Below, piece by piece: positions 1 through 64,000 of a stretch of 64,000 nucleotides of DNA. Below the pieces are notes generated by a model. The model did no database searches. It saw only the letters and a program-made list of their open reading frames with translations, and was not told where the DNA came from. The stretch lies in assembly GCA_039028935.1 (NCBI GenBank), contig JBCCHD010000010.1, forward strand, positions 62,001 to 126,000. The letters run 5' to 3'. Numbering within the stretch: the first letter of the stretch is position 1; every line of letters begins with the position of its first letter. The position numbers and the translations under genes are program-made. The DNA comes from Pseudomonadota bacterium (GTDB taxonomy: Bacteria; Pseudomonadota; Gammaproteobacteria; Steroidobacterales; SZUA-146).

Positions 1-66
1 AACACCACCGCCGAGCGCCGCAAGATGAACCGACGAATCGAATTTTCGTTGCTTGACGAGAGTTAA
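1..66 (+). CDS. 3' end of an OmpA-like peptidoglycan-binding protein (partial)
   Basis: Frame 1 is open from the window edge to the TAA at 64-66 and encodes 21 residues. The peptide contains TAERRKMNRRIEFSLL, which resembles the very end of OmpA C-terminal domains, where an N-R-R-[IV]-E-F strand closes the peptidoglycan-binding fold. The stop lies 2 bp before the ATG of the next gene, so the two are probably co-transcribed. Only the tail is visible, so the rest of the protein is unknown and the family call rests on this short motif. Confidence 0.55.
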   Translation, partial: NTTAERRKMNRRIEFSLLDES

Positions 67-68
67 CC

Positions 69-1529
69 ATGCTGCATTTCTCCGGCGTCATTTTACTGAT
101 CATTTTGCTCACGGGCCTGCTGTGGTTCTGGATTGGCTACTGGGTCGCCAGTATCGAACGCACGCGCCGTCTCAAGCAGCGCGAAACCGAGTGGCACCAT
201 CAGCTGAATACGTTGCGCCGAGATCGGGATGCGTTCCGCGATCAGGTGGAAGTGGCACACGGTAAGATTCGCGTTCTCGAAAACCGCCGCGCGGACGGCA
301 AGTCACCCCCGCGCTCACCAGAAGACGAAGCGGCCGCGAAAGCGGTTACCGTCAAACTCCAAAGTCAACTGGATCGCGCTCGCAAGCAACTGAGTGGATT
401 CTCGCAGCAAGTCGACGCGCTCAAACAGCAGAGCCTCGCGCGTGAAGACGTGTTGCAACAAATCAAAAAGAAACTCACGGACACATCCCGCACGCTCCAC
501 GACCGAGAACAGCAGCTAGCCCGGCTCGACAGCGAAGCCGAATCGGCCGCGGTAGGCGACGACGCCACGCAAATTCAGCGCCTTCGTGTGCGCCTGCAGT
601 CGGCCACCGATGCTGCGGAACAGGACAAACAGCGGCTTGATCACACGATTGAAGAGCATATGCAGACCATTGGCGCGTTGCGCTCGGAACTGGCCAAGCG
701 CGATACCCAAACAGGCACTCACGACAACGCGCAAATCTCGGCGCTGCAGCAGGAACTCGATGAGCTGAAGCAGGAGAACCACGATCAATTCGAGCGCATC
801 GAGCAACTTTCGCAGGGTAATCGGGTCGTCGACCACCAGCGTGAGCGACTCACACAGCTCAAAGAGGCACTTCGAGAACAAACGGCTAGCAATGAAACGC
901 TCACGCAGTCGAATACTGAGCTCGAAGCTAAATTAAATGAACGCAATGCCCTCATCAAACGACTCAAGACCAGCCACGTCGACGAGTCTGAACTGGAGAA
1001 GCGCCAGCAAACGCTAAAAACGGTGATCGAACATCAGGAACTCACCGTCGAACGGTTACGCGATGAGGCCCGCGAACGCAATCTTCAGTATGAGCGCGAG
1101 CTGAAAGAATTGCGCGACGCAATGTCCGCCCAGGACGACATTGTCGCGCAACTGCGCGTTGTGCTCGACAAGCCTGCGCGCGCCAAATCCGCAGCGGCAA
1201 AGAAACCCACCGAATCGGCCCCCGACGCGCCACACTCCGGCGATCTCTTTGCGCAACTGGATGAAGACACCCCAAGCGATGCAACCGCGCCGGTTGTTGA
1301 GCTGTATACCGAAGCGCCCGATCAACCGGATGACCTAAAAAAAATCAGTGGTATTGGCCCCGCGTTTGAAAAGGCGCTGAACAACTTGGGGCTTTATACA
1401 TTTGATCAGATCGCCGCACTGACACCCAATGATATTGAGTGGGTCGCCCAAGAACTGCGCTCGTTTCCCGATCGCATTATCAATGGCCGCTGGTCGGAAC
1501 AGGCGAAACGCCTCATCGACGCTCGATAA
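69..1529 (+). CDS. membrane-anchored coiled-coil protein with C-terminal helix-hairpin-helix domain
   Basis: 486 aa. Residues about 4-27 form one hydrophobic membrane segment. Residues about 30-370 are a long charged coiled coil rich in Gln, Glu, Arg and Leu. After an Ala/Pro-rich linker, residues about 425-486 form a helix-hairpin-helix unit (DDLKKISGIGPAFEKALNNL), the type found in the 'predicted flap endonuclease-1-like' H3TH family. HhH units usually bind DNA non-specifically or mediate protein contacts; no nuclease residues can be assigned. The gene sits 2 bp behind an OmpA-like gene, which suggests an envelope role. An envelope or DNA-tethering scaffold is inference only. The ATG follows GACGAGAG, a weak ribosome binding site. 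Confidence 0.85.
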   Translation: MLHFSGVILLIILLTGLLWFWIGYWVASIERTRRLKQRETEWHHQLNTLRRDRDAFRDQVEVAHGKIRVLENRRADGKSPPRSPEDEAAAKAVTVKLQSQLDRARKQLSGFSQQVDALKQQSLAREDVLQQIKKKLTDTSRTLHDREQQLARLDSEAESAAVGDDATQIQRLRVRLQSATDAAEQDKQRLDHTIEEHMQTIGALRSELAKRDTQTGTHDNAQISALQQELDELKQENHDQFERIEQLSQGNRVVDHQRERLTQLKEALREQTASNETLTQSNTELEAKLNERNALIKRLKTSHVDESELEKRQQTLKTVIEHQELTVERLRDEARERNLQYERELKELRDAMSAQDDIVAQLRVVLDKPARAKSAAAKKPTESAPDAPHSGDLFAQLDEDTPSDATAPVVELYTEAPDQPDDLKKISGIGPAFEKALNNLGLYTFDQIAALTPNDIEWVAQELRSFPDRIINGRWSEQAKRLIDAR

Positions 1530-1622
1530 CGAAACGTAAACGTCAGACTCGATCGCGTCCGCGCCAGCACGACGACGCCGTGTCCAACACGCGATGATGA
1601 GTAAGTCGCACCGGTCGCCGAG

Positions 1623-2009
1623 CTAGGCGTTGCGTTCGATCAACTCGATCTTATAGCCGTCAGGATCTTCGACAAACGCGATGATCGTCGTACCGCCTTT
1701 AACTGGACCTGCTTCGCGCGTAATCACACCGCCGCGCTGTCGAATGCGCTCACAGGCCGCTGCCACATCCTCGACGCCGAGCGCAATATGACCGAACGCC
1801 GTACCCAGCTCGTATTCGCTCACTCCCCAATTATAGGTGAGCTCAAGCACCGTATGCCTTTCCTCATCGCCATAACCGACAAAGGCGAGAGTGTATTGGT
1901 AGGCATCGTTGTCCGACCGTCTGAGCAACGTCATGCCCAACACGTCGGTATAGAACGCAATGGACCGATTGAGATCGCCAACTCGAAGCATCGTATGGAG
2001 CATTCGCAT
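1623..2009 (-). CDS. gloA: lactoylglutathione lyase (glyoxalase I)
   Basis: 128 aa from the ATG at 2009; a second ATG lies one codon upstream. The enzyme isomerises the hemithioacetal of methylglyoxal and glutathione to S-lactoylglutathione in the cytosol. The sequence follows E. coli GloA closely, with motifs [25 protein letters not shown] and [14 protein letters not shown]. All four metal ligands of the E. coli enzyme are present at the same positions (His5, Glu56, His74, Glu122), and length and spacing match the short, Ni-type bacterial form. It appears monocistronic and lies downstream of the amidohydrolase gene on the same strand. Confidence 0.97.
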
Positions 2010-2081
2010 CATTAAACCCCTAGTCGTTCGTGCGCAACGGCACTCAACGCCACCGCACTCGCCACCACCTGAATCGATGAA

Positions 2082-3371
2082 TTAGTTTGGTCGTTTATGG
2101 ATCACGCCGCCTTTCATCACAAAGCGCACTTTGCGCATGACGCCGATATCGTCAAGCGGATCACCATGCACGGCAATAATATCGGCAAGGAAATCCGGTT
2201 CAATGCGCCCTAAATTATCGAGTTCCAGAAACTCTGCTGCGACGGAAGTGGCCGACTGAATAGCGGTCATCGGCGGCATACCCGCTTCGACCATCAACTC
2301 AAACTCGCGTGCATTGTCCCCATGCGGCGACACGCCGGAGTCGGTGCCAAACACAATACGAACTTCCGCGTCATACGCACGCGCGAACGTCTGCTTAATG
2401 ATCGGACCAATCTGCGCCGCTTTCACGCGCACAATTTCGGGAAAATACCCGTCGATTTGCGCTTTTTCGCCCACCCACTCGCCGGCAAGTATGGTTGGCA
2501 CATAGAAAGTATTGTGTTTACGCATTAGGCGCATGGTCTCATCGTCCATGAACGTCCCATGCTCAATGGATCTGACGCCGGCACGAATCGCGCGTTGCAT
2601 ACCCTCCTTGCCGTGGGCATGTGCCGCAACCATGAAGCCATAGTCGTTGGCGGTGCGTACGATCGCCGCCACCTCTTCTTCGGTAAACTGGGGATTCTGG
2701 CCGTTACGCGCTACGCTCAGTACGCCCCCCGTTGCGGTGATTTTAATCAGATCCGCACCATCTTTATAGCGCTGTCGCACCGCCTTAGCGGCGTCTTCAG
2801 GGCCATTGATGACGCCGGATTCAGGACCCGGATTTCCGCGCAGATCGGGCCGCCAGCCATTGGTTGGATCCGCGTGACCACCGGTCGTCGCCAGCGATTT
2901 GGCCGCGGTAAAGATGCGCGGCCCCGGTAGCGCGCCACCGTTGATGGCGTTTTTCAGTGCCACCGTCGCATTGTAGGCATCCCCGAGATCTCGCACGGTG
3001 GTGAACCCCGCTTCAAGGGTTCTGCGTGCGTTACTGGCGGCAAACAGCGCGACATCGGCTTCGGATTTGATGAAACGATCGATATAAGACCCACGCCTGA
3101 GCTGCGTAGACAGATGTGTATGCATGTCCATCAGACCGGGCATGATCGTATAGTCTCGAAGATCAATGAGCGTCACACCACGATCGGGTTCTTCGTAGCC
3201 ATTGCGCACGGCCACAATGCGTCCTGACTCAACGATCACGGTCTTCTCAGTCTGTACGCGATCACTGACGCCATCGATCAACTTACCCGCGTGTATCCAG
3301 GTAACGGCCGTCGCGGAAGACGCCAATAGCAGTGATGCCAGAAACGCCGCAAACTGAAGACGCACGATCAT
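2082..3371 (-). CDS. secreted metal-dependent amidohydrolase (Xaa-Pro dipeptidase/imidazolonepropionase-like)
   Basis: 429 aa with a clear signal peptide (residues about 1-22, ending SSATA), so the mature enzyme is probably periplasmic. It is an amidohydrolase-superfamily TIM barrel: the first metal motif is [10 protein letters not shown], the candidate carboxylated lysine is in [10 protein letters not shown], further His are in AAHAHG and SIEHGT, and the late Asp is in GTDSG. This set matches binuclear enzymes acting on dipeptides or cyclic amides (PF01979). The substrate cannot be read from sequence. Its ATG overlaps the stop of the upstream FKBP gene by the tetranucleotide ATGA, so the two are translationally coupled. 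Confidence 0.9.
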
Positions 3372-4177
3372 TGCAGCGCCTTGGTATCGACTTCGTGCAG
3401 CTCAATGTCAAAGACCAACGTGGAATTAGGCGGAATGGTATTGCCAAACCCACGCGCGCCGTAAGCCATACTCGGCGGAATGATGAGCGTACGCTTGCCG
3501 CCGGTTTTCATGCCGAGCACACCGACATCCCAGCCCGTAATCACCTGTTGCCGACCCAGCACAAAACCGAAGGGTTTGCCTCGATCGATCGAACTATCAA
3601 ATTGCTTGCCCTTGTTGCCCAAAGCGTCTGGATCAAACAGCCAGCCGGTGTAGTCTACGGATACTTTGGCGCCCTGGATCACCTCATCGCCTTCGCCGAT
3701 TTTTTGGTCGCGGCTTTCGATCGAGGCCGTTGCGAGCAATTCAATATCAAAAACCAGTGTGGCGTTGGGAGGAATGCGATTGCCCGCACCGCGCTTGCCG
3801 TACCCAAGCTCGGCAGGAATTATTAACCGACGCTTGCCGCCGACACGCATGCCCACGAGACCTTGGTCCCAACCCTTGATTACCCGACCCTGCCCAAGAA
3901 CCAATTCAAACGGGGTATTGCGCTCAACGGATGAGTCGAACTGCTCTCCGAGTAGATCGTCCGCGGTTTCGTCATAGAGCCAGCCGGTGTAGTGCACTGC
4001 GACGGCCGAACCCTCTTGCGCGGTGTCGCCCTCACCGACCACCTTATCTTCAATAACAAGCTCGCCCGTTGAGGCCGGTGCGACGGCGCTCGGACCGGTC
4101 GCGTCATCGCCTTGTCCGCAGCCGACCACACACAGCACCAACATCGCGATATACAGTATCTGTCGTTTTACGTTCAT
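3368..4177 (-). CDS. lipoprotein with two FKBP-type peptidyl-prolyl isomerase domains
   Basis: 269 aa from the ATG at 4177, chosen because a lipoprotein signal follows immediately (MNVKRQILY, then VLCVVGC with the lipobox Cys). An in-frame extension to 4279 lacks a signal sequence. Two tandem FKBP domains follow, residues about 40-150 and 155-268, each with VHYTGWL or [11 protein letters not shown], the G-WD-G motif, and a P-N-[AS]-TLVFDIEL end. FKBPs isomerise Xaa-Pro bonds and assist folding. Here the enzyme would be tethered in the periplasm. Two domains in one chain are less usual than one. The stop overlaps the amidohydrolase start (ATGA), which indicates an operon. Confidence 0.93.
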
Positions 4178-4370
4178 GATTTTTCCCGTGAAATGGATGA
4201 TGTAGAAATCGGATACAGCTTTGTCTGTGCGGTCTAGGCATGACAACCGCGAGCACGCTACGGCATCAGTCTCAAGCACGCGACGACTTTACACGCTGAA
4301 AGCGCTCGCTGCCGCTGAGCCTCGACGATTAACTTCATGGCCGAAAGACGGCTGCCCATGCACCGAACGA

Positions 4371-5000
4371 TTAGTCCATTCTCTGGCATAAGAGCTGCAT
4401 GACCGGCGCAAAGGCTGTGCCAGAGACCGACGTCGCGGCTTCGTAAGTCCATTGAAACTGGCGCGGTAGAATATTGTAGAACCGAATACGCACGGGGCGA
4501 TTGTCGCGTACCGAACTGAGCAGCATCTCATCGCCCGCCACGCCGCCGGACCACAATTCGAATGAGGCTTGCACCGTATTGGTCCACGATACGTTCCAGG
4601 TGCCGGTTTGCGCATTAAACACGCGTAAATTCGTGGCAATGCCTTCGGCGAGAAGGTCCTGACCCTCCGGCGTCCAGATGTCCTGAACGGCCAATCCATT
4701 CAGCGTATAGAAAAACGTCCAAAGAATGTCATCGGGTCGAGTCCGCCAGCTGCCATCTGGTCGACGTTCATTGACGCCACACCGCCAGCGTCCGGCAAAC
4801 CGTCCAAACTGATCCAGCTCCGGCGGCGCGCTAGTGTGCGGCTGGCCAAACGCGGCGACGGGCTTGGCCGGCGCCGTGGGCGGTGTCGGTTCTGATACAC
4901 ACGCCGTCAGGCACAGCATGAACAGCGCCAGAATGCCATAACCAAACGGTTGATCCCCTCTCGGTTCGCGCGGCAGCGTCGATATAGAGCGAAACATCAC
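4371..5000 (-). CDS. putative lipoprotein of unknown function
   Basis: 209 aa. After a long polar N-terminus, a hydrophobic stretch (about residues 22-34) ends in CLTAC, a lipobox. The mature part contains FGRFAGRWRCGVNERRPDGSW and repeated aromatic beta-strand patterns (WTFFYTLNGLAVQDIW, GTWNVSWTN). This resembles lipocalin-like or DUF1579-type domains that measure 'weight' of a bound ligand, but I cannot assign a family firmly. Its ATG lies 2 bp after the stop of the membrane-protein gene upstream, so it is the second gene of an operon. The annotated start is the first of two adjacent ATG codons. Confidence 0.7.
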   Translation of the reverse strand: MMFRSISTLPREPRGDQPFGYGILALFMLCLTACVSEPTPPTAPAKPVAAFGQPHTSAPPELDQFGRFAGRWRCGVNERRPDGSWRTRPDDILWTFFYTLNGLAVQDIWTPEGQDLLAEGIATNLRVFNAQTGTWNVSWTNTVQASFELWSGGVAGDEMLLSSVRDNRPVRIRFYNILPRQFQWTYEAATSVSGTAFAPVMQLLCQRMD

Positions 5001-5002
5001 GG

Positions 5003-5392
5003 TTAAATAAAATCGCTGCGGTATTCAAGCCGCATACAGCCGACGCCCGACGCGACTAGAGCCAGCGTGGCCAGCCAAGCGCCACTCAATGCCATAAACA
5101 AGCCCAAGATGACCAACGTGACACCAAGCAAATAGAGCGTGGGCCCAGGCACGATGTTGTGCGTCTGCCGGCGGGCCGCAGCGACTAGAAAATTGATGGC
5201 CACCATCACCAGACATAGCGCAACGACCCCACACAGCGCCCAAAAGACCCGGTCATGCGTACTGATTTCGAGCGCGGGTAACGAGTCAGACAATAGGCGA
5301 AACACGACCCAAAGCAATGCCGCCCCCCCACTGAGAAAGACCAGACCGGTCGCGCTCAGGCTCAGACGTAACCACATTGGTGCACGGTTCAT
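5003..5392 (-). CDS. small integral membrane protein, unknown function
   Basis: 129 aa from the ATG at 5392 (MNRAPMWLRL). An in-frame upstream extension to 5548 is Arg/Pro-rich, overlaps the next gene and is unlikely to be translated. Four hydrophobic segments can be seen at about residues 8-30, 42-66, 76-98 and 100-118, consistent with a polytopic inner-membrane protein. No catalytic motif is visible and no family is recognised. It is followed 2 bp later by a lipoprotein gene and preceded by a short lipoprotein gene, so it is part of a compact envelope gene set. Confidence 0.7.
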   Translation of the reverse strand: MNRAPMWLRLSLSATGLVFLSGGAALLWVVFRLLSDSLPALEISTHDRVFWALCGVVALCLVMVAINFLVAAARRQTHNIVPGPTLYLLGVTLVILGLFMALSGAWLATLALVASGVGCMRLEYRSDFI

Positions 5393-5408
5393 GGTTGACC
5401 GTTCACCG

Positions 5409-5600
5409 TCAGTTGTCTTTGTCTTTTTCATCGTCGTCATCGTCGCCGGTGGCCACGTCAATGACCGCACCGCCGACCTTGAACGGCACTTTGGCCACCT
5501 CGATCGCGGCATCGGCGGTTTGCCCAACCACCATGCCAACGCAGCCACTAACCGGGATAAGCATCATGACAAGAAACGCGAGCACGTAGATTCGGCGCAT
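5409..5600 (-). CDS. short lipoprotein (NF038104-like)
   Basis: 63 aa. The signal sequence ends in the lipobox PVSGC at residues 16-20. The mature peptide is CVGMVVGQTADAAIEVAKVP followed by KVGGAVIDVATG and a very acidic tail (DDDDDEKDKDN). The V-G-x-x-x-D-A-A-I-E-V-A-K-x-P-F-K-V-G-G pattern resembles a family of ~60-aa gammaproteobacterial lipoproteins recorded as NF038104, whose function is unknown; that name is from memory. It ends 16 bp upstream of the next gene in the same direction. The repeated Asp codons (gatgacgac) at the 3' end give a low-complexity tract. Confidence 0.75.
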   Translation of the reverse strand: MRRIYVLAFLVMMLIPVSGCVGMVVGQTADAAIEVAKVPFKVGGAVIDVATGDDDDDEKDKDN

Positions 5601-5684
5601 AGCGAGGCATCCAGTGATAAACCGGAGCCTAGAATATCGTAATTGGAAACGGAGTGAAAACCGATGCCTTGACGCAACAGGCGA

Positions 5685-6707
5685 TCAATCGAATAAGGCG
5701 TTGTTCGCCCCGATCAACCCCGCGTAATCGATGTTAAGTGGATTCTGCCCGGAATCAAGACAAACTCGCTCGCCCAGTGCCGCGTTAAACGCCGACCAAT
5801 CGTCGACACCGAACACATCACACAAGCCCTTGTTGGCATTACCCGCACGCATATTGATAAACAGATCCGTTCCGGTGACAAGCTGCTTCTCCGCATAGCA
5901 AAGCGTACGCGGATACCAGTAATTCTGCATCGAATCCTCGTGAAATACCGAATGGACATGCAGTACAAAATCGGCCTGAATCACATCATCAAAGCGCACG
6001 TCACCACGCTCGACGCGCGCCTTTAAAAGATCAGCAGAAACCGACGTGCGCGCGAGCTTCAATCGTCGCTTCCGAAATACATCCAGCGACCGATGGAAGC
6101 CGTCGAATGCCGAATAGGTTGCGGCGATAGGGCGGGTGTGACTGAAACGGTGATTGAGTAGTTCGCTCAACTCCGGCCAACGCTCTGCGCGAAGCAGAAC
6201 CGCAACCGTACTCACAAACAGCTCCCGCGCGACAAACGCGGGTGCATCACGCCAAAGATACGCTTGATCATTGGCCGCCGACTGTTTCAGCGCCAACACC
6301 TGCTCGAGAAACGCAATGATCGGCTCGCTTTCCAAGGCACTGTGGGTCGCCAATTCGTTCAGCAATGTGCGATAGTCTTGCGCGCCATGTCGAGTCGCGT
6401 CGATCAAAGCCAGCACGCGTGCATCAAAGGCGCCTTCCCGCGCACGCCTCTTGTGCAGGCTGCACAGCGACTCTGCGAGCACCGACAGACAGGACCGTAC
6501 GCTTTGCTGCGCGTGTGGCCGGTCCTGCCGCAAGGCATCGAGGGCTAAGCTGAGTTTGCTCTGAAAAGAGCGCCGCTCGCAGGCATAATCGGTGACCACA
6601 GGCGCGGGTGCCGACGCGCGGGCTGCATCAGAATCCGCTCCAACGGACTCTGCCTCCGACGATGAAGAACGGCTTGTGTCGAACGCGATGGCGGCATCCT
6701 GATTCAT
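5685..6707 (-). CDS. hypothetical cytosolic protein
   Basis: 340 aa from the ATG at 6707; two GTG codons upstream would add two residues. The first ~35 residues are Ser/Ala/Asp-rich and probably disordered. The rest is helical and soluble, without a signal peptide or membrane segment. A first half of amphipathic helices (residues about 40-200) is followed by a region with FVLHVHSVFHEDSMQNYWYP and TLCYAEKQLVTGTDLFINMR. I do not recognise the family. It stands alone, preceded by a 180-bp intergenic region that contains the terminator of the upstream gene. No strong ribosome binding site is visible, so the start is uncertain. Confidence 0.7.
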   Translation of the reverse strand: MNQDAAIAFDTSRSSSSEAESVGADSDAARASAPAPVVTDYACERRSFQSKLSLALDALRQDRPHAQQSVRSCLSVLAESLCSLHKRRAREGAFDARVLALIDATRHGAQDYRTLLNELATHSALESEPIIAFLEQVLALKQSAANDQAYLWRDAPAFVARELFVSTVAVLLRAERWPELSELLNHRFSHTRPIAATYSAFDGFHRSLDVFRKRRLKLARTSVSADLLKARVERGDVRFDDVIQADFVLHVHSVFHEDSMQNYWYPRTLCYAEKQLVTGTDLFINMRAGNANKGLCDVFGVDDWSAFNAALGERVCLDSGQNPLNIDYAGLIGANNALFD

Positions 6708-6831
6708 CACCACACCGTATCAAGTCACCGCGTGTCTCGACGTGCCAAAAGTCTAACTTTGAGGAATGGATCACCCGATCAGCGACCGGTGTCCGGCCGC
6801 ACGCCGCCATCTGATTATGTTCGTTTGCCCA

Positions 6832-6860
6832 AACAAAAACGGCCCCGTAAAACGGGGCCG
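6832..6860 (-). terminator. intrinsic terminator
   Basis: A perfect 8-bp stem (CGGCCCCG at 6840-6847 with CGGGGCCG at 6853-6860, 5-nt loop) is followed on the minus strand by TTTTTG. It lies 27 bp past the stop of the small secreted protein gene at 6887 and should terminate it. Confidence 0.85.
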
Positions 6861-6886
6861 CGAGGGTATTCGTTGTGTTGTTGCGA

Positions 6887-7138
6887 TTATTCGCCGCAGG
6901 CTTTGCGCGCGACTTGATCGAGGTCACCGTCTTCAACGGTGCCGTCGCCACGCGGTCCTTCATAACTCCACACGCCGTTGGCTTTTTCCACCATCACAAT
7001 CGCCTCACCGTTCGCACACTGGCCGTGGTATTCGGTCGCGTTACCCGCCGCAGAGTAACTGTGCTTGATGCTATACGCGCTCGCTGCAGGAGCCAGCAGG
7101 AGTGTGCCGCTGAGTAACACCGCTACCATCTTTTTCAT
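6887..7138 (-). CDS. small secreted protein, unknown function
   Basis: 83 aa from the ATG at 7138 (MKKMVAVLLSGTLLL). A cleavable signal peptide ends near APAASA. The mature ~60 residues start YSIKHSYSAAGNATEYHGQC and contain two Cys (GQCANG and RKACGE), probably disulfide-linked in the periplasm. No family is recognised. The 5' flank is a long non-coding region and a strong terminator follows, so it is monocistronic. The intact signal peptide, the terminator and the in-frame ATG support a real gene despite its size. Confidence 0.75.
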   Translation of the reverse strand: MKKMVAVLLSGTLLLAPAASAYSIKHSYSAAGNATEYHGQCANGEAIVMVEKANGVWSYEGPRGDGTVEDGDLDQVARKACGE

Positions 7139-7540
7139 GCTCAAACTCTCCAAATGATTCTAAAAGTGCCAGTCGCGCGGTTAATCGTAAGCGCAGACTG
7201 CACACCAAAATTTTAACCAGTTCTCACTTTTCGCAATGGCGATCGACGACTGGACATAACTATTGCGCGCCACAATTTAACCAAAACTCTTTTTTTCATG
7301 CAAGTCTGATGCTTAGGCGCAACACATCGAGCGATTTCGCACAAAAGTGCGATCTGCACATGAAAAAACAGAGAAATCCCGGTATTTAGCCTTGGTCAAC
7401 AGGCGATGCGATCGATCGCTCAATTGTAAAACCTTGCAACCAACATCACGAACAGCCCCACGCCGCACACTCAAGGGTCACACGGACCACCATAACCCCA
7501 AGGGCTGACGTCAACCCAATATCCAGAAGGTGAGGGAGTA
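7139..7540. other. intergenic region, 402 bp, no gene seen
   Basis: This stretch separates the small secreted protein gene from the end of the actin-like gene, both on the minus strand. It is locally AT-rich around 7200-7400 (for example TTTTTTTCATG near 7290) and should hold the promoter of the gene at 7138. I see no convincing ORF, tRNA or terminator in it. A fragment resembling a tRNA T-arm lies just inside the neighbouring gene at 7554-7570. Confidence 0.5.
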
Positions 7541-8578
7541 TTAGCGTCCTGGCGGTGGATTCGAACCACGTGTCCAGAGCCGCTTGCCGTACTTGCAAAA
7601 CCCTCGGACATTCGACAGTCGCGTATCGATATTGTCTTCTTGAGACAGGATGTCGCCTTTGACCAACTTTTCAAGGTGCGGCGCGAGCACTTTTCCGCCG
7701 CCCCCGGTGATCAATACTTTATCCATATCCCAATCGTTCGCCCAAATGCGGTTGGCTTCGTTTGCGATTCGTGTCGCTAACTGTGAGAACGCGTGTTCCT
7801 TAATCAACGTTAAATCAAACTTCTTGCCATGAATCTTGATCGACCCGGAATCAACGGCGTCGTACAGTCGATAAAGCTCAACCGACACGCCGCTCGATTC
7901 ATGCAGCTTGGTGGCAATGGAGGTGAACGCCTTGGAAATACCCATATCGAGCGTCCGGCTACCACGCTCTGAGTAGCGCGTGCGATCGGCGATCGTAAAA
8001 TCGGTAGTGCGGAAGCCCACGTCAATCACGCCGATTTTTTCATCCATGAAACGGCGATCGCGCACCTCCCCAATATCGTTGAGCATCAAATTCATCACCG
8101 CACCAAATGGCTGGGGCACCACGCGCACGTTACTGATGCGAATGACAGTCGGCGTCTTTTCTTGATTCTGATCGACGACCTGCACTTCGTGCTGACCTTT
8201 GAGTATGTCGACAATCTGCTTTTTGTGTTTGCGGTAGTAACTGACCGGCAATCCCGCAACCAACTTGATGGGATCCTGGCGGTTTACCATCCGCGCGAGC
8301 GGTACCAGCGCCAAGATTTTGGTGAAGTCCGTGACAAACTGCGCCTGGTCGAGCGTGTGGAAGCGTTCGACGCTCTGTCGCTCGGCTAGCTCGCCGGCAA
8401 AATAACTAACGCCATCAATTTCGATTTCGAGGTGCTCTTCCTGGTCAGCGCCGGACAGCAGCTGCTCTTTGAACTGCAGCTCACTGGCCTCACCATAGAC
8501 CGACTTGAACACAATGGACCGCTTGCCATTTGAGGCTTTGGTGAAACCAAAGCCGATATCGAGGCCGATCACTTCCAT
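7541..8578 (-). CDS. ParM/StbA-type actin-like ATPase
   Basis: 345 aa. Actin-fold nucleotide motifs are visible: phosphate-1 loop GLDIGFGFTK at residues 5-14, phosphate-2 loop GVIDVGFRTTDF near 190, and adenosine motif ITGGGGKVLAPHL near 300. ParM/StbA/Alp proteins polymerise and push plasmid copies apart; chromosomal copies often come from integrated plasmids or elements. No ParR is recognised, although a 59-aa ORF lies 120 bp upstream on the same strand. The last ~12 residues (LWTRGSNPPPGR) are unusual, because their DNA resembles the T-arm of a tRNA. This could be an att-site scar, or the ORF could have been extended over one. Confidence 0.85.
   Translation of the reverse strand: MEVIGLDIGFGFTKASNGKRSIVFKSVYGEASELQFKEQLLSGADQEEHLEIEIDGVSYFAGELAERQSVERFHTLDQAQFVTDFTKILALVPLARMVNRQDPIKLVAGLPVSYYRKHKKQIVDILKGQHEVQVVDQNQEKTPTVIRISNVRVVPQPFGAVMNLMLNDIGEVRDRRFMDEKIGVIDVGFRTTDFTIADRTRYSERGSRTLDMGISKAFTSIATKLHESSGVSVELYRLYDAVDSGSIKIHGKKFDLTLIKEHAFSQLATRIANEANRIWANDWDMDKVLITGGGGKVLAPHLEKLVKGDILSQEDNIDTRLSNVRGFCKYGKRLWTRGSNPPPGR
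7554..7570 (-). other. tRNA T-arm-like sequence inside the 3' end of the actin-like gene
   Basis: Read on the minus strand, CGTGG-TTCGAAT-CCACC matches a tRNA T-arm: G53, T54, T55, C56 and C61 are all in place, and four of five stem pairs form (the outermost C-C does not). The flanks do not give an acceptor stem or an encoded CCA, so this is not a complete tRNA. It may be the residue of an attachment site, or chance. Confidence 0.35.
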
Positions 8579-8698
8579 ATTGCACCTTATGTGAACTGCT
8601 TAATTAAGGCGCGTTTTTAGCATGCGAGACAGGCCCGGTCAAAGGTTTGGCGACGCCCAACCGATATCATCGGGCAGGCATGGGGGCGGACCCACGTG

Positions 8699-8878
8699 CT
8701 AAGTCGAATCTGGATCGATCGTACGCTCGCTATGAGCGGCGTTATCGGGGAGCGCGCGTAGGCTGGCGGTAGCGGCCGCAACGGCCATTGATACCCACAA
8801 CTCACGGGACTCGTCTGACCAGTTGTTCTGGCGTGACGGACTAGCGTTGGAAACGTCGCGATCAACATTGCTCGACAT
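8699..8878 (-). CDS. small hypothetical protein upstream of the actin-like gene
   Basis: 59 aa from the ATG at 8878, with an AAGAGAA-type ribosome binding site 7 bp upstream. The sequence begins MSSNVDRDVSNASPSRQNNW and is polar with a short Ala-rich helix (VSMAVAAATASLRAL). No family is recognised. It lies 120 bp upstream of the ParM-like gene in the same direction, where a small adaptor is sometimes found, but nothing in the sequence shows DNA or ParM binding. Short, so it may not be a real gene. Confidence 0.4.
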   Translation of the reverse strand: MSSNVDRDVSNASPSRQNNWSDESRELWVSMAVAAATASLRALPDNAAHSERTIDPDST

Positions 8879-9045
8879 ACGGATTCTCTTTTGAGTTAAC
8901 GATGTGCGCAGACTAGCCTCGCCACTCATCAAAATCCGTAAACGCGATCACAAAAAAATACCGAATTTCTGGGCCTATCCATCATGCTAAAAACTGTTTT
9001 TTCATAACATGACCAATCGAATGACGCGGTTCACACAACACGCCG

Positions 9046-9831
9046 CTATCGATAGTTAGCCGCCCGTTTTTCCACGTTCGACATAACCGCTTCAATTTGG
9101 TTTGGCTGACCGAGTAGTTCTTTTTGCAGTACCGCTTCAAGTTCCAAACCATGACGCGCATGGGTTCGCCAAGAGTCGTTGAACAGTCGCTTTGCGCGTC
9201 GTGTCGCGTCGGGACTTTTTGAGGCAATTTTCTGAGCGAGCGACAGTGCGTGTGCCTGCGGGTCTTCGTGTAATGACGTGAGTAACCCCAGGTTGACGCC
9301 TTCCTCTGCGCCCACCGATCGACCGGTAAACGTCAACTCTTTGAGCACATCAAGACGCACCGTGTGCAATGCCGTCTGGGTCAGGCTCATATCCGGAACG
9401 ATGCCCCATTTTATCTCCAGCACTCGCATATCAACGTCCGGAGCACCCACGCGAATATCGGCAGCCATCGCGAACTGCAGCCCGGCCCCGAAACACTCAC
9501 CGTGCACCGCCGCGACGACGGGCTGGGGCACCTCTTGCCACACATACGCGGCGCGCTGCGCGAAATTCGCGGGACTCTTTTCGCCGGTTTCAAATGCTTT
9601 TTGCATAAACGTGCCGTCCGACATCAGACTTGTCACGTCAATGCCTGAGCAAAAACATCGACCCGCGCCCTGCAACACAATCGCGCGAACATCATCTCGT
9701 TCGGCAAGCGCGTCACCGGCATCGATCATGCCTGAAAAAACCGATTGATCGGCGGCATTGAGTTTTTCAGGGCGGTTCAGCGTGACGATCGCTACGTGAT
9801 CCTGAATGTCGATGAGAATTGAGTCTGCCAT
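9046..9831 (-). CDS. crotonase/enoyl-CoA hydratase family protein
   Basis: 261 aa, full length for the crotonase fold. Oxyanion-hole motifs are present in GRCFCSGIDVTSL (residues about 56-68) and GECFGAGLQFAMAADIRV (about 105-122). The start MADSILIDIQDHVAIVTLNR is typical. An acidic residue in IKWGIVPDMSLTQ near 145 suggests hydratase or dienoyl-CoA isomerase chemistry on acyl-CoA thioesters, but the substrate cannot be read off. Flanking genes are unrelated and spaced by more than 130 bp, so it is probably monocistronic. The gene is cytosolic with no signal peptide. Confidence 0.92.
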   Translation of the reverse strand: MADSILIDIQDHVAIVTLNRPEKLNAADQSVFSGMIDAGDALAERDDVRAIVLQGAGRCFCSGIDVTSLMSDGTFMQKAFETGEKSPANFAQRAAYVWQEVPQPVVAAVHGECFGAGLQFAMAADIRVGAPDVDMRVLEIKWGIVPDMSLTQTALHTVRLDVLKELTFTGRSVGAEEGVNLGLLTSLHEDPQAHALSLAQKIASKSPDATRRAKRLFNDSWRTHARHGLELEAVLQKELLGQPNQIEAVMSNVEKRAANYR

Positions 9832-9967
9832 GGTGTGCTCCGGTCGATCCGCAGTGAATAAGAAAATTGTCAGGGGTGCGGAGCCGATTAACGGAACCCA
9901 CGCACCGCCATGCGCCGAACGATAACACTATCAGGTGGCGCACACCTACCGTGGGCGGACGCGTCGT

Positions 9968-10846
9968 TCAGCTTGCCTCGAGAAAGGCGTTGATGGCAGC
10001 TGCCGTTTCGTCGACCGCGCCATCCAAATGCAGATGATGATGCCCGTCAATAACGTCAGTGCGCCCATTAATTAAGGCGCTTTCACGCTCACGCATCAAC
10101 GGAAACTGTTTGCTCATACCGCGACTGGCTACCAAATTGAGAACGGGCGCTTCAATCGACCCGACCAGGTTGAGCGCGGCTTCCGGCGTGAGGCGGGTCG
10201 GTGATGCCTGTTTGAGCCGTGGATCGGTCGTCCAGTGCCAGTACGGCTGGCCCTGTTCGTCCTTCTGCTCACGTGCATTTCGCTCAACAATCAGTTTAAG
10301 CGCCGCTCGATCTATGTCACTCGAGGTTTCCGCACGGCGCGCAAGTAGCGCATCGAGACTGGCATAACGACGCGGTGGAGATGCGGGCCGTAAACTTTGC
10401 GTGATGGCACGACCCAGTTGGCGCGCGGTATTGTCGGCCGGCTCAACATAAGGTCCCAACCCATCGATAATGATGAGCTGACTTACCGCATCGGTGTGGG
10501 CCGCAGCAACCAACGTCGCGATACCGCCTCCCATCGAATGCCCCAACAGAGCGAATCGCTCCGCTCCGAGTGTCTGGGCAGCGTGAGCGACATCCAGCGC
10601 ATAGTCCGCGTGGAAATAGGCGCAGCCCTCAGGGCGATGCGACGAGCGGCCATGACCCGGTAAATCGAGCGCCACCACATAGTGCGACGTTAGGTGTGGC
10701 GCAAGCGGCACGAAACTGGCGGCATTGTCCATCCAACCATGTAGTGCGAGCAGCAGCGGACGCGACGGGTCACCAAAGGCAAGCGCGCTAAGCTGCATGC
10801 CGCGTACAGCAAGCGTCAGTTCGCGTGGGGAGGCATTAGAAGTCAT
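9968..10846 (-). CDS. alpha/beta hydrolase
   Basis: 292 aa. The oxyanion strand LALHGWMDNAASF, the DLPGHGRSSHRP loop, and the nucleophile elbow GHSMGGGIA place it in the alpha/beta hydrolase fold (MhpC/esterase type). The late His is in VIDGHHHLHLDGA near the C-terminus. It is a cytosolic hydrolase of unknown ester, lactone or C-C substrate. It sits 33 bp downstream of the AraC-Ogt gene on the same strand, so co-transcription is likely, although the gene contents give no obvious shared pathway. Confidence 0.92.
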   Translation of the reverse strand: MTSNASPRELTLAVRGMQLSALAFGDPSRPLLLALHGWMDNAASFVPLAPHLTSHYVVALDLPGHGRSSHRPEGCAYFHADYALDVAHAAQTLGAERFALLGHSMGGGIATLVAAAHTDAVSQLIIIDGLGPYVEPADNTARQLGRAITQSLRPASPPRRYASLDALLARRAETSSDIDRAALKLIVERNAREQKDEQGQPYWHWTTDPRLKQASPTRLTPEAALNLVGSIEAPVLNLVASRGMSKQFPLMRERESALINGRTDVIDGHHHLHLDGAVDETAAAINAFLEAS

Positions 10847-10879
10847 CGGCGGACCTTTAAGAACAACTGGACGCCAAGA

Positions 10880-11743
10880 TTAATCGGCGCGCACCTCCTG
10901 CGCCAGTAACATTTGCTTGCGGGCCAATCCCCAGTGATAGCCACCCAAACCGCCATCTCGGCGAATCACACGATGACACGGAATGACCAGTGCAACAGGA
11001 TTGGCCCCCACCGCTGATGCCACGGCTCGCGTTGCGGAGGGCTTACCAATCTGACGCGCTACCGAGGCGTAATCGCACAGCGTCCCGCGCGACAGTCCCA
11101 GCAACGCGCGCCACACCTGAACCTGAAAATTGGTGCCTTTGACCCATAGCCTCAGCGGCTGGATCGAGGTGCCGTTCACGCAGTCCAACAACGTCGAGGC
11201 GGCCTGTTCCGCGACGGCTTGGTCTGCGATCAGCTCGGCTTGCGGAAACGTCGTTTGCAGTCGAGACAGCCCGTCTTTGCCCTGCGCCCCATCGACAAAG
11301 CCGAACTGGCAAACGCCTCGTTCCGTGAGCGCGAGAAACGCGCGTCCAAACGGCGTATCGATTTGGCCGTGACGGATGGTCAGGTCGGCGCCCTGGTCAC
11401 GAAACTCGGCGGGCGTCATCGCCTCCAGCGTGACGAAATGATCGTGTAAACGACCGGGCCCGGACAGTCCAACGTCAAGCGCGGTATCGAGTACGGGTGG
11501 TGAGGCTTCGGGGTTGTTGAGCAGTCGCTTGGCTTTTTCAACCGTCAACGCCTGCAGAAACTGCTTCGGCGTAAGACCCGTCATCGAACGAAAAAGGCGA
11601 TGCAGATGACCGTCGCTCACACCTAGCGTGCGCGCCACCTCCGCCAAACTGGGCTGCGCGTTTTGATGATCGCGAAAGTAATCGATGGCCGCTTCAACCA
11701 ATTCGTAATCGGTACGCGCGGCAGTAGCAGTGACGGTGTTCAT
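10880..11743 (-). CDS. AraC-type regulator fused to O6-alkylguanine-DNA alkyltransferase
   Basis: 287 aa from the ATG at 11743; a TTG 18 bp upstream is less likely. Residues about 10-110 carry two helix-turn-helix motifs of AraC type (PSLAEVARTLGVSDGHLHRL, then VLDTALDVGLSGPGRLHDHF). Residues about 115-287 are an Ogt/MGMT domain with the acceptor motif PCHRVIRRDG and the binding region GTLCDYASVARQIG. It transfers alkyl groups from O6-alkylguanine to its own Cys. The N-terminal zinc Ada domain that senses methylphosphotriesters is absent, so it corresponds to the C-terminal two-thirds of E. coli Ada and may not self-activate in the same way. Confidence 0.93.
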   Translation of the reverse strand: MNTVTATAARTDYELVEAAIDYFRDHQNAQPSLAEVARTLGVSDGHLHRLFRSMTGLTPKQFLQALTVEKAKRLLNNPEASPPVLDTALDVGLSGPGRLHDHFVTLEAMTPAEFRDQGADLTIRHGQIDTPFGRAFLALTERGVCQFGFVDGAQGKDGLSRLQTTFPQAELIADQAVAEQAASTLLDCVNGTSIQPLRLWVKGTNFQVQVWRALLGLSRGTLCDYASVARQIGKPSATRAVASAVGANPVALVIPCHRVIRRDGGLGGYHWGLARKQMLLAQEVRAD

Positions 11744-11817
11744 GCCGAGCACTTTAACCAACCCGATGCCGCACAGCCACCCGAATCCTGATTCGCGTTA
11801 CTCCCTCTAAAAGGCAA

Positions 11818-11839
11818 ACGGCGCCCGCTTGGACGCCGT
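11818..11839 (-). terminator. possible terminator of the PQQ sugar dehydrogenase gene
   Basis: A 6-bp stem (ACGGCG with CGCCGT, 10-nt loop) is followed on the minus strand by TTTGCCTTTT. It lies about 97 bp past the stop codon at 11936. The broken T-run makes it a weak intrinsic terminator. Confidence 0.4.
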
Positions 11840-11935
11840 CGCACAAAGTTGTTGGCCGAGGCCGGCGCCGCCGTGAGCATGGGGTATGCCGAGCAGAATC
11901 CACCCGGCGACCCCCCGTGCCTGGGAGCGCGCGAC

Positions 11936-13429
11936 CTAGTCCGCGGTCAAGCGATAAATTTCACTGTTACCGCCAAACGCCAGCTCGATGTAGTAGAGCT
12001 CTCCATCAAAGTCCTCCGCAAAGGCCACGAGCGACAAGTTGGTGGCGATTCGCTCACCCATGTAATCGCCCTCAAACAGCCCCCAAATGCGTCCGCTCAC
12101 AAAGTCCCCAAACAGATACGTGCCCTGCAGCGCCGGGTAAGCGCTGCCGCGATACACGTACCCGCCTGTGACCGAACGGCCCAGCGCATGGACGTAGTCG
12201 TATTGCGGTTGTTCGAACGTCTGGGTCAAATCGCACAGTGACGTGTTAAACGTATTAAACCCTTCGAAACAACGCCACCCGTAATTGCCGCCATTAGAGA
12301 TGATGCTGATTTCCTCCCGCGCGTTCTGCCCCACGTCACCGACCCACAGTAGACCCGTGTCGCGATCGAAACTGAATCGGAACGGATTCCGCACGCCCCA
12401 AGCATAGATTTCCGGGCACGCCACCGTGCAATCGGCGTTCGAGGCAAACGGATTGTCCGAGGGGATGAGATACGTGATGCCTTGATCGATCTGCGCCTGC
12501 GTCACATCGATATCGAGCCGCACAAAGGTCGACAGCAAATTGGTCGTGTTCTGCCCGGCGTTTTGGGTGTCGCCCCCGCCACCGCCGTCGCCGAGACTCC
12601 AGTACAAATAGCCATCCGGACCAAACGACAAGTCACCGCCGTTATGATTCGCGAAAGGCTGGTTAACGGCGATCAACACCACTTCCGAATCCAGATCGGC
12701 AATCGCGACGCCGTCGCTGTTTGGCGCGGTGTCAAAACGCGAAATGCGCGAAATTAACGGCGTCGAAAAGTTGGGCCCTTCCGTGGTGTAGCTGATGTAC
12801 AAATAACCGTTTGTTTCGAAGTCCGGATGGAAGGCAAAACCCAGCGCACCGCCCTCAAAATTGGTGTCGACCAACGCGCTAAATTCCAGAACACTCGTTG
12901 ACCCTTGGGCGTTATCCTGCTTGTCGAACGCGAACACCGCGCCCTGCCGCTGCAAGCCGTACCACCGCGAACTATCACCAGGGGCTTGTTTGAGACGCAT
13001 GAGCGAGCCGGTGGGCACGCCGGCATACACACGCTCGCCGCTCAGCGTGAGATTCGAGGCTGCAACGCCGCTGGGTCCTGGCGCGCCCAAAAACGAATTC
13101 GTGAGCAGGGTGATATCCAAGAAATTTACAACGCCGTCATTATTGAGATCGAGCACCGGATCGGTACCGAGAAATCCGGCAGTCAATTGCGCGTAATCGA
13201 TAAAGTTGATCACGCCATCATTATTGAAATCGGCATCGCAGGCGTTGCCGTAACCATCGCCATCAGCGTCGGTTTGATCCGGATTGGCTACCCCCGAACA
13301 ATTGTCCGCGGCATTGTTGATTGAGTCGTTATCGCGGTCGGTATCGAGCACGACAGCGTGTGCGCTTCCCATCAGCAGCCACGCGGCTGCGAATGCGAAC
13401 CCGCCTTTGCGCAGAATAGAGTTAGTCAT
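11936..13429 (-). CDS. secreted PQQ-type glucose/sorbosone dehydrogenase with N-terminal dockerin-like/TSP3 repeats
   Basis: 497 aa from the ATG at 13429, which has GGGGGA 5 bp upstream. A signal peptide ends near GSAHA. Residues about 25-110 hold calcium-type repeats (DTDRDNDSINNAADNC, DADGDGYGNACDADFNNDG, DLNNDGVVNFLDI) of the thrombospondin type 3/dockerin class. From about residue 120 a six-bladed propeller of the soluble quinoprotein sugar dehydrogenase family follows (GGALGFAFHPDFETNGYLYI, HNGGDLSFGPDGYLYWSLGD, EIYAWGVRNPFRFSFD). Such enzymes oxidise sugars with PQQ outside the cytoplasm. The repeat region resembles that of the protein at 44229-45206. PQQ dependence is inferred from the family. 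Confidence 0.88.
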   Translation of the reverse strand: MTNSILRKGGFAFAAAWLLMGSAHAVVLDTDRDNDSINNAADNCSGVANPDQTDADGDGYGNACDADFNNDGVINFIDYAQLTAGFLGTDPVLDLNNDGVVNFLDITLLTNSFLGAPGPSGVAASNLTLSGERVYAGVPTGSLMRLKQAPGDSSRWYGLQRQGAVFAFDKQDNAQGSTSVLEFSALVDTNFEGGALGFAFHPDFETNGYLYISYTTEGPNFSTPLISRISRFDTAPNSDGVAIADLDSEVVLIAVNQPFANHNGGDLSFGPDGYLYWSLGDGGGGGDTQNAGQNTTNLLSTFVRLDIDVTQAQIDQGITYLIPSDNPFASNADCTVACPEIYAWGVRNPFRFSFDRDTGLLWVGDVGQNAREEISIISNGGNYGWRCFEGFNTFNTSLCDLTQTFEQPQYDYVHALGRSVTGGYVYRGSAYPALQGTYLFGDFVSGRIWGLFEGDYMGERIATNLSLVAFAEDFDGELYYIELAFGGNSEIYRLTAD

Positions 13430-13633
13430 GTTGTCCCCCAAAGTACGAACAGTAAAGCGATTCAGAAAGAGAGTCGTATACGGCCGCCGCGTGTTTCTTG
13501 TGAACACGTTGGACGAGCATCTTTAAAAACGGCCTCGACGAGTACGGTATCACGGGTGCCACCACATTCCAGCGTGGCCGATGCGCCGCGATGCATATGA
13601 GATGGATCCGTGCAATCGCGGGAAGTTTACGGA

Positions 13634-14191
13634 TCAAGACGGATCGTCAATCGCGGCGACGGCGGTGACATCCGCAAGTAACGCGCCAAGATCAGCCGCC
13701 ACTTCCTCGGGCCGAGGCCCATCGATTTCTTCGAGCATGACGGCGCCAGAGGCCAGGTCGATACTCAAAAAGCGCGCGTCATCGACCAGCGCAAAGAACA
13801 GGGTGAGGGGTTCGCGCACGCGCTTTTTTTCTAATGAGTGCCCGAGCAGATTGTGCATCAGGTTGTTTTGGTCTTCGTCGTTCCAAAGCTGAAGCAATTC
13901 GAACGGACGCTCACCCCAGATAACGGGAATCGACGCAGACCAATAGCGCCCGTAAAACGCCGCGCACGCCTCGGGAATGTCGATTTCTAGGGCCCGCGAA
14001 AGGCCATCGAAGGTCAGCGGGTCATGGCGCCGCGTGGGTTGCCAAAATGCCTCATCACCCTCTGTTCGTACGATCGCGAGCGACGGCCACTCCGAGTCGT
14101 GTGGCACACTCGGCAACCGATTGTGGCGTCGCTGTACGGCGGCAACGTATTCGGTCATCAACCGATCCAGCGCGTGATAAATGTCGTTCAC
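13634..14191 (-). CDS. syd: SecY-interacting protein Syd
   Basis: 185 aa from a GTG at 14191, preceded by GAGAG and overlapping the stop of the upstream gene as TAGTG. Longer in-frame starts would run into that gene. The order of motifs follows E. coli Syd: a helical start (IYHALDRLMTEYV), the EAFWQPTRRHD region, the LLQLWNDEDQNNLMHNLLGH core and LTLFFALVDDARFLSIDLAS. Syd binds SecY at the inner membrane face and is thought to proofread or quench faulty translocons. The one-base overlap suggests translational coupling with the SRPBCC-CBS gene. Confidence 0.88.
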   Translation of the reverse strand: MNDIYHALDRLMTEYVAAVQRRHNRLPSVPHDSEWPSLAIVRTEGDEAFWQPTRRHDPLTFDGLSRALEIDIPEACAAFYGRYWSASIPVIWGERPFELLQLWNDEDQNNLMHNLLGHSLEKKRVREPLTLFFALVDDARFLSIDLASGAVMLEEIDGPRPEEVAADLGALLADVTAVAAIDDPS

Positions 14192-15156
14192 TAAGGACTC
14201 TCGGTGAGCGGTACGTTTTCGCTGCCCGGCACGCCATGATGATGATGGAAACGCCACTCGCGTGCAGCAATATAGTCGCGCAGCGTATCGGACTCGGCCT
14301 CAAGCGCGTGCATGCGCTGCTGCACCACGTCACCGATGCTGATGACACCGCACAATTTGCCTTGGTCGAGCACCGGCAAATGGCGCACTTTGTTATCGGT
14401 CATACACGCCATGACAAACAACAAGTCGCTGGCCGGCTCGCAGATGATGAGCTCGCGCGTCATGATCTGACTGGCAGGCTGCGTCAGTGCCTCGGCGCCG
14501 ACGGCCGACAGCCGGTACACCACGTCTCGCTCCGATACCAGACCGACGAGACGGTCATCGTCATCGATGATTAGCACCGCACCGATACGCCGTGTTTGAA
14601 TCAAATCACAGATATGTTGGACGGGTTCGTCGGGTCGTGCGGACACCACACGTGTGCCCTTACGATTGAGGATTGTTTGCACCGTATCGCGATAACGCCA
14701 AGCCTCTCCATGCGCGCGGTGCGCGGCCGCTTCCAGCGCGCTATCCAAGTGCTCATGCGCGTCAACGCGCCCGCGTAATTTTGACAACATCGCACCGACC
14801 ACCGGCAACGGGGTCAGATAGTCGGCACTGAGTGTCAATCGGGTTTGGTCATCAACCTGATCGACGCGCCACGTGAAGGACGCCACACGAAAAGGATGGG
14901 CACGCGGCTGCTCAACGGTTGCGCGAATTGATCGGCGGCCTGTTGAGCCGTTGTCGTCGAGTTCTGTCACGACCATGACAAAGCGCCGCGAGCGATCGTC
15001 GACCGCTTCCACACGCGTTATGTCATTGTCTTTTTGCGCAATCTGCAAACGCGCCAGGCCATCAAACAGGTTCGACCAATTGGCGGGGTTGCTGACCGTG
15101 CGCCACACCATCGGCAAGGGAGCGCTAATCATGTGTGATTGCTGATAATTGATCAT
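14191..15156 (-). CDS. SRPBCC domain fused to a CBS-domain pair
   Basis: 321 aa. Residues about 1-150 are a START/SRPBCC-type ligand pocket (SAPLPMVWRTVSNPANWSNL, later SFTWRVDQVDDQTRLTL). Residues about 165-295 are two CBS motifs (HICDLIQTRRIGAVLIIDDD, VGLVSERDVV, then VRHLPVLDQGKLCGVISIGD), which bind adenosine nucleotides such as AMP or ATP in other proteins. The C-terminal tail has four consecutive His (RFHHHHG). No membrane segment is present. Each half is common, but the fusion is unusual; a ligand-and-nucleotide sensor is inference. The gene overlaps syd by one base. Confidence 0.85.
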   Translation of the reverse strand: MINYQQSHMISAPLPMVWRTVSNPANWSNLFDGLARLQIAQKDNDITRVEAVDDRSRRFVMVVTELDDNGSTGRRSIRATVEQPRAHPFRVASFTWRVDQVDDQTRLTLSADYLTPLPVVGAMLSKLRGRVDAHEHLDSALEAAAHRAHGEAWRYRDTVQTILNRKGTRVVSARPDEPVQHICDLIQTRRIGAVLIIDDDDRLVGLVSERDVVYRLSAVGAEALTQPASQIMTRELIICEPASDLLFVMACMTDNKVRHLPVLDQGKLCGVISIGDVVQQRMHALEAESDTLRDYIAAREWRFHHHHGVPGSENVPLTESP

Positions 15157-15403
15157 TCTCCGATCCTGTTGCTGACGAGGCGGTCGTTCTGCTTCCGAAA
15201 CCGCATAAACAAATCCTTGTTTCGGTTAGTAAAAGACGCCAATGCGCCACCCGAATCTTTTAGCAAATCCATGCTTTAATTTCCATGTGCGAACCCTGTC
15301 GTGCATGACAGGCGCTCAACGTGAGATCCACGCCAATGTCGCCGCCCGAATTGTAAGTTATGGTCAACTCTATGATTTTACGTTAAAAATAGAAAAACCC
15401 GAC

Positions 15404-15431
15404 TTGCATTTAATAATCTTCGATTCATACT
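15404..15431 (+). promoter_or_regulatory. possible sigma70 promoter in a 442-bp intergenic region
   Basis: The region 15157-15598 separates two divergent genes and is AT-rich at 15360-15440. TTGCAT at 15404-15409 and CATACT at 15426-15431 are spaced 16 bp and face the coiled-coil gene at 15599. Nothing else convincing is seen in this gap; a 63-codon ORF at 15242 has no support. Confidence 0.3.
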
Positions 15432-15598
15432 AGGGCGCACAACAATAATGAAAAGCTACGGTCTGGCACGGAAAGTCAGGCTAGTGGATTAACAACAAAG
15501 AGTTCATTCGCTCGAGGCGCCTACGGCATGGTATCGATCGTCCATTTGCGACCGTCAGCCCAGCTCGCGAAGCGAAAAGAGCTTGCCAAGGGGCTCTC

Positions 15599-18500
15599 AT
15601 GAAACACGCAGGTATCGTCCTGGCGTTTCTTTTGTGTGTAGTGGCTGTCGCCGATGACAACCGCACATCGGATTCGCTCGACCTAACACTTTCCAAATCG
15701 CTCACACTCGACCCGTCCGGCGAGAAACCCGATCCGGTTCCTACGCTGAGTGCGTCCGACACCGCGCCGGTTGAGTATGGGGCACAGCCTGCCTCATCAT
15801 CGAACGGTATTCATCCAGGCTGGCTCGCTGTATTTTTGCTGGCGCTCCCTTTCATGTTCTGGCTCGGTAAGCGTCAACAACAGCACGCGGTTGCCGACGG
15901 ACTGCTCGTTCAGACTTCCCTGCGCTCTCGAATCGATGAACTCAAAGAGGCGGTCATCGAGAGCGGTTCAGGCCCTCGCGAGGAATGGCAGTCAACGCTC
16001 GCCACACTGCAATCGCAATTGCGCGAAAAATCGACCTACATCGATCAACTGCACGACTCAAATGGTGCGTTTGCTCATCAGGTGGAGACGCTTGAACAAT
16101 CGATCGAAACGCAGCACGAAGTGCATGCGCAAATCGAAAAAGATCATGCGACAACGCTGGTCTCAGAAACCACCGCGTTGTCCGAGAAGCTCCTGGCCGA
16201 GTTCAACGATGCTCAAGCGGAGCTTCAAGCGCAGTTAAAAGTGACCGAAGAATCACTGACAGCCGACCTGGAGGCCACTACCGCCGAATTTGAGCAACGC
16301 ATCGAAACGATTGAACAAGCCCGAGACGATGCCATCGAATCGCTCAAGCGTGAACACCAGGCGGCCATCGGCGCCCTCGAACAAGAACGCGACGGCGCGG
16401 TCGACAATACTCGGACCGCCGCTCTAGAACGCGATGAACTCCAGGCCCAATTGGAGAAAAGCGACGCAGCACTTGACGCGCAGCAAGCCGAAACAGCGCG
16501 CGTGTCAGACGAATTAATGTCACTGCAGTCGGACAGGGAGTCAAACGTCGCGCGCATTGAGTCACTCTCGGCTGATAACGCCAAGCTCGATGCCGCACTT
16601 GCCGAGCGCGGCGAGTCACTCTCCGCGCTGCAGGCTGACCACACACAGCTCGAACAATCCTTGCAGACCGTGCGTAACGAGGTCGAGGAACTAAAAACCG
16701 CCCACGCCGAGGAATGCGCGGCGCTAAACCAAACTGCTAACGAGACTCGCGTGGCGCTGACCGAAGAAGTCGATGCACGCGACCAAACCATTCAAGCGCG
16801 TGACGCGAAGATCATGGCCTTATCGGAGGAATTGGTCGCGGCACAGTCGACCGCCCAAGCCGACGCCGAGGAGCGCGACATCGAGCTCGCGGCGATGAAT
16901 GCTCAGCTCGAGGCGAATGCCGACGCCGAGAGCCAACTCAAAACACTCGAGCAAGAACACGAGAAAGCCACTCGCGATCTCGCCGAGCGTGCCAAGCAGA
17001 TGGACAAACTGAATGCCGCCTTGGCCGAATCGCGTCACGCGCTCGCTGACCTGGAGCCACTCCGCCACGACCTCGAGTTGCGCAATCAAGAGCTGGACAC
17101 GCTCAAGACTGTGGTCTCCGAAACCGATGCGGCTCTGATCGATGCGCGCGCACAGGTTGAGCAACTCGGCGCGCAGCAAGTCGACATCGACGCGCTGAAG
17201 GCGCAATTGACCGCGGCGACCGAACAACTCGAAAAAGAATCCAAACGCGCCGACGACGCCCAGCAAACCTGCACGGCGCTCCAAGAGAAGATCGGGCAAC
17301 GCGAACGCGAGAACACGGTTTTGCGCAACAACTTGCGCGGCGAGAAAGAAGACAACGCAACGAAAAAACAAGCGCTCGAACAGCTTGAGAAAAACGTCGA
17401 AGAACTGGAATCTACCCTCGAGATTCAGCAACTTGAAAACACTCAGACGCTGGCCGCGCTGGACAGCGCCACCGACCAGACAGCGGAACTCGAGGCGCGT
17501 GTCGAGCACACTGATTTACTCGATACGCACATCGTCGAACTCGAGCAACAGTTGGAGGATGAGAAAACCCAACGGAGCAAGGCTGACGCGCGTCTGTCTC
17601 AGACCACCATCCAACAAAAGAGTCTTATTGAGCAACAGGCGGAACGCAACGCCTCATTGGAAAAAGAGCTGGAGTCACTCAAGCTCGCGATGGCAAATCG
17701 CACACAGTCAAATGAGCACCTCAAAAAGACACTGGATCAGGCCCGTAAATATCGCGACGAACTCGAGGAAAACACACGTGACCTCGAACGCGAGAATCGC
17801 GAGCTGAGTAAATCCAGTAGCAAGATTCGACATGAACTCGACCAGTCACGACGCGCACTGCAAGACTCCGCCGGTAAGCTCGGTGATCGAGATGAAGAAC
17901 TGCAGAATTTGCGTCAACAGCTCGGCGAGCAGAACGCCGAACTCGACAACGCACACACCGAACTCGAGTCTGTGTGGAAAAAAGTCGACGAACTCACCAC
18001 GGCAATCGATCTGATGGAGAACGAGGTCGAGAATCAGCAGCACACGGTGGATCAAACAGAGATCGGGCAACAACTCGAGCAGACCCGTGCCGAGCTCAAT
18101 AAGCGCACTCGTTTGCTTAGCGAGATGACCGGTGCTCGCGATGAGCACGAGCGCAATGCCAATGCGTTAAAAGACCAGCTTGATCGGGCGCAAAACGAAC
18201 TGAACAAGAAAAATAGTCGGGTCAGCACGCTGGGCTCGCAGCTGGTCGCTCTGAACGAGCAGCGCGAACAACATTTGGCGCAGATTTCTGAACTGTCGAT
18301 GCAGGTACAAGACTACGAGGCCATGACGCCCGCGCCCCAGCTCCCCCCACCGGTCGAACAAGCCGAATCTCTTGACGAAGCACTGCGCGCGCGCGAGAAC
18401 ATTATTGCCGCGCTCGAAAAAGAGGTACAACGAGCGGATGTAAAAATGGCCGGACTGCAACAGAAGCTCGACGACTTAGAGATGGCGTCACGCGCCGAGG

Positions 18501-18931
18501 CGCAAGGAATACCGGACGGCGAATCGCTCAATGCTGCGCAAATCGACTCGCTTAAACAATCGCTGGTGGATAAAAGCCGGCTGGCTCAGTCACTGAGTAA
18601 TGAACTCAAAGCCACTAAAGATCTGGTAAAAGTGTTTGAGAACGATTCGAACATGCTGCACGACACCGAGGTGGAGCTCACGTCCAAGCAAGAGCACAAT
18701 GATTTTCTAGAACATGAGCTCGCCAAAGCGGTTGTCGAAAACAAAACACTCAAGAACGAATTAGAGAAAGCCGCGAAACGACTCGCCCGCCACCAGAACA
18801 TCGGCCGCACCGTATCGGAGGATACTCGCGTCGAGCAACTGCAATCACGCCTGTCAGCGCTGGAAAGTGAAAATCGCGAGCAATTGGAAATGATCGCTCA
18901 GTTGCGTTCGGGTGATGCCCCGCAGGGTTAA
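15599..18931 (+). CDS. very long membrane-anchored coiled-coil protein
   Basis: 1110 aa. It begins with a signal-like segment (MKHAGIVLAFLLCVVAVADD), followed by a Pro/Ser-rich stretch and a membrane segment at about 78-95 (GWLAVFLLALPFMFWLGK). From residue ~100 to the end it is almost unbroken heptad-rich coiled coil, dominated by Glu, Gln, Leu, Ala and Asp, with a short proline break near residue 910 (PAPQLPPPVEQ). The ATG follows AAGGGG 8 bp upstream. No enzymatic domain is present. The architecture suggests an envelope-anchored rod, filament or spacer. Long coiled coils give spurious hits to SMC and myosin, so no name is given. It ends 27 bp before the convergent TIR gene. Confidence 0.85.
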   Translation: MKHAGIVLAFLLCVVAVADDNRTSDSLDLTLSKSLTLDPSGEKPDPVPTLSASDTAPVEYGAQPASSSNGIHPGWLAVFLLALPFMFWLGKRQQQHAVADGLLVQTSLRSRIDELKEAVIESGSGPREEWQSTLATLQSQLREKSTYIDQLHDSNGAFAHQVETLEQSIETQHEVHAQIEKDHATTLVSETTALSEKLLAEFNDAQAELQAQLKVTEESLTADLEATTAEFEQRIETIEQARDDAIESLKREHQAAIGALEQERDGAVDNTRTAALERDELQAQLEKSDAALDAQQAETARVSDELMSLQSDRESNVARIESLSADNAKLDAALAERGESLSALQADHTQLEQSLQTVRNEVEELKTAHAEECAALNQTANETRVALTEEVDARDQTIQARDAKIMALSEELVAAQSTAQADAEERDIELAAMNAQLEANADAESQLKTLEQEHEKATRDLAERAKQMDKLNAALAESRHALADLEPLRHDLELRNQELDTLKTVVSETDAALIDARAQVEQLGAQQVDIDALKAQLTAATEQLEKESKRADDAQQTCTALQEKIGQRERENTVLRNNLRGEKEDNATKKQALEQLEKNVEELESTLEIQQLENTQTLAALDSATDQTAELEARVEHTDLLDTHIVELEQQLEDEKTQRSKADARLSQTTIQQKSLIEQQAERNASLEKELESLKLAMANRTQSNEHLKKTLDQARKYRDELEENTRDLERENRELSKSSSKIRHELDQSRRALQDSAGKLGDRDEELQNLRQQLGEQNAELDNAHTELESVWKKVDELTTAIDLMENEVENQQHTVDQTEIGQQLEQTRAELNKRTRLLSEMTGARDEHERNANALKDQLDRAQNELNKKNSRVSTLGSQLVALNEQREQHLAQISELSMQVQDYEAMTPAPQLPPPVEQAESLDEALRARENIIAALEKEVQRADVKMAGLQQKLDDLEMASRAEAQGIPDGESLNAAQIDSLKQSLVDKSRLAQSLSNELKATKDLVKVFENDSNMLHDTEVELTSKQEHNDFLEHELAKAVVENKTLKNELEKAAKRLARHQNIGRTVSEDTRVEQLQSRLSALESENREQLEMIAQLRSGDAPQG

Positions 18932-18958
18932 GGCATCGGGCAAAACGTGCACTGCACG

Positions 18959-19402
18959 CTATGGAAAGTCGATCACCTCGTAGCGGCTAGTATTCTCGCC
19001 GCGGGCATGATGGAGGATAGCGTCAACCATTGCTCGGTTGTACCAGGGCACCACCTGTACCGCTCGGTCTTTGACCGGTTTGAGAATCGATTCAGGCCCA
19101 AATGGCTCAACCGCGACGATGGGCTTACCCAGCGCCCGCGCTAGGTCCATTTGGTACTGAACGAGATTGGCGTCTTCGACGTAAGACGATGAGAGGATAA
19201 TGGCGATCTCGGCGTCCTTCATCTGGCGGTTCAATTCAGTCTGAATAGACTCGACACGACTGCCGGGAAACTTATCGGGCTCGCTCAAGTTGACATAAAA
19301 AAACGATTCGATATCCGAGATGTAATCGAAAAACCGCATGTAGTCATCGCTTTCTTGCCAAGTATGGCTCACAAACAGGCGATAAGGATTGTTTTCTGAC
19401 AT
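18959..19402 (-). CDS. TIR-like protein of the ThsB/DUF1863 type
   Basis: 147 aa from the ATG at 19402; an upstream TTG would add two residues. The start RLFVSHTWQESDDYMRFFDY, the middle AEIAIILSSSYVEDANLVQY and the end KPIVAVEPFG followed by VQVVPWYNRAMVDAI match the MTH538 TIR-like family (PF08937). This family includes ThsB, which in Thoeris anti-phage defence makes a cyclic ADP-ribose-type signal from NAD. No ThsA-like effector is seen within the window, so this is a stand-alone copy. It could be an orphan defence protein or a housekeeping nucleotide hydrolase. It converges on the coiled-coil gene and is divergent from the aminotransferase. Confidence 0.82.
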   Translation of the reverse strand: MSENNPYRLFVSHTWQESDDYMRFFDYISDIESFFYVNLSEPDKFPGSRVESIQTELNRQMKDAEIAIILSSSYVEDANLVQYQMDLARALGKPIVAVEPFGPESILKPVKDRAVQVVPWYNRAMVDAILHHARGENTSRYEVIDFP

Positions 19403-19604
19403 GTCCAACTCTCACAATGCCGCCTCTAAATCCGCAGTATTACGGCAAAATGGGCGCTTTATGAAAAAAGTATAGCAATACTGGCTCGCACTGGCACGGA
19501 TTTGCTTTGTTTCGCCTAGCGCTTGTCACTTATAATAGTGGTTTGGCCAGTCAGACGCATCACACGCTCGGCTCAGGCACAGACCACACATTCTGGAGTT
19601 CAAC

Positions 19605-21119
19605 ATGTCTTCAATCACATTACAGCCCGATCCAACAGCGTTTGATTTTCTGTTAAAAATTCGGGCGCGCGCTGCGGGCAAAGCACTAACCGTGGGCCTG
19701 CCCGATTCCGATGTACACGCGTTTATGGAAACCGATGCATCCTTGCGCGCAGCTGTGACCGAAGCGTACGCCGCATTCGAACGACTGCTGGCCAGCGAAC
19801 CCACAACATTCGATCAGGACGAAACCGATCAGGTGCAGGCTCTACAGCAGGGTTTCACCAACTTTTATGCCGACGACGCCATCTGCCCTTACGTGCCGCT
19901 AGCGGCGAAAGGACCGTGGATCATCACGACGATGGGGGCAGTCGTTCACGACAGTGGCGGTTACGGCATGCTCGGATTTGGTCATGCGCCCGACGCCGTA
20001 CTCGACGCCATGAACAAACCGCATGTGATGGCCAACATCATGACGCCGAGCATCAGTCAACGAAACTTCATTGAGGCGATCGATAAGGAGCTGGGTCATC
20101 GTCACAGTCAGGGCAATCCGTTTACACGCTATCTGTGTCTCAACAGCGGCTCTGAGTCCGTATCACTCGCCGCCCGGTTATCCGATGTCAACGCTAAATT
20201 ACTGACCGACGACGGTGCACGGTATGAAGGCCGACGCATAAAGATTTTGGCACTCGACGGTGCCTTCCATGGGCGCACCGATCGTCCCGCACAGTTCTCC
20301 GACAGCACACTGGCCACCTATTCCCGTCATCTTGCGTCTTTCCGTGACAGTGATCGACTCATCACTACGCCACCGAACGATATTGATGCGCTCGAGAACG
20401 TGTTCGCTCAAGCCAACCGCGACAACGTTTTTATCGAGTCCTTTTTTATCGAACCCGTCATGGGCGAAGGCAATCCGGGCATGGGCACCACGCGCGAATT
20501 TTACGATCGCGCACGCGCGCTTACCAAGCTGCATGGCTCGCTTTTACTCGTCGATTCCATTCAAGCCGGACTGCGCGCACAGGGCTGTCTATCGATTGTC
20601 GACTATCCCGGTTTTGAAGACTGCGACGCACCGGATATGGAGACCTTCTCCAAGGCACTCAATGCTGGTCAGTACCCCCTATCGGTATTGGCACTCACGG
20701 CGGAAACCGCCGAGCTCTACCGCAAGGGCATCTACGGCAATACCATGACCAGCAATCCTCGTGCACTCGATGTGGCCTGTGCGGTGTTGGCGGATGTGGA
20801 CGACGCGCTGCGACAAAATATCCGTGACCGTGGCGTAGAGCTGTTTGAAAAGCTTCGCGCACTTGGCATCGAACTCGGCGGCGACCTGTATAAGGTGCAA
20901 GGCACCGGACTCCTGGCGAGTGGTGAACTGAATCCAGACAAATACAAAAGCTATGGAGCCAACAGCACCGAAGAGTATCTTCGCCGACGTGGCATCAATG
21001 TGATTCATGGCGGCCAGAACGCGCTGCGCTTCACCCCGCATTTTCGAATAACGTCCGAAGAAATTGATCTGATTCTAGCGGCGGTCAAGGACGCCCTGCT
21101 CAATGGACCACGTAAATAG
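19605..21119 (+). CDS. class III pyridoxal-phosphate aminotransferase
   Basis: 504 aa, slightly longer than usual because of a ~70-residue N-terminal region. PLP-binding features are the NSGSESVSLAARL phosphate-binding turn (about residues 182-194), ALDGAFHGRTDRPAQ, and the candidate Schiff-base Lys in ETFSKALNAGQYP (about residue 350). The Asp before it is in LLLVDSIQAGLRAQG. It transfers an amino group from an omega- or epsilon-amine donor to a keto acid, but the exact substrate cannot be told; lysine 6-transaminase-like enzymes are the nearest type I can think of. A GGAG ribosome binding site precedes the ATG. It is probably followed by the gene at 21185. Confidence 0.9.
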   Translation: MSSITLQPDPTAFDFLLKIRARAAGKALTVGLPDSDVHAFMETDASLRAAVTEAYAAFERLLASEPTTFDQDETDQVQALQQGFTNFYADDAICPYVPLAAKGPWIITTMGAVVHDSGGYGMLGFGHAPDAVLDAMNKPHVMANIMTPSISQRNFIEAIDKELGHRHSQGNPFTRYLCLNSGSESVSLAARLSDVNAKLLTDDGARYEGRRIKILALDGAFHGRTDRPAQFSDSTLATYSRHLASFRDSDRLITTPPNDIDALENVFAQANRDNVFIESFFIEPVMGEGNPGMGTTREFYDRARALTKLHGSLLLVDSIQAGLRAQGCLSIVDYPGFEDCDAPDMETFSKALNAGQYPLSVLALTAETAELYRKGIYGNTMTSNPRALDVACAVLADVDDALRQNIRDRGVELFEKLRALGIELGGDLYKVQGTGLLASGELNPDKYKSYGANSTEEYLRRRGINVIHGGQNALRFTPHFRITSEEIDLILAAVKDALLNGPRK

Positions 21120-21184
21120 TGTCTCGACGTTGTCGGTAAATCGGTCTTCTCAACGCGTCGGCATCAAGACAGGCGCGCCGATCG

Positions 21185-21928
21185 ATGTCTGAATCCCGCC
21201 TCATCGCCCATCGCTGGCTTTTGATCCTTGCCACGGTTGGGCTGAGCGCACTGTTTGCGGTGGCGTTCATGCTGACCATCGAAAAAACGCGCGAGGGGCG
21301 GGCGGTAGAGCTGTCGGTTGAAGCCGGATTGAACAACCGCATGACCAATGGTGAAGGCATGACCATGACGCCGCGTTTGTCGTCCAAGCCAGCGCAAACT
21401 GCACCGATCGATCGCGTCATCAAACCATCTCCGTTTTGGCCTGCTCTGCTCTTTTCGCTGGCCTTTTTGTGCGGCTGGCTGTTTCGTCATGCCCTTCTTG
21501 AGCCGTTGATGATGCTGCGCCCCGGTGTCGACGCACCGGACGACGAAGATCAGTCGTCCGCGGCGCAACACGCGGTCGTCGAACACGCGGCGATCGACAA
21601 GACAGACAGTTCGGTACCCGATTTGACTCGTGATTTTCCGTGGGATGACGACGCAATCAACACGATCGCGGGCTTGTCCGGCGCGGAACGCATAGAGCGA
21701 CTTGAAAAACAAAACGCGTCTAAGGCGGAAATCATCAAAGCGCTCGAGCGCCTGGTGGCCGAAAACCGTGAAAAGTGGCTTCATCGGGATGAAACCGAAG
21801 CTCGACTCGATCGCACCATTCGTGAGCTGTCGGACGATTTGGACTTGGCGGTGCGTCAGCTGCAGGCGCTGCAATCTGAGTCGGCAAGCAAATCAGGGAC
21901 CTCAGAAGACCCCGCCAAGGAACGCTAA
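21185..21928 (+). CDS. membrane protein with C-terminal coiled coil, unknown
   Basis: 247 aa. There are two membrane segments, residues about 10-30 (WLLILATVGLSALFAVAFML) and 84-105 (FWPALLFSLAFLCGWLF), an acidic linker, then a coiled coil at about 165-235 (ERLEKQNASKAEIIKALERL). Both ends should lie in the cytoplasm with a ~50-residue periplasmic loop between. No family is recognised. It is the third membrane-plus-coiled-coil gene in the first 22 kb. It begins 65 bp after the aminotransferase on the same strand, and its ribosome binding site is weak. Confidence 0.75.
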   Translation: MSESRLIAHRWLLILATVGLSALFAVAFMLTIEKTREGRAVELSVEAGLNNRMTNGEGMTMTPRLSSKPAQTAPIDRVIKPSPFWPALLFSLAFLCGWLFRHALLEPLMMLRPGVDAPDDEDQSSAAQHAVVEHAAIDKTDSSVPDLTRDFPWDDDAINTIAGLSGAERIERLEKQNASKAEIIKALERLVAENREKWLHRDETEARLDRTIRELSDDLDLAVRQLQALQSESASKSGTSEDPAKER

Positions 21929-22050
21929 TACCCACGATCGCTGCAGCACGTTGCGCGACCACCACTCAGGGTCTTCCCACCCCCTACGGGTCCCGTGCGT
22001 TATGTTGTCACCTCTCAGTAAAAACCCGGATCATTACACGCTGAATGCGT

Positions 22051-22086
22051 GGCGATAACGCCACTTTGTGACACTTTGTTATCGCC
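22051..22086. repeat. 9-bp inverted repeat in the 367-bp intergenic region
   Basis: GGCGATAAC (22051-22059) and GTTATCGCC (22078-22086) are perfect inverted copies with an 18-nt loop that itself holds two copies of CACTTTGT. It could be an operator or an RNA hairpin; no T-run follows on the plus strand. The rest of 21929-22295 shows no supported gene. Confidence 0.45.
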
Positions 22087-22295
22087 TTAGAGTGTTATGT
22101 AGCGCGCGTTGTGCCGACGCACCGGATTGTGACTCGGTTCACATTACGTCCGATACGGTTGGCGTAAAAAGAGCGCGAGGCGGGCGCACTTTATACCGCG
22201 CCCAGACCGTCTTTAACGATCGGAAGGCTACTGGCCGATCCGGCAAGACAGGCAGTTTTACGCATGACTCGCGTGAAAATGCCGGGAGAGAAAAC

Positions 22296-22733
22296 GTGTT
22301 TTCGGCAATCAAAAAAGCCCTTGGGCTGGCATCGCCTGACGAGCATGCCGCCCCAAACCTTGTGGTAGAGCCTGTCAATCACAAGCTGCAGTCACAGGCA
22401 AAAATGCATGAGAAATTCCCCCAGGTCCGTAGTCTGGCGGTGAACCTGATGATCAGCCCACCCGACTACGAAACCGAGCCAACACTCAACGGTCGCAGCT
22501 TCGGACCTGATTCGCTTGCGTACTTTGAGTTTCGATGCAAAAACGTTGAATGCCAGGGCGGCGGCTTCGATCTAACAGAGACTGTTGCTGATGGGATTGC
22601 CAAAGGCGAGCGCTCCATTAACGGTCGCCGCGTGTGTCATGGCCGACACGGCGTGAGCCCTCGTGCCCACAATGTGATTCGATGCAACTACGAGCTCAAT
22701 TTCCGCGTCAATATCAACTACGTGGAAAATTAA
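22296..22733 (+). CDS. hypothetical soluble protein
   Basis: 145 aa from a GTG at 22296 with GGGAGAG 5 bp upstream, a near-ideal ribosome binding site. A longer in-frame reading back to 22068 has no such signal and poor protein composition. The protein starts MFSAIKKALGLASPDEHAAP and is followed by a compact domain with FRCKNVECQGGGFDL, HGRHGVSPRAHNVIRCNYEL and four Cys that could bind a metal or pair. No family is recognised. A strong terminator follows 49 bp after the stop. Confidence 0.75.
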   Translation: MFSAIKKALGLASPDEHAAPNLVVEPVNHKLQSQAKMHEKFPQVRSLAVNLMISPPDYETEPTLNGRSFGPDSLAYFEFRCKNVECQGGGFDLTETVADGIAKGERSINGRRVCHGRHGVSPRAHNVIRCNYELNFRVNINYVEN

Positions 22734-22781
22734 GCCACACGATCGCGCGCATTTCGTCGCGCCGCATTCTTTCGTATGATG

Positions 22782-22810
22782 AACCCGGGAATTCTTCCCG
22801 GGTTTTTTTT
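22782..22810 (+). terminator. intrinsic terminator
   Basis: AACCCGGGA (22782-22790) pairs with TCCCGGGTT (22795-22803) across a 4-nt loop and is followed by seven further Ts. It ends the gene at 22296-22733 and lies just before pepQ. Confidence 0.92.
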
Positions 22811-22834
22811 GGCCACTCTGAGTAAGGAATGAAC

Positions 22835-24184
22835 ATGGGCGACACCTCCACTTCAACACTCGACCGGGCCGCTCAGGCCTATGGTGAGCACGTACGCACT
22901 CTGTGCTCGCGCTACACCGCAGCCCTCGCCGAACATCAGTTTGATGCCGCTGTGGTGTTTTCCGGCACGCCGCTCGTTCAGTTTCTTGATGACAACACCT
23001 ATCCTTTTAAAGCCAACCCACAATTTAAGCACTGGGTACCACTGACGGAACTGCCCGACAGTTTCCTTATTTTTACGCCCACAACTAAACCGGTTCTTGT
23101 GTATTACCAGCCCGACGACTATTGGCACAAAACACCCGACGCTCCCTCTGGGTTCTGGGTGGATGATATCGACATAAAAGTGGTCAGTAACAAAAATGAC
23201 GCCAAAAAATGGATGCCCAAGGGTCAACTCGCCTTTTTGGGCGAATGGCAGGAACGATTCGAACGCTGGGGCAAGTTCGCGGTCAATCCAGAGGCGCTGG
23301 TGCACCACCTGCACTACGATCGCGCCTGGAAGACCGACTATGAGATCGCCTGCATGGAACAGGCGTCGTGGCTGGGCGCGCTGGGTCATCGCGCCGCCTA
23401 CCGAGCGTTTGAGGACGAGACCTCGGAATACGACATCCATTTGGCGTACTGCGCAGCCTGCGGGCACACCGAGGAACAGTTGCCATATGGCAATATCATC
23501 GCGCTGAATGACCATAGCGCCGTCCTGCACTACACCTATCGCGACACACACATCGTTCCGGCCGATGAGCGCCGTTCGTTTCTCATCGATGCGGGGGCGT
23601 CCTGTCATGGCTATGCCTCCGATATCACGCGAACCTACGCGGCCCGCGAGGGGCTGTATGCCGATCTCATCGAGGGCATGGACGAGCTGCAGCGCATTAT
23701 CTGCGACATGGTCAAGCCTAAGGTTCGCTATCCACAGCTGCATCTTGACACCCATCGCGCCATCGGTGGCCTGCTTCACAGCGCCGGCGTCATCACGCTC
23801 GGTGGGGACGATGCAGCCGACAGCGGATTGACCTCGGCGTTCTATCCACATGGTCTTGGCCACTACATCGGCCTGCAGGTACATGATGTTGGTGGCTTTA
23901 TGAAGGACAAAAGCGGCGAATACGTAGCGCCGCCTGACGGGCATGCGTTTTTGCGCCTAACACGGCGCATCGACGTCAACCAGGTCATGACCATTGAGCC
24001 CGGTGTCTACATTATCGATTCACTGTTGAAAGCCGTTCGCGAGGGTCCACTCAAAAAACAGGTAAATTGGGACCTGGTAGATACGTTGCGACCATTCGGT
24101 GGTGTTCGCATTGAAGACAACGTGGTGGTCACCGAAGGTGCCCCACGCAATCTGACGCGCGAGGCGTTTGCCAAACTCGATTAG
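22835..24184 (+). CDS. pepQ: Xaa-Pro dipeptidase
   Basis: 449 aa from the ATG at 22835. An ATG 6 bp upstream directly abuts the TAAGGA ribosome binding site, so the second is the better start. This is an M24B metallopeptidase of PepQ type, which cleaves dipeptides with C-terminal proline in the cytosol. The five metal ligands are visible in LIDAGASC, YASDITRTY, GLGHYIGLQVHD, TIEPGVY and VRIEDNVVV. The N-terminal domain (FLDDNTYPFKANPQFKHWVP) is characteristic of PepQ, and the length equals that of the E. coli enzyme (443). A terminator separates it from the preceding gene. Confidence 0.96.
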   Translation: MGDTSTSTLDRAAQAYGEHVRTLCSRYTAALAEHQFDAAVVFSGTPLVQFLDDNTYPFKANPQFKHWVPLTELPDSFLIFTPTTKPVLVYYQPDDYWHKTPDAPSGFWVDDIDIKVVSNKNDAKKWMPKGQLAFLGEWQERFERWGKFAVNPEALVHHLHYDRAWKTDYEIACMEQASWLGALGHRAAYRAFEDETSEYDIHLAYCAACGHTEEQLPYGNIIALNDHSAVLHYTYRDTHIVPADERRSFLIDAGASCHGYASDITRTYAAREGLYADLIEGMDELQRIICDMVKPKVRYPQLHLDTHRAIGGLLHSAGVITLGGDDAADSGLTSAFYPHGLGHYIGLQVHDVGGFMKDKSGEYVAPPDGHAFLRLTRRIDVNQVMTIEPGVYIIDSLLKAVREGPLKKQVNWDLVDTLRPFGGVRIEDNVVVTEGAPRNLTREAFAKLD

Positions 24185-24248
24185 TCTGTCGCGGTGTTAC
24201 CGCCACAGCTCCGATTAATGAACCATCCAGCCGTGGGCGAGATTGCGG

Positions 24249-24986
24249 TTAGACCGTCAGGCGATGCGCATACAGATGTTCGTAGTGAACGAGATTCTCT
24301 GCATGCACTGACTTGACCCGATCAGAGAGCTTGTCGAGTTCCACATAGCGCCTTTTTTGCGGTTTCAGGCCGTCTGAATTACGCAGATTGGCGTGGAACG
24401 AACCACCGTCCCACCAGCTGACTTCGTCACGTGCGCCCGGCTCCCAGCGCAGGGCGTCCGGCAAGAACGGAATACCTACCGCCTCGCACCACAGTCGCAC
24501 CATGTCATGAGGGTTCTCAAGCAGATCATCGCTATCGATCACCGGTGGTGGCGAGCCAGCTTGAGACGTCAGTCGATCAAACAACTGGCGCTGCTCTGCG
24601 AAACCCACTTCTTTCGGATGAAAGTCGGGCCATTTGTTGTACATCGACGTGATCGTTTTCGCTGGATCCCGTATGAGAAATGAGTGCGTGAAGTGCGATA
24701 AGAACGAGTCGTCCCACAAATGATCAATGTAGTGGGGGAAATCTTTGATAAACACCGCCTCCTTCGATGCGGTGCTAAATAAAGTGTGTGCGACGCTCTC
24801 TAGCGTCAGTCCCGGCGTGCGCACGCTGTCGGGGGTCACCCGCGGCCACAGCGGTGATTCACCCTGATACCAGGCTTCGCCAAATGGCTCATGAAAGCAC
24901 GTCAGATCACCACGTTGGCGCATCATCCATTCGAATGCCGTCGACGTTGAGCGCGGCACCGCCCATAAGGCAACTATTTTGTTCAT
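24249..24986 (-). CDS. sulfotransferase-family protein
   Basis: 245 aa. The N-terminal PAPS 5'-phosphosulfate loop is MNKIVALWAVPRSTSTAFEW, and the 3'-phosphate region is SFLIRDPAKTITSMYNKWPD near residue 105. C-terminal features fit the sulfotransferase fold that also includes sugar- and amine-modifying enzymes. The acceptor substrate is unknown. AGGAG lies 7 bp before the ATG. It starts 11 bp after the stop of the racemase-like gene, so the two are almost certainly one operon. Confidence 0.85.
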   Translation of the reverse strand: MNKIVALWAVPRSTSTAFEWMMRQRGDLTCFHEPFGEAWYQGESPLWPRVTPDSVRTPGLTLESVAHTLFSTASKEAVFIKDFPHYIDHLWDDSFLSHFTHSFLIRDPAKTITSMYNKWPDFHPKEVGFAEQRQLFDRLTSQAGSPPPVIDSDDLLENPHDMVRLWCEAVGIPFLPDALRWEPGARDEVSWWDGGSFHANLRNSDGLKPQKRRYVELDKLSDRVKSVHAENLVHYEHLYAHRLTV

Positions 24987-24997
24987 GCGGCAAACTC

Positions 24998-25831
24998 CTA
25001 AGTGTTGAGCGACGAGAGAAGTGCACCCTGCTGTGTGACAGGGGCCAGGTTAAGGGTTTTAAAGACGCGCCAGTAAAGCGCATTGTCATGGGTGATGAGC
25101 GGTTTACCCAATGCCGCCTCTAGCGCGACTTCGAGTGAAACAAAACGCTGAGCCAGCCCATCGGATGGGCGACGAAAATTACACATGCCGTTGGCAAGAT
25201 AGGCATCGACGTTCGGCGCTTTGTCCTGCACGTAGGCGAATGAGCGCGCCGCCAGATCACCATCAAAACACCATCGCATAGCGTTGCATTCTTCTTGGGT
25301 TTCGATGAACCCCTGGTCGACAAAATTGCCTGCCCAAACCACATCGAAGCCAGCCTCACGCAGAAAGCCAACGGTGCCCTGCCACCAATCAGGCCAGTGA
25401 TAGACCGCATTGAGCGCCACCCTTTCGACATTCATCGCGCGCAGCGCTTCCACCATGGCGTAGCCGGCCATATGAAAAGGGGTCTGATAGGTATCGCTCA
25501 GGCGCGCACAGTAATCGCGCACACCTGCCACACCCAGCCCGCTCGCATGGACCCAATTGGAACCAACTTGCGCGCAGACATCCACACCATTGTTTGCCAT
25601 GCAGTGAACAAACTCTTCCAGTAGCGAAAAGTTGTGTTTGCGCTGGTCGAGCCGGTGGGCATAATCCGGCACATGCAACATGCGTCCATGAACGCCGACG
25701 GTTTCTGGCGCCATGCGTAAAAAGTCAGATGGAGCACCATCAAAATCATGCGGCGGGCATGTGAACCCAACTTGGTGAGGAAATAGTTTGTTTTCAGGCT
25801 GGCTCCAATGAGCCGGTTTTTGATACGTCAC
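24998..25831 (-). CDS. Asp/Glu racemase or maleate isomerase/arylmalonate decarboxylase-like protein
   Basis: 277 aa from a GTG at 25831 (AGGTG upstream). Features of the aspartate/glutamate racemase superfamily include VGFTCPPHDFDGAPSDFL, GVHGRMLHVP, the first Cys region NNGVDVCAQVGSNWVHASGL, and TQEECNAMRWCFDG near residue 185. Members use one or two Cys to shift protons or decarboxylate alpha-carbons. Which reaction is catalysed is not determined. It is the first gene of a pair with the sulfotransferase, which suggests a small pathway on a carboxylic acid, by inference. Confidence 0.72.
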   Translation of the reverse strand: MTYQKPAHWSQPENKLFPHQVGFTCPPHDFDGAPSDFLRMAPETVGVHGRMLHVPDYAHRLDQRKHNFSLLEEFVHCMANNGVDVCAQVGSNWVHASGLGVAGVRDYCARLSDTYQTPFHMAGYAMVEALRAMNVERVALNAVYHWPDWWQGTVGFLREAGFDVVWAGNFVDQGFIETQEECNAMRWCFDGDLAARSFAYVQDKAPNVDAYLANGMCNFRRPSDGLAQRFVSLEVALEAALGKPLITHDNALYWRVFKTLNLAPVTQQGALLSSLNT

Positions 25832-26136
25832 TTAACACCTCATGCAGCCTGACCGGTTCGAGACAATCCGGTATCGACCTGATCAGTCGATACAGTCGAC
25901 CACTGACGCAAATTCATAGTGCCTCTGAGCGTACCGCTAGGGCTTTGCGCGCGCCAAGCGAGACCGCCGAGGGCGTCGCGGGCGGCTAACCCTGCGCCCA
26001 TTTCAGAATAGACTAAGCGCTCCCCACGAGAAGCCACCACGCGCAAGACCGCCGCCGTCGCAATGCGCCGTCCCGCGCCTGCTACAGCCCATCCGTGCGT
26101 TTAATTTCAAACGTTCAACGGCGATACGTAGAGACG
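25832..26136. other. intergenic region, 305 bp, no gene seen
   Basis: It lies between two minus-strand genes and should hold the promoter of the racemase-sulfotransferase pair. A 68-codon reading frame here has unremarkable composition and no ribosome binding site, so it is not called. No terminator hairpin with a T-run is seen. Confidence 0.4.
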
Positions 26137-26529
26137 TTAGACAGAAGAAAGCGCCTGCAAATGACCGAAGGTCAACAGCGCAACGGCACCGAGGCCAAGC
26201 CATCCAGGGTGCCGTCCGCGAGTTGCCACACACACCAGTAGCGCACCCAGCGTCATCATGACAATCACGCTCCACAGCACGACTCGCATCGACGATAGAA
26301 CAGAGTCTGCGCGATCGATGATAAGTAGGGAGGCGCCGATGGCGACGCCGAACACCGAAACCAAATGCCAGGTAGCCCACAAAATACGAACATGCCGCTC
26401 TCGCAGAAGCGGATAGCCGTTCGTCGGGATGACACCGGCCACCCGCATTCGTGAAAAGAGTAATCGTTCGCCCAACACGGAATGAACGATGGCCACCACA
26501 ATGGCGATGAGTCCGGCAAAAAAGAGCAT
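26137..26529 (-). CDS. four-helix integral membrane protein, unknown
   Basis: 130 aa from the ATG at 26529, which has GAGGAG 7 bp upstream. Four hydrophobic segments lie at about residues 2-20, 46-68, 80-100 and 108-126. RERHVRILWATWHLVSVFG carries the most conserved-looking polar residues within the membrane region. No family is firmly recognised. It is divergent from the peptidase-like gene at 26593, with the start codons 63 bp apart. Confidence 0.78.
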   Translation of the reverse strand: MLFFAGLIAIVVAIVHSVLGERLLFSRMRVAGVIPTNGYPLLRERHVRILWATWHLVSVFGVAIGASLLIIDRADSVLSSMRVVLWSVIVMMTLGALLVCVATRGRHPGWLGLGAVALLTFGHLQALSSV

Positions 26530-26592
26530 GCACAATCTCCTCTAGTGGAGACCCGATTTTAACGGTCAGGCGAATTTCAGTACACTCGCAAA

Positions 26593-28134
26593 ATGCCTTA
26601 TCCGTACCGCCTTAACCAGCTCACGCCAGCGCGTCTCGACCGACACCCGATCGGGTGTTGGTTTGCGCTCATAGCCCTGATGCTTGTGGGCTGCTCAGCA
26701 CCCAGCCCGGCAGAATCAACGCTCGGTCTTAAGGAAGTTGCATGCTGGTTCGACGACACATCCTATCTACCAACCCATCGCTGCCTCGAAATGACCGTTA
26801 CCGAGACGGATGACCCGACCGCTCGTCGACTCGTGACTTTTCCCGTTCTCGTATTTGACAGCCCAAATCCTTCCGGCGATTCGCCCGTTTTGCACCTGGG
26901 TGGTGGTGGACCGGGCGGTGCGATGGCGCTCCAAGAGGAGTACACCGTGCTTTGGCTGCACAAGCTATTCAAGCAAGTGTCTCTTGAATTGGGACGCGAC
27001 CTGTATGTGATCGATCCACGGGGCACCGGATTAGCCAAACCTCTTTTGATGTGTCAAACGTACATTGAAAACGAATTGCGCCGTTGGAAGAAAAACCTGT
27101 CACTCGAGGCGTCTTACGCGTCCGGCGATGCCGACTATCGACAGTGTATCGCGCAATTTACTCAACACGGGACGGATTTCGAACGCTATTCGTCGCCATC
27201 GGTTGTGGCTGATATCGACGCGTTGCGTCGTGCGGCACAAATCGAGCGCTGGGTGCTCTACGGTGGTTCGTATGGCACGGTGTATGCGCAGCTGTACGCA
27301 CGGCAGTTTCCCCAGCACGTTGAATCGATGATTCTGGATTCCGCAACGTTTCTCGATATCCCTTACCACGAGATATTTGTTCGTGATATGACTCGCCCCT
27401 ATGAGCAGTTGTTCGGGTACTGCTCGCAGCACGAGTGCGACGAGGCAATGTCCCCACCAGACATTGAACGCACATTCTGGTCGCTCGTTGCTCAACTTGA
27501 CGAAACGCCCCTGGAAATGGTGGTTCATCACCCGTTCACCGGCAGCCAAGAGCGCGTTGTGCTGACGGGCTGGCGCTTTCTCGACTCGGTAGTTTGGGCA
27601 ACCTATGGCGAGGACATCTTTCCGACCTTTCCTTCGCTACTGCAAGATATGCAGCGCGGTGACACAACACGTCTGACACCGCATGTCGAAGAGCTGCTGT
27701 ATTTTCTGCTTGACCACTCATATGGGGATATCAGCGCGTCGGCGCATTTTTGTGTCGATAAAAAACCCTACATCGATCAGCCCGCGCTAGAACGCGCCAT
27801 CAGCACCATCCCCTATTCCTATGTGCGCAATATCGCCGCGATGAGTATGCGGTTTAGCGACTACTGCGATGACATGAACATCCCTGTCCTGGCAACGGAT
27901 CTGGCTGATCCGATTCTCACCGATGTCCCGACCTTGTTTATCCATGGTGAACTCGATTCGGTGACATTATTGGAACATGTTGAAGAACGGGTGGTGCACT
28001 TCTCGAATCACCATTTGGCCGTTTCAGCCCAATCCCATATCGTGCTTGATGACCCCTGCGTACAACAAGTCGCACGGCAATTTGTCGTCAATGCGCTCAA
28101 CCAACCACTCGATGCCAACTGCCGCCGTCAATAG
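26593..28134 (+). CDS. secreted alpha/beta hydrolase, proline iminopeptidase/TAP-like, lipoprotein
   Basis: 513 aa. After a polar start, residues 28-37 (ALMLVGCSAP) form a lipobox, so it is an envelope lipoprotein. The hydrolase core has GGGGPGGAM (oxyanion region), the nucleophile elbow YGGSYGTVYAQLYA, and a C-terminal TAP-like segment with FIHGELDSVTLLEH (Asp) and SAQSHIVLDD (His). This resembles the S33 aminopeptidase/tripeptidyl aminopeptidase family that clips N-terminal residues or peptides. Substrate range is not predictable. The gene stands alone. Confidence 0.88.
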   Translation: MPYPYRLNQLTPARLDRHPIGCWFALIALMLVGCSAPSPAESTLGLKEVACWFDDTSYLPTHRCLEMTVTETDDPTARRLVTFPVLVFDSPNPSGDSPVLHLGGGGPGGAMALQEEYTVLWLHKLFKQVSLELGRDLYVIDPRGTGLAKPLLMCQTYIENELRRWKKNLSLEASYASGDADYRQCIAQFTQHGTDFERYSSPSVVADIDALRRAAQIERWVLYGGSYGTVYAQLYARQFPQHVESMILDSATFLDIPYHEIFVRDMTRPYEQLFGYCSQHECDEAMSPPDIERTFWSLVAQLDETPLEMVVHHPFTGSQERVVLTGWRFLDSVVWATYGEDIFPTFPSLLQDMQRGDTTRLTPHVEELLYFLLDHSYGDISASAHFCVDKKPYIDQPALERAISTIPYSYVRNIAAMSMRFSDYCDDMNIPVLATDLADPILTDVPTLFIHGELDSVTLLEHVEERVVHFSNHHLAVSAQSHIVLDDPCVQQVARQFVVNALNQPLDANCRRQ

Positions 28135-28353
28135 CCCCCCATCTTGGCGCACTCACTGGACTAACGACATGGCGACCATCGACCTACTCGCGCAACGCAC
28201 CTGCAGCAAACGCATCAACGCGTCACCCTTGACGTTGCAAAGCGCCCTGTTTACGACACCCTGACACGAACGAGCGCACGGCCAGTTGCCTGATGCGCGG
28301 TTTTCTCGTAATTTTTCATCGCTTAAACTTACTTTTGATCAAGGAATGGATTC

Positions 28354-29208
28354 ATGAAACGTCAATTGATTCTTACGGGCCTCAGCCTATCATTAACCGT
28401 CACAACGCTGGCGGCACACATTATTACGGATACGCGTGAGGGCGATTCGCTGGTTACCCGCACACACATGTATGCGAACAGCGACGGCGATCTTCGCGTT
28501 GACGAACACGAATATGCCGGGGGTAAGCCGGGTCCCGTACGCGACTCGATGGTGTATCAATCTCGCGGAGAAACCGTGGTCGTGCTCGAGGGGCGAACGT
28601 GCCGCAAACTCAGCGCCAATAGTGCACCACCGCCTGAACTTGCCGCTATGGGCGGTAACCTTGGGGCAGCTAACGAACAAATGGCCGCTGCCATGAAACA
28701 AGCTCAATCTGCGATGGAGCAGGCCATGGCGCAGGCGCGCGCGGAAGGCATGACGCCGGAGCAAGAAGCCATGATGCGACAGTTTACGGGCCCCGCGATG
28801 AACATGGACGCCATGAACGTTGACCGTTCTGTGTCACTCACCGCCCTTGACGACAGCATCAAGATCGCCGGCGTGAAGGGCAAAGGCTACGCCGTCAAAG
28901 ATTCACGTGGCCAGTTAACCATGCGCGTATGGGTTGCGCCCGTGGGCGAAATCAAGGGCGCAGCGGACGTGCGCAAGGGTTACGAGGGTATGATGAGCAC
29001 GTTCAAGCAGTTCATGAAGAACATGGGTGGCGGTAGTTTCATGAACGACGGCATGATGGAACTGTTCGATAACCCAGAGCTGCGCAACACGTTTCCGATT
29101 CGCACAGAAGACCTCGCCAGCGGCTCGGTCACCGACTTTGTTGAAGTGGGTGGCGGTAAGACCGAGTTCTACCCGGACTGCGAAGAGCGCAGCCTGATGG
29201 GCGGGTAG
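28354..29208 (+). CDS. secreted protein of unknown function
   Basis: 284 aa with a signal peptide ending near TTLAAH (about residue 21). The mature part has a beta-rich N-terminal half (IITDTREGDSLVTRTHMYAN), then a Met/Ala/Gln-rich helical segment (GMTPEQEAMMRQFTGPAMNM) near residues 125-150 and a second folded part with WVAPVGEIKGAADVRKGYEG. It is rich in Met, with about 30 Met in all. The purpose of the Met-rich segment is unknown; Met clusters sometimes bind copper, but no other metal motif is seen. AAGGA lies 10 bp upstream of the ATG. Confidence 0.75.
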   Translation: MKRQLILTGLSLSLTVTTLAAHIITDTREGDSLVTRTHMYANSDGDLRVDEHEYAGGKPGPVRDSMVYQSRGETVVVLEGRTCRKLSANSAPPPELAAMGGNLGAANEQMAAAMKQAQSAMEQAMAQARAEGMTPEQEAMMRQFTGPAMNMDAMNVDRSVSLTALDDSIKIAGVKGKGYAVKDSRGQLTMRVWVAPVGEIKGAADVRKGYEGMMSTFKQFMKNMGGGSFMNDGMMELFDNPELRNTFPIRTEDLASGSVTDFVEVGGGKTEFYPDCEERSLMGG

Positions 29209-29242
29209 CGCATTGCCATTTTTTGGTTCAATTCGAATGACA

Positions 29243-29280
29243 ACAACCCGTGCCATGAAATAGGCACGGGTTTGTTGTTT
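29243..29280 (+). terminator. intrinsic terminator
   Basis: CCCGTGCC (29247-29254) pairs with GGCACGGG (29263-29270), 8-nt loop, and is extended by ACAA/TTGT; TTTGTTGTTT follows. It ends the secreted-protein gene at 28354-29208. Confidence 0.88.
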
Positions 29281-29335
29281 GCTTGGCGCCGCCTATGCGC
29301 GGTAGGCCACAACCCGACGACCCCCGGATAACAGT

Positions 29336-30220
29336 ATGACAAGAAGGCTGATCGTTGTGGCGGTAGGCATCAGCGCAATAGCGCTACTTTTTTATGGTGC
29401 TCTGCAGTTTACGCTTGCTGATCGCGATCGATCGCTGTGGGTCATGAATACAGCGGTAAAGCTCGTCAGTAATCCTGAGCGCATCACACAACAGCGCTAT
29501 GGCGATCTTCCCTGGCAAACGCTCGACGTGTATCCCGCCGCATCCGGATCCAGCGTGATGATTTTTGTGCATGGCGGCGGTTGGTACCATGGACGCAAAG
29601 AGCAATATCTGTTTGTTGCCGACGCCTTTCAGCGCTTGGGCTACACCGTGGTCGTACCCGACTACATCAAGTATCCTGCGCGCGAAGCGCGGTTTCCGGC
29701 TCACCTCAACGATGTCGCGCAGGCCATTGCCTGGACAAAGAAACACATCGCTCGCTTTGGTGGCGACCCCACCGCCATTTGCCTATCGGGCCATTCTGCC
29801 GGCGGGCACACCGTTGCGCTGGTGAGTACCGACCAGCACTATCTCATCGACTTGGGTTTAGCACCCACCGATCTGCAGGGCGTTGTCCCCATTGCCGGAC
29901 CCTATCGATTTACACCTGATCGCCCTGCGACAATGGCGGTGTTTGGGCCAGAACAAAATTATCCTGAGATGAATCCGCTGGCATTTATCGACGGCGACGA
30001 ACCGCCGTTTTTCATCATGCATGGTTCCGACGATAAGACGGTCGCTGGCTATCACTTAGACGAGCTTGGCGCCGCGCTCACCGGTGCCAAGCAGCTCAAT
30101 GAACGCCGCCTCTATACTGGCTACACACACGAAGATATGGTGACTCACCTTCACCCTTGGTTTGGGGGCGACGATAACCTGGCGAACGATATCCAGCGCT
30201 TCTGCGAGGCACAGAATTAG
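29336..30220 (+). CDS. alpha/beta hydrolase (HSL/carboxylesterase type)
   Basis: 294 aa. Residues about 3-22 form an N-terminal membrane or signal segment (RRLIVVAVGISAIALLFYGAL). The esterase oxyanion motif FVHGGGWYHGRKEQY is at about residues 81-94. The nucleophile elbow CLSGHSAGGHTVALV is near residue 155, the Asp is in MHGSDDKTVAGYH, and the late His is in YTHEDMVTH. This set fits the hormone-sensitive-lipase/acetylesterase group. The substrate is unknown. It precedes the Fur-box-controlled pair by ~145 bp, so it is probably a separate transcript. Confidence 0.9.
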   Translation: MTRRLIVVAVGISAIALLFYGALQFTLADRDRSLWVMNTAVKLVSNPERITQQRYGDLPWQTLDVYPAASGSSVMIFVHGGGWYHGRKEQYLFVADAFQRLGYTVVVPDYIKYPAREARFPAHLNDVAQAIAWTKKHIARFGGDPTAICLSGHSAGGHTVALVSTDQHYLIDLGLAPTDLQGVVPIAGPYRFTPDRPATMAVFGPEQNYPEMNPLAFIDGDEPPFFIMHGSDDKTVAGYHLDELGAALTGAKQLNERRLYTGYTHEDMVTHLHPWFGGDDNLANDIQRFCEAQN

Positions 30221-30297
30221 GGCAAAGATCGTGTGGCCAAAGGCGCACGACCGTTGAATAAATACCGCTTAAAACCAGCGAAAAACTTGTTTTTGTA

Positions 30298-30314
30298 AAT
30301 GAGAATGATTACTG
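30298..30314. promoter_or_regulatory. Fur-box-like site upstream of DUF6607-like gene
   Basis: AATGAGAATGATTACTG matches the AATGAGAAT-x-ATT core of ferric-uptake-regulator sites. It lies 53 bp before the ATG at 30367, a normal distance for repression by Fur. Confidence 0.6.
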
Positions 30315-30366
30315 TTTGTGAAGCGGGCGCGATGCCGCTCTGACCACTGCCTGAAGGAAACCGATT

Positions 30367-31473
30367 ATGGCCGCTCGATCACTTTATTCTATTGTTTTTA
30401 TTGCGCTTTTCTTTTTTTCTGGGTGCGCTTCCGTGACGCCAAGCGAGCCCGCAAACGCCACCGAGAACGCCACAGACGAAGCGTCCGACAAACACGGCAG
30501 CGGCTACGCGGCCAAAGAAGAGAAAAAAGCGGTCGGTACGCTAGTGAACAATCCGTACTACGCCGCCATTGCTGCTCAGTCGAGCAAACACGGCAAGGAT
30601 CATGCGGCGATCCTCGCGATGCAGGGCGACTATAAGGTCGATTTTACGTTTCAAGAAACCGTCGCGCTCGAAGCCGGCTATACGCTGCATGACGACAAAA
30701 CCACCGGTGGCTATGAGACCGTCATTATCGTTGAAGACTCGCCGAATAAAATCGTTCTGCAGCACATCTTGGTGATGGGCGGACACGTGATCAAACATTG
30801 GCGCCAGGACTGGACCTACGAAGCGGAAGAACGTTGGGAGTTTGTGGCCGATCAAACCTGGGAGTATGTCGCGATCGACAACGATAAACGCGATGGTCAC
30901 TGGACTCAGTGTGTCTACGAAGTATCGGACGCACCGCGCTACTGCGGCACAGGCGAATGGAACCACAAGTACGGTGTGTCGACCTGGACCAGCGATCGCT
31001 CCTGGCGCCCCTTACCGCGACGCGAGTACACAAAGCGTAGCGACTACAATTCGCTGAACGCAGAGAACCGACACACCATCACGCCCCATGGCTGGACTCA
31101 TGAGCAGGACAACACCAAGACTGTTCGCGATGGACGCCGTACCGATCGAACGCTGGTGCGTGAATTTGGCTTCAATGACTATCGCACAATCGAGGGTTAC
31201 GATTTCTCGCCTGCCTTCGAATATTGGGAAAAAACCTCTGAGTATTGGGCACGGGTACGCACAGCCTGGGAGCGTCGTCTTAAAAGCGGCAACACGCTGA
31301 CCCTGACGACCGAAGTGGACGGCATGCCGATTATTGTTAGCACGTTCGAAATGGCAGGCGAAGTGGAAGACCTTAGCGTTCAGGACCAAACCTCTCGCAT
31401 TGAGGCCGTGCTGGACGAGTGGACGGTAACTACCAAAACGCCGATCACCCAACAATCTCGCTCACTCAAGTAG
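30367..31473 (+). CDS. DUF6607-like lipoprotein
   Basis: 368 aa. A lipobox follows a very hydrophobic signal (FIALFFFSGC, Cys at residue 19). After a disordered linker, the folded part from about residue 75 has motifs GDYKVDFTFQETV, YETVIIVEDSPNKIVLQHIL, HVIKHWRQDWTYEAEERWEF and YEVSDAPRYCGTGEWNH, a Trp- and Tyr-rich beta structure that I recognise as DUF6607-like. The biochemical function is unknown. AAGGAA lies 7 bp before the ATG and a Fur-box-like site is 53 bp upstream, so expression should rise in low iron. It is followed by a second lipoprotein gene, with a 104-bp gap, in the same direction. Confidence 0.8.
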   Translation: MAARSLYSIVFIALFFFSGCASVTPSEPANATENATDEASDKHGSGYAAKEEKKAVGTLVNNPYYAAIAAQSSKHGKDHAAILAMQGDYKVDFTFQETVALEAGYTLHDDKTTGGYETVIIVEDSPNKIVLQHILVMGGHVIKHWRQDWTYEAEERWEFVADQTWEYVAIDNDKRDGHWTQCVYEVSDAPRYCGTGEWNHKYGVSTWTSDRSWRPLPRREYTKRSDYNSLNAENRHTITPHGWTHEQDNTKTVRDGRRTDRTLVREFGFNDYRTIEGYDFSPAFEYWEKTSEYWARVRTAWERRLKSGNTLTLTTEVDGMPIIVSTFEMAGEVEDLSVQDQTSRIEAVLDEWTVTTKTPITQQSRSLK

Positions 31474-31577
31474 TGACGCGGGCAAACCCACGTCGATATT
31501 TCGGGCTTTGAACCGCACAGCGCGACCCTTAGCCATAGCCTGCAACCACCTGTCCGTTAACTGATTAGGAATCACTC

Positions 31578-32273
31578 ATGTTCACCCACACTCGCTCGCT
31601 GTTCGCCCTGTTCATGGCAGTTGGTTTAGTCGCAGTTGGCGGATGCACTCATAGCCCATCAGCGGCTCACGACGCCGCATCCGATCACGAGAAACATGAT
31701 TCATTGCCTTTGCCAAAACGCCTGGCGTTTATGACCGGGCATGTCGAAGCGGGCCTCGCTCTGTATCGTGCTGGCGAACCCACCATGGCGGCACAGCACC
31801 TCGAGCATCCCGTATCGGAAACCCACGCGTCGGAGCGAGTGGGTCTCGATGCACTGGGCTTTGATGCAGAGCGGTTCATCGCAGTGTCGAACGCCCTCGC
31901 AAAAGGTTTAAAGGCAAACGAGATTGAACCGCAGCTCCTAGCGGCTCAGCAGAACCTCGCGATGGTGTCAACGCGCGCGGGCGGCGACACGACTGAGGTC
32001 ATTGACTTCCTACTTGATACGATTGTCGAAGAGTACGCTATCGGGGTGCAGGGCGGTGCCGTGACCGACCCCGGCGAATACCAGGACGCCTTCGGCTTTA
32101 CAGTGGTGGCGATCAATCGCGCGCAAGATTACCGTGAACCTAAACGTTCCCGCGTGATTGACCGTCTGAAAAAGCTGCTCGCCACTTGGCCCAGCGCGCC
32201 GGTGCCACCGGCCAATCCCGCGCCACCACAAGACATCAATCGTCTGGTTGACGACGTCCGTAGCGCTCTTTAA
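31578..32273 (+). CDS. lipoprotein partner of the DUF6607-like protein
   Basis: 231 aa. The signal is followed by the lipobox VAVGGC at residues 19-24 and a short Ser/His-rich linker. The rest is helical: LPLPKRLAFMTGHVEAGLAL, GEPTMAAQHLEHPVSETHAS and FLLDTIVEEYAIGVQGGAVT. Several His and Glu sit in helices, as in imelysin/EfeO-like periplasmic metal-binding proteins, but no definite family can be assigned. It lies downstream of the DUF6607-like gene without a terminator between, so it is likely under the same Fur control. A metal-uptake role is inference. Confidence 0.7.
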   Translation: MFTHTRSLFALFMAVGLVAVGGCTHSPSAAHDAASDHEKHDSLPLPKRLAFMTGHVEAGLALYRAGEPTMAAQHLEHPVSETHASERVGLDALGFDAERFIAVSNALAKGLKANEIEPQLLAAQQNLAMVSTRAGGDTTEVIDFLLDTIVEEYAIGVQGGAVTDPGEYQDAFGFTVVAINRAQDYREPKRSRVIDRLKKLLATWPSAPVPPANPAPPQDINRLVDDVRSAL

Positions 32274-32339
32274 TGCGTCTGGCGCGCGCGTCCAGCCGCC
32301 TGCTTGAACCACCCGCGACCGTTGTGTGCGTTAACCGCC

Positions 32340-33866
32340 TTAACCGCGGGAGGATTGACGCAAGGCGCGAAGAACGACGCGCCGGGTCTCAGCGGGGTCG
32401 ATCACCGCATCGATTTCAAGAAATGCAGCGGCTTCCGTAGCTTTGCCCCGCTCGTAGAGCGCGCGCACGAGTTGCTCAAACAGCGCGTCGCGCTCATCGC
32501 CTTCGGGCACCGCATCGAGTTCTTTTTTGTACCCTAACCGCACGGCGCCCTCGAGTCCCATGCCGCCGAATTCAGCGCCGGGCCACGCGACGGTGACAAT
32601 CGACTCTTTGAATGATCCGCCCGCCATTGCCATCGCACCCAACCCATAGCCCTTACGCAAAACGACGGTGATGATGGGTACCGACAGATTTGCACCAGCG
32701 GTAAACAATCCCGCCATGCGACGCACGGCTCCTTGTTGCTCACTGCCGGGTCCGACCATAAAACCCGGTGTGTCGATGAGCGCTAGAATGGGTAACGCAA
32801 AGGCATCGCACAGCGATAAAAAACGCGCGGCCTTGTCTGCACTCTCGGCGTCGACAGCGCCCCCCAACGGCATGGCGCTGTTCGCGATCACGCCCACAGG
32901 CTTGCCCTCGAAGCGGGCAAGGCCGGTGATCAAGCCACGCCCAAAGTGTTCGCGCAGCGCCAAAAACGAATCGGTGTCAACGAGCGTATCGATAATCGGG
33001 CGAATCTTATACCCCCATCGTCGATCCGTTGGCACACTCTCGCGCAAGGACAGCTGATCGGCACTCGACCAGCGAGACAACGGCCCTTGAAAGTAACTCA
33101 GTGCTTTTTGTGCGAGCCGAGTGGCATCGGCTTCATCTTCGGCAATGATATCGATGACGCCGTTCGCCGCCTGCACCTCCGTGGGACCGATGTCGGTGGG
33201 TGCATGCTGACCTAACCCACCACCCTCGATCATGGCCGGTCCCGCCATCCCAATCCACGATGTCCGTGTCGCAATCGTAATGTCGGCCGCCCCAAACAAC
33301 GCCGCATTTCCGGCAAAACAGTACCCATTATTAACCGCAATGCGCGGGACTTTGCCCGCGAGTCGTGCCCACTCAACGAACACCGTCGTGTCGAGTCCAG
33401 CCATTTGTACCGTGACATCGGTATCACCCGGTCGTCCACCACCGCCTTCGGTGTACATCACCACGGGCAGTTCCTCGCGGGCCGCAATATCGAGAAGGCG
33501 ATCAAGCTTTTTGTGGTGAAAAAACCCTTGCGTGCCGGCCAGAACGGAGTAGTCGTTGATCGCTACCGCGGCGCGCGCACGCGCGATACCCACCAGCTCT
33601 CGGTTAATGCACGCAGTGCCCGTAATGACCCCATCGGCCGCTGTCGCGCTGTAAAGCTCGGTCTCATCGCGCCGGGAGCGCTGCGCAGCGATAGCGAGTT
33701 GCCCGTACTCTGTGAAGGTATCGGCGTCGATTAGATCTTCAAGATTTTCCCGAGCTGATCGATAACCCTTAGCGCGACGCCGAGCGAGCGCGTCGGGCCG
33801 CTGCGCATCAAGCGTCTGCGCGAGGCGTTGTGTCAGTCGATCTAGCGGCGATTCGTCATGGCTCAT
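32340..33866 (-). CDS. acyl-CoA carboxylase carboxyltransferase subunit
   Basis: 508 aa, the normal length for a propionyl-/acetyl-CoA type CT subunit. It carries the acyl-CoA-binding oxyanion loops GGGGRPG near residues 131-136 and AGPAMIEGGGLGQHAPTDIG near 200, and the biotin-side loop LALIDTPGFMVGPGSEQQGA near 370. The reaction transfers a carboxyl group from carboxybiotin to an acyl-CoA. No biotin carboxylase or biotin carrier gene is visible in the window, so its partner must be elsewhere or it acts as a decarboxylase subunit. It is the only gene of its pathway here and converges on the lipoprotein gene before it. Confidence 0.93.
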   Translation of the reverse strand: MSHDESPLDRLTQRLAQTLDAQRPDALARRRAKGYRSARENLEDLIDADTFTEYGQLAIAAQRSRRDETELYSATAADGVITGTACINRELVGIARARAAVAINDYSVLAGTQGFFHHKKLDRLLDIAAREELPVVMYTEGGGGRPGDTDVTVQMAGLDTTVFVEWARLAGKVPRIAVNNGYCFAGNAALFGAADITIATRTSWIGMAGPAMIEGGGLGQHAPTDIGPTEVQAANGVIDIIAEDEADATRLAQKALSYFQGPLSRWSSADQLSLRESVPTDRRWGYKIRPIIDTLVDTDSFLALREHFGRGLITGLARFEGKPVGVIANSAMPLGGAVDAESADKAARFLSLCDAFALPILALIDTPGFMVGPGSEQQGAVRRMAGLFTAGANLSVPIITVVLRKGYGLGAMAMAGGSFKESIVTVAWPGAEFGGMGLEGAVRLGYKKELDAVPEGDERDALFEQLVRALYERGKATEAAAFLEIDAVIDPAETRRVVLRALRQSSRG

Positions 33867-34072
33867 TGCAGTACGTCTCTATTTCCGGACACCGTGTTGT
33901 CAACGATTAGACGATGACACAACGTCACCGCTACCGGCAAGCGCGGTGGGAGCCCGACACACCCAGAACTCGGGTCGCCACCGCCTGTCCATTGCGCATA
34001 GCGGAGTACCCCGCAATATCAATTTGACTAAGAAACGCATACAGTACAAACAACCTCTCGCTAACCGCCGTT

Positions 34073-35305
34073 ATGACCCAAGACAACCACACGCCAAACG
34101 CGGGTGCCGCCCTCATCTTCTTAGCGGTAACCGCCTTCATAAATTCGATGGGCATGGGCCTTATTGCGCCCATTATGCCCTCGCTGCTGCTCGAGATTTC
34201 CGGCGGCGATATCGCTGACGCGTCGTTCTGGGGCGGGATTGCGCTGGTGAGCTATGCGGCCATGCAGTTCGTCTTCTCACCCATTGTGGGCGCCCTATCC
34301 GATCGGTTTGGTCGACGCCCAGTTTTGGTGATGTCACTCACCGCGTTTGCGCTTGATATGTTATTGCTGGCACTGGTTAAAACGCTGCCGTGGTTTTTGC
34401 TCATTCGCGCCTTTGCCGGTATTTTTGCCTCCACGTTTTCAACCGCCAACGCGTATATCGCCGACATCACGCCCTCCGAAAAACGCGGACAACGGTTTGC
34501 GATTATTGGCGCCGCGTTCGGCGCGGGTTTTATTCTGGGACCGGCGATCGGAGGCGTGCTTGGCGACATCAATATTCGCTACCCTTTTTATGCGGGGGCT
34601 CTAGTCGCCAGTATCAATGCACTGTTCGGCGCGTTGTTTGTGCGCGAGTCGTTGCCGCCGTCGCGACGCCGAGCGTTTAGCTGGGCACGCGCGAACCCGT
34701 TGGGCACCTTGTCCCGCCTCTTCAACACGCCCGGCATCGGCTCGATGCTACCGGTCTTCTTTTTGGCCACGCTATCCTCCTGGGTCTACCCAACCGTGTG
34801 GTCGTATGTGGCGAAAGCCAAGTTTCTTTGGACGGAAAGTGAAATTGGCTGGTCCATCGCGTATTACGGCACGATCTCGTTTATCGCACAAGCCGTCATT
34901 ATTCAGATTGTGCTTCCGCGTATTGGCGTACAACGAGCTATTTGGATCGCACTCATTGTGGAAGTGATTGCGCTGATTGGCATTGGCAGCGCTACGGCAG
35001 GATGGTTCGTGTATGTCATGGTCACCACCGCACTTATCAGCACCATGCAAGACCCGGCAATACGCCAAGCGCTGTCCTCTCGCGTGTCGGAAGACGCCCA
35101 GGGCGAGTTGCAGGGCGGGCTGTCATCGCTCACCAGTATTGCAATGATTCTGTCGCCGCTGATTTACAACGGCACATTTGCATTAACCGCTGGCGCGCAA
35201 CCGATCGTGCACTATCCCGGGTCACCATTTATCGTCGCCGCGACCATCTCCGTAATTGCGCTGTGGTTTTACGCACGACGCACGCGACGCGATGCGGTGT
35301 CATAA
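34073..35305 (+). CDS. MFS transporter, TetA/drug:H+ antiporter type
   Basis: 410 aa with 12 predicted membrane helices. Signature sequences are ISGGDIADASFWGGIALVSY, the loop 2-3 motif GALSDRFGRRPVLVMS at about residues 78-93, and ADITPSEKRGQRFAIIGAAF near residue 128. These fit the TCR/Tet subfamily of drug exporters. The substrate is unknown; resistance function is not implied by sequence alone. No ribosome binding site is evident before the ATG. It is divergent from the carboxyltransferase gene. Confidence 0.92.
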   Translation: MTQDNHTPNAGAALIFLAVTAFINSMGMGLIAPIMPSLLLEISGGDIADASFWGGIALVSYAAMQFVFSPIVGALSDRFGRRPVLVMSLTAFALDMLLLALVKTLPWFLLIRAFAGIFASTFSTANAYIADITPSEKRGQRFAIIGAAFGAGFILGPAIGGVLGDINIRYPFYAGALVASINALFGALFVRESLPPSRRRAFSWARANPLGTLSRLFNTPGIGSMLPVFFLATLSSWVYPTVWSYVAKAKFLWTESEIGWSIAYYGTISFIAQAVIIQIVLPRIGVQRAIWIALIVEVIALIGIGSATAGWFVYVMVTTALISTMQDPAIRQALSSRVSEDAQGELQGGLSSLTSIAMILSPLIYNGTFALTAGAQPIVHYPGSPFIVAATISVIALWFYARRTRRDAVS

Positions 35306-35437
35306 CGCGAATGATGTGGTTTTATTGGTGGTCCCTGCGCGCAGCGCTCGCATCCGCATGGCCTTGATGGCGGGCGCAAAGAGGGTTCAAGATAATCAAT
35401 CGACGAACGTCACCCGTCAATCGCGCGAGAGACGCGT

Positions 35438-37486
35438 TTAGAATCCCGCGGCTAGCGTCACCTTCACGTTGCGACCGGGTGCCGGCAGCGAGCTCAAATG
35501 CGACGTGAAATTCTTGTCGGCAACGTTATCAATGCCAAATGTGACGGTAATGTCATTGTCCGTAAATTGCGGCCGCCATACACCAAATAGGTCATGCGTG
35601 GCATAACCTGCCGTGTCGGGTTGATCGCCCGGTAAACGACCTTGACGGGCATAAAACACGCTTCGTGCGCCGAGCTGCAAATCGACCCCATCAAAGTACT
35701 TTTGGACAGTAAGTTTCAAGTTATGTCCGGAGATACCCCGAAGTGGCACATCGTCCGTCAGATTGTCTCCCTTTAGATAAGAAACGCCCGCTGAAATATC
35801 CCAGCCGCGCTCAGGCATTTGGTATGACAGCTCAAGCTCCGATCCTCGCGTTTCGGCTTTGCTAATGTTGTCGAACGAGGTGATCGTCGTGGTGATGATT
35901 GAGTCGATGAAGTTGGAAAACCGATTGTGAAACAGGTTGGCCCGCACGGAGAAACGGTGGTCGGTGTCACGAAAATCGCTGAGAAAATAACGCAGTCCGA
36001 CCTCCACGCCTCGGTCCAGTTTTTCAGGCGTCAAATTGGGATTAGGCGTGAAGTTGTTCGCGCCGAAATGCACGCCGGAAATGTACAGCTCTTGGAAAGT
36101 CGGCGCACGAAACGCTTGGCTATACGATCCGGTCCAAGACAATCGGTCCGTTTGGGCAAACACGACGCTCGCGCGTGGCGACCACTCGCTGATGTCACGC
36201 TCCGAATTATCGATGACCGTCGCGCCATCCGATTGGGTCTCATATTGGTCGTAGCGCAACCCAAGCACGGTGGTCCATCGATCATTAACACGCCATTCGT
36301 CCTGCACATAACTGCCTGTGAAAGTGGCCGTCGCGTCAGGGAAAGCCAAGTTTGGCCCGCCGCCGCGCGTACTGCGCGTTTCGTCTTCGTAGTGTTCGAT
36401 ACCATAGACGAGGCGGTGCTCACCCCAGGGCCCGTCGAACAGCGTGACATTATGAAACTCAGCGCCCTGCGTGTCGAAATTGATGATATCGAGTCGACCG
36501 TTGGTGCCAATGCGTTTTTCGCGAAGAATTTGAGCACTGTTGTAAACGGATAGCTCTGGATTAAACCAACCGCTCAAATCGCCGTGGCTGACGACGACCC
36601 GATCGATTTCAACTTCCGTCTCGCGATCGGTGAGCACGGCGGTCGGCGACGTTCGCTCATCCGCCTGTGCGGGCACCTCGCCAGCAATAAAATGCGCCTG
36701 GCGAGAATACTGCACGCGCGTAGTGAGGGTCGGCGCCCAACCCAGCTTGACCAGCCCCGCCCAAACATCTTGTGCCGAATCGTCGAGCACCTCTCCATTA
36801 CCGAGCCGCACGTCTTCCGAGGCGCGTCGGGTGCCGCTTAGCAGCAGGTCCAGACCACCCATAAAGTCTGATCGCGCCGCCACAATGCCGGTACCCGACT
36901 GCTGGTTGTCCGCGTCGGTATACCCGGTTTTAACACGCGCACCCAATGATTGACCGCGGTCGAGAAAATCGGCGCCGTCTTTGGTTTTCATCGCGATTAC
37001 GCCACCTAGGGCGCCACTGCCGTACACAGCCGAACCGGGTCCACGCAGCACCTCAACCGCTTTGAGCAGTTCGGTTTCGACAAAGACACGGCCTTTGTGA
37101 CCCGAATCGAAATTCTGGCGAACACCGTCCACCGTGATCAGTATCCGATTGCCGCCGAGCCCCCGAATCACCGGCTCCTGGGCAATGGCGCGCGGTCCGG
37201 CTGTAAATTCAACACCCGGCGCGCCTTTTAAGACTTCGCTGAGCGACTGCGCTTGAAACTTCTCGAATTCGGATACATCGACGACGCTGATCGACTCCGC
37301 CGCTTCATACAGTCGCCGCGGTGTTCGCGTACCGATCACTATCACCTGCTCAAGCACGTCGCTGGCGTTCACGTTTTCGTCCGCGCGCTTTTCTTGCGCT
37401 TGAACACTGAAACCACCCACGACCAAAACGAGCGCCGTTACCGCACTGATGCGCGGTCGGAAAGACAAAACGTGATTAAACAACAT
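35438..37486 (-). CDS. TonB-dependent heme/hemoglobin receptor, HmuR-like
   Basis: 682 aa. A signal peptide ends near SVQAQ (residue 31). The TonB box region is VLEQVIVIGT, the plug follows (residues about 45-180, with ITVDGVRQNFDSGHKGRVFV), then a beta-barrel to the C-terminus ending in Phe (LAAGF). The heme-receptor signature is present: FRAP at residues 459-462, His473 and NPNL at 482-485, the arrangement in HmuR and HemR. It begins 2 bp after the stop of the HmuY-like giant lipoprotein gene, so the two are co-transcribed. The Fur-box-like site of the operon is at ~42.2 kb. Function in heme import is inferred from family and context. Confidence 0.93.
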   Translation of the reverse strand: MLFNHVLSFRPRISAVTALVLVVGGFSVQAQEKRADENVNASDVLEQVIVIGTRTPRRLYEAAESISVVDVSEFEKFQAQSLSEVLKGAPGVEFTAGPRAIAQEPVIRGLGGNRILITVDGVRQNFDSGHKGRVFVETELLKAVEVLRGPGSAVYGSGALGGVIAMKTKDGADFLDRGQSLGARVKTGYTDADNQQSGTGIVAARSDFMGGLDLLLSGTRRASEDVRLGNGEVLDDSAQDVWAGLVKLGWAPTLTTRVQYSRQAHFIAGEVPAQADERTSPTAVLTDRETEVEIDRVVVSHGDLSGWFNPELSVYNSAQILREKRIGTNGRLDIINFDTQGAEFHNVTLFDGPWGEHRLVYGIEHYEDETRSTRGGGPNLAFPDATATFTGSYVQDEWRVNDRWTTVLGLRYDQYETQSDGATVIDNSERDISEWSPRASVVFAQTDRLSWTGSYSQAFRAPTFQELYISGVHFGANNFTPNPNLTPEKLDRGVEVGLRYFLSDFRDTDHRFSVRANLFHNRFSNFIDSIITTTITSFDNISKAETRGSELELSYQMPERGWDISAGVSYLKGDNLTDDVPLRGISGHNLKLTVQKYFDGVDLQLGARSVFYARQGRLPGDQPDTAGYATHDLFGVWRPQFTDNDITVTFGIDNVADKNFTSHLSSLPAPGRNVKVTLAAGF

Positions 37487-37488
37487 GC

Positions 37489-40400
37489 TTAATTGACCGT
37501 AATTCGAATAAATGGCCGCGCGTCAAAACCAAGCTCGGCCTCGGTACACACCGTTTCAGAGCGCTCGCTGTCGCAGTAGGCCGCCACGGCGACCGAACCG
37601 CTGTCCGTGCGCACCACTGGATACGCTTCCTGGCTTAATGATAAACCGTCGGCCACACCACCACCATTAATCCACGCGGTCATCAGGCCCGTTACGTCAA
37701 CCTCAACCCAAAGGCCTGAGTCTTCTTGCGTGTACGTGGCAAACGGGCCGACCGAATCGTTGACGTCCAGCCACTGCACGTCGCCACCCTCATCCCATGC
37801 CGTGTATTGCAAAAAGACATCGGTGAGCACCGTGGCATTTCCAGGTGTATGGGGATTGTCCATGTCCGCGTCGCCCGGGCATCCGCCGACAAAGCCACCG
37901 TTCTCACAGACGGAGTAAAGGTGAAGCGTCGCCGTATAGCTGCCAACCGGCAGATCACGTATCTGATCGTACAAGTCGCTGCCGAACGCAACGAGCCCTT
38001 TGCCACCGTGCACCGACTCATGATTCCACACTGAGATTCCGCCGCTGTCACCATCCGGCGATCCCTGATTACCCAAAAACTCGTACACGAAGGTGTCTTT
38101 CGTGGCGATCTGCTGCACCGACACGCGGATGGTTACGGTGGAATCGGCCGTGGCGCCGTCGGCATCCATCACTGTAAGACGCGCACTAAATTGACCCGCC
38201 GTTGTGTATGTGTGAGACACATTCTCGCCAACGACGGGCATCGACCCATCACCAAAATCCCACTCATAGCTCACTATGGAACCATCCGGGTCGCTGCTGT
38301 TCGAACCGGAAAACTCAACGGCAAGCGGTAACACGCCCGCATCCGTATCCGTTGTGATCGCCGCAAGCGGTAGCTGGTTAACCGGGTCCTCCACGACAAT
38401 TGTCACGGTATCTTGCGATGACTGATTGTTGGCATCGGTCACGGTGAGCTGGAACACATACTGTCCCATGCCAAGGGACACGACGGGCGATACTTCGTCC
38501 AACGGATCCGGATTACCACTCCACACGTAGCTGGTGATGTTGTTGTCGGCGTCCGTCGAGCCGGAACCATCGAGCTGCACAGAAACTTGGCCGCCCGCAC
38601 TCGTGAGCACGACCGTTTGGTCGGGGCCCGCGTTGGCAATCGGAGCTGGCCCGAGATCCGGCTGTTCAACAGTGATAACTATCTCTGCGGTAGCGGCAGC
38701 GGACGGTCCGCGCTCATCCGTAGCGGTTAGACGCACCGTGTAGTCGCCCGCGGTGGTAAAGGTGTGCACCACGTTCGCCCCTTGAGCCGACGATCCGTCG
38801 TCGAAGTCCCAAAGGAGCACAACGGCACCTTGGGCACCCATGATGTTGCTCGTAAAGGACACCGTAAGCGGCGCATCGCCACCCACTACATCACTCGAGA
38901 TTCCGGCTATCAGCGGCGGCGCAGCGACGGATATCGTCACGACCGCACTCGCCGACGCACCCTCGTTGTCGGTGACCGTAAGACGCGCAATGTAGTCACC
39001 GGCGCTCGCATAGGTGTGGCTTACCGTCACACCCGATGCGTCAGCCGAGCCATCGCCGAACTCCCAGACATAGCTGTCGATAGTGCCGTCGGCATCGCTG
39101 CTGCCTGCAGCCGAAAACTGCACGGTGAGCGGGCTTTGGCCACCCACGACATCCGTTTCGATGATCGCGAGTGGTAGCGAATTTGAAGGGGAGCGCACGG
39201 TGACGCTCACGGTGTCGCTGGACGACTGGCCGTTGGCATCGGTGACGGTGAGCTCAAACACATACTGCCCTTCACCCAGCACCACGGTTGGCATGGGCAC
39301 ATCATCCGGATCGGGCGTCCCGTTCCATACATAGCTGGCAATGTTATTGTCGCCGTCGCTTGAAGCCGATGCATCGAGCATTACGCTCATCTGCCCGCCC
39401 GGCGAGTCGAGAGTGAAATCAAGATCCGTCCCCGCATCAGCGATGGGAGCGGGGCCTAAATCCACTTGATCGACCGTAATAGTAACGGTGGCGGTGGCGG
39501 CAGACGACGGGCCGCGGTCGTCCGTTGCCGTTAACGTGGCTGTAAAAACGCCGATTTGCGTGTACGTATGTGTCACGGTCGCACCGCTCGCGCTGTTGCC
39601 GTCACCAAAGTCCCAGGTGTAGTCAACATCGCCTTGAGCGCCGCTGGTCGTGGCGTCAAACGTCACCTCAAGCGGGGCATCACCGCCGACCACATTCGAA
39701 TCGATGGCCGCGGTCAGAATAGGCGCCGCCACACTGATGGCTACAATATCGACGCTCATGGCGCCGTCCGCGTCCATCACGGTGAGTCGCGCGGCGTATT
39801 GTCCGGGTACCGTGTACACATGCGTCGCGTTTACGCCGTTGGCCGTTGCGCCATCGCCAAAGTCCCATGCAAAGTTCACCAGCGAGCCGTCCGGGTCGCT
39901 GCTTTGATCGCCAGAGAAATTGACACTAAGCGGCGCCGGTCCAGTCACCACATCGGCGATAGCAACAGCATCCGGCAACTGGTTGTCGGGCGCGCGCACC
40001 GTGATCGTCACGGTGTCCTGCGACGACTGACCGTTAGCGTCGGTCACCGTCAGCGTGAACATATACATGCCTTCGCCAAGCACAACCGTCGGCTGGGCTT
40101 CAGCGAGCGGCAACGGCTCACCGCTCCATACATAGCTGGCGATGTTGTTGTCGTCATCCATCGAGGCCGTGCCGTCAAGCTGCACCATCACCTGTCCGCC
40201 GCGTTCCTCGAGTAGGATATCCTGATCCGCTCCTGCGTTGGCCACAGGCACCGGTCCCAAATCGGGCGCGTTGACCTGAATAAAGACCTCGCTCGTCGCC
40301 CCACCGGCGGCACCGCGTTCGTCGGTCGCGGTCACACTCACCGTGTAACCACCGGCGTCATTAAATGTATGCGCAACGGCCTGTCCCGTCGCAGTACCGC

Positions 40401-41370
40401 CATCACCGAAATTCCAGGTATACGTTGTCGAGCCGATCGCGCCCGACGACTCGGCAGAAAAATTCACCAACAAAGGCGCGCTACCGGAAATCACATCGGC
40501 GCTGGCGCTCACACCGAGCTGCTGAGCCCCCGGTGGCGGCAAGACAAAGTCTTCGTCGGCTGCGGGCGTGTAGTGAAACGCGATATTGCCTGATTCTGCG
40601 CTGCCCTCTGGCAGGCCGTAGTAGCCCAACATTTCAAAGGCAAATTTCACCCCTTCTGAGCTATTGATCACCCAAATATCGCCGGAAGGTCGCAGTAAAT
40701 GATTCTCATCGGGGTAATAATCGTACCAACCGAGGATCGCCTCGCCAGGCGTCCCGTCGGCTTCGAACACCACACCACTGCCGAGCGTCAAAAACGCAAA
40801 CGCGGCGGTGTTTAAATCAAGTCGGTTACGGTTAACAACGTCATTGGCCAAACAGTAATTGTCGGCATCACGATCATCGAAGCCCTGCTGACAGACAGAA
40901 AAAAAGAGATTCCCGCCGAGGCGGAGAATCTCTTCGTCGCTTAAGTCAAGCAAACTCCGATCAGGAAGGAACTGGATCTCGGGCGAAGTGATGACGTCCA
41001 GAAGCCCTCCCTCTCGACTAACAGCCGCTGTAACCTGACCGTTACCGCTGACGCCGCTATTTATTTTTATTTTGAATCGTTGAAATGCAATGTCCCATGA
41101 ATTGTCTGCGTAGGGGTCCTCGGGCGACACCACTGCAAACCGATCAAGGTCAAAATACACCCATTTATCGTTATCCGTTGCGTTAAGCTTTTGCGTGCCT
41201 ACTCCGTTAGACAGCGAAGCGTTTTCAATTGCTACCTCCTGACTGGAAGGATCACCACCGTCCGTGGCGATGAATTCGTTTTCCAGTTCAGACTCTTTAC
41301 ACCCACTCGCCGTCATCAATACGACGAGCAGTATTCCTGAGGCGAACCTCAGACGTCCTTTCCTATCCAT
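37489..41370 (-). CDS. giant lipoprotein: HmuY-like heme-binding domain, nine PKD domains and a DNRLRE-like domain
   Basis: 1293 aa from the ATG at 41370; a TTG at 41382 is possible, and residue numbers here count from it. A lipobox ends LMTASGC at residue 28. Residues about 50-275 match HmuY (WVYFDLD, WDIAFQRFKIKINSGVSGNG, DIWVIN), with His228 and His270 as candidate heme ligands. Residues 287-1088 are nine PKD domains in three super-repeats. Residues 1091-1297 are a DNRLRE-like domain (YEFLGNQG, WNHESVHGG, FVGGCPGD, QEAYPVVRTDSGSVAV). It should sit on the cell surface and pass heme to the receptor encoded next. The fusion is the most unusual protein in the window. HmuY assignment is by motif; no structure was computed. 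Confidence 0.85.
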   Translation of the reverse strand: MDRKGRLRFASGILLVVLMTASGCKESELENEFIATDGGDPSSQEVAIENASLSNGVGTQKLNATDNDKWVYFDLDRFAVVSPEDPYADNSWDIAFQRFKIKINSGVSGNGQVTAAVSREGGLLDVITSPEIQFLPDRSLLDLSDEEILRLGGNLFFSVCQQGFDDRDADNYCLANDVVNRNRLDLNTAAFAFLTLGSGVVFEADGTPGEAILGWYDYYPDENHLLRPSGDIWVINSSEGVKFAFEMLGYYGLPEGSAESGNIAFHYTPAADEDFVLPPPGAQQLGVSASADVISGSAPLLVNFSAESSGAIGSTTYTWNFGDGGTATGQAVAHTFNDAGGYTVSVTATDERGAAGGATSEVFIQVNAPDLGPVPVANAGADQDILLEERGGQVMVQLDGTASMDDDNNIASYVWSGEPLPLAEAQPTVVLGEGMYMFTLTVTDANGQSSQDTVTITVRAPDNQLPDAVAIADVVTGPAPLSVNFSGDQSSDPDGSLVNFAWDFGDGATANGVNATHVYTVPGQYAARLTVMDADGAMSVDIVAISVAAPILTAAIDSNVVGGDAPLEVTFDATTSGAQGDVDYTWDFGDGNSASGATVTHTYTQIGVFTATLTATDDRGPSSAATATVTITVDQVDLGPAPIADAGTDLDFTLDSPGGQMSVMLDASASSDGDNNIASYVWNGTPDPDDVPMPTVVLGEGQYVFELTVTDANGQSSSDTVSVTVRSPSNSLPLAIIETDVVGGQSPLTVQFSAAGSSDADGTIDSYVWEFGDGSADASGVTVSHTYASAGDYIARLTVTDNEGASASAVVTISVAAPPLIAGISSDVVGGDAPLTVSFTSNIMGAQGAVVLLWDFDDGSSAQGANVVHTFTTAGDYTVRLTATDERGPSAAATAEIVITVEQPDLGPAPIANAGPDQTVVLTSAGGQVSVQLDGSGSTDADNNITSYVWSGNPDPLDEVSPVVSLGMGQYVFQLTVTDANNQSSQDTVTIVVEDPVNQLPLAAITTDTDAGVLPLAVEFSGSNSSDPDGSIVSYEWDFGDGSMPVVGENVSHTYTTAGQFSARLTVMDADGATADSTVTIRVSVQQIATKDTFVYEFLGNQGSPDGDSGGISVWNHESVHGGKGLVAFGSDLYDQIRDLPVGSYTATLHLYSVCENGGFVGGCPGDADMDNPHTPGNATVLTDVFLQYTAWDEGGDVQWLDVNDSVGPFATYTQEDSGLWVEVDVTGLMTAWINGGGVADGLSLSQEAYPVVRTDSGSVAVAAYCDSERSETVCTEAELGFDARPFIRITVN
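38119..40524 (-). repeat. triplicated ~267-aa super-repeat of three PKD domains each
   Basis: Three tandem units of about 801-804 bp encode an A-B-C order of PKD domains. Matching motifs sit at a constant distance: the A-type W-[ND]-F-x-DG motif starts at residues 321, 588 and 856, YVW[SN]G at 417, 684 and 952, and the C-type WxFGDG at 504, 771 and 1039. The period of 267-268 residues points to duplication of a three-domain block. Confidence 0.9.
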
Positions 41371-41413
41371 TTGCGTACGCAAACCGATCTACCGACAACC
41401 AATCCGCGACGAA

Positions 41414-42166
41414 CTAGTCGCGAGCTTTGCGTCGGCGCATCACACCGAGCGATCCAAGCGCGGTGGCAAACAACCACACCGCTGCTGGGACCGGCACGGG
41501 TGTCGCATTAATTTCCAAATAAGGCGTAAAGCCGGTGCCCGAGCAAAATTCACTGCTGAGCTCCGAATCGCAAAACGCCGATACCGCCACCGATCCCTCA
41601 TCGGTTCGGATTACCGGATACGCTTCCTGGCTCAGTACGAAGCCAAAATCGACACCGGTATCGAGTATTACCTGGATCAGCGACGTGACGTCGATGCTGA
41701 TCCAGCCGTCGGCACCGCTTTGTGAAAAGCTCACACTCGTGCCAGCGTTGTCCAGTTCACCCCATGACAACGAGCCATCTGCTTCGTCCCACACGCTGCG
41801 CTGAATCACCACATCGGTGGTAGTCGTTTCAGCGCCCGGATCACCGGGACATCCCCCAACAAAACCACCCGAGGAACAGTACGCGTATAAGTTCAGCGTC
41901 GCGGTAAATGGCCCAGCTAATGCCGCGTCCATCATCCAGGTGGGATCGAATTGAATCAGTGCCTGGCCACCATGAATGCTCTCGTGGTTCCAGATCAAAA
42001 GACCACCGCTCTCACCTGAACCGCCGCCCTGGTTGCCCAGGAACTCATACAGATAGGTGTCTTGTGTGGCGTCGTATGTACCCGCCATGACCGGACCACA
42101 CAGTCCGACTGCCGCCAGAATAAAACTGGAAAACAGCGCTTGTCGCATTTTGCTTGTTTTCGTCAT
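41414..42166 (-). CDS. sorted surface protein with DNRLRE-like domain, paralogue of the giant lipoprotein's C-terminal domain
   Basis: 250 aa from the ATG at 42166, with GGGAGAG 6 bp upstream; a long in-frame extension to 42298 crosses the Fur site. A signal peptide ends near PVMAG. Residues about 30-215 are a DNRLRE-like fold sharing YLYEFLGNQGG, WNHESIHGG, GGFVGGCPGDP, QEAYPVIRTDEGSVAV and FCDSE with the giant lipoprotein and with the protein at 44229. Four conserved Cys suggest two disulfides. The C-terminus is a VPVPAAVWLFATAL helix with RRRK at the end, a PEP-CTERM/VPLPA-type sorting tail. First gene of the heme-receptor operon. Confidence 0.85.
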   Translation of the reverse strand: MTKTSKMRQALFSSFILAAVGLCGPVMAGTYDATQDTYLYEFLGNQGGGSGESGGLLIWNHESIHGGQALIQFDPTWMMDAALAGPFTATLNLYAYCSSGGFVGGCPGDPGAETTTTDVVIQRSVWDEADGSLSWGELDNAGTSVSFSQSGADGWISIDVTSLIQVILDTGVDFGFVLSQEAYPVIRTDEGSVAVSAFCDSELSSEFCSGTGFTPYLEINATPVPVPAAVWLFATALGSLGVMRRRKARD

Positions 42167-42226
42167 GGCATCTCTCCCATCGATTTCCCGATGTTGATTG
42201 TACTCTAAACTCATTTTTTGCAAATG

Positions 42227-42245
42227 TAAATGATAATTATTCGTA
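42227..42245. promoter_or_regulatory. Fur-box-like site of the heme-receptor operon
   Basis: The core AATGATAATTATTCGT (42229-42244) fits the Fur consensus GATAATGATAATCATTATC in most positions. It lies 63 bp upstream of the ATG at 42166 on the minus strand. Confidence 0.7.
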
Positions 42246-42331
42246 TTTCGAAACTTTTTTCGGTTCGCACCGTTCCCTGTGCCCGCCAAACAACGCATTA
42301 CCGTTGCTCAACGTCCCCGCTCATCATTACG

Positions 42332-43264
42332 TTAAGCGGCATGTGACGTTTTCTGAGCCGACCGGCCCGTCCACGCCCAGCCACCGAGCGCACTGAGCAA
42401 GAGCCAGAATGCAGCGGGCACCGGCACCGGCACCGTCTCCCAGCCAATGTCGTTAAGCCCAGCATAATCGAGTGCGGTCATTAGCTGACGCTCACCTGCA
42501 GGGGTACTGGGATCCATTAGCGTTTCTTGAAACTCGCCCGCCACCTCGCTGAACAACCCTTCCAGCCAATGTGCGCTGTTTTCCAGTGGCACAGGACCAC
42601 CAAACAAGGCCATGGATGCCGCGCCCTCGAATTGAAGCGTGCCGTCCGGTCCTGTAACGATTTGCGAAAACCACGAATCGGCCGAGCCAAAGCCAAAGAT
42701 GTGGGCGATCTCATGCACGGCTGTCGTGAGAAAGTCGTGCTGATTCGCGCCAAGCCCATCGGCGGATTCACCGAAGTACCACTCTTTGTCGCTGTTGACG
42801 CTGATCACGCCACCCCACACTCCGTAGTCGGTGGCCGTAGCGCCCAGCGCGTTTTGCTGCCCCCGGGTGAACAGCGACGCCTCGAATTCGTCGCTGCCGT
42901 CGATATCAAACAGCGTGCCGGTTGAGCCAAAGCCCAGCACGCTCGGCCCCATGCTCGCACCGCCGACAAATATGCGCAGCGTATCGGCGGCCACCTCCTG
43001 GTCGGTCAGTACTTCCAGCATGCCAAGGTTGGAGGGATTATTAATAATCACACTCCAAGTATCGCCAGCCTCGGGGGAGATCGTTGTTAACGAATCGGTG
43101 AAGAACGTGAAAAACGAAGCGGCCTGCTCCAACCGAGCACGTCGTGCCGGGTCATCAAAAAACCCATTGTCATAGCGATAGTCAAATTCGATCGTGATCG
43201 CGTGTGACGTCGCGGCGCCACTGCACAGCAATAGGCCTATAACAATCAAGCCGACTTTACGCAT
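42332..43264 (-). CDS. secreted zinc metalloprotease-like protein with VPxPA sorting tail
   Basis: 310 aa from the ATG at 43264, with GGGAG 8 bp upstream; a GTG nine bases further up is weaker. A signal peptide ends near ATSHA. The zinc motif is in TTAVHEIAHIFGFGSADSWF (about residue 155 on). HExxHxxG is clear, but the 11th position is Ser instead of the His or Asp expected in metzincins, so the third ligand lies elsewhere. The C-terminus is a VPVPVPAAFWLL sorting helix. This looks like the NF038122 metalloprotease group, a name from memory. A role in releasing heme from host or environmental proteins is speculation. No own promoter is obvious, because a terminator precedes it. Confidence 0.8.
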   Translation of the reverse strand: MRKVGLIVIGLLLCSGAATSHAITIEFDYRYDNGFFDDPARRARLEQAASFFTFFTDSLTTISPEAGDTWSVIINNPSNLGMLEVLTDQEVAADTLRIFVGGASMGPSVLGFGSTGTLFDIDGSDEFEASLFTRGQQNALGATATDYGVWGGVISVNSDKEWYFGESADGLGANQHDFLTTAVHEIAHIFGFGSADSWFSQIVTGPDGTLQFEGAASMALFGGPVPLENSAHWLEGLFSEVAGEFQETLMDPSTPAGERQLMTALDYAGLNDIGWETVPVPVPAAFWLLLSALGGWAWTGRSAQKTSHAA

Positions 43265-43284
43265 GTTCTGCACTCCCTTGAGCC

Positions 43285-43320
43285 AAAAAACCGGGCGCAG
43301 CCACGCTGCACCCGGTTTTT
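43285..43320 (-). terminator. terminator between two sorted surface-protein genes
   Basis: On the minus strand a stem of CCGGG and GCAG, with one mismatch (C-A), and a 5-nt loop is followed by TTTTTT. It lies just past the gene at 43340. Plus-strand T-run also present, so it is bidirectional in form. Confidence 0.8.
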
Positions 43321-43339
43321 ATTTCGATGTCGCTTTGTG

Positions 43340-43993
43340 TTATCGGCGACGCGCAACCAATCCCAACAGAGCCGAACCCAACAGCCAGATGGCCGCCGGC
43401 ACCGGGACGGGCGTTGCTTCGATTTGCAGTACGGGCATCATGCCGCCAGTTGCAATCGAAGAGTAAAAGTAATTATTGAATGTGCCGTTACCCGCACCGC
43501 GCGCAGTAATGGCGAAGCCATTAGACGAACTCGGATCGGCAACCCACGATGCAACCAGTGACGTCAGATCCCAGGTATAGACGCCCGGAGTCGACGCCAC
43601 GACGGTATCCACAACCGACCCGATGCTGCTCATCAGCACGGCAGCGCCGGCTGCGTCGGTCACAGTTTCCACATCAATGCCCACCTCGTTGACCGAAATG
43701 TCCATGAAGCTACCCGCTGAGTCGCCCGTGCAGGTTAGCCCTGGGTTGCAGTACATCTCCATTACGAGTGTGGCGCTGGTGATGGTCTGTCCGGCAAGGC
43801 TGCTGACGTCGAAGTCCATAAAGGCAACCGATTCAAAGGCTGCACCCGCACCTGGGTTGTTGACGATCAGTCGGTCGTTGTCGCTAAACCCACCCGCGAA
43901 CGAATAAAAATCGACGGTTGGCGACAAAGACGTGGCGCCCGCGTGGACACCCATCAGCATGAAAGCGGCTAAAGCCAGAATCCCTTTTTTCAT
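43340..43993 (-). CDS. sorted surface protein with DNRLRE-like domain
   Basis: 217 aa from the ATG at 43993, with GGGGAG 6 bp upstream; an in-frame extension to 44149 crosses the Fur site. A signal peptide ends near VHAGA. The body has the DNRLRE pattern (VAFMDFDVSSLAGQTITSAT, then TWDLTSLVASWVADPSSSNG) but lacks the EFLGNQG and WNHE signatures of the closer paralogues. The tail is PVPVPAAIWLLGSALLGLVA with RRR, a PEP-CTERM/VPLPA-type sorting signal. A Fur-box-like site lies 106 bp upstream. The function is unknown; expression in low iron is inferred. Confidence 0.82.
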   Translation of the reverse strand: MKKGILALAAFMLMGVHAGATSLSPTVDFYSFAGGFSDNDRLIVNNPGAGAAFESVAFMDFDVSSLAGQTITSATLVMEMYCNPGLTCTGDSAGSFMDISVNEVGIDVETVTDAAGAAVLMSSIGSVVDTVVASTPGVYTWDLTSLVASWVADPSSSNGFAITARGAGNGTFNNYFYSSIATGGMMPVLQIEATPVPVPAAIWLLGSALLGLVARRR

Positions 43994-44098
43994 TGTTACT
44001 CCCCAATTCGCGGTCACAATTCCGCGTTTTTCATTATCTACTGCACGCCGTGTCGACGCGGTTTTGAGGCTGAAAAGCATCCCACACTCCCAACTGAA

Positions 44099-44117
44099 AT
44101 GCAAATCATTCTCATTT
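44099..44117. promoter_or_regulatory. Fur-box-like site upstream of the gene at 43340
   Basis: On the minus strand AATGAGAATGATTTGCATT agrees well with Fur consensus half-sites. It lies 106 bp before the ATG at 43993. Confidence 0.65.
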
Positions 44118-44160
44118 AGATTATGGGTAAAATTCGTTACCTTCCCCACCAGGGGTGAAC

Positions 44161-44198
44161 GAAAAACACCACACGCAGAGCATGTGGCGTTTTTTTAA
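44161..44198 (-). terminator. terminator downstream of the gene at 44229
   Basis: CACCACA pairs with TGTGGCG across a short loop (one mismatch). On the minus strand TTTTTC follows. It is 31 bp past the stop codon and the plus-strand side also carries a T-run. Confidence 0.65.
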
Positions 44199-44228
44199 GT
44201 CAGCGGCCATCCGGCCGCCAACCTCTCC

Positions 44229-45206
44229 CTAAAGAGTGTATCCCGCCGGTTGGTCGGCCACACAGTCACCGGCCGGCCCACTTGGACCAGGCGGGTTAAA
44301 GAACTGGCTACTGAGGATGCTCAGATCCACGAAGTTAACCGAACCATCGCCGTTGAAGTCAGCGTCGGCATCGTCCGTCAGGAACACGCCGCTGAACTGA
44401 CTCAGGTCGAGGAAGTTCACAATGCAATCGTTGTTGATGTCCGCATCACACGCGTTACCAAAACCATCCCCATTGCTGTCCAACTGGTTGCCGTTGGCAA
44501 GATCGATACAGTTGTCGCTCGCATCCGCCACGCCGTCGGAATCGCTATCCGCTACCGCGACGATCTCAAGATAGGGACGTAGGTCGCTCGTCGCGCAGGG
44601 CCCGATGCTCGACTCCGAATCACAGAACACCGACACGGCGACGGAGCCGGAATCGGCTCGCATCACTGGGTACTGCTCTTGTGTAATCGATAGGCCAAAA
44701 TCAACGGTGCCGCTCGCCCAGACTTCCACTAGTGACGTAACATCGATGCTCAACCACCCTGACGCGGTGGTTTGTTCGAACGTCACACTGGGTCCGGTCT
44801 GACTGATCGTGGACCACGCGAGGGTTGGGTCATTCTCCGACCAGTCGGCAGACTGAAGCACCACATCGGTCATGATGCTCTCGACCCCTGGGTCGCCTGC
44901 ACACGCGCCCACAAAGCCGCCCGGCGTACAGGCCGAATACACGTGAAGAATCGCCACGTAGTCACCGCTCAACGCGGCGTCGTTGACCCAATTGGCATCG
45001 AAGCGCAATAAGGTTTGTGCGCCGTGTACCGTTTCGTGGTTCCACACCAACATACCTTCACTGTCTCCGGTGCCGGCACCCTGGTTACCCAAAAACTCAT
45101 AAATATAGGTATCTTCGACTACGTCCCAGATATCCGCCTGGGCGGAGACCGGTACCAACAGTGACACCGCGGCCAGAAGCAGGCCACATCGTTTGCTCAC
45201 GCTCAT
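44229..45206 (-). CDS. secreted DNRLRE-like protein with TSP3/dockerin-like C-terminal repeats
   Basis: 325 aa from the third of three consecutive ATG codons (45206), with GGGAG 7 bp upstream. A signal peptide ends near SAQA. Residues about 25-215 are a close paralogue of the giant lipoprotein's last domain (YIYEFLGNQGAG, WNHETVHGA, GGFVGACAGDP, QEQYPVMRADSGSVAV, FCDSE). Residues about 220-320 carry calcium-type repeats (DSDSDGVADASDNC, DSNGDGFGNACDADINND, DFNGDGSVNFVDLSILSS), the same type as in the PQQ sugar dehydrogenase at 11936. No sorting tail is present. A Fur-box-like site lies 73 bp upstream. Confidence 0.85.
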   Translation of the reverse strand: MSVSKRCGLLLAAVSLLVPVSAQADIWDVVEDTYIYEFLGNQGAGTGDSEGMLVWNHETVHGAQTLLRFDANWVNDAALSGDYVAILHVYSACTPGGFVGACAGDPGVESIMTDVVLQSADWSENDPTLAWSTISQTGPSVTFEQTTASGWLSIDVTSLVEVWASGTVDFGLSITQEQYPVMRADSGSVAVSVFCDSESSIGPCATSDLRPYLEIVAVADSDSDGVADASDNCIDLANGNQLDSNGDGFGNACDADINNDCIVNFLDLSQFSGVFLTDDADADFNGDGSVNFVDLSILSSQFFNPPGPSGPAGDCVADQPAGYTL

Positions 45207-45278
45207 CATCATTCTCCCGTCGTGCGGTGCACCCGCATCGTTTATGAGACGAAGCATAACCATCCGACAGCGACTTAG

Positions 45279-45298
45279 CAATGAGAATCATTACTATT
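45279..45298. promoter_or_regulatory. Fur-box-like site upstream of the gene at 44229
   Basis: AATGAGAATCATTACTATT at 45280-45298 contains the palindromic core AATGAgAATCATT. It lies 73 bp before the ATG at 45206. Confidence 0.75.
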
Positions 45299-45502
45299 CG
45301 CATACGCATTTTGCTTAATACGATGATCGTCGTCGCCGGGTGTGAGACTGGGTCGATCGTTACGAGTGACGGCGATAACAAAGACTGACCATGTGGTGAT
45401 GATGGGGATGGGCGCTCGATGCATGGCGCGCGTCAGTCTGTTCCGCGCGTCATGGGCTCCCGCTCCTAAAAGAGCCGTCGGAGAACCGGCGAGCCCGTTG
45501 TG

Positions 45503-45949
45503 TTAATGGAGTGCGGCGACGGGCGTTAGCTGGCTGGGCAGCTCCTTGATGAAGGCCTCAATTTCGTCACGCACCTCACGGTAGTGCACCATCGCCTCCG
45601 CGTCAGAGCTTGCGTCGAGCGCCATGGTAGGTGGGTCATTAAATCCCACGTGGAGTTTTCTGATCGGTCCGGTTAACACAGGACAGGTTTGATCCGCATG
45701 CCCACATACCGTGACGACCACGTCCGGACGCCCCTGCACTTCATCAAGTGTTTTGCTTTGGTGGTCGGAGATATCGATGCCCGAATCGCGCATGGCTTGA
45801 ACAGCACGTTCGTTGAGTCCGTGTTTTTCAATACCGGCGGACAGCACGGTGTATCGGTCGCCCCAATAATGTCGCGCGAAGCCTTCCGCCATTTGACTGC
45901 GGCATGAGTTGCCCGTGCACAGAAATAACACCGTTTTCTTTCGACTCAT
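45503..45949 (-). CDS. arsC: arsenate reductase, LMW-phosphatase/thioredoxin-linked type
   Basis: 148 aa. The P-loop CTGNSCRS at residues 11-18 carries the nucleophilic Cys. The relay pair is in VCGHAD (Cys about 82) and QTCPVLTG (Cys about 88). This is the thioredoxin-coupled ArsC fold, which reduces arsenate to arsenite. No arsenite exporter is present beside it. The nearest arsenic-type regulator is an ArsR gene at 50.2 kb, separated by unrelated genes. Arsenite released by ArsC would need another exporter. Confidence 0.93.
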   Translation of the reverse strand: MSRKKTVLFLCTGNSCRSQMAEGFARHYWGDRYTVLSAGIEKHGLNERAVQAMRDSGIDISDHQSKTLDEVQGRPDVVVTVCGHADQTCPVLTGPIRKLHVGFNDPPTMALDASSDAEAMVHYREVRDEIEAFIKELPSQLTPVAALH

Positions 45950-46242
45950 GTCACGCGCCTTGCTGGGTTCGGCCGAACAGGCTAGCGCCCAAACACAAGA
46001 AAGTCGAGACGCTAGGGAGGCCGAGCCGGAATCCTGGCGTTCCTGATCGGTAAGGCGTTGAAAGACGGTCTGACCACCGCGAAAACGATCGATTTAGTGC
46101 ACTATCATTGTGCGTTGGTAGATCCAACACGCGGGCCATTTGCGCCAACGAGTTCGAGTGTTGCGACGCGACGCCAAATCGCCATCGGCGATGCTTCGCA
46201 AAGCGATCTAGGTCAGGGCTTCTGGCGCTTACCGACGAACGA

Positions 46243-46452
46243 CTAGCCTTTCGGCTGACCTGCTCGGTCGGCGCCGGCGGGCGTGTCGTCTTCGAGCGAT
46301 AAGTCCAACACATTGATATCGGGTTTTTTCGGATTCACCACCACGCGTCCGTCGTCATCACGATTCATTTTTTGTTCGACATAGTCAAAGTAGTTCGACT
46401 CGGAAGAAGATTCTCTGAGACCAAGCTCAAGTTCCAACTTGATGGACGACAT
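46243..46452 (-). CDS. small acidic hypothetical protein
   Basis: 69 aa. CAGGAG lies 8 bp before the ATG, a good ribosome binding site. The sequence starts MSSIKLELELGLRESSSESN and contains VVVNPKKPDINVLDLSLEDD. It is charged, probably soluble or disordered, and no family is recognised. The preceding 45950-46242 gap shows nothing. Short length keeps the confidence moderate. Confidence 0.55.
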   Translation of the reverse strand: MSSIKLELELGLRESSSESNYFDYVEQKMNRDDDGRVVVNPKKPDINVLDLSLEDDTPAGADRAGQPKG

Positions 46453-46754
46453 ATCGCTGACTCCTGTTCCGACGCGCTGCGCGGGCGACGCGTGCTGGTT
46501 TTACTTAACTTATCAACGAGTATCACACAGCGTCGACGCCGCCCAATGCGTCCGTTAGGACACAGATTGATCTCAAGCGCGCACAACGGTCGTGCGTAAT
46601 GAGGTGGAATCGATTAGCCTTGGTCAACGTTACGAGAGGCCGCACCCACGCCGAGCCAACATTGCTAATTGTCGACTGCCTTGACACGATTTGGCTCGTT
46701 CGCGGTGAATGACGAGTCGCTGTTGCACGGCGCACGATACAGACGAGGAGAAGG

Positions 46755-47537
46755 ATGGCAACGCTAGTTAAAATTCTCGCGGCGGGAGTTCTACTGACGG
46801 CCGCGTTCTTTTATTTCTCTCAGCGCAGCATGATCTTTCCGGCGCCAAGCGTTGAATTGCCCTCCCCGTTGCCACCCGGTGTCGAGAAAGTGCCGCTGAA
46901 ACAAGGCTATGCGCTATTGCTAACGCCCACACGCACCCAAACCGAGCCCTCACCACTGCTGATCTACACCCACGGTAATGCAGGCGCAGCCATCTGGTCT
47001 GTCAATCGCGTGCGCACCCTGCGCGATGCTGGATTATTTGTGTTGCTGATCGAATATCCTGGCTATGCCGGCGCCCCGGGCAAACCATCGTTAACCAGCA
47101 TCCGCGCCACCATGCTCGAGGCTTATGACGTCGTCACCGCTCGTGCCGACATTGATGCGAATCGGGTGGTTGCCCACGGCCGCTCGATCGGTGGCGGCGC
47201 GGTTAGTTTGCTCGCGGCCGAGCGACCGGTGATGGCGCTTGGTTTTGAGTCAACTTTTACCTCGTTGGCCGACCTTGTCGCCGAAAAAGGCATGCCCTCT
47301 TTTCTGCTTCGCGATCGCTTCGACAATTCTTCAACGGTCGACACGATCGACGTACCGGTGTTTGTTTATCATGGGACTCAAGACACATTGATACCAATCG
47401 AGCACGGCCGGCGACTCCATGCGATCGCCACCAGGAGTGTGTTCGTGGAAGCCCGCTGCGGCCACAACGATTGTCCGCCACCGTGGTCGGAATTTCTCGA
47501 CTATCTCGCTGACCAGGATCGACTGAACGACCGCTGA
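46755..47537 (+). CDS. membrane-anchored alpha/beta hydrolase
   Basis: 260 aa. Residues about 5-20 form an N-terminal membrane segment (KILAAGVLLTAAFFYF). The oxyanion loop is LIYTHGNAGAAIW, the nucleophile elbow VAHGRSIGGGAVSLLA, and the Asp and His regions are VYHGTQDTLIP and RCGHNDCPPPW. This is the family of S33/S9-like serine hydrolases often called 'phospholipase/carboxylesterase' or ABHD13-like proteins. The start follows GAGGAGAAGG directly. Physiological substrate unknown. Confidence 0.9.
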   Translation: MATLVKILAAGVLLTAAFFYFSQRSMIFPAPSVELPSPLPPGVEKVPLKQGYALLLTPTRTQTEPSPLLIYTHGNAGAAIWSVNRVRTLRDAGLFVLLIEYPGYAGAPGKPSLTSIRATMLEAYDVVTARADIDANRVVAHGRSIGGGAVSLLAAERPVMALGFESTFTSLADLVAEKGMPSFLLRDRFDNSSTVDTIDVPVFVYHGTQDTLIPIEHGRRLHAIATRSVFVEARCGHNDCPPPWSEFLDYLADQDRLNDR

Positions 47538-47551
47538 CCGACGCAGGTGCG

Positions 47552-48937
47552 CTACCAGTCGCTGTGTTTCGGCGCCCCGTCGGGATCGTCGATGGTCTGA
47601 TAACCATGCGCACCAAACGCATCGCGCTGCGCTTGAGTGAGATTTTGCGGCAGGCGCGATGTGCGCAAACTGTCAAAGTAAGCAAGACTCGCGTTCATCA
47701 CCGGCACCGGAACGCCAGCCGCCGCGGCAAGCGCCACCACCTGTCGAAGCGCCGGTACCGTCGTTTTGAGCGTCGTGGTAATGGCGTCGTCCAACATCAG
47801 GTTCGGTAGAGAAGGGTCTTTTTCGTAGGCGGCCATGATCGTATCAAGCAGGCGCGCTCGAATAATGCAGCCCGCTTTCCAAATTCTCGCCACTTCGCGC
47901 AAATTGACCGACCAACTGTAGGTTTCGCTGGCACGCATAATCAATCGCATACCTTGCGCATAGGTCAGCACTTTTGCAGCATACAGCGCGTCATGCATAG
48001 TGTTCGAAAATTGGTCAGGCACAGAAGGTATAGCGGGCGGCTCGAACTCGGTTTCGACATGCTGTCGCAATGCTTTAACGCTCGAGATAAAACGCGCATT
48101 CACCGCCGCGATGATCGACGGAACCGCGACACTTAGCTCGAGTGCAGTGGTCGCCGTCCAACGCCCGGTGCCTTTTTGTTCCGCTTTGTCGAGCACGCGA
48201 TCAACGAGATAACCGTCGTCATCCTTGCGGGCAAATATTTCCGCGGTGAGTTCAACCAAAAACGACTCGAGCGGTCCGTCGTTCCACGCCTCAAACGTCT
48301 GCGCCAACTGGGCGTTATCAAACCCACCGATGCGATGAAGAACATCGTAGGTTTCAGCGATCGCCTGCATGTCGGCGTATTCGATGCCGTTGTGCACGGT
48401 TTTGACAAAATGACCTGCGCCGTCCGGTCCGCAATGGGTGACGCAAGGTCCCGATTCGCTGACGGCTGCAATGGACTCAAGCATCGCAGCTAGATGCGAG
48501 TAGGCGTGTTTACTGCCGCCCGGCATAAGCGATGGCCCATGACGGGCACCCTCCTCACCGCCGGATACACCCATGCCCACAAAATGTAAGTTACGTTCCG
48601 CCCAGTCTTTTTCGCGACGTTGTGTATCCACAAAGGCCGAATTACCCCCGTCGATAACAATGTCCCCTTCGTCCAACAGCGGTGCCAGCTGGTCCATGAC
48701 CAAGTCAACGGGCCGGCCCGCCGTAATCATCATTAACAGGCGACGGGGTTTTTCCAACGTCGACACCAGCGCCGCCAACGAATCGGCCGCCTGTATCCGA
48801 CCGCCGCTTTCTTTGACCGCCTCATCGAGTTTATCTCGCTCCAAATTCCAGGCGGCCACGGTGACACCATTATCGAGAAAATTCAGCGCCAGACTGCGGC
48901 CCATTACACCCGTACCGATCACACCTAGTGATGCCAT
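47552..48937 (-). CDS. gnd: 6-phosphogluconate dehydrogenase, decarboxylating
   Basis: 461 aa from the ATG at 48937, with GGGAG 9 bp upstream; a short in-frame extension to 48979 is unlikely. The NAD(P)-binding motif is GVIGTGVMGRSLALNF at residues 5-20. The catalytic region FVGMGVSGGEEGARHGPSLMPGG and the Lys/Asn motif FVKTVHNGIEYADMQ are present. The C-terminal helical domain ends near ALRQVVALAAAAGVPVPVMN. The enzyme oxidises 6-phosphogluconate to ribulose 5-phosphate. Length is typical of the short bacterial form. It converges on the hydrolase gene at 46755 with 14 bp between stops. Confidence 0.95.
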   Translation of the reverse strand: MASLGVIGTGVMGRSLALNFLDNGVTVAAWNLERDKLDEAVKESGGRIQAADSLAALVSTLEKPRRLLMMITAGRPVDLVMDQLAPLLDEGDIVIDGGNSAFVDTQRREKDWAERNLHFVGMGVSGGEEGARHGPSLMPGGSKHAYSHLAAMLESIAAVSESGPCVTHCGPDGAGHFVKTVHNGIEYADMQAIAETYDVLHRIGGFDNAQLAQTFEAWNDGPLESFLVELTAEIFARKDDDGYLVDRVLDKAEQKGTGRWTATTALELSVAVPSIIAAVNARFISSVKALRQHVETEFEPPAIPSVPDQFSNTMHDALYAAKVLTYAQGMRLIMRASETYSWSVNLREVARIWKAGCIIRARLLDTIMAAYEKDPSLPNLMLDDAITTTLKTTVPALRQVVALAAAAGVPVPVMNASLAYFDSLRTSRLPQNLTQAQRDAFGAHGYQTIDDPDGAPKHSDW

Positions 48938-49040
48938 AGTTCTGTCTCCCGCCAATGGATAGTGTCTAGCGTACCGCAAAGCACCGCTGCTCGCTCACTC
49001 GCTCTAGCGCGGCCTTACACGCACCCCCAGCCTGCTGAAA

Positions 49041-49604
49041 TTACCGTTTGTACAGTGCCTCGATGGTAGCCGACGCGATGGCGTTGGCGTTCACCATATA
49101 GCCAGTCAGCGCGGCCGAGGCGTCCTTTGGAATGTCGAGTTTGTCCGACAACGCGAACACCGTGAACTGGTAGCGATGTGCGCCATGACCTTTCGGTGGG
49201 CAAGCGCCGCCAAAGCCCTTATACCCAAAGTCATTTCGTAGGTGCATGCTGCCATCTGGTATTGACTTCGAATCTGCATTACCCGCGCCCGCTGGGAGTT
49301 CTGTGACGTCAGCGGGCAGGTTTATTAATTGCCAATGCCACCAACCGCTACCGGTTGGTGCATCCGGATCATAAGCGAACACGGCAAATGCTTTGGTGCC
49401 TTTTGGCGCGTTGGTCCAAGACAAATTTGGCGAGACGTTTTCGCCCGCGCATCCGAACCCTTCATATTCTTGCGCCTTGCTCATAAAACTGCCGTGCTCA
49501 ATATCGCTGCTGTGCACAGCAAACGCATCCGCAGCGCTCGGCGCGGCGAACGACATCGTCAACAAAAATACCGTTATTAACCGGATGACAGAGGGCCTTG
49601 TCAT
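49041..49604 (-). CDS. secreted YbhB/YbcL-type PEBP protein
   Basis: 187 aa from the ATG at 49604, with GGGAG 6 bp upstream; a longer frame to 49703 is not needed. A signal peptide ends near SAADA. The PEBP fold is shown by GENVSPNLSWTNAPKGTKAFAV, YDPDAPTGSGWWHWQLINLP, GGACPPKGHGAHRYQFTVFA and the late KLDIPKDASAA. In bacteria the family is called Raf-kinase-inhibitor-like, but the physiological role is unknown. Periplasmic by signal peptide. Confidence 0.92.
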   Translation of the reverse strand: MTRPSVIRLITVFLLTMSFAAPSAADAFAVHSSDIEHGSFMSKAQEYEGFGCAGENVSPNLSWTNAPKGTKAFAVFAYDPDAPTGSGWWHWQLINLPADVTELPAGAGNADSKSIPDGSMHLRNDFGYKGFGGACPPKGHGAHRYQFTVFALSDKLDIPKDASAALTGYMVNANAIASATIEALYKR

Positions 49605-50103
49605 TGAGATCTCCCTTACGCAATACAGTTGTGGCTCGACGCTTGATCGAACGTTCTGAAAACAAACCGGGCGCGTTGTCGTGCGACTCCGAATTGAACA
49701 CACGCCATCCTATCCTGTCCGACGTGCCGACGGTAGCCACGAGAACCCATCAATAGCACACAGTCTGCGACAACAGTCGATTGAGAGAAATTGACCGGCA
49801 ATTGCTTGAGCAATTGAACACGTGTTGAGGCGTCGGAAGGTGGCGGCGCCGAGAGATGCAGGTTGATTTGCGAGCGAGTGACCAAAGCGAACGGCTACTT
49901 TTTGCAGTTAGCAAGCGGGTAATACGCACCCAGCACAGGAATGATTCGGTCGGTAAGTCGGGTCTTCGAGCGCAATGTTCGAAGGAAATCAGCGAAGGCG
50001 CGGCCCGAGGTGATGACCTGAGTTACGTCGCGCGGCGCGGCCGCATGCCAGGAAGGGATTCCGGCCCGGCGCCTAAACGGGCACTGGGTCGGGCCGATTC
50101 AGA
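49605..50103. other. intergenic region, 499 bp, with a stem-loop near its end
   Basis: A plus-strand reading frame at 49856-50107 has no ribosome binding site or recognisable composition and is not called. CGGCCCG (50062-50068) can pair with CGGGCCG (50090-50096); it lies 8 bp past the Cys-rich gene's end but has no T-run, so it may be a weak terminator. No tRNA or riboswitch is recognised. Confidence 0.4.
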
Positions 50104-50199
50104 TTAACAGCAGCACGAATCCTTACAGCAGCTGCAGCTCTTCTCTTTGCAACATTCTTTCGATTTACACTCGCATTGGCACTTTTTTTCGTCCGTCAT
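50104..50199 (-). CDS. 31-residue Cys-rich metallothionein-like peptide
   Basis: 31 aa, with 11 Cys. The ATG at 50199 has GGAG 8 bp upstream. The peptide starts MTDEKKCQCECKSKECC and ends CSCCKDSCCC, so Cys come as CxCxC, CC and CCC, spaced by Lys, Glu and Ser. This composition is that of a soft-metal or arsenite binding peptide; no bacterial metallothionein family (SmtA, BmtA) matches by layout that I can recall. It begins 19 bp after the stop of the ArsR gene, so the two are one operon with an ArsR-type operator. Too short to be found by most gene callers. Confidence 0.75.
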   Translation of the reverse strand: MTDEKKCQCECKSKECCKEKSCSCCKDSCCC

Positions 50200-50218
50200 T
50201 TTCGTCTCCGGTTTTGCG

Positions 50219-50515
50219 TTAGGCTGGCGCATCGTCGATGTAATCCGCCAAGGATCTGAGTTTGTTGGCAAGGTCGGAGCGATTGAGGGAATACATGCGT
50301 TCCCGGCCCTTTTTCTCGACCTGAACCACACCTTCTTGTGCCAACGCCTTGAGATGTCGCGATGCGACCGAGGAGTCGACACTGCAGCACTCGCACAGGC
50401 ACATGGCGTTTTGGGGTAAGTCGCACTGACAAAGCTCGCAGACCAACGACAGACGGTTAAATTCGCCCAAGGTCTTTAATAAACTCGCCAATTCGTTTCG
50501 TTCGGTACTCGTCAT
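50219..50515 (-). CDS. ArsR/SmtB-family metalloregulator
   Basis: 98 aa from the ATG at 50515. A winged-helix repressor: FNRLSLVCELCQCDLPQNAM is followed by CLCECCSVDSSVASRHLKAL (recognition helix) and the wing VVQVEKKGRERMYSLN. The C29-Q-C31 pair matches the ELCxCDL arsenite site of classical ArsR. There are seven Cys in total (26, 29, 31, 39, 41, 43, 44), which is more than usual, so the ligand may be As(III) or another soft metal. A longer in-frame start at 50578 crosses the palindromic operator and is unlikely. Autoregulation is inferred. Confidence 0.9.
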   Translation of the reverse strand: MTSTERNELASLLKTLGEFNRLSLVCELCQCDLPQNAMCLCECCSVDSSVASRHLKALAQEGVVQVEKKGRERMYSLNRSDLANKLRSLADYIDDAPA

Positions 50516-50529
50516 GGGCTGATATTTGC

Positions 50530-50545
50530 ATATTTGCGCAAATAT
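50530..50545. promoter_or_regulatory. ArsR-type operator, perfect 16-bp palindrome
   Basis: ATATTTGCGCAAATAT is a perfect palindrome 14 bp upstream of the arsR ATG, within AT-rich flanks. It looks like an ArsR/SmtB operator and should mediate repression of arsR and the Cys-rich peptide gene. Confidence 0.75.
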
Positions 50546-50612
50546 AGCAATACGGATTTCAGTAATCGGGCCGATCAATCAACCGAGCAGGAGTGAAAAT
50601 GAAATAAGGCGC

Positions 50613-51233
50613 CTAGGATTTGGCGCGACAACTGACGATGCCGCCGAGTGCGACCACAAACAGTCCAAGCGCTCCAGGCAGTGGTACGGGCTGAATCGAC
50701 TCATTGACAATGAGCGACCAAGACGGTGCGACCGTGTTCATCTGTCCTTGTGCAAAATCGGCGATGGTGAGTGTCCACACACCCGTGACGGCAAGGCCAT
50801 TGAGCGATGCCAGCAAGTCGGTGGGTGCTGCCACTGGATTGAGATCAAAACTCGACACAATGTCTTCAGCCGCGAGGGTCGCGGCATCATCAAAAGTAAT
50901 GCTGTTAAGGTCTGCACCGCTACCGCAGCAGGCACCCAAGCCCGCGCCAGGCGCCAGTCCCGGTCGGTCGAGCAACACAATGCGAGTGCCGTCCGGCGCA
51001 GTGAGCGTCATCGTCAAATCGCCAATCCAAGGATGATCAATCGTAACGGCAACCGAGAGCGAACTGATCACCACATCGTCGACCAACACTAAGGAAGAAG
51101 AAATACCCAGCGCGTTGGCTTCGGGCACGGTTTCATCAAAACTTCCTGAGTAAGTAACGGCGACCGCCTCTGGTGCGCTGGTTGCCGTATAGAAAACCAA
51201 AAACAGGCCGGCGAGTAAGGTTGATCGATTCAT
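50613..51233 (-). CDS. secreted P-domain (proprotein convertase beta-sandwich) protein with VPLPG sorting tail
   Basis: 206 aa. A signal peptide ends near APEAVA. Residues about 30-175 resemble the P/Homo B domain that accompanies subtilisin-like convertases (SSLSVAVTIDHPWIGDLTMT, TAPDGTRIVLLDRPG, GVWTLTIADFAQG), but no protease domain is attached. The C-terminus is VPLPGALGLFVVAL with RAKS, a PEP-CTERM/VPLPA-like tail, so it is probably surface-sorted. Function unknown. A small hairpin at 51256-51280 lies just upstream. Confidence 0.82.
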   Translation of the reverse strand: MNRSTLLAGLFLVFYTATSAPEAVAVTYSGSFDETVPEANALGISSSLVLVDDVVISSLSVAVTIDHPWIGDLTMTLTAPDGTRIVLLDRPGLAPGAGLGACCGSGADLNSITFDDAATLAAEDIVSSFDLNPVAAPTDLLASLNGLAVTGVWTLTIADFAQGQMNTVAPSWSLIVNESIQPVPLPGALGLFVVALGGIVSCRAKS

Positions 51234-51255
51234 AATGGCGCTCCCTCTGTGTGCA

Positions 51256-51280
51256 AACGCGGGCTCTCCTGAGCCCGTTT
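51256..51280 (-). other. hairpin upstream of the P-domain gene
   Basis: CGGGCTC (51260-51266) pairs with GAGCCCG (51271-51277) around a 4-nt loop, 23 bp before the P-domain gene. On the minus strand CGTTTGC follows, so it is not a clear terminator; it may be a leader structure. Confidence 0.3.
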
Positions 51281-51484
51281 ACCTCTGCTCACCTTAGCAA
51301 AAAATGTGCGATTTGCGAGTAGATTGTCGACAGAACGCCCTTTGCTTGCGCTCATTGGGTCGCCGGCGCTAGGTAAAAGTCCAGGTCGCGTCTAGGCGGG
51401 AACACTGGAAAAATTGGTGCAAAATGATTGATAGCAGGTGTGTCCGCAACCAAGCAGGTCATCAAAAAACAGGCGAGAACGACG

Positions 51485-52327
51485 ATGAAATGCCGTGACA
51501 TTATCAATCATCCGCTGTTTCCCATCGATGAACTCGATAACCCGTTGCGGCGGAACGCGGTCCAGTGTGTCCGCGACGAACTCGCCGAGGATGGCTGCGC
51601 GGTAATTCGCCACTTCTTTAGCGAAGCCGGACTGGACGCGCTAGTCGCCGAAGCCGACGAGCGTAAGCCTTACGCGTATTACTCGCCCAACAAGTCGTGC
51701 AACGTCTATCTAAACGAGGGCAACGCCAATTTACCCGATGACCATCCCGTCAACGTTCTGCTACCCCGCACCAATGGCTTTGTCCGGTCGGATGAATTTG
51801 GCGAAGAAACCGCGTCGCACCAACTGTATTACTGGGAACCGCTAAAACGCTTTCTCGCCGATTGTTTGGAAAAAGACAACTTGCATATCTATGAAGACCC
51901 AATCTCCAACATGATCGTGAATGTGGGTCAGCCCGGCGAGGAATTCAATTGGCATTTCGACACCAATGAATTCACCATCACCATGCTGCTGCGCCCCGCA
52001 CGTGAAGGCGGACACTTCGAGTACGTGCCCGGCCTTCGCACCGAAGACGACGAGCGTTACCACGACGTAAAGCAGGTGCTTGAGGGCGATCGAAGCCGCG
52101 TAAGGCAACTCGCGCTTCATGCCGGCGACCTTCAGTTCTTTCTTGGTCGATTTGCGCTGCATCGAGTCACGAAAAATACCGGCGATGCCGACCGCCTTGT
52201 GCTCATCATGTCGTTTGCCGATGCGCCGGGAATGGTCGGCAGCAAGGCGCGCGTTATGAATTTATACGGTAAGACAACGGATGCACATGAACAGCGACGA
52301 GTGTTCGCAGATGGATTAAGCGACTGA
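51485..52327 (+). CDS. Fe(II)/2-oxoglutarate oxygenase of the HalD/BesD superfamily, hydroxylase type
   Basis: 280 aa from the ATG at 51485; an in-frame start at 51428 is weaker. The iron facial triad is H157-x-D159 (NWHFDTNEFTITMLL) and His226 (FALHRVTKNTG), with Arg237 for 2-oxoglutarate. The family includes halogenases (BesD, HalD), in which Asp is replaced by Gly to leave room for chloride. Here Asp is present, so hydroxylation is predicted. Substrate, probably an amino acid or amine, is not known. The stop is 41 bp before the ATG of the dehydrogenase gene, so they are probably one operon. Confidence 0.82.
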   Translation: MKCRDIINHPLFPIDELDNPLRRNAVQCVRDELAEDGCAVIRHFFSEAGLDALVAEADERKPYAYYSPNKSCNVYLNEGNANLPDDHPVNVLLPRTNGFVRSDEFGEETASHQLYYWEPLKRFLADCLEKDNLHIYEDPISNMIVNVGQPGEEFNWHFDTNEFTITMLLRPAREGGHFEYVPGLRTEDDERYHDVKQVLEGDRSRVRQLALHAGDLQFFLGRFALHRVTKNTGDADRLVLIMSFADAPGMVGSKARVMNLYGKTTDAHEQRRVFADGLSD

Positions 52328-52368
52328 TGCACCCCGCGAATGTCATCACCCTCAATAAGAGAGCAACA

Positions 52369-53337
52369 ATGAAAATCGGATTTATTGGTCTTGGAAACGT
52401 TGGCGGCAAATTAGCCGGCTCCATCTTGCGCAACGGCTACGACTTAACGGTGCGAGATTTAAACGATGAACTCGTCGACGCGTTTGTCGCGCAAGGTGCT
52501 CGCCGGGCACATAGCCCAAAAGCCATCGCTGAAAGCTGCGACATGGTGATTACTTGCTTACCGTCCCCGGCTGTGTGCGCCACGGTAATGGAGGCCGACG
52601 ATGGTCTTTTGGCCGGACTGTCTGCAGGCAAAATCTGGGCCGAGATGTCAACGACGGATGAAACCGAGGTGCGTCGCATCGCCGAGCGCGTCCGTGCGAA
52701 GGGGGCGGAACCCGTTGACTGCCCAGTATCAGGAGGATGTCATCGTGCGGCGACCGGTAACATCTCAATTTTCGCCGGCTGCACGCGAGAAACCTTTGAG
52801 CGTGCGTTGCCTGTGCTCAAAGCCATGGGGCGCCGCATACTGCACACAGGCGATATCGGCAGCGCCTCGATCTTAAAGGTTGTCACCAATTATCTAGCGA
52901 CGGCTAACCTGGTGACTCTCTGCGAGGCCATGGTAACGGCCAAAGCCGCCGGCATGGATCTCAATACCGCTTTTGAAGCCATTCGGATTTCGTCCGGCAC
53001 ATCGTTTGTTCACGAAACGGAAAGCCAAGTTATCCTAAACGGCTCGCGCGACATCAATTTCACAATGGACCTGGTGGTCAAGGATATTTCCCTGTTTCAG
53101 GACATCGCCGATCGCGCCAACATACCGCTTGAAATTTCACCCCTGCTCAAATCCATCTTTCAGGATGGCGAACAACGCTACGGACCGCGTGAACTCTCAC
53201 CCAACATCATCAGGCGGCTTGAAGACGCGACGGGACTGTCGATTCTCGCCCCGGGCTTCCCGCTCGAAATGGTCGACGATGAACCGGAAGAGCCGGGTTA
53301 TGAGGTGCTCCCGACTGGCTTGAAACGCAACGTGTGA
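52369..53337 (+). CDS. 3-hydroxyisobutyrate dehydrogenase-type NAD(P)-dependent reductase
   Basis: 322 aa from the ATG at 52369 (AGAGAG upstream); an in-frame ATG at 52327 overlaps the previous stop. The Rossmann motif is MKIGFIGLGNVGGKLAG. The substrate-binding GGCHRAATGNISIFAGC and the catalytic lysine region SILKVVTNYLATANLVTL follow. Family members oxidise beta-hydroxy acids to semialdehydes or reduce the reverse. It is downstream of an amino-acid hydroxylase-like gene, so oxidation of the hydroxylated product is plausible, but this is inference. Confidence 0.9.
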   Translation: MKIGFIGLGNVGGKLAGSILRNGYDLTVRDLNDELVDAFVAQGARRAHSPKAIAESCDMVITCLPSPAVCATVMEADDGLLAGLSAGKIWAEMSTTDETEVRRIAERVRAKGAEPVDCPVSGGCHRAATGNISIFAGCTRETFERALPVLKAMGRRILHTGDIGSASILKVVTNYLATANLVTLCEAMVTAKAAGMDLNTAFEAIRISSGTSFVHETESQVILNGSRDINFTMDLVVKDISLFQDIADRANIPLEISPLLKSIFQDGEQRYGPRELSPNIIRRLEDATGLSILAPGFPLEMVDDEPEEPGYEVLPTGLKRNV

Positions 53338-53569
53338 TGGCGGTTCCATCCTCGCCCTATTCTGCACGATTGCGTTCACCCAGATGGGCAAAAAACGCCG
53401 CTCGGAAAGACCCCAATTGCCGATTGGTTTGATGCCGAGATCGTATTGTGCTCACCACGAGTGTAAGCGGAGTTATCTGGTCTTTTTCGGCCGCGATGAA
53501 CACACCACACACACCACCCGGCTCGCGTTTTCACGCACAAGCCTAATAGCGGTCTTTTTTGGCAGACGC

Positions 53570-55759
53570 TCAACTCGACGAACGTCGCTCGGCCAGCTCA
53601 CCACTTTTGAGGGCGTTTCGCACCCAGTCCACAATCGGGCGCACGGGATTCAACGCTGCCGGCGCGTAGTACCCCGCCCAGCCATTACGTCCGCCGTGCT
53701 TGACCGAGTACAATGCCTGGTCAGCAAGCTCGAGAGTCTCACTCCATGTCAATGTGCCCGGCCGGTCGAGCGAAAACGGGTAGGCAGCAAAACCAATTGA
53801 GCAAGTGCAGTAGAGTGGCTCATCATTGTGGCCAGCAAAGTTGTGGCCGCTTATTGCGGTTCGCACACGTTCGGCAATGATCGGCGCTTCGTCACGGTCG
53901 ATGAATCGGGCCACCACCAGAAACTCTTCGCCGCCCCAACGGACCTTGAAGTCCTCTTTACGAAACTCGCGCTCCAGGATGCGACTCGCCTCCACTAAGA
54001 CAGTGTCGCCCATCGCATGACCGCGCTGATCATTAACGAGTTTGAAGTGGTCGAGGTCGACTAAAAAAAACACGAGATCGCCACCACTTGGGGGCGTGTA
54101 GAGCGTACGGCCGTCCGGGTCGGTCCATAGCCGTATCGACTGCGACGCGTCGGCCTCAATTTGACGCTCAAGAAAACGTCGATTGGCAAGACCGGTGAGT
54201 GGATCGGTCACGCTGGCCTGCTCCACCGCGTCATAGGCGGCCGTTAACTCGTCATGGCGCTCGCGAAGCTCGCTAGTCTTATCGGCCACCTCCTCTTGGA
54301 GTCGCCGCTTTTGTCGACGATTCACAAGGCGGCTGTACACATGGAAGCACAGCAGAAACGCGCCAACCAATGTGGCAATACCCACCCTTTGACGCGATGA
54401 CTCGCGCTCAAGCGCCAGCTGCGAAAACGCCCGCTCTCTTTGCGCCAGTTCCAACTCAATGGCTTGACGTTCGTATTGCGCTTCGCCCTGCATCGCGGCC
54501 AGCACCGACGTGCGTAAGGCGTCGGACACGCTATTTTCAAGTTCATTACGCGCGCGCAGGGCGCTTAGCGCATCGGCCGGTCGACCGGCGCTTTCCAGCA
54601 TTTCGACTTTTAATGTGTACAGATCGAGCGCGCGAAGTCGGGACCGCTGTGATAGCGCGTCGTCTAACGCCGTGTTCAGATGCACCAAACCCACCTCATC
54701 GTTACCCGCCCAATGCTCAAGCTCGGCAAGCCAGTGACGCGCCCGGTTGATCAACACGGGCCAAGATGCCTCAACGCTACGTGCCAGAACGTCCTGCAAT
54801 TGTGCGCGCGCCAAATCGATCTGGCCGGCCTTTGCCTCAAGGCGCGCCATCGTCGCAACCGCCCACTGATAATCCCGCTCGGTCTCGATTTGCTTAAATA
54901 GCGTTTGCGCTCGATCGACATGCGGGCGGGCCTGTTCCAAGTCATCAAGCTCAATGTGCATCGAGCCCACACGCAGGTGACTATAGGCCAGGTTGCGCGG
55001 TCCACCTTCGGCGATATCCAGCTCGAGCGCGGCTTCGTAGTAGCCGAGTGCTTCGCGGTATTCACTCAGTGCCACGTGGATAGATGCGGTGTTGTATAGA
55101 CCGTCAGCCATACCCACCTTGTCGTCCAGCTCGCGTGAAAGCGTCAGACCTTTACTATGCCAACCCAGCGACTCCTCGAGCTGTCCAAGAAAGCGGTAGA
55201 CGATGCCGTAGGTGTTGTACACATCCGCCAGCCCGCTCTTGTCTTCGATTCGTTGATAGGTGGCTTCGGCTTTGCGCAGCCATGCGAGCGCCTCGGCATA
55301 GTTGGCGCGATAGCGGAAGACCCGGGCGAGTTGATTTTGCGCGTTGCCCCGCTCGCTGCTGGCCCACCCAGACTCAAGCAAGTCGAGGGCGTCGAGCAGC
55401 ACGAGCTCCGCGTCGTCATACCGGTGCTGGTCGATGTACACGGTGCCGAGGCTGGTGAGAATCTGAGCGCGAAGCTGCGGTTCACCGGTTTCGCCAAGGA
55501 CCTTCAGCGCCTCTGTGGCAAGCGTGACGGCGCGATCAAACTCACCAGCGGCTTTCGCCTCTTTGATGGCATCGATTGTGGTCGACAACGCGTCGTTCGA
55601 CGTCTGGGCCGCTGCACTGGTCGTCAGGAAAAAGGCGACAAGAAAGGAGGCGACAACGAGACTTAGGTGCCGACGCCATGACGGTGAGCGAGCGTCAATG
55701 CAGGTCATGTCACCATTGCCTGCGTACATAGAGCGTCTTGCTTGGGTCGGTTTAGACAC
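53570..55759 (-). CDS. TPR-repeat membrane protein with GGDEF diguanylate cyclase domain
   Basis: 729 aa from a GTG at 55759; ATG codons at 55729 and 55708 are also possible. A signal segment (LSLVVASFLVAFFLTTSAAA) precedes TPR repeats at about 60-400 that would be periplasmic. A membrane segment lies at about 470-490 (VGIATLVGAFLLCFHVYSRL). A coiled linker leads to GGDEF (residues about 540-710) with the active site VRWGGEEFLVVARF (GGEEF) and LTGLANRRFLERQ. It makes cyclic di-GMP from GTP in response to a ligand or partner seen by the TPR part. No inhibitory RxxD site is apparent. Confidence 0.92.
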   Translation of the reverse strand: MSKPTQARRSMYAGNGDMTCIDARSPSWRRHLSLVVASFLVAFFLTTSAAAQTSNDALSTTIDAIKEAKAAGEFDRAVTLATEALKVLGETGEPQLRAQILTSLGTVYIDQHRYDDAELVLLDALDLLESGWASSERGNAQNQLARVFRYRANYAEALAWLRKAEATYQRIEDKSGLADVYNTYGIVYRFLGQLEESLGWHSKGLTLSRELDDKVGMADGLYNTASIHVALSEYREALGYYEAALELDIAEGGPRNLAYSHLRVGSMHIELDDLEQARPHVDRAQTLFKQIETERDYQWAVATMARLEAKAGQIDLARAQLQDVLARSVEASWPVLINRARHWLAELEHWAGNDEVGLVHLNTALDDALSQRSRLRALDLYTLKVEMLESAGRPADALSALRARNELENSVSDALRTSVLAAMQGEAQYERQAIELELAQRERAFSQLALERESSRQRVGIATLVGAFLLCFHVYSRLVNRRQKRRLQEEVADKTSELRERHDELTAAYDAVEQASVTDPLTGLANRRFLERQIEADASQSIRLWTDPDGRTLYTPPSGGDLVFFLVDLDHFKLVNDQRGHAMGDTVLVEASRILEREFRKEDFKVRWGGEEFLVVARFIDRDEAPIIAERVRTAISGHNFAGHNDEPLYCTCSIGFAAYPFSLDRPGTLTWSETLELADQALYSVKHGGRNGWAGYYAPAALNPVRPIVDWVRNALKSGELAERRSSS

Positions 55760-55952
55760 AACATGGTTAGCGATTATCGCACAATAGTATAGGCCTTAAT
55801 CAATATTCCGGGGCCTCCACGCACTTGAGCCTGCGTCGAAGCAATGGAGTTGGCGTTTTCTGATCATCAGATCATGAGTACGGACGTAGCGTCAGTATTG
55901 AGAAGATGGAACCGAGCGTGTTGTCGTCCGAGCAACTTAAGCATCTTCTTCG

Positions 55953-56189
55953 TTACTGTTTATCGATCATTCGTGTAGCCCACAAGTACTGCCCGACAAA
56001 ACCCGCGATGGCGAACAGCACACCCCAATTATCTGAGCCGCTTCGCCAGATTACGATTCCGCCAACAATACCTATTATCGTTGGCCATGCAGCAATCAAA
56101 ATGCCGATCACATAGACGGACCCAATTACCACAAGCGTGCCCACCAACAAGAGTGCAAACACACCAACTAGGAAAGCCAATACATCCAT
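55953..56189 (-). CDS. small membrane protein, unknown
   Basis: 78 aa, with GGAG 8 bp before the ATG. It is almost wholly hydrophobic (LAFLVGVFALLLVGTLVVIG, then VIGILIAAWPTIIGIVGGIV) and has two or three membrane segments, ending in ATRMIDKQ. No family is recognised. It lies in the more AT-rich patch and is followed by no gene on its strand until the GGDEF gene. Confidence 0.6.
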   Translation of the reverse strand: MDVLAFLVGVFALLLVGTLVVIGSVYVIGILIAAWPTIIGIVGGIVIWRSGSDNWGVLFAIAGFVGQYLWATRMIDKQ

Positions 56190-56834
56190 TTAAAAAGCTC
56201 CGTTATACGCGTATCGCTGATCTCGCTTTATGTTCATCGAGTGTTTCGCTATCTGGTGAATCGTATTGAGCTAAGACCGCTCGGTTTGGACGCCTTTCTG
56301 GTTCTGCAAAAGAAAACGCCCTGGACGGTGCAGGGCGTTTCTCTGGGCGTTTTCGATTGGAACGGCAGAACAACCAATGGCAGCAGAGTCCAAATCTATT
56401 TACGGAGACGCAAAAGTGAGCGCGACCACACGAACTCTTCTATGTGGGTCGGCCCATAAATTGAGATTTCACCATTTGATACTTCCGAATGTGACGGCCT
56501 CACTGAACACCATTAGTGACGGTCAGCTGTGCCCGCAACTAGGATTTCGACCACAAAAATACGCATAAGTTGATCTTTTCGCAAGTACGATCAGGAGTCA
56601 GGGAACAGAGCCTAAATCGACGGTCAATCTCAACCCGAAACCCGCCGCCAGAACAGCAGCATTAGAGATATTCTCGATGATTGTTACTGACCCAAAGCAG
56701 TCGCCTGCGCTCGTACGAATAAAAAATCAATACGGCAGACCGTAGATTGAGAGAGTCGTGATGAAACGGATGGCTTCTCGAACGTTCAATCAACTTCATT
56801 TTAGAAGCCTAAGTCTGGTGAACTTAAAAACTAA
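56190..56834. other. intergenic region, 645 bp, with one strong terminator
   Basis: AAACGCCCTG (56314-56323) and CAGGGCGTTT (56331-56340) form a perfect 10-bp stem with a 7-nt loop. On the minus strand TCTTTT follows the stem's T-tail, so it looks like a minus-strand terminator, yet the nearest upstream minus gene ends ~500 bp away. No gene is supported in the rest; two plus-strand frames of ~60-70 codons lack signals. An RNA transcribed on the minus strand is possible. Confidence 0.45.
56311..56340 (-). terminator. strong hairpin terminator without an obvious gene
   Basis: Perfect 10-bp stem as described for the surrounding region, with TTTTCTTTT beyond it on the minus strand. The transcript it ends is not identified; it may be read-through from 56835 or a short unknown RNA. 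Confidence 0.65.
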
Positions 56835-57203
56835 TTATGCAGATTTAGTCGCATTATAGCTGTACCAAAGCGAGATCAGTTCGAGCACGATGAAGGGTAT
56901 GAATCCAAGCACCATGCCGATGTCGGGCGTCGGTAGAGACAGGATTTCTATCAGGTCGCTGGTTTCCTTAAGAGTAGCGCACGTAAAAGCCATCATGTAA
57001 CCGACTTGGCTTCGGTACACCATCGCCAGGATGCTGCCAAGAGCTATCCCAAGTTGGCGTCCGCCCCAACCAATTGTATGGGTTTCCATTAGCCCCTGAC
57101 CCATAAGTGCAGGAACACCGAAGACTATCCCGAACAAGACAATGAGTACCAGAAATAGCGTAACCCACAGTGGAATACCCTGAACTTTCATTCTTGAAGT
57201 CAT
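56835..57203 (-). CDS. membrane protein, unknown
   Basis: 122 aa. Hydrophobic segments at about residues 11-36 (LWVTLFLVLIVLFGIVFGVP), 45-62, and 92-115 (DIGMVLGFIPFIVLELISLW), probably three to four helices. Polar GGRQLGIALGS and ETSDLIEIL segments lie between. No family is recognised. It lies 21 bp downstream of the SnoaL-like gene on the same strand, so an operon is likely. A product of unknown role in the same process is possible. Confidence 0.75.
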   Translation of the reverse strand: MTSRMKVQGIPLWVTLFLVLIVLFGIVFGVPALMGQGLMETHTIGWGGRQLGIALGSILAMVYRSQVGYMMAFTCATLKETSDLIEILSLPTPDIGMVLGFIPFIVLELISLWYSYNATKSA

Positions 57204-57224
57204 TTCTACTCGTACGCGGAGTTT

Positions 57225-57722
57225 TTAGGTATTGCCATGGTAGGCCTGACTAACGACGAAGCTGTCCTCAAACCAATGCCACAGTATCAGCTTTCCATCA
57301 CGTACCTTGGCGCGGAGTGCAAAACTAAAGTCCCCGGTCGCCTTGCCTGTTTTGCTTGCTGTCACAGCCATTGTGCCGAATACGGCGACGGTGTCACCGC
57401 CGGCAAAAGCGTCACTATTCTCCCAATTGGTTGTCTGTAGGTTGGAAGAGAACACCGGCAGGAAGTCAAAGATGGCACTCTTACCCTTGATGTCGCCGTG
57501 AATCCAGGGCAGGGACGTATCTCCTTCATTGTGCCAGACCATGTCATCCGCCATTAGACTGCTCATCTTTTTCATATCACCGTCGCCCATGGCGCCCATG
57601 AACGCCATGACGGTATCTAAAGATGATTGAGATTCTGCGTCCATTTCCTGAGCTCCTAGTTTAGTGATAATAACTGCGGCAAACGCCGCGATTGCTGGTT
57701 TGAGGACTGTTCGTCGGTGCAT
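57225..57722 (-). CDS. SnoaL-like (NTF2-fold) secreted protein
   Basis: 165 aa from the ATG at 57722; an upstream GTG adds eight residues. The start MHRRTVLKPAIAAFAAVIIT has two consecutive Arg and a hydrophobic stretch, similar to a Tat or Sec signal. The body matches the NTF2/SnoaL fold: VMAFMGAMGDGDMKKMSSLM, DDMVWHNEGDTSLPWIHGDI, KSAIFDFLPV and KLILWHWFEDSFV. Family members are cyclases, isomerases or hydrolases and many are of unknown function. It is divergent from the LysR gene, which probably regulates it. Confidence 0.82.
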   Translation of the reverse strand: MHRRTVLKPAIAAFAAVIITKLGAQEMDAESQSSLDTVMAFMGAMGDGDMKKMSSLMADDMVWHNEGDTSLPWIHGDIKGKSAIFDFLPVFSSNLQTTNWENSDAFAGGDTVAVFGTMAVTASKTGKATGDFSFALRAKVRDGKLILWHWFEDSFVVSQAYHGNT

Positions 57723-57944
57723 AGTCACTTCGTAATATGGTCCCACCCCTTAGCGATTGAAGTTAGAAACCAATGTCTATGCCTCTTTTATCTCAGCGAT
57801 TTCTTTGAATTAAATAAGCTATATGTTCTCTGTTGTTGCGCTTGTTACAGACGCTCATAAGGGGAGTCCGAAATGATCCTAACGATGGCTTTGGTGTTTG
57901 TAAATACGTTATAATTGTAATTATTTATTACGTATTAAAGAATA

Positions 57945-58838
57945 ATGCTAGACCAACTCAAGCTCATGGCTATTTTTTCTTTTGTCGCCGAAAACGGTTC
58001 TTTTAGCGGCGCCGCTCGGGCACTAGGAATTGCGCCATCTCGTGTTAGTGAGGCGGTTTCTAAGTTAGAGGCCCAGCTCAATACGACACTGCTTAATCGA
58101 ACCACCCGAAACGTTGCTCTGACTAGCGAGGGAAGAAAACTATACGCCTTTACGGCCTCGATGTTGAACGAAGCTATGGGCGGATTAGATTCGATAGTTG
58201 AATCCAAGTCAGAACCGTCGGGATCACTAAACGTATCATTTCCTTCCTACTTGACCGGCTCGCCGTTGCTAGCGGCTGTCTGTGAATTTTCTTCGAATCA
58301 CCCAAACGTTCATATTGCGATTTCGTTCCACGACAATATCGTTGATCCAATAAAAGACGGGTTTGATATGTGTATTCGCGGAGGCGCACAGAAAAACCGA
58401 CGTGGCTTCGCGACGCAAAGGCTCGGAGAACTTGAACGTGTTATCGTTGTTGGCAAACAGTACTACGCAAGGAAGGATACTCCGAAGCACCCGACGGATC
58501 TTGCAAGCTGGGACTGGGTGACGTACCGACATCGAGAACGGAATTTCAAGCTACGAGCTGGCCACGGCAGAAAGCGGCAAGCCTCGATTCGGGTAAGGTC
58601 TAGCCTTCAGGTTGATAACCTGGATGCTCTGCAATTCCTTACTCTGCAAAACGCTGGGGCTTCTGTTATGCCACTCGAAGTCTGTAGAAGGGGAATCCAG
58701 AACGGTGATCTAGTTAGGCTTTTCGAAGATTGGCAGTTGTCAAAGGTGCAGCAGATTGCAGTATGGCCAGAAAAGACAAGACGCGAGAGTCTGATAGCCT
58801 TGTTCGTATCGTTTATCTCAAGCTCATTAGAAAAGTAG
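57945..58838 (+). CDS. LysR-family transcriptional regulator
   Basis: 297 aa. The N-terminal winged helix-turn-helix is FSFVAENGSFSGAARALGIA followed by SRVSEAVSKLEAQLNTTLLN and RTTRNVALTSEGR. Residues about 90-290 are the substrate-binding domain with SGSLNVSFPSYLTGSPLLAA and DGFDMCIRGG, similar to LysR proteins in the CrgA/QseA group. It diverges from the SnoaL-like gene with about 220 bp between the starts; LysR regulators often control the divergent gene. The inducer is unknown. The gene sits in AT-richer DNA. Confidence 0.92.
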   Translation: MLDQLKLMAIFSFVAENGSFSGAARALGIAPSRVSEAVSKLEAQLNTTLLNRTTRNVALTSEGRKLYAFTASMLNEAMGGLDSIVESKSEPSGSLNVSFPSYLTGSPLLAAVCEFSSNHPNVHIAISFHDNIVDPIKDGFDMCIRGGAQKNRRGFATQRLGELERVIVVGKQYYARKDTPKHPTDLASWDWVTYRHRERNFKLRAGHGRKRQASIRVRSSLQVDNLDALQFLTLQNAGASVMPLEVCRRGIQNGDLVRLFEDWQLSKVQQIAVWPEKTRRESLIALFVSFISSSLEK

Positions 58839-59001
58839 GCAATTTTACAGTTTAGGACGCGCGATCAACGTATGTAGTGTCGCAGCCAATGCTCGTTTCG
58901 TTCACGAACACTATTTCGCTGTATCGCAGAGGAATTTCCGTCAGCCTGTGGCCGACAACGAAGCCTCGCAACTGCACAGTACCTCGATGGTGTAAGGAAC
59001 T

Positions 59002-59047
59002 AAAAAATAGCCCGGAGAGGGACCCCAAAAAGGGGTGTTTCCGGGCT
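59002..59047 (-). terminator. intrinsic terminator of the nrdJ operon
   Basis: An outer stem AGCCCGGA/TCCGGGCT (59009-59016 with 59040-59047) encloses a smaller CCCC/GGGG hairpin. On the minus strand a run of six Ts follows, 51 bp after the nrdJb stop. A 259-bp gap (58839-59097) holds nothing else. Confidence 0.88.
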
Positions 59048-59097
59048 AGTTGGTCCGGCAAGTCACAACTTTTGCGAAATCCCACACAGGCTGTCAT

Positions 59098-59808
59098 CTA
59101 CCCGCACTTAGAATCCCCACAGGCCAAACACGTCTTGCAGCCGTCCATCATGATAACGGCCACCGTGTTGCACTTAGAGCACAGCTGCGCGCCTTCGGGA
59201 TAGGTCGTTTTCGCGAACGCATCGGTTTGCGCGTTAGCGGCTTCGTATTCGGCGCGCTTTTCTTCCAGGATCGCTTTTTGGTGATCGCTGATCTCCGGCT
59301 TGCCGAGCATACCGATAGTGATGAGATGTTGTTCGATCACGTCACCCAATTCGGCAATGATCGATGGCTGAAACTTACCCCCTGGCTGCCAATAGCCCCC
59401 ACGCGGATCGAACACGGCCTTGAGCTCTTCCACGAGGAACGTGACATCACCGCCCTTACGAAACACGGCGGAGATAATGCGCGTGAGCGCCACAATCCAC
59501 TGGTAATGATCGAGGTTCTTGGAGTTGATGAATATTTCAAATGGGCGTCGCTTTTCATACTGCGTGCCCTGATTAAGAACAATGTCGTTGATCGTGATGT
59601 ACATGGCATGATCCGACACAGGCGTTTTCACTTTGTACGTCGACCCCACCAGCACGTCAGGTCGATCAACCTTTTCGTGCATGTGAATAACGTTGTCTTC
59701 CACCTTGAGCTGTTCGACAACCGCTTCTTTTACTTCGGCTTCGGCTTGCGCCTCATCGGGTTTGTTGACTTGGTAGCCAACGATTTTGCTGCTGATTTTG
59801 ATAGGCAT
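59098..59808 (-). CDS. nrdJb: class II ribonucleotide reductase subunit NrdJb
   Basis: 236 aa. The sequence starts MPIKISSKIVGYQVNKPDEA. It has a TSCPD-type core (FLVEELKAVFDPRGGYWQPG near residues 135-155) and a Cys-rich C-terminus with LCSKCNTVAVIMMDGCKTCL and ACGDSKCG (six Cys). In Pseudomonas, NrdJ is split into NrdJa and NrdJb, and NrdJb supplies the C-terminal Cys pair that regenerates the catalytic dithiol. It begins 33 bp after nrdJa. The zinc and disulfide assignments are inferred from the family. Confidence 0.92.
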   Translation of the reverse strand: MPIKISSKIVGYQVNKPDEAQAEAEVKEAVVEQLKVEDNVIHMHEKVDRPDVLVGSTYKVKTPVSDHAMYITINDIVLNQGTQYEKRRPFEIFINSKNLDHYQWIVALTRIISAVFRKGGDVTFLVEELKAVFDPRGGYWQPGGKFQPSIIAELGDVIEQHLITIGMLGKPEISDHQKAILEEKRAEYEAANAQTDAFAKTTYPEGAQLCSKCNTVAVIMMDGCKTCLACGDSKCG

Positions 59809-59841
59809 GATGTATTCCTGAATTCGATGAGCAGTACCCGG

Positions 59842-61989
59842 CTAGAATTTGCCGTAGTACCCCTCTTTGAGTGCGTCGAAAAGATTGGCTGCAGTATGCA
59901 CTTCGCCGTCGTACTCAATCTCTTCATCACCGGCCACTTCCACTTCGGTGCCATCTTCTAGCGTGAAGTGATATTTGGTGTTCTTAAGGTCGTCTTCTTT
60001 CACCAACACCCCTTGGAACGCCTCTGGATTGAAGCGGAAGGTGGTGCAGCCCTTGAGGCCTTTTTCATGGGCGTAAAGATAAATATCCTTAAAATCATCG
60101 TAGTTGAAGTCGGTCGGCACATTCGCGGTTTTCGAGATAGACGAGTCCACCCAAATCTGAGCGGCCGCCTGCATGTCGACGTGCTGCTCAGGTGTCACCT
60201 CATCCGCCGTGATGAAATATTCCGGCAGCTGTTCATTGGCTTTTTCGGAAAACGGCATGGCCTGTTCGTTGACCAGCGACCGATACGCCAATAGCTCGAA
60301 CGAGAATACATCCACTTTTTCTTTGGTCTTTTTACCCTCACGAATCACGTTGCGGAAGTAGTGATGTGCAAAGCTAGGCTCGATGCCATTGCTGGCGTTA
60401 TTGGCCAACGACAACGAAATCGTGCCCGTCGGAGCGATCGAGCTGTGGTGGGTAAAACGCGCGCCGTATTCCGACAGCTCGTCCACCAGCTCCGGCGCTT
60501 CTTCCGCGACTTTTTGCATGTAGCGGCTGTATTTAGCGTGCAGTACGCGACCCGGAATTTTGGTGCCTTCGCGCCAACCATCGCGCACCATCTCGGGGCG
60601 CTTGCGCAGCATTTCGGCGGTCACGGTAAATTCTTCGCGCATAATGGGTGCCGCGCCTTTTTCTTTGGCAAGATCCAGCGCCGTTTCCCATCCGGCGAGG
60701 GCCAACTGCTTGGCGACGTCTTCGGTAAACGCCACCGCGTCGTCATCACCATACTTCATGCGCAGCATCGTGCAGGTGGAACCGAGCCCAAGGAAACCCA
60801 TGCCATGGCGACGCTTTCGAAAAATCTCGCCCTGCTGCTCAGACAGTGGTAGACCATTAATTTCGACCACGTTGTCGAGCATGCGAGTGAAAACTTTCAC
60901 CACGCTGCGGAATTCGTCCCAATCAAAGCGCGCGTTTTCGGTGAACGGCTCAATGACAAACTTCGTCAGGTTCACTGAGCCCAGCAAACACGAACCATAG
61001 GGCGGTAGCGGCTGCTCACCGCAGGGGTTGGTCGCGCGAATATTCTCGGCGAACCAATTGTTATTCATTTCGTTGACGCGATCGATGAGGACGAAACCCG
61101 GCTCAGCGAAATCATAGGTCGACGACATAATCGAATCCCAAATGCGCTTAGCAGGCAGCGTTTTATAGATGCGGCACGCGACGAGGCCCGACTCGTCCGT
61201 GACATACTCATCGTGTTGAGGCCACTCGCGCCAGATCACTTTGGTGTCATCCGACAAATCGACTTGATCGACTTCCACCTCTTTTTGCGTCAGCGGGAAG
61301 GCAAACTGCCATTCTTCATCGTTGCGAACGGCCTGCATAAACTCATCGGTAATGAGCAATGACAGATTGAACTGGCGTAAGCGGCCGTCCTCTCGTTTGG
61401 CGCGAATAAACTCAAGTACATCCGGGTGACCGATATCAAACGTACCCATTTGTGCACCACGACGGCCGCCGGCCGACGACACGGTGAAGCACATTTTGTC
61501 GTAGATATCCATGAAAGACAGCGGCCCAGAGGTCAGCGCGCCGGCTCCGGACACATAGGCACCCCGTGGGCGTAACGTGGAAAATTCGTAACCGATACCA
61601 CAGCCGGCTTTGAGGGTTAAACCCGCCTCGTGCACCTTGCCCAAAATGTCGTCCATCGAGTCGGTGATCGTGCCGGACACCGTGCAGTTGATCGTGGACG
61701 TGGCGGGCTTGTGTTTCTCCGCACCGGCATTAGAGGTGATGCGACCAGCCGGGATCGCGCCGCGCTGCAGCGCCCAGATAAACTGCTCGTACCAATGGTC
61801 GCGGAGTTCTTCGGTTTCCACATCAGCGAGCGCCCTTGCAACGCGCTCGTAGGTGGTTTGAATGTCGGCGTCGATAATGTCGCCGTCCTTCGATTTAAGT
61901 CGATACTTGACGTCCCAGATGTCGAGCGACGCGTCCTGAAATGGAATTTCAGAGACGGTGTTGGCGGAATATTTCAGAGCTGTAGTCAT
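59842..61989 (-). CDS. nrdJa: adenosylcobalamin-dependent ribonucleotide reductase, catalytic subunit NrdJa
   Basis: 715 aa from the ATG at 61989 (GGGAGG about 12 bp upstream); a frame extending to 62124 runs into the NrdR box. Active-site features are STINCTVSGT near residue 100, LKAGCGIGYEFSTLRPRGA, the NPCGEQPLPPYGSCLLG loop near 320, and NASNGIEPSFAHHYFRN near 530. It reduces ribonucleoside diphosphates to deoxyribonucleotides with vitamin B12 and needs no oxygen. The last domain carries EDGTEVEVAGDEEIEYDG. Length matches the split Pseudomonas enzyme. Two NrdR boxes lie upstream, so it is repressed by NrdR-ATP/dATP. Confidence 0.95.
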   Translation of the reverse strand: MTTALKYSANTVSEIPFQDASLDIWDVKYRLKSKDGDIIDADIQTTYERVARALADVETEELRDHWYEQFIWALQRGAIPAGRITSNAGAEKHKPATSTINCTVSGTITDSMDDILGKVHEAGLTLKAGCGIGYEFSTLRPRGAYVSGAGALTSGPLSFMDIYDKMCFTVSSAGGRRGAQMGTFDIGHPDVLEFIRAKREDGRLRQFNLSLLITDEFMQAVRNDEEWQFAFPLTQKEVEVDQVDLSDDTKVIWREWPQHDEYVTDESGLVACRIYKTLPAKRIWDSIMSSTYDFAEPGFVLIDRVNEMNNNWFAENIRATNPCGEQPLPPYGSCLLGSVNLTKFVIEPFTENARFDWDEFRSVVKVFTRMLDNVVEINGLPLSEQQGEIFRKRRHGMGFLGLGSTCTMLRMKYGDDDAVAFTEDVAKQLALAGWETALDLAKEKGAAPIMREEFTVTAEMLRKRPEMVRDGWREGTKIPGRVLHAKYSRYMQKVAEEAPELVDELSEYGARFTHHSSIAPTGTISLSLANNASNGIEPSFAHHYFRNVIREGKKTKEKVDVFSFELLAYRSLVNEQAMPFSEKANEQLPEYFITADEVTPEQHVDMQAAAQIWVDSSISKTANVPTDFNYDDFKDIYLYAHEKGLKGCTTFRFNPEAFQGVLVKEDDLKNTKYHFTLEDGTEVEVAGDEEIEYDGEVHTAANLFDALKEGYYGKF

Positions 61990-62118
61990 CGTCGACCGAT
62001 GCCTCCCAAAGGGTTGTATGTTGTATTTTTGAGACAATCGACGAGAAACGCAGCGAGGATGTGATGAAAAGCCGTCGCCGGGGGTTGTTTTGGGGCCGAT
62101 TGAAGGTCTTTGTGCTAA

Positions 62119-62134
62119 ACACAATATATTGTGG
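62119..62134. promoter_or_regulatory. NrdR box
   Basis: ACACAATATATTGTGG agrees with the NrdR consensus acaCwAtATaTwGtgt in 15 of 16 positions. It lies about 130 bp before the nrdJa ATG on the minus strand. Confidence 0.85.
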
Positions 62135-62590
62135 TCAGGTGGGTTAGAGTATTCCCCCTATCGACCCCTGTCAAGGGTCGAAACCCCGAATTTTGGACTT
62201 TATTTTATTATATATATTCAGTGACTTACAGGAATTAACTAAAAATATTATTATCTTCAATAATCTACCAGAAGCCGTTTGTCAATAATCAATAAACACA
62301 ACATATAGTGTCTACCGAACAGGACATTCCCAAGGTCGCCTGCGGTCATTCACACTCATCCTTCATTATCGGTAAAAACCCTGAGAGTTTGACCACCAAA
62401 TCGGCCCTCTCCCTGGGCACTTTCCACTGCGCCGAGCGATTTGCCCGCACTATTTCTCCGGTCGTAATCGACGGCTATTTAATGTCACCAACGCCCCAGG
62501 TTCGACCGCGATCCAGGCGCTCCCTTGAAACCCAAAACGGAGGCCCCCAAATACTGTGGCAAGCAAACGTAACCCTATTTGGAGACCATC
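62135..62590. other. intergenic region, about 456 bp, nrdJ leader and hsp20 promoter
   Basis: AT-rich at 62200-62300 (for example TTATTATATATATTCA). It holds the second NrdR box at 62296-62311. No ORF with a ribosome binding site and no recognisable cobalamin riboswitch was found by eye. It should contain divergent promoters for nrdJa and hsp20. Confidence 0.5.
62296..62311. promoter_or_regulatory. second NrdR box
   Basis: ACACAACATATAGTGT matches the NrdR consensus with one mismatch. It is 177 bp from the first box, close to 17 helical turns, while pairs described in E. coli are usually about 31 bp apart. Confidence 0.7.
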
Positions 62591-63025
62591 ATGCGATACA
62601 CCACTTACGATTCACTGACCCCTGTACGTCGTCAGTTTCAGCGCGAAATTGATCGCGTGTGGAATGCTTACCGCGGCGATAACAGCAACGACTTTTTTGC
62701 ACCGGTCGTCGACATCAGCGAAACCAACGAACGCTGGCTACTGAGCGCCGAGTTACCTGGCGTCGACGCTGACACCATCGACATTACGACCGAGAACCAC
62801 GAGCTCGTCATCAAAGGCACGAAGGCCCAGGACAAGAGCGATGACGAGAATGTCTCTCACTATCGCACCGAGCGCACATTTGGAGAGTTTTACCGCAAGT
62901 TCAAACTGCCGAAAACAGCGAACACCGAGGACATAACAGCCGCCAGTAAAGACGGCGTGCTGCACATCTCTATCCCCAAACAACCTGACGTGCAGCCCAA
63001 GCGGATCGCGATCAGCCAAGGCTAG
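62591..63025 (+). CDS. small heat-shock protein Hsp20/alpha-crystallin
   Basis: 144 aa from the ATG at 62591, with GGAG 6 bp upstream. The alpha-crystallin domain runs from about residue 38 to 130 (FFAPVVDISETNERWLLSAE, LPGVDADTIDITTENHELVI, RTERTFGEFYRKFKLP, GVLHISIPKQ). The first ~35 residues are the variable arm. It is an ATP-independent holdase that forms oligomers and binds unfolding proteins in the cytosol. The C-terminal IxI-like motif is in RIAIS. An sigma-32-type promoter could not be confirmed. It is divergent from nrdJa. Confidence 0.95.
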   Translation: MRYTTYDSLTPVRRQFQREIDRVWNAYRGDNSNDFFAPVVDISETNERWLLSAELPGVDADTIDITTENHELVIKGTKAQDKSDDENVSHYRTERTFGEFYRKFKLPKTANTEDITAASKDGVLHISIPKQPDVQPKRIAISQG

Positions 63026-63374
63026 ATCACCACGCGATCCTTCGACGCCGGGAGCGCCCCCCCTGCCGCTCCCGGCGCTCGACCCTGACACGGCACCGGC
63101 AGACCAACGAGAGGACACGCGCTGATCGGTAAACACTACGAGGGGTCACCGGCTCGAGTAGCTCGGTCAACCGCGACTTGGCCGCGACGAATAACCCAAT
63201 AAAAATGAACCAAGGCGCTGGCGCGTCGTCAGTAATACTCTCATTCACTGCGCAACCACGAGCAAACGCTATACTCAGGGTGGAACGTTGCGACGAAACC
63301 CGAGTCGAAACACTCTATACATCGACGATCTGCACACGGATCGCCTAAGACAAGAATATGCGGAGACTGCATTA
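63026..63374. other. intergenic region, 349 bp, with a strong hairpin
   Basis: GCCGGGAGCG (63047-63056) pairs with CGCTCCCGGC (63067-63076), a 10-bp stem with a 10-nt C-rich loop, 22 bp after the hsp20 stop. No T-run follows, so it is a stabilising 3' hairpin or a non-canonical terminator. The rest should hold the promoter of the protease gene; no gene is seen. Confidence 0.45.
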
Positions 63375-64000
63375 ATGAACGCTCGACCCTTACTTTTCTT
63401 TTTTGCACTGATGTTCTCAAGCGCCACGCAGGCGGCGCTGCCGTTTGCGGTAGGCGACAACGCCCTGCCGTCGCTCGCGCCGATGGTTAAACAGGCTTCA
63501 CCCGCGGTCGTCAACATTGCCGTAAAGGGCACCGTGGCAGCACAGCGCAACAACCCGTTTATGAACGATCCGTTCTTTCGGGATTTCTTTCGCGGGCAGC
63601 CACGCCAACAACGCCCCACACAGAGCGCAGGCTCTGGCGTGATCGTGGACGCGGCTAACGGTTACATCATGACCAATCATCATGTCATCGAAAATGCCGA
63701 CGAAATCACCATCACGCTGTTTGACGACCGGGAGCTCAGCGCCACGATTGTCGGGTCCGATGCCGATTCTGACGTCGCGGTCATTCAGGTGGATGCCCGT
63801 AAACTGGCGCAAATTCCGTACGCCAATTCCGATGATCTTGAAGTCGGCGACTTCGTGGTGGCCATTGGCAACCCGTTTGGGTTTTCACACACGGTCACCT
63901 CGGGCATCGTGTCCGGACTGGGGCGTTACGGCCTATCTACCAGCAACGGGGTCGAAAATTTCATTCAGACCGATGCGGCCATTAACCCCGGCAACTCGGG
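63375..64000 (+). CDS. DegP/DegQ-type periplasmic serine protease (5' part, cut by window edge)
   Basis: At least 208 codons are visible, starting at ATG 63375 with GGAG 9 bp upstream. A signal peptide ends near ATQAA. The catalytic triad is partly visible: His in IMTNHHVIENA, Asp in DADSDVAVIQVD, and the nucleophile region NPGNSG at the very edge. FGFSHTVTSGIVSGLGRYG is the family's LA/L1-type region. PDZ domains should follow beyond the window. It degrades or refolds misfolded envelope proteins, and complements the neighbouring Hsp20 in stress response, by inference. DegP or DegQ cannot be decided from this part. Confidence 0.93.
   Translation, partial: MNARPLLFFFALMFSSATQAALPFAVGDNALPSLAPMVKQASPAVVNIAVKGTVAAQRNNPFMNDPFFRDFFRGQPRQQRPTQSAGSGVIVDAANGYIMTNHHVIENADEITITLFDDRELSATIVGSDADSDVAVIQVDARKLAQIPYANSDDLEVGDFVVAIGNPFGFSHTVTSGIVSGLGRYGLSTSNGVENFIQTDAAINPGNS

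Follow-up and report, generated by a model that had tools for sequence, protein, structure and literature searches.

A very short metallothionein-like peptide family paired with a Cys-cluster ArsR-type repressor

Organisation of the locus

The locus consists of two genes on the minus strand of the window (the whole 64-kb stretch of DNA analysed): arsR, which encodes a repressor of the ArsR/SmtB family, and, 19 bp downstream of it, a gene for a small Cys-rich peptide, MTDEKKCQCECKSKECCKEKSCSCCKDSCCC (Table 1). Translation bears out the sequence-only reading of this region, in which the peptide was described as 31 residues long with 11 cysteines (35% Cys) and the adjacent repressor as containing seven cysteines (C26, C29, C31, C39, C41, C43 and C44). 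The peptide contains neither histidine nor aromatic residues, and its small size, high Cys content and conserved CxC and CC motifs place it within the compositional definition of a metallothionein. No other ORF of 25–60 residues in the window reaches 30% Cys, and 20 block-shuffled windows contained none.

The 16-bp perfect palindrome reported earlier upstream of arsR is indeed present (ATATTTGCGCAAATAT, 50530–50545) and has no other match in the window, even when three mismatches are allowed. Its proposed role as the operator stands in part: the palindrome is the core, and the first part, of a longer conserved element of 24 bp, ATATTTGC-N8-GCAAATAT, and is not the whole operator.

Table 1. Features of the arsR–peptide locus
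Feature	Position	Strand	Basis
ArsR/SmtB-family repressor, 98 aa, Cys cluster LCQC...AMCLCECC	50219..50515	minus	NF033788, PDB profile matches, AF2 model
31-aa, 11-Cys metallothionein-like peptide ("type I")	50104..50199	minus	Translation, homologues, Cys conservation
Shine-Dalgarno-like GGAG of the peptide gene	50206..50209	minus	CCGGAGACGAAA-ATG
Putative operator ATATTTGC-GCAAATAT-GCAAATAT, inverted repeat with N8 spacer	50522..50545	minus	Conserved upstream of arsR in relatives
Candidate -35 box TTGCTA (TTGACA in many relatives)	50545..50550	minus	Consensus only
Putative -10-like AAATAT, 6 nt ahead of arsR ATG	50522..50527	minus	6-nt distance same in most relatives

Conservation and coding status of the peptide

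A scan of contigs with the window ArsR yielded 14 homologues (63–78% identity) from MAGs or genomes labelled as Gammaproteobacteria, Nitrospinaceae, Myxococcales/Deltaproteobacteria, Calditrichia, Bacteriovoracaceae and cyanobacteria, and in all 14 a Cys-rich peptide follows arsR immediately. Genome searches added more, and the type I loci comprise 21 close ArsR homologues in genomes labelled as six phyla, most of which are MAGs whose labels may include binning errors. The peptide is encoded directly downstream in 20 of these 21 loci. The search for short Cys-rich ORFs after arsR, which had been suggested for relatives of this genome, was therefore successful; the reading frame, whose lack of conservation was to count against the proposal, is conserved, and the core of the earlier interpretation, a minimal operon of a repressor and a metal-buffering peptide, holds. 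In one cyanobacterium (G720; L061/L089), ArsR and its operator are intact and no peptide was found in the genome, apparently as a result of loss.

Of the 18 type I peptides examined, 17 contain exactly 11 cysteines in 30–37 residues and the remaining one contains 15, and the alignment contains ten invariant Cys positions and an eleventh, C17, which is kept in 15 of 16 sequences. In the conserved Cys columns the codons alternate between TGC and TGT only, apart from a single Cys to Gly replacement, and the codons next to them vary freely. The distance between arsR and the peptide gene lies between −11 and +46 bp, and in several loci the two genes overlap at ATGA. A Shine-Dalgarno-like motif precedes the peptide in 18/18 loci examined. 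Because the variation of the Cys codons is synonymous and a ribosome-binding motif accompanies every copy, the peptide gene is, judged from these sequence constraints, almost certainly translated. A short peptide of biased composition does invite the suspicion that a meaningless Cys-rich frame, of a kind that can arise randomly, happens to lie next to a chance palindrome. We find this hardly credible, as it is refuted by conservation across phyla, synonymous drift of the Cys codons, the presence of the Shine-Dalgarno-like motif in all copies and the empty shuffled windows.

The window peptide and its relatives have no match in Pfam or NCBIfam, save for chance matches to PF05624 (best E 0.15), and do not match the profile of prokaryotic metallothioneins SmtA/PmtA (PF02069). 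Searches of the open-access literature with sequence strings and keywords returned no paper describing the peptide. The earlier statement that no bacterial metallothionein of such a layout is known is thus supported with respect to Pfam, NCBIfam and the open-access literature. An ORF this short is likely to escape gene finders.

The system is rare: it was found in one of 274 genomes sampled across the class and, as strong matches, in four of 296 sampled across the order. The peptide occurs at one locus per genome (17 carrier genomes). Phage and viral contigs contained no homologue, and plasmids contained only generic ArsRs with 32–36% identity. In a phylogenetic tree, copies from Gammaproteobacteria, cyanobacteria and myxobacteria tend to cluster with others of their own lineage, with modest support. 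Such a scarce and scattered distribution suggests that the system has repeatedly been transferred or lost.

The sensor protein

The window ArsR matches NF033788 with an E-value of 1.3e-13 and 50.6 bits, just below the cut-off of 55, and this model is matched by 16/16 of the ArsR homologues. Its profile matches the structures of CadC, CzrA, SmtB and Lmo1102. The AlphaFold2 (AF2) model contains the winged-helix elements at a pLDDT of only 64, and the top Foldseek matches of this moderately confident model have the ArsR/SmtB fold but are weak. The sensor belongs to the ArsR/SmtB superfamily.

Four of the cysteines (C29, C39, C41 and C44) are invariant among the homologues, and C31 and C43 are nearly so. 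The α5 zinc ligands of SmtB and CzrA are absent, as the helix of this family, VAERLRKLADKIE, aligns with no histidine opposite AIHHAN of CzrA. The N-terminal cysteines of the CadC type are also missing from the family, and the α3 CxC is present. All-Cys sites are known for the sensing of As, Cd, Pb and Cu, and the all-Cys site of this ArsR may likewise hold a soft or borderline metal. The AF2 model was not used to place this site because of its overall pLDDT and poor modelling of the Cys segment (residues 24–42, confidence below 50).

The Cys arrangement has a bearing on the proposal that the same cassette is dedicated to arsenite (or antimonite), in which ArsR would respond to As(III) and the peptide would sequester it, with no efflux pump. 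The CxC..C-type cysteines in the α3 region do resemble those of As(III)-responsive ArsRs, and C39, C41 and C44 have the spacing of the CxCxxC motif of R773 ArsR. However, the register differs from that of R773 ArsR, since the linker that leads to the recognition helix is shorter by three residues, and an ungapped alignment of the recognition helices shifts the cysteines by three. Matching MCLCECC to CVCDLC of R773 ArsR takes a gap of three residues, and this alignment was given less weight for that reason. For two distant ArsR relatives (E about 1e-16), the adjoining sequence was named by eye: in L066 the ArsR shares a reading frame with an arsenite-methyltransferase-like domain, which would suit an arsenic function, and in L067 a corrinoid-protein-like (HgcA-like) frame follows the ArsR.

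Promoter, operator and extent of the regulon

The -35 box and the -10-like element are 17 bp apart, and the operator fills the spacer. The upstream regions align as TTGACA-TATTTGCGCAAATATGC-AAATAT, and in most loci the ATG of arsR comes 6 nt later. The -10-like element lies so close to the start codon that there is no room for a leader, which implies a leaderless transcript, and arsR probably has a leaderless start. A perfect 12+12 palindrome centre was also sought, and the inverted repeat with the N8 spacer describes the site better. The N8 form is common to distant Bdellovibrionota loci as well.

The pattern TATTTGYRCAAATANGCAAATA was searched in 19 whole carrier genomes, with the reversed pattern as a control. 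All sites with zero or one mismatch are located at this arsR, and so are all sites with two mismatches except one (in G575), which is probably due to chance. Away from arsR, three-mismatch sites are roughly as scarce as those of the control. Strong operator sites being confined to this arsR, with no exporter or other gene sharing one, the regulon appears to be this two-gene operon alone, as far as binding sites can be read from sequence. The search covers strong copies of the operator, and exporters under weaker or different sites or under other regulators are outside its reach. Within these bounds, the earlier description of the operon as lacking an exporter is strengthened.

The Bdellovibrionota variant

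Bdellovibrionota encode a related ArsR with the motif CC-x-[IV]D-x-S-[VG]VSRHL and the same type of operator. A Cys-rich head follows arsR in about 15 of 16 of these loci and in most cases continues into a tail, for example VAKFLRHLAEFFDKK. Such tailed peptides were recorded in L092–L107, and L070 and L071 are examples that lie downstream of arsR. In sequence, this tail is similar to the C-terminal helix of the ArsR encoded beside it, with a score that is reached by 0–6 of 2,000 shuffles in five pairs that are related to each other; the similarity is short and may be a convergence of amphipathic helices.

The tail could be a copy of the C-terminal dimerisation helix of ArsR, and chelator and repressor would then form one device. 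The Bdellovibrionota peptide would dock onto ArsR through the tail, take metal from it or hand metal to it with the Cys head, and so reset the switch directly, with type I being a stripped-down form. We consider this scheme a long shot. A broader proposal is that the peptide is mainly a partner of the repressor (for metal delivery or anti-repression), or a sponge for redox or sulfane-sulfur species, rather than a buffer. Its near-strict one-to-one pairing with ArsR and the ArsR-like tail agree with a partner role, and the sulfur variant has a parallel in BigR/SqrR, which are ArsR-fold sensors of sulfur species. On the other hand, the type I peptides carry no tail or other docking segment, and the tail itself may be convergent, so that this explanation is quite improbable.

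Genomic neighbourhood and identity of the metal

The proteins that flank 24 loci were compared with each other, with no prior list of candidates. The recurrent neighbours are a cluster of COG0523 GTPases (six loci), HisI (three loci) and what we take, from its sequence, to be a HupE-like protein (three loci). COG0523 and HisI paralogues sit in the Zur regulons of many bacteria. PF02492 genes, counted in 19 carrier genomes, served as a measure of COG0523. Such a gene lies within 25 kb of the pair in 9 of 19 loci, where 0.6 would be expected (P about 1e-9, in a test that takes related lineages as independent), and within 3 kb in four loci, with an expectation of 0.07. The L035 protein scores above the NCBIfam cut-off for the zinc metallochaperone ZigA and the L043 protein falls 2 bits short of it, and those of L041 and L044 are nearer to other COG0523 models. 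There is no COG0523 gene near the pair in the window. Genes for short-chain dehydrogenases and FAD oxidoreductases, and thrS, also lie close to loci; this association was considered and set aside as unproven.

Genes of the arsC family are found near two of the 19 loci, the window and L038. In the window, a thioredoxin-type arsenate reductase family gene is located about 4.2 kb from the pair (45503–45949, minus strand), and the ORF list has no arsenite exporter beside it. In L038, arsC adjoins an aquaporin-family channel gene (4108–5306, minus strand) that is convergent with the arsR–peptide pair, an arrangement that resembles an arsenate reductase/aquaglyceroporin detoxification pair. The window also encodes, at 37489–45281 (minus strand), a run of secreted proteins, several of which have PEP-CTERM/VPxP-type C-termini and some of which share a repeated YEFLGNQG...CDSE domain.

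Both arsC genes agree with a cassette dedicated to arsenite, yet they represent only two of 19 loci, and the recurrent neighbours are COG0523/ZigA and not arsenic genes. Arsenite sequestration, which was part of the earlier interpretation, is thus unsupported as the first choice, and we regard it as unlikely. A third proposal is a buffer for copper(I) or silver(I), in which the ArsR would sense Cu(I) like BxmR and the peptide would form Cu(I)-thiolate clusters. Short all-Cys peptides without histidine suit such clusters, and there is a precedent in BxmR, a member of the ArsR/SmtB family that, as cited in PMC9337993 and PMC12193353, regulates a metallothionein and is responsive to both Cu/Ag and Zn/Cd. 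No copper genes recur among the flanks of the loci compared, however, and the COG0523 association would be left without explanation, which makes this proposal rather improbable. The enrichment of COG0523/ZigA genes is the reason why zinc or cadmium is preferred to arsenite. Points against it are that the sensor does not have the α5 zinc ligands of SmtB and CzrA, and that the pair in the window has an arsC-family gene in its vicinity and no COG0523 gene. We favour zinc/cadmium, to which we give an even chance of being the main metal, followed by arsenite and then copper.

A proposed metal-responsive cassette

The pair is likely a self-contained, autoregulated and metal-inducible metallothionein cassette with SmtB/SmtA-like logic. 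Built on the gene anatomy, the coding constraint, the conserved pairing and the conserved operator that is unique in each genome, we infer the following course of repression, metal binding and release. The metal-free ArsR dimer would occupy the operator between the -35 and -10 elements and block transcription. Rising concentrations of thiol-loving ions, for which Zn(II) and Cd(II) are the best guess and other soft ions are possible, would be bound by C29, C31, C39, C41, C43 and C44 and cause ArsR to leave the operator. One short transcript would then give ArsR, probably from a leaderless start, and the 31-residue peptide from its own ribosome site. The 11 cysteines of the peptide would bind the ions in one thiolate cluster, predicted from the agreement of the Cys number with an M4Cys11 domain to hold four divalent ions, and the ensuing fall in cytosolic metal would allow ArsR to repress again.

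If this is true, small intracellular metal buffers have been overlooked since gene callers skip such short frames. Here, a family of peptides of 31 residues with its own repressor occurs in bacteria that are only very distantly related and has no entry in the annotation libraries searched, and the ArsR motif and the operator offer a handle for finding further members.

Comparison with known systems

The pair is most similar in outline to SmtB/SmtA of Synechococcus PCC 7942, BxmR/BmtA and AzuR/NmtA, in which a repressor of the ArsR/SmtB fold likewise accompanies a small chelator rich in cysteine. A further likeness to these cyanobacterial pairs is the operator, which is an AT-rich inverted repeat and lies at the promoter. 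Unlike smtA, which is divergent from smtB (PMC8790569), the peptide gene is co-directional with arsR, and arsR comes first. The sensor lacks the α5 zinc ligands of SmtB. In contrast to SmtA, the peptide has about 31 residues, 11 cysteines, no PF02069 match and no histidine, whereas bacterial metallothioneins commonly have His ligands (PMC10612145). BmtA of marine Synechococcus, a metallothionein linked to zinc homeostasis and activated by Zur (PMC9337993), is a classical bacterial metallothionein without an adjacent ArsR control of its own. The α-domain of mammalian metallothionein, M4Cys11 (PMC9093145), has the same size (about 31 residues) and Cys number (11), but its Cys spacing differs and there is no homology, so that the comparison is one of analogy only.

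The likeness to R773-type ArsR and ars operons comprises the ArsR fold, CxC-type cysteines near the recognition helix and probable autoregulation. The present sensor differs from R773 ArsR in its extra LCxC and CC cysteines and in the spacing to the recognition helix, and the operon differs in having no arsB/acr3, with no second strong operator in the genome. CadC, a Cd/Pb/Bi sensor, is among the best PDB profile matches and has the α3 CxC in common with this family. CadC, for its part, relies on the N-terminal Cys7/Cys11 and controls an efflux ATPase, and the present system has a counterpart of neither.

To our knowledge, the bacterial metallothioneins described so far are small in number, and most have about 50 residues or more. 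By the sequence features compared (α5 site, PF02069 and gene order), the pair would work in the manner of SmtB/SmtA without being a member of that group; its very short peptides form a new metallothionein-like family that has a Cys-cluster ArsR of its own.
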